Source of the DNA: Clostridia bacterium
GTDB taxonomy: Bacteria > UBA6262 > WVXT01 > JAUXBS01
Direction of reading: 5' to 3'
Length of the DNA stretch: 11,131 nucleotides
NCBI GenBank assembly: GCA_030618495.1
Contig: JAUXDE010000054.1
Location: forward strand, 1 to 11,131
In this document: in pieces, positions 1-11,131 of the stretch
Position numbering within the stretch: position 1 is the stretch's first letter
Layout: the number at the start of each line of letters is the position of its first letter
Translations under genes and position numbers: made by a program
Notes under the pieces: model-generated
What the model was told of the DNA's origin: nothing
Database searches by the model: none
The model's input: only the letters and a program-made list of their open reading frames with translations

Positions 1-615
1 TGTTACCTTCCCGTCTTTCACTTCCAGATTGCCTTCGACATAGAGTTTAACGGCTTCAGGATAAGCTTTGTGCTCCTCCACGAGCACTCTTTTAGCCAGG
101 GTCTCCGGGGTGTCGCCATCAAGAACCTCAACAACCCTCTGGACTATTATAGGGCCGCGGTCATATTCCTCATCAACAAAATGGACTGTACACCCGGAAA
201 TCTTAACCCCGCTGTTTATAACGGCTTCATGAACGTGGCGGCCGTACATCCCCTTCCCGCCAAAACCGGGAAGGAGCGCGGGATGTATGTTTATTATCCT
301 TCCACTGTATTTCCTTATGAACTCCGGCTGGACCATTAAAAGAAACCCCGCAAGACAGATTAAATCAATTTCTCTTTTATCCATTTCTTCCGATATTTTA
401 TTGAAATATTCTCTGCCGTCCTTACAGTCCACGGGTGTAATATAAAGAGCTTCTATATTATGTTTTCTTGCCCTCTCGAGGGAAAGCGCCTCTTTCCTGT
501 TGCTTACCACAACCTTGATTTCCGCATCCATGTATCCCGATTCAACCGCATCGATTAATGCCTGCAGGTTTGACCCCCCTCCCGGAGCAAAAACCGCAAT
601 CTTTACCTTAGACAA
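1..615 (-). CDS. purN: Phosphoribosylglycinamide formyltransferase PurN (3' end at or beyond window edge)
   Basis: GAR transformylase: transfers a formyl group from 10-formyl-THF to GAR, giving FGAR (third step of purine synthesis, cytoplasm). The frame runs 205 codons from 615 to position 1 without a stop. The family is usually about 190 to 215 residues, so only a few codons are probably missing. Visible are the N-terminal Gly-rich loop APGGGSNLQ (10-18), the active-site motif NIHPALLP (109-116) with Asn109 and His111, and YDRGP (151-155), whose Asp152 matches the catalytic Asp144 of E. coli PurN. The segment GFGGKGMYGRHVH (117-129) is a loop variant common outside enterobacteria. The start is inferred to be TTG at 613-615: it follows AAAGGAG with a 6-nt spacer, and no ATG or GTG fits this frame before the conserved N-terminus. 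It overlaps the purM stop by 8 nt, so coupled translation is likely. Confidence 0.95.
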   Translation of the reverse strand, partial: MSKVKIAVFAPGGGSNLQALIDAVESGYMDAEIKVVVSNRKEALSLERARKHNIEALYITPVDCKDGREYFNKISEEMDKREIDLICLAGFLLMVQPEFIRKYSGRIINIHPALLPGFGGKGMYGRHVHEAVINSGVKISGCTVHFVDEEYDRGPIIVQRVVEVLDGDTPETLAKRVLVEEHKAYPEAVKLYVEGNLEVKDGKVT

Positions 616-1570
616 TCCGCACTCCTTTTTTCCCGACAACCCTTCCGATAATCCTTGCGCTTTTAAGGCGCTTAAAAACCCTGTTTCTCTGTTTTTGCGA
701 AACTATTAACACCATTCCAATACCCATATTGAACGTCCTGTACATTTCCTTCCGGCTGACGTTACCCCTGCTTTGAATAATCCCGAACACCTGCGGGACC
801 TTCCATGAATTGCTGAAAATTTCGATACCCAGGCCGCGGGGTAATATCCTGGTAACGTTATCGTAGAACCCTCCCCCGGTAATGTGGCATATACCCTTCA
901 CCGCGCAGTTTTTTACCGACAGCAATGAAAGTACATCCTTTACATATATCCTGGTCGGCTTCAGTAGTTCCCTGCTGTGTTTTCTTAATTCCTTCTGGGT
1001 GAATACCTTCCTTACCATTGAATAACCGTTGCTATGAACGCCGCTGGAAGGCAGGCCGATGATTAAATCATCTGCTTTAATTTTACTGCCGTCTATTATT
1101 TTTTTCCTGTCAATAATTCCCACGCAGAACCCCGCAAGGTCATACTCCCCCTTACCGTAGAACCCCGGCATTTCAGCGGTTTCCCCACCTATTAAAAGGC
1201 ACCCCGACTGCCTGCATCCTTTCTGTATTCCCTTAATAACCTCCCCGGCGACACCAACCTGCAGCTTGCCCGTCGCAAAATAATCAAGGAAGAGCAGCGG
1301 CTTTGCCCCCGAAGTTATAATATCATTGACACACATGGCAACCAGGTCTATACCAACCGTATCGTTCCTGCCCGCGAGTTGCGCTACCTTTAGTTTCGTG
1401 CCAACGCCGTCCGTAGAGCAGACCAGCACGGGCTGAGTGTACTTCTTTATATCAATTAAAGGAAACAAGCCGGAGAAGCCGCCTATGGAAGGTATTATCT
1501 TCTTCAATTTTTTAACAAGCTCATTCCCCGCGTCAATATTGACACCCGAGTTTTTATAGGTTGTTGCCAT
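608..1570 (-). CDS. purM: Phosphoribosylformylglycinamidine cyclo-ligase PurM (AIR synthetase)
   Basis: ATP-dependent ring closure of FGAM to AIR, fifth step of purine synthesis; a member of the PurM/ThiL/SelD superfamily that acts as a cytoplasmic dimer. Recognisable family blocks in order: YKNSGVNIDAGNELV (5-19), the glycine/ATP loop STDGVGTKLKVA (52-63), GIDLVAMCVNDI (73-84), GGETAEMPGFY (128-138), GLPSSGVHSNGYS (172-184), and CHITGGGFYDN (228-238) followed by FNMGIGM near the C-terminus. At 320 residues it is about 25 shorter than the usual 345. The missing residues seem spread over an N-terminal loop, the segment after residue 188 and the C-terminus, rather than being one truncation. The ATG is 8 nt after the purE stop, with AAGGA just upstream. 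Its stop overlaps the purN start. Confidence 0.97.
   Translation of the reverse strand: MATTYKNSGVNIDAGNELVKKLKKIIPSIGGFSGLFPLIDIKKYTQPVLVCSTDGVGTKLKVAQLAGRNDTVGIDLVAMCVNDIITSGAKPLLFLDYFATGKLQVGVAGEVIKGIQKGCRQSGCLLIGGETAEMPGFYGKGEYDLAGFCVGIIDRKKIIDGSKIKADDLIIGLPSSGVHSNGYSMVRKVFTQKELRKHSRELLKPTRIYVKDVLSLLSVKNCAVKGICHITGGGFYDNVTRILPRGLGIEIFSNSWKVPQVFGIIQSRGNVSRKEMYRTFNMGIGMVLIVSQKQRNRVFKRLKSARIIGRVVGKKGVRIV
622..628 (-). promoter_or_regulatory. Ribosome binding site of purN
   Basis: AAAGGAG lies inside the last codons of purM, 6 nt before the TTG at 613-615. It is the main support for choosing this unusual start codon. The nearby GTG is in the purM frame and cannot start purN. Confidence 0.7.
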
Positions 1571-1578
1571 AATTTTCC

Positions 1579-2103
1579 TTATTTCTTATACTTTTTATAG
1601 CCGGTTTTCTTTAGCTTCTTTGACTTCTCCAAAACGGACTTCGCAAGCGCCTTCTTGTGCGCATCCAGCTTTTTTCTTATGACTGTAGATTCCAGCGACA
1701 GTATTTCTGCAGCAAGTATCCCTGCATTTGCGGCACCGGCGCTGCCTATCGCCAGCGTACCTACGGGCACGCCTTTTGGCATCTGAACTGTTGAAAACAA
1801 TGAATCAACTCCTTTTAATGCCTTCGTGTCCATGGGGACCCCAAGTACCGGCAGGGTAGTCATCGCTGATACGACACCGGCAAGGTGAGCGGCGCCCCCG
1901 GCGCCAACCACCATCACCTTCAAACCGTTCCCGCGGGCATCCTGGGCATATTTCATCGTCCTTTCCGGGGAACGGTGGGCGGATGAAATCACCATCTCAA
2001 AAGGTATACTGAATTTCTCAAGTATAAGGGCCGTTTCCTTCATCACGGGAAGATCGGAATCACTGCCCATTACTATTCCTACTAATGGTTTCTTACTTAC
2101 CAT
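1579..2103 (-). CDS. purE: N5-carboxyaminoimidazole ribonucleotide mutase PurE (class I)
   Basis: Rearranges N5-CAIR to CAIR in purine synthesis; the class I enzyme normally forms an octamer. Seen: GIVMGSDSDLPVM (9-21), SAHRSPERT (41-49) with the proton-transfer His43, GAGGAAHLAGVVSA (67-80), GVPMDTKALKG (88-98) and MPKGVPVGTLAIG (108-120). The SAHR and GAGGAAHL motifs indicate class I rather than the class II AIR carboxylase, which has SAHKT and GRSNALSG. Class I usually needs N5-CAIR from PurK, and no purK is visible in this window. The tail after about residue 140 is strongly basic (14 Lys in the last 34 residues). The ATG lies within the end of purD (11-nt overlap) and is preceded by AAAGGAG with a 6-nt spacer, so the start is well supported and coupled to purD. 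Confidence 0.97.
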   Translation of the reverse strand: MVSKKPLVGIVMGSDSDLPVMKETALILEKFSIPFEMVISSAHRSPERTMKYAQDARGNGLKVMVVGAGGAAHLAGVVSAMTTLPVLGVPMDTKALKGVDSLFSTVQMPKGVPVGTLAIGSAGAANAGILAAEILSLESTVIRKKLDAHKKALAKSVLEKSKKLKKTGYKKYKK

Positions 2104-3376
2104 GCTTAACTCCTTTCCATCCTATATCTTTCCTGTAATACATATTTTCAAATTTAATCCTGCCAACACCTTCATACGCAAGCTCTATTGCTCCCTTCAG
2201 GTCTTCGGTAACCCCCGTTACCCCAAGGACTCTGCCCCCCCAGCTCAGCACGCCTCCGTCAAGTTTCGTCCCCGCATGGAATACCGTGAGGCCGTCAATT
2301 CCGGAAGCTTCCTCAAGCCCGGAAATCAATTTTCCCTTTTCATACCTGGCGGGATAACCTCCCGAAGCAACCACCACGCACACGCATGCCCCCTTATTCC
2401 ACTCAACCTTCACATCCTCCAGCTTTCCGTCGACCACTGCTTCCATGATTTCAACGATATCCGTCTTCAGAAGCGGGAGTACGACCTGTGTTTCCGGGTC
2501 GCCAAAACGGACGTTGAACTCCAGGACGTTAACTTCCCCCTTATCTATCATTATCCCGGCATAGATTATTCCCTTAAAATCAATCTTCTCTTCCCTGATA
2601 CCCTTTAAAAATTTATCAAACACCTGTGTCTTAACCTTATTATTAATATCCTCCGTAACAACCGGTGCGGGCGCATACGCTCCCATGCCCCCCGTGTTCG
2701 GCCCTTTGTCACCGTCGAACGCCTGTTTGTGGTCCTGGGACGATACCATTGAAACGATAGTCCTGCCATCGCAGAATGCCATCATGGATGCTTCTTCTCC
2801 TGTCAGTTTGTCTTCCATTATTATGCTGTCACCGGCGCTTTCGAATTCCCTTGCTTCCATTATTCTCTTTACCGCGTCCGCGGCTTCTTTTTTTGAATCA
2901 CAGACAATCACTCCTTTTCCAGCAGCAAGGCCGTCCGCCTTTATCACCACTGAAAAACTATCGCCCCGAACCCCGTCAACATAAGAAAGAGCGTCACCGG
3001 CATTACTGAACACCTTAAAATCAGCCGTAGGAATTCCATGTTTCTTCATGAATTTCTTTGAGAATACCTTACTGCCTTCGAGCTGAGCGGACTTTCTGTC
3101 CGGACCGAATATCGCCAGTCCCTTTTGCTGGAAGTAATCAACAATACCTTTTACAAGCGGGATTTCAGGACCAACCACCGTCAGTCCCACATTCTTTTCC
3201 TTAACAAACCCCGTAAGCGCTTCAAAATCATTCACTGCTATTTCCGCTGACTGAGCCCCCGCCCCGGTGCCGCCGTTACCCGGAATGCAGTAAATATTCG
3301 AAACTTTCGGGCTCCGGGATATTTTCCACACAAGGGTATGTTCCCTGCCGCCGGAACCTATCACAAGAACATTCAT
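2093..3376 (-). CDS. purD: Phosphoribosylamine--glycine ligase PurD (GAR synthetase)
   Basis: ATP-grasp ligase joining phosphoribosylamine and glycine into GAR, the second step of purine synthesis. Its 427 residues match the usual 420 to 430. Seen in order: N-terminal MNVLVIGSGGREHTLVWK, PGNGGTG (32-38), VVGPEIPLVKGI (67-78), the hinge GPDRKSAQLEGSK (91-103), the ATP-binding loop IKADGLAAGKGV (145-156), the long signature DGDKGPNTGGMGAYAP (221-236), and metal-binding LEFNVRFGDPETQ (285-297). The ATG at 3374-3376 has GGAG with a 5-nt spacer and encodes the conserved N-terminus directly, so the start is firm. It is separated from purQ by a 139-nt gap holding the repeat element, the only non-compact junction in the cluster. 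Its 3' end overlaps purE by 11 nt. Confidence 0.98.
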   Translation of the reverse strand: MNVLVIGSGGREHTLVWKISRSPKVSNIYCIPGNGGTGAGAQSAEIAVNDFEALTGFVKEKNVGLTVVGPEIPLVKGIVDYFQQKGLAIFGPDRKSAQLEGSKVFSKKFMKKHGIPTADFKVFSNAGDALSYVDGVRGDSFSVVIKADGLAAGKGVIVCDSKKEAADAVKRIMEAREFESAGDSIIMEDKLTGEEASMMAFCDGRTIVSMVSSQDHKQAFDGDKGPNTGGMGAYAPAPVVTEDINNKVKTQVFDKFLKGIREEKIDFKGIIYAGIMIDKGEVNVLEFNVRFGDPETQVVLPLLKTDIVEIMEAVVDGKLEDVKVEWNKGACVCVVVASGGYPARYEKGKLISGLEEASGIDGLTVFHAGTKLDGGVLSWGGRVLGVTGVTEDLKGAIELAYEGVGRIKFENMYYRKDIGWKGVKHGK

Positions 3377-3381
3377 ATCAA

Positions 3382-3385
3382 CTCC
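3382..3385 (-). promoter_or_regulatory. Ribosome binding site of purD, abutting the repeat element
   Basis: GGAG with a 5-nt spacer to the purD ATG. The outer repeat copy ends at 3388, only 2 nt upstream of this motif, so folding of the repeat in the mRNA could affect access to it (inference). Confidence 0.65.
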
Positions 3386-3387
3386 GA

Positions 3388-3516
3388 GAATTTGGGGACA
3401 CGTACCTTGGAATTTGGGGACACGTACCTAATTATTTCTTATACTAAAGAATTGTTCAGCATTATGTTTTTTTATAATAATTAGGTACGTGTCCCCAAAT
3501 TCTTTGTCCCCAAATT
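3388..3516. repeat. Short inverted-repeat element between purQ and purD (REP/MITE-like)
   Basis: Two identical 20-nt direct copies of GAATTTGGGGACACGTACCT lie at 3388-3407 and 3410-3429. A reverse-complement copy lies at 3483-3502, and a truncated 12-nt copy (TGTCCCCAAATT) at 3505-3516. The inner pair forms a perfect 27-bp inverted repeat. The element fills nearly all of the 139-nt gap and reaches the purQ stop codon at 3516-3518. It has no coding capacity. The GGGGACA...GTCCCC architecture resembles dispersed REP-type repeats that I recall from environmental genomes, sometimes near IS200-like (RAYT) transposases. That link is from memory and cannot be tested here. A non-autonomous insertion is the best guess. 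Confidence 0.8.
3410..3502 (-). other. Perfect 27-bp inverted repeat with 39-nt AT-rich loop
   Basis: Bases 3410-3436 are exactly complementary to 3476-3502, leaving a loop at 3437-3475. In the purQ-purD transcript this would form a long stable stem. No run of U follows it directly, so it is not a canonical Rho-independent terminator. It might still cause partial attenuation, RNA processing or 3'-end protection of the upstream message (inference). Confidence 0.75.
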
Positions 3517-4307
3517 TATTTGTTAGTTTTGGCATACTCTACAGCGTTTTTAAATATCATCAGCCCGTCGCCTTCCTCGGGAAGTTTTTCCCTTTGCCAG
3601 CGCGGGTGATGGTATTTTACAGTGTATCTCTCAGGATGGGGCATCATCCCTAAAACATTGCCCTGTGGGTTGGAAATACCCGCAATGGCCTCCACTGAAC
3701 CATTGGGGTTGAAAGGATATATGGGTTCCTCACCCTTTTCGTTTACGTAATGAAAGACCAGCTGGTTGTTATCTTTTAATCTTCCAAGAACATTATCATC
3801 TTTAACGACAAATTTTCCCTCAGCATGGGCAACAGGCAGGTAAATCATATCATTAAGGCCTTCCAAGAACAATGATTTATTATTATTGTTTTTCTTAAGC
3901 CAAACCCACCTGCATTCAAACCTGCCCGAATCATTGGATGTCAGGGTTACTTTTTGCTCACCGTCAACAACTTCGAATCCCGGCAGTACGCCAACCTTTA
4001 CCAGCACTTGAAACCCGTTGCATATCCCTATTACCGGTTTCCCCGAAGATACGAACATTCTTATATCTTCGTAGAGTTTATGTTTCAATTCATTTGCCAG
4101 TATCTTACCCGCTGCCACGTCATCCCCGTAAGAAAACCCTCCCGGGACAGCAAGTATATCATAATCGGCAAGCCTTCTCTGTTTTTCAAACAGCCTGTTT
4201 ATATGGACTAACTCCGGGTTTCCGCCTGCGGTTTTGAAAGCATGATATGTCTCTATATCGCAATTGGTCCCTGCCGTCCTTAATACTATTACCTTCGGAT
4301 TATCCAT
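3516..4307 (-). CDS. purQ: Phosphoribosylformylglycinamidine synthase subunit PurQ (glutaminase)
   Basis: Class I glutamine amidotransferase subunit of FGAM synthase: hydrolyses glutamine and passes ammonia to PurL in the PurS/PurQ/PurL complex (fourth step of purine synthesis). Seen: N-terminal VIVLRTAGTNCDIET (6-20), PGGFSYGDDVAAGKI (55-69), the nucleophile elbow GICNGFQVL with Cys96 (94-102), the PVAHAEGKF segment (158-166), and the catalytic pair in MMPHPERY (221-228), His224 and Glu226. At 263 residues it is longer than the roughly 227-residue form typical of Bacillus; the longer form occurs in other lineages. The ATG is 6 nt after the purL stop and I see no convincing SD motif (upstream GGTAGAAATAA), so translation probably depends on coupling to purL. 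The stop codon touches the repeat element. Confidence 0.97.
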   Translation of the reverse strand: MDNPKVIVLRTAGTNCDIETYHAFKTAGGNPELVHINRLFEKQRRLADYDILAVPGGFSYGDDVAAGKILANELKHKLYEDIRMFVSSGKPVIGICNGFQVLVKVGVLPGFEVVDGEQKVTLTSNDSGRFECRWVWLKKNNNNKSLFLEGLNDMIYLPVAHAEGKFVVKDDNVLGRLKDNNQLVFHYVNEKGEEPIYPFNPNGSVEAIAGISNPQGNVLGMMPHPERYTVKYHHPRWQREKLPEEGDGLMIFKNAVEYAKTNK

Positions 4308-4313
4308 TTATTT

Positions 4314-6701
4314 CTACCACGCGAGCGTCCTCTTCCATGAATCCTTAAGTTCTTTCAGTTCCTCCTCAATCACCACATTCCTTTCAAGCCCGCGTACGAC
4401 AAAAAACCCTTTCCCTGTCGTTTCGCCTATCGGCGCAAAAACATTTCCCGCCATGATTCTCTCGAACTCCCCGCTGTTCTTTTTTGATACTTCAACGATA
4501 AAACGGCTATTGGATTCGGAAAAAAGAAGAATTTCATCGCTCTTGCAATCTTCCGCGCGCGGGATTTTATTCAAATCTATTTCCATGCCGATTTCACCGG
4601 CAAAGGACGCTTCCGCGCATGCAATCCCTATGCCCCCTTCCGAACAATCATGACAGGATAGCGCGTATCCTCCGGATATCGCGGAACTCAAAGAATCCAT
4701 CAATTTTTTCGCTTTTACGGGTTCAACCTTCGGGACATTTCGTCCCACAAGTCCGCGCAGACCATAATAATGCGACCCACCAAGTTCATTCTTTGTTTCA
4801 CCAACTATGTATACCAGGCTCCCTTCTTCCTTTATGTCCATTGATAGCGTTTGCTTAATATCATCTATCACGCACATCGCGGAAATCAGAAGAGTCGGGG
4901 GAATTGAAATCCTCTTGCCTGAACTATTAACGTATTCATTGTTCAGGCTGTCCTTACCCGATATGAACGGGGTACCGTAGACCTTAGCCATATCATAGCA
5001 TGCCTTTGCGGCGCGAACGAGCCCCGCAAGCTGTCCGGGTTTCTGCGGGTCACCCCAGCAGAAATTATCTAACAACGCTGTCTTTTTAAGGTTCCCGCCG
5101 ACGCAGATAACGTTGCGCAGGGACTCATCTATAGCGGACGCAGCCATCCAGTAAGGATCTATGGTTCCATACCTGGGATTGATACCGTTTGAAACTACAA
5201 CACCCTTTTCTGAATTAAACAAGGGCTTCACCACGGCGGCGTCTCCGGGTCCGTCGTTTAACTTCCCCTGGAGGGGTTTTATAACAGTACCCGCCTGCAC
5301 TTCGTGGTCGTACTGCCTGATAATCCATTCCTTACTGCATACATTGGGACTTGCCAGTATACCCTTAAGGTCTTCAGATAGGCCTTTCGCGCTCCTTATT
5401 TTATCCCTGTCAGGTTCCTCAATACGCGGTTCCTGCCACTCCGCCTTCCTTCTGCCCCTCGGAATCCCCCCATGGAGGAACTTCATATCAATTGCCGCAA
5501 CCGTTTGCCCCTTGTACATAATGTGCAGTTTCCTTGTGTTGGTGAACTTCCCGATAACCGTTGCCTCAACATCCTCGGAAGCAAATATTTCCATGATAGC
5601 TTCAAGGTTCTCGGGCGGAACCGCAATCACCATTCTTTCCTGCGCTTCCGAAACCCATATCTCCCAGGGGGCAAGGCCATCATACTTTAAAGGCGCTTTT
5701 TCAAGGTACACCTCCACGCCGCAGTCTCCGCCAAGCTCACCCACCGCAGATGAAAATCCTCCCGCGCCGCAGTCTGTTATTGACCTGTAAAGGCCCCTGT
5801 TTTCCGCCTCAAGAATAGTGTCCGTTACCTTCTTTTCCATGATAGGGTTGCCTATCTGGACAGCGCTGACCTCTGTATCTTCATCAAGGCTTAAGGAAGA
5901 AAACGTTGCGCCATGTATCCCGTCCCTGCCCGTCCTTCCTCCGACAGAGACTACCAGGTCTCCCGTTTTTACCTGTTTCTTTATCTTTGTCCCGGACATT
6001 ATACCCACCGTACCGCAATAAACCAGCGGGTTACACACGTACCCCTCATCAAAGAACACCGAACCATTCACCGTAGGTATCCCCATGCGGTTTCCGTAAT
6101 CCCTTACGCCGGCGACAACTCCCTTGCATATTCTTTTCGGGTGGAGTACACCCTTTGGCAACTTATCAAAATCATAATCCGGAGGCCCGAAACAAAAGAC
6201 ATCCGTGTTTAGAATGGGCTTTGCCCCGAGCCCCACTCCCAGGATGTCCCTTATAACCCCTCCGATTCCCGTACCGGCGCCGCCATATGGCTCCAGCGCG
6301 GACGGATGATTATGCGTTTCAACCTTAAAAGCCACGGCAAAATCATCATCAAATGAAATAATCCCCGCATTGTCCTTGAACACTGAAAGGCACCAGTCCT
6401 TATCCAGTTCCTTTGTGACTTTCATAACCGTCTGTTTCAGCAGGTTGTCGATGATTTCAGTGCCGTCTTTTGTTTTATACTCTATAAGTCCCGTAAAAAC
6501 CTTGTGCTTGCAATGCTCGGACCAGGTCTGGGCAATCGTTTCAAGTTCCACGTCCGTGGGATTCCTGCCAAGCTTCCGGAAATATCCCCTTACGGCCCTC
6601 ATCTCCTCAATGCTCAACGATAAAAGGTAATCCTTGCTTATCTTAATAAGTCTTTTATCCCTGGCTTTAACGAGATTAATTATTTTCAGCATTTTTGGCA
6701 C
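4314..6701 (-). CDS. purL: Phosphoribosylformylglycinamidine synthase subunit PurL
   Basis: Synthetase subunit of FGAM synthase (FGAR + ATP + ammonia to FGAM); two PurM-like halves. Seen: linker motif GRNPTDVELETIAQTWSEHC (45-64) followed by KHKVF, the substrate/ATP block ETHNHPSALEPYGGAGTGIG (128-147), NGSVFFDEG, SDCGAGG-type motif ITDCGAGGFSSAVGELGG, the second-half FISGKDSLNNEY, and HDCSEGGIGIACAEA near the C-terminus. At 795 residues it is the small PurL class, which lacks the glutaminase domain (supplied by purQ). The start chosen is GTG at 6699-6701, preceded by AGGGGT with a 7-nt spacer. An in-frame ATG at 6690-6692 is the alternative but has no SD nearby. The gene overlaps purS by 16 nt in the -1 frame relative to it. 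Related lineages carry PurS and PurL as one PurSL chain; see findings. Confidence 0.97.
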   Translation of the reverse strand: MPKMLKIINLVKARDKRLIKISKDYLLSLSIEEMRAVRGYFRKLGRNPTDVELETIAQTWSEHCKHKVFTGLIEYKTKDGTEIIDNLLKQTVMKVTKELDKDWCLSVFKDNAGIISFDDDFAVAFKVETHNHPSALEPYGGAGTGIGGVIRDILGVGLGAKPILNTDVFCFGPPDYDFDKLPKGVLHPKRICKGVVAGVRDYGNRMGIPTVNGSVFFDEGYVCNPLVYCGTVGIMSGTKIKKQVKTGDLVVSVGGRTGRDGIHGATFSSLSLDEDTEVSAVQIGNPIMEKKVTDTILEAENRGLYRSITDCGAGGFSSAVGELGGDCGVEVYLEKAPLKYDGLAPWEIWVSEAQERMVIAVPPENLEAIMEIFASEDVEATVIGKFTNTRKLHIMYKGQTVAAIDMKFLHGGIPRGRRKAEWQEPRIEEPDRDKIRSAKGLSEDLKGILASPNVCSKEWIIRQYDHEVQAGTVIKPLQGKLNDGPGDAAVVKPLFNSEKGVVVSNGINPRYGTIDPYWMAASAIDESLRNVICVGGNLKKTALLDNFCWGDPQKPGQLAGLVRAAKACYDMAKVYGTPFISGKDSLNNEYVNSSGKRISIPPTLLISAMCVIDDIKQTLSMDIKEEGSLVYIVGETKNELGGSHYYGLRGLVGRNVPKVEPVKAKKLMDSLSSAISGGYALSCHDCSEGGIGIACAEASFAGEIGMEIDLNKIPRAEDCKSDEILLFSESNSRFIVEVSKKNSGEFERIMAGNVFAPIGETTGKGFFVVRGLERNVVIEEELKELKDSWKRTLAW

Positions 6702-7174
6702 GCACTTACCCCTACACTGTAATCCTGAATAACGCTATTAGCGAGAAGTGACCGACATATTTTCTCAATATCCTTATCGGAAAGCTCACCTGTAAACCTG
6801 TACCTGACTCCCGTTTTTACCGACCGGGTTCCATCTATACCCAGGTCTCTTATGCCGAGCTTCACGCTCTCGCCAACCGCATCCGTAACACCATTCTTAT
6901 AGAATACATCCGCGCTGGATTTCTTTCCATCCGATTTCTCCCGGCTGTCCTTTTTATCATTAACCCTATACCATTGTATAACCGGGTCCGAAAGAAGGTC
7001 CCTACAAATGATATTCACATTTTTTTCATCCAGATTCCCGTCAATCCGGTAAAGCAGTTCCGTCTTTACCGACTCAACATTTTTTATGCCCAAGTCCTCT
7101 ATGTCTTTTATAACAACGTCACCCAGGGCATCCTTCACCCCGTCAATATATCCTATTTCAATATAATATTCCAT
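6686..7174 (-). CDS. purS: Tandem-domain PurS subunit of phosphoribosylformylglycinamidine synthase
   Basis: PurS is the small bridging subunit that holds PurQ and PurL together in FGAM synthase. A usual PurS has about 80 residues; this protein has 162 and contains two copies. Residues 8-71 and 91-154 align without gaps, with 31 of 64 identical positions by hand count. Shared elements include GV.DA.G, I.DLGI, SVKT, the ICR.LL block and VIQ.Y. A charged Lys/Ser/Asp linker (72-88) joins them. The second copy (FYKNGVTDAVGES...RDLGIDG) resembles the second PurS domain at the N-terminus of fused PurSL proteins as I recall them. The ATG is 7 nt after the purC stop, with a weak AAGGGA 10 nt upstream. 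The end overlaps purL by 16 nt. An assembly error or frameshift splitting a PurSL fusion is possible at the A5 run at 6691-6695. Confidence 0.9.
   Translation of the reverse strand: MEYYIEIGYIDGVKDALGDVVIKDIEDLGIKNVESVKTELLYRIDGNLDEKNVNIICRDLLSDPVIQWYRVNDKKDSREKSDGKKSSADVFYKNGVTDAVGESVKLGIRDLGIDGTRSVKTGVRYRFTGELSDKDIEKICRSLLANSVIQDYSVGVSACQKC
6708..6713 (-). promoter_or_regulatory. Probable ribosome binding site of purL, within purS
   Basis: AGGGGT lies 6 to 7 nt before the GTG at 6699-6701 and about 15 nt before the ATG at 6690-6692, favouring the GTG. It is only a moderate match to the SD consensus and could be a chance feature of the purS coding sequence. Confidence 0.45.
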
Positions 7175-7181
7175 TTTACTT

Positions 7182-8102
7182 CTATCCCTTGATATCTTTA
7201 CCTGTAAGTATTCTATAAGCCTGCAGGTACTTTTCCCGGGTTTTTTCCACTATGTTACCGGGCAGTTCCGGTACGGGCGGTTCTTTATTCCAGTTAATCG
7301 ATAAAAGATAATCACGGACAAACTGCTTGTCATAACTGTCCTGAGCGCTCCCGGGAGAATACTTGTCTTTATCCCAGAACCTTGAGGAATCGGGCGTCAG
7401 CACCTCGTCAATCAGGATTATCCCTTCATCACAAACCCCGAATTCAAACTTTGTATCGGCAATGATTATTCCCTTTGAAAGAGCATACAAACTTGCCTTG
7501 CTGTACAACCCGACACTTGCTTCCTTTATCTTCGTACCCAGTTCCTGTCCCACGTTGTCTATCATCTGCTTCTCGGTGATATTGATGTCATGGTCGCCTT
7601 TCTTGGATTTTGTTGCCGGAGTAAATATAAGCTCATCTAATTTGGCGGATTCCAACATCTGCGGAGCCAGCTTAATACCGCACACAATCCCGCTCTCCCG
7701 GTACTCCTTCCACCCAGAACCCGCAAGGTATCCCCTGACAACGCATTCAATGTTAATCCTCTTAACCTTCTTGACCAGTACGGAACGTTTATCAAGCAAC
7801 TGCCTGTTTTCATCAATCGTTTTTTTCCACTCAGGCCGGTCAATCCAATCCGCATATTTTTCTACATCAACGGCAACAACATGGTTCGGCACGACATCCT
7901 TTAAATAATCAAACCAGAAATTCGACATCTGCGTAAGTATACTGCCTTTATCCGGTATGGGGGTCGGTAAAATGCGGTCAAAACAGGATATCCTGTCGGA
8001 TGCGACAATTAACAGGTAATCCCCGAGGTCATACACATCCCTCACCTTCCCTTTAATAAAACTTGGTAAATTCAATTTCGTCTCGATAACTGTCGGGCTC
8101 AT
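7182..8102 (-). CDS. purC: SAICAR synthetase PurC (long form)
   Basis: Phosphoribosylaminoimidazole-succinocarboxamide synthase: joins CAIR and aspartate using ATP. Seen: GKVRDVYDLGDYLLIVASDR (18-37) followed by ISCFD, PIPDKGSILTQMSNFWF (48-64), ECVVRGYLAGSGWKEY (119-134), FTPATKSKKGDHD (160-172), and EFGV...LIDEVLTPDSSRFW (220-243). At 306 residues it belongs to the longer, yeast Ade1-like form rather than the 237-residue E. coli form. I set the start at the ATG at 8100-8102. AAGGAGG lies 5 nt upstream, and the conserved N-terminus begins right after it. An in-frame TTG at 8127-8129 would add nine residues and overlap the preceding gene but lacks support. The gene lies 10 nt after guaB3 and 7 nt before purS. 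Confidence 0.97.
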   Translation of the reverse strand: MSPTVIETKLNLPSFIKGKVRDVYDLGDYLLIVASDRISCFDRILPTPIPDKGSILTQMSNFWFDYLKDVVPNHVVAVDVEKYADWIDRPEWKKTIDENRQLLDKRSVLVKKVKRINIECVVRGYLAGSGWKEYRESGIVCGIKLAPQMLESAKLDELIFTPATKSKKGDHDINITEKQMIDNVGQELGTKIKEASVGLYSKASLYALSKGIIIADTKFEFGVCDEGIILIDEVLTPDSSRFWDKDKYSPGSAQDSYDKQFVRDYLLSINWNKEPPVPELPGNIVEKTREKYLQAYRILTGKDIKG

Positions 8103-8107
8103 CACTT

Positions 8108-8114
8108 CCTCCTT
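8108..8114 (-). promoter_or_regulatory. Strong ribosome binding site of purC
   Basis: AAGGAGG, a near-perfect SD core, starts within the stop codon of the upstream guaB3 and is 5 nt before the ATG at 8100-8102. It decides the purC start against the longer TTG alternative, which would place this motif inside the coding region. Confidence 0.8.
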
Positions 8115-9273
8115 ACTTTCCCATTCCAATCCTCTGCGCCTTTTGAAATATCTTTCCCTCCGACTTTATGGCTGGAGCAATAATAAGTTCCGTTAACTGC
8201 ATCTGCTTTATATCCCTTGCTCCCACGCTTCCCATGCTTGTCCTCAATGCCCCGACGAGATTCTGGGTACCGTCATCCGTCGTTGCAGGACCGTACAACA
8301 ACTCTTCCAGCGTCCCGCTCGTTCCCACATAAATCCTCGTACCCCTCGGCAGGTTCCAGTGCGGCGTTGCCATCCCCCAGTGATATCCTTTTCCCGGCGC
8401 TTCCTTTGACTTGGCAAACGCCGACCCTATCATCACCGCGTCAGCCCCGCTGGCAAAAGCTTTGCATATATCACCGCCGGTGTCCATGCCGCCGTCGGTT
8501 ATTATGGAAACGTACTTCTTGCTCTTTTTATAATAATAATCCCTTGCAGCGGCGCAGTCAACCGTTGCTGTAACCTGGGGGACTCCTATGCCCAGAACAC
8601 CCCTTGTCGTGCACGCGGCCCCCGGGCCCACACCTACCAGAAGCCCGGCCGCCCCCGCCTCCATCAGGTCAAGCGCTGCCTTGTAGGTCACACAGTTTCC
8701 GATTATAACGGGAATTTTCATGCTGCTGCAGAATTTCCTGAAGTCAAGCGCGTCATATTTCGTTGATATATGCTTTACGGTCGTAACGGTTGATTGAATT
8801 ACAAATATATCACATCCCGCATCCTGCGCTATCTTACCGTACTTCAGGGCATTCTGCGGTATCGTTGAAACTGCCGTCCTTATATTGTGCTTCTTCATTT
8901 CCCTTATACGCTTTGCTATCAATTTCATTTTAATAGGCTTCTTGTAGAACTCCTGCACCATCTGCGTTGCTTTGCCCTTTGGCGCACTGGCAACCTTCAG
9001 AAGAACTTCCTTGGGATTATCATACCTCGCCTGAATGCCGTCCAGGTTCAGCACCGCCAGCCCCCCAAGCCTACCCATCTTAACGGCAAACTTCGTATCA
9101 ACTACACCATCCATTGCGGCCGCAAGGAAAGGTATTTCAAACTTCAATTTACCCAGTTTCCATGAAATATCAACTTCATCGGGATTCATGGTTACATCAC
9201 CCGGAACCAGGGCAACCTCATTGAACCCGTATGCTCTCCGGGATTCCCTGTCCCTGCCTATAAAAAACGCCAT
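8113..9273 (-). CDS. guaB3: GuaB3-family IMP dehydrogenase (no CBS domains)
   Basis: TIM-barrel protein of the IMPDH/GMP reductase superfamily, expected to oxidise IMP to XMP with NAD+. It matches the GuaB3 (IMP dehydrogenase-related) branch known from actinobacteria and cyanobacteria, in which a cyanobacterial member has, to my knowledge, been shown to be an IMP dehydrogenase. Seen: RRAYGFNEVALVPGDVT (12-28), AAAMDGVVD (51-59), LGGLAVLNLDGIQARYDNP (69-87), ITDGGMDTGGDI (258-269), GADAVMIGSAFAKSKEAPG (276-294) with YHWGMATPHWNLPRG (297-311), and the catalytic loop GPGAACTTRGVLGIGVPQ (216-233) with Cys221. The two CBS domains of ordinary GuaB are absent, giving 386 residues rather than about 490. 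The start is the ATG at 9271-9273, 8 nt after AAAGGAG, where conserved sequence begins. The frame stays open upstream into dut. GMP reductase activity is not excluded. Confidence 0.9.
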   Translation of the reverse strand: MAFFIGRDRESRRAYGFNEVALVPGDVTMNPDEVDISWKLGKLKFEIPFLAAAMDGVVDTKFAVKMGRLGGLAVLNLDGIQARYDNPKEVLLKVASAPKGKATQMVQEFYKKPIKMKLIAKRIREMKKHNIRTAVSTIPQNALKYGKIAQDAGCDIFVIQSTVTTVKHISTKYDALDFRKFCSSMKIPVIIGNCVTYKAALDLMEAGAAGLLVGVGPGAACTTRGVLGIGVPQVTATVDCAAARDYYYKKSKKYVSIITDGGMDTGGDICKAFASGADAVMIGSAFAKSKEAPGKGYHWGMATPHWNLPRGTRIYVGTSGTLEELLYGPATTDDGTQNLVGALRTSMGSVGARDIKQMQLTELIIAPAIKSEGKIFQKAQRIGMGK

Positions 9274-9281
9274 TTCAACAT

Positions 9282-9288
9282 CTCCTTT
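9282..9288 (-). promoter_or_regulatory. Ribosome binding site of guaB3
   Basis: AAAGGAG with an 8-nt spacer to the ATG at 9271-9273. It supports this start over in-frame codons further upstream, which would overlap dut. Confidence 0.75.
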
Positions 9289-9322
9289 CTCGTGTAGTGT
9301 TACTAACCTATCCTTAAGCAAT

Positions 9323-9763
9323 CTATAGAGCGCCGCTTCCCGTTGAACCGAAACCACCCGCTCCTCTTTCAGTATCATCCAGCTCATCACATTCTTCCCA
9401 TTCAATCTCCTCAAACTTATTCAACACCATTTGCGCAATACGTTCGTCCTTTTTTATCAGCACTTCGTCCCTGCTTGCATTAAAAACTATAACCTTAACC
9501 TCGCCCCTGTAAGCGGAATCTATCGTCCCGGGGGTGTTCAGAACCGTAATACCCTTCTTAATAGCCATGCCGCTTCGCGGCCTTACCTGCACCTCGTATC
9601 CCGCGGGAATCGCAATTTTAATTCCCGTCGGCACAAGCGTTCTTTCACCCGGGCCAAGTACGATGTCATCCCCTGAATTACAGAGATCCATCCCCGCATC
9701 CCCCTTGTGTTTATATTCGGGTATTCTCGCTCCGGGACTAATCTTCGCAACTTTCAATTTCAT
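9323..9763 (-). CDS. dut: dUTP diphosphatase (trimeric dUTPase)
   Basis: Hydrolyses dUTP to dUMP and pyrophosphate, keeping uracil out of DNA and supplying dUMP for dTMP synthesis. All five motifs of the homotrimeric family are present: I, HKGDAGMDLCNS (19-30); II, RPRSGMAIKKG (61-71); III, NTPGTIDSAYRGEV (76-89) with the catalytic Asp82; IV, ERIAQMVLNKF (107-117); and V, the Gly-rich arm RGAGGFGSTGSG (133-144), which closes over the nucleotide. Its 146 residues are typical. The ATG at 9761-9763 has a GGAGAGGG-type purine stretch upstream and starts the conserved KLKVAKISPGARIPEYKHKG segment. It is 25 nt after nrdD and 49 nt before guaB3. The neighbourhood with nrdD fits shared dNTP housekeeping. 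Confidence 0.97.
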   Translation of the reverse strand: MKLKVAKISPGARIPEYKHKGDAGMDLCNSGDDIVLGPGERTLVPTGIKIAIPAGYEVQVRPRSGMAIKKGITVLNTPGTIDSAYRGEVKVIVFNASRDEVLIKKDERIAQMVLNKFEEIEWEECDELDDTERGAGGFGSTGSGAL

Positions 9764-9788
9764 CTTCTACCCTCTCCTGGTGTTATCT

Positions 9789-11131
9789 TTATAGTGATTC
9801 ACTAAAAGTATACTTCCCCTCATGCCTGTCTTTCAGTTCCCCCAACTTTGACTTGTTCCAGTTGCCTATTCTGCTGAAATACCCCACTATGCGCGTTATA
9901 CCGTATACGCTTTCGGAACCGCAGTGCCCACAAGCATCTTTTAATCCCCTTGTCATCTTATTGCATTCATTGCATACCGTAAACTCGGGGGAAATGGTAA
10001 GCTGGGCTGTCTGGGTATTCCTGAATGTTTTCTCCACCAGGTTAAGGATGGACTCGGGGGAAGGCTTCTTCTCCCCGATGAAAGCATGAATTATCGCGCC
10101 GCTTTCAATAAGTGAATGAAACTTGCTCTGCTTCTGAACCCTTTCAATGAAACTCACCGGGGCATTTGCCGCCAGGTGTATTGAATTGGTGTAGTAAAAC
10201 TCATCCTTTTCCATATCACCCTTCAATATTTTCCTGCTCTGGGGATATTCTCTTAAATCAACCTTTGCCATGCGGCGCGCGGCAGACTCCGCGGGACTCT
10301 CCTCAATGGCAAACTTAAGGTTGTACTTTTTGCCGTATTCCTTTGTCTTCAGGTTCATGAATGAAACTATCTTTAATCCCAGCTTGAAGGTTTCATCATC
10401 TTCATGCAATTGTTTGCCCGTCAGGTGCAGTACGCATTCGTTCAGTCCTATCAGTCCTATGATGTAGGTGGCTTTCTCAAGGTCAATATACTTCCTCCCG
10501 TCCTTTGATATCTTTCCGACCTCCCATAACGGCGCTCCTTCTTTTTCCATCAGTTTCGTAATAAACTTCTTCTTCTCAAGGTGCGCTTTCACGGCAAGGT
10601 CCATCGTTTTCCCTATCTCCTTCAACACCCCCTCAACGTTTCCCTCCCCCGCCCGGTACGCTGCCTGGGGAAGGTTGATAGTAACGTTCTGGAATCCGCA
10701 GAACCTCATTGACTCGGGGTGTTTTATCATGTACTCATCCTCTATCTGCGTCCTGAGCCTGCAACACGCTGAGAGCGTTACCTCGTCCCTGTCAAAAACA
10801 AAGTACGGCACGCCGTTTTCCCCTGCTATCTCGCATGCGAATTTCAACAGCTCAAACTGCTCGGGGTCTGAAAAGGTTTCATCGTTCACATGAAAATCCA
10901 TCTTTGGAAAAGCAAAAATATGACCGAACGAATCACCGTCCCTCCACACCTCCATGAGGGCTCTCGTAAAATGACTCGACTCCTTCACGTAAGCCGAATA
11001 GGTTTTTCCGGTATACTTGCCGCCGGGACCTATTGCAGGCACGTCCCTCAGGTATCTTGGTATACCCGTATGGATGTTTGCATCTATGAACAGCACCTGC
11101 CCGCCGCGGGAAAACGCGGACTGTGACAGGG
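9789..11131 (-). CDS. nrdD: Anaerobic ribonucleoside-triphosphate reductase NrdD (C-terminal part; 5' end outside window)
   Basis: Class III, oxygen-sensitive glycyl-radical enzyme reducing ribonucleoside triphosphates to dNTPs; its radical is made by the activase NrdG, not visible here. The frame is open to the right edge, so 446 C-terminal residues are present and probably the N-terminal ATP-cone and part of the barrel are missing. Seen: SQSAFSRGGQVLF at the window edge, GIPRYLRDVPAIGPGGKYTG, the Cys-rich ACCRLRTQ, CGFQNVTINLPQAAYRAG, a four-Cys zinc site CNEC...CGHC (residues 386, 389, 400 and 403 of the visible part), and the C-terminal RIVGYFSRIGNWNK. The glycine of VGY (codon 9882-9884, 30 residues before the end) is the expected radical site. 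An internal GTG at 11094-11096 is not a real start, because conserved sequence continues before it. Confidence 0.96.
   Translation of the reverse strand, partial: LSQSAFSRGGQVLFIDANIHTGIPRYLRDVPAIGPGGKYTGKTYSAYVKESSHFTRALMEVWRDGDSFGHIFAFPKMDFHVNDETFSDPEQFELLKFACEIAGENGVPYFVFDRDEVTLSACCRLRTQIEDEYMIKHPESMRFCGFQNVTINLPQAAYRAGEGNVEGVLKEIGKTMDLAVKAHLEKKKFITKLMEKEGAPLWEVGKISKDGRKYIDLEKATYIIGLIGLNECVLHLTGKQLHEDDETFKLGLKIVSFMNLKTKEYGKKYNLKFAIEESPAESAARRMAKVDLREYPQSRKILKGDMEKDEFYYTNSIHLAANAPVSFIERVQKQSKFHSLIESGAIIHAFIGEKKPSPESILNLVEKTFRNTQTAQLTISPEFTVCNECNKMTRGLKDACGHCGSESVYGITRIVGYFSRIGNWNKSKLGELKDRHEGKYTFSESL

Follow-up and report, generated by a model that had tools for sequence, protein, structure and literature searches.

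The purS and purL genes of this Clostridia bacterium are almost certainly two intact, separate genes within one purine operon. They share 16 nt in the -1 phase and encode subunits whose translation is probably coupled. Within the window, an 11,131-nt stretch (contig JAUXDE010000054.1 of assembly GCA_030618495.1), the minus strand carries purS (7174..6686; 162 aa), with two tandem PurS domains, and purL (6701..4314; 795 aa counted from GTG 6701), the FGAM synthase subunit PurL. At its 3' end, purS reads GTA GGG GTA AGT GCG TGC CAA AAA TGC TGA (V G V S A C Q K C stop). The 5' end of purL reads GTG CCA AAA ATG CTG AAA ATA ATT from its GTG codon, in the -1 frame relative to purS. The start of one gene and the stop of the other thus overlap on the same strand, as in coupled pairs, and the shared segment (6686..6701) contains a run of five A residues (6692..6696; T5 on the plus strand of the assembled sequence). 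A Shine-Dalgarno-like sequence of presumed function, AGGGGT (6713..6708), lies 6 nt upstream of GTG 6701. An alternative start at ATG 6692 would give a PurL of 792 aa and reduce the overlap to 7 nt.

Both proteins matched their respective families over their full length. PurS matched PF02700 in two stretches (E-value 6.5e-23), with each copy above the cut-off. PurL exceeded the TIGR01736 cut-off with 646 bits and contained PF18072, PF00586, and PF02769, with an FGAR-AT linker domain near its N-terminus. All predicted operon genes in the window lie on the minus strand and, from reading of their translations, occur in the transcription order nrdD-like, dut, guaB-like, purC, purS, purL, purQ, purD, purE, purM, and purN. 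The purQ-like ORF (3516-4307, minus strand), assigned only by reading its translation, is the next gene downstream of purL. The operon therefore encodes intact, separate purS, purL, and purQ, as in a separate-subunit FGAM synthase, with the first two identified by family models and purQ by its translation. A second ordinary overlap occurs in the same operon, where purD and purE share 11 nt (2093-2103).

The region between purD and purQ also holds a palindromic repeat element (3387-3516), consisting of two copies of GAATTTGGGGACACGTACCT and a 27-nt perfect inverted copy. The sequence GGGGACACGTACC was present 36 times in the genome of the window, mostly as close inverted pairs, and had zero copies in the other species of the genus and in the other four genomes of the phylum. 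The sole Y1_Tnp match of the genome (G000:C61:1466-1789) is flanked by inverted copies of the repeat at C61:1156 and C61:1963. Together, the repeat and this gene look like a REP element with a TnpA_REP-type gene.

Translational coupling would operate simply at this junction. A ribosome terminating purS at its TGA codon would be close enough to reinitiate at the GTG or at ATG 6692, and AGGGGT would help reinitiation at the purL start. Both FGAM synthase subunits would then probably be made together. Overlapping gene pairs are widespread in prokaryotes, with strict coupling in 13 of 14 tested (PMC6728339), and subunits of heteromeric complexes are enriched in short overlaps (PMC10666635). As the 16 nt here exceed the usual 1 or 4 nt, the efficiency of coupling at this junction is uncertain. 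When the subunits are separate, FGAM synthase is formed by PurS, PurL, and PurQ, and PurS resembles the N-terminal domain of large PurL (PMC3261824). We infer that the products of this operon assemble into such a PurS-PurL-PurQ complex, in which the tandem PurS is probably the one-chain equivalent of the PurS dimer. As an overlapping pair, purS-purL is an ordinary arrangement. Among the papers listed by a literature search, none contained 'PurSL' as a whole word.

An earlier note on this DNA had described the two genes as one base short of a single fused gene. An added base inside the overlap would indeed join the two frames, although the A5 run occupies 6692-6696 rather than 6691-6695 as given there. 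However, a single indel suffices to fuse any overlapping pair, because both frames are by definition open across a gene overlap. A crude ORF caller, which gives approximate counts, was run on ten other contigs of the genome and on the window. Of 70 same-strand neighbour pairs, 35 had a downstream frame open past the upstream stop, such that one indel would join the genes; five of these pairs lie in the window. Genes overlapped outright in 20-23 of the 70. Short homopolymers were likewise frequent: in the window, A or T runs of five, six, and seven bases numbered 28, 12, and 5, respectively. Since joinability is shared by half of the sampled pairs and A5/T5 runs are common, the property described is unremarkable. 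We caution that being one base from a fusion fits every overlapping gene pair and is no evidence of a broken fusion.

In the single other species of the genus compared (G001), the gene neighbourhood and order are the same, and PurL and PurS are 78% and 60% identical to those of the window, respectively. The earlier note had proposed comparing the junction in close relatives, and the outcome spoke against a broken fusion. The G001 junction reads ATT ATT TCG GGA TAG GTGCC ATG TCA AAA, with purS closed by TAG, a 5-nt gap, and purL opening with ATG. No A5 run was present at this purS-purL junction. The two PurL proteins align from residue 1, and the ATG of G001 aligns without gaps with GTG 6701. 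GTG 6701 is thus the likely purL start, as judged from this one relative. Past the shared VIQDY, the PurS tails of the two species differ, as expected for a free C-terminus.

We scored 92 related loci for whether tandem PurS was in frame with PurL. Fusions were common among Omnitrophota, Latescibacterota, Planctomycetota, Chloroflexota, deltaproteobacterial lineages, and Methanoperedens, which bears out the statement in the earlier note that tandem PurS is the type present in natural PurSL fusions. In a 91-row PurL tree, the window fell within a 19-row clade (SH-aLRT 98) with Firestonebacteria and Elusimicrobia/Endomicrobia. Separate purS and purL genes are present in every one of the 19 members. 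Their junctions vary from short overlaps (ATGA, GTGA, TTGA) to gaps of more than 200 nt. Thirteen of the 19 show the geometry described here, with a purL frame that differs from the purS frame and stays open beyond the purS stop. A careful 38-row tree kept this clade (98/98) and added further Elusimicrobia, also split; one fused sequence, L073, was placed inside it with weak support. As the two-gene state is shared throughout the clade, any split long predates the species of the window, and a split private to that species is unlikely. On the PurL trees, whose root is not fixed, either the split or the fused state may be the older. Of modest interest as a side result, tandem PurS was found in two settings, fused to PurL or encoded by a gene of its own, with the split form being the rule in one clade (the genus of the window, Firestonebacteria, and Elusimicrobia/Endomicrobia).

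The survey also revealed other arrangements. In a purS gene of Firestonebacteria (L033:2647-2991; approximately 114 codons), only one PurS domain was seen; the neighbouring PurL is of the type that accompanies tandem PurS. PurL proteins of approximately 800-825 aa with no detected adjacent PurS occurred in Poribacteria and in G044 (L003, L038, L040, L041, L043, L047, and L097). Four genomes from another family of the same order had no PF02700 PurS match, and their PurL was only 33-34% identical to that of the window, compared with approximately 60% for PurL of distant phyla. This pattern points to gene transfer or gene replacement inside the order.

These data bear on the three explanations that had been offered for the junction. 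One holds that a homopolymer sequencing or assembly error shortened a true A6 run and so hid a single fused purSL gene. The geometry permits such an error, and fused PurSL proteins with tandem PurS are real and common in other phyla. The domain content of the window is also that of a fusion, with tandem PurS followed by PurL with its linker domain. The reading frame, however, is not single, as purS is closed by TGA 6688-6686 and purL is read in the -1 frame. Apart from this, the two ORFs are intact, purL has a plausible start codon preceded by a Shine-Dalgarno-like sequence, and the A5 run is of a short and common kind. The earlier note had also proposed asking whether the linker matches that of natural fusions without a gap, and it does not. 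Counted from where the second PurS domain ends (residue 150) up to PurL residue 15, the linker spans 29-46 residues (median of 33) in 43 natural PurSL fusions; the hypothetical joined protein would have 23, below the minimum of 29. With the congener and all other members of the 19-row clade also having separate genes at differing junctions, we regard an error at the A run as very improbable.

A second explanation is that a fused purSL gene truly split, and did so recently, in the lineage of the window. In its favour, fusions occur commonly in other parts of the family, and 3-4 changes between the fused and split states were counted by parsimony on the PurL trees. The coupled translation that the earlier note attached to this scenario is plausible given the AGGGGT before the GTG; a recent date for the split is not supported, as the two-gene state is common to the congener, Firestonebacteria, and Elusimicrobia of the same supported clade. 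A recent split is thus exceedingly doubtful. The third explanation is -1 slippage on the A run, programmed or incidental, which would yield some PurSL fusion beside separate PurS. It has a mechanical basis, in that AAA in the P site can pair again with AAA once the ribosome has slipped by -1, which leads to ATG in the frame of purL. Neither a conserved slippery heptamer nor a stimulatory structure, the marks of programmed -1 frameshifting, was found. In the zero frame the heptamer is C CAA AAA, which departs from X XXY YYZ. The congener lacks the run, the junctions of relatives did not show it either, and the fold of the downstream 79 nt is unremarkable (z of -1.36; 18 of 200 shuffles were as good). 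Programmed or incidental slippage of this kind is therefore extremely unlikely. There is likewise only the slightest chance that AAAAA permits a low level of -1 slippage, adding a small amount of PurSL fusion protein to separate PurS and PurL.

As two separate genes, purS and purL resemble several known systems. Like the three-subunit PurS/smPurL/PurQ FGAM synthase of the Bacillus type (PMC3261824), the window encodes separate purS, purL, and purQ in one operon, with a PurL that passes the TIGR01736 cut-off. Unlike that system, in which PurS has one domain and fewer than 100 aa, its PurS is a two-domain tandem of 162 aa. Tandem PurS together with PurL is shared with the fused PurSL proteins (approximately 950-1050 aa) of Omnitrophota, Latescibacterota, Planctomycetota, Chloroflexota, Methanoperedens, and others, whose PurL portions are 50-62% identical, but the window has two genes and lacks a linker of matching length. 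The same-strand, -1 phase overlap between subunits of one complex is that of overlapping coupled pairs (PMC6728339, PMC10666635). Whereas the commonest of such pairs overlap by 4 or 1 nt, purS and purL overlap by 16 nt, or by 7 nt when counted from the ATG.
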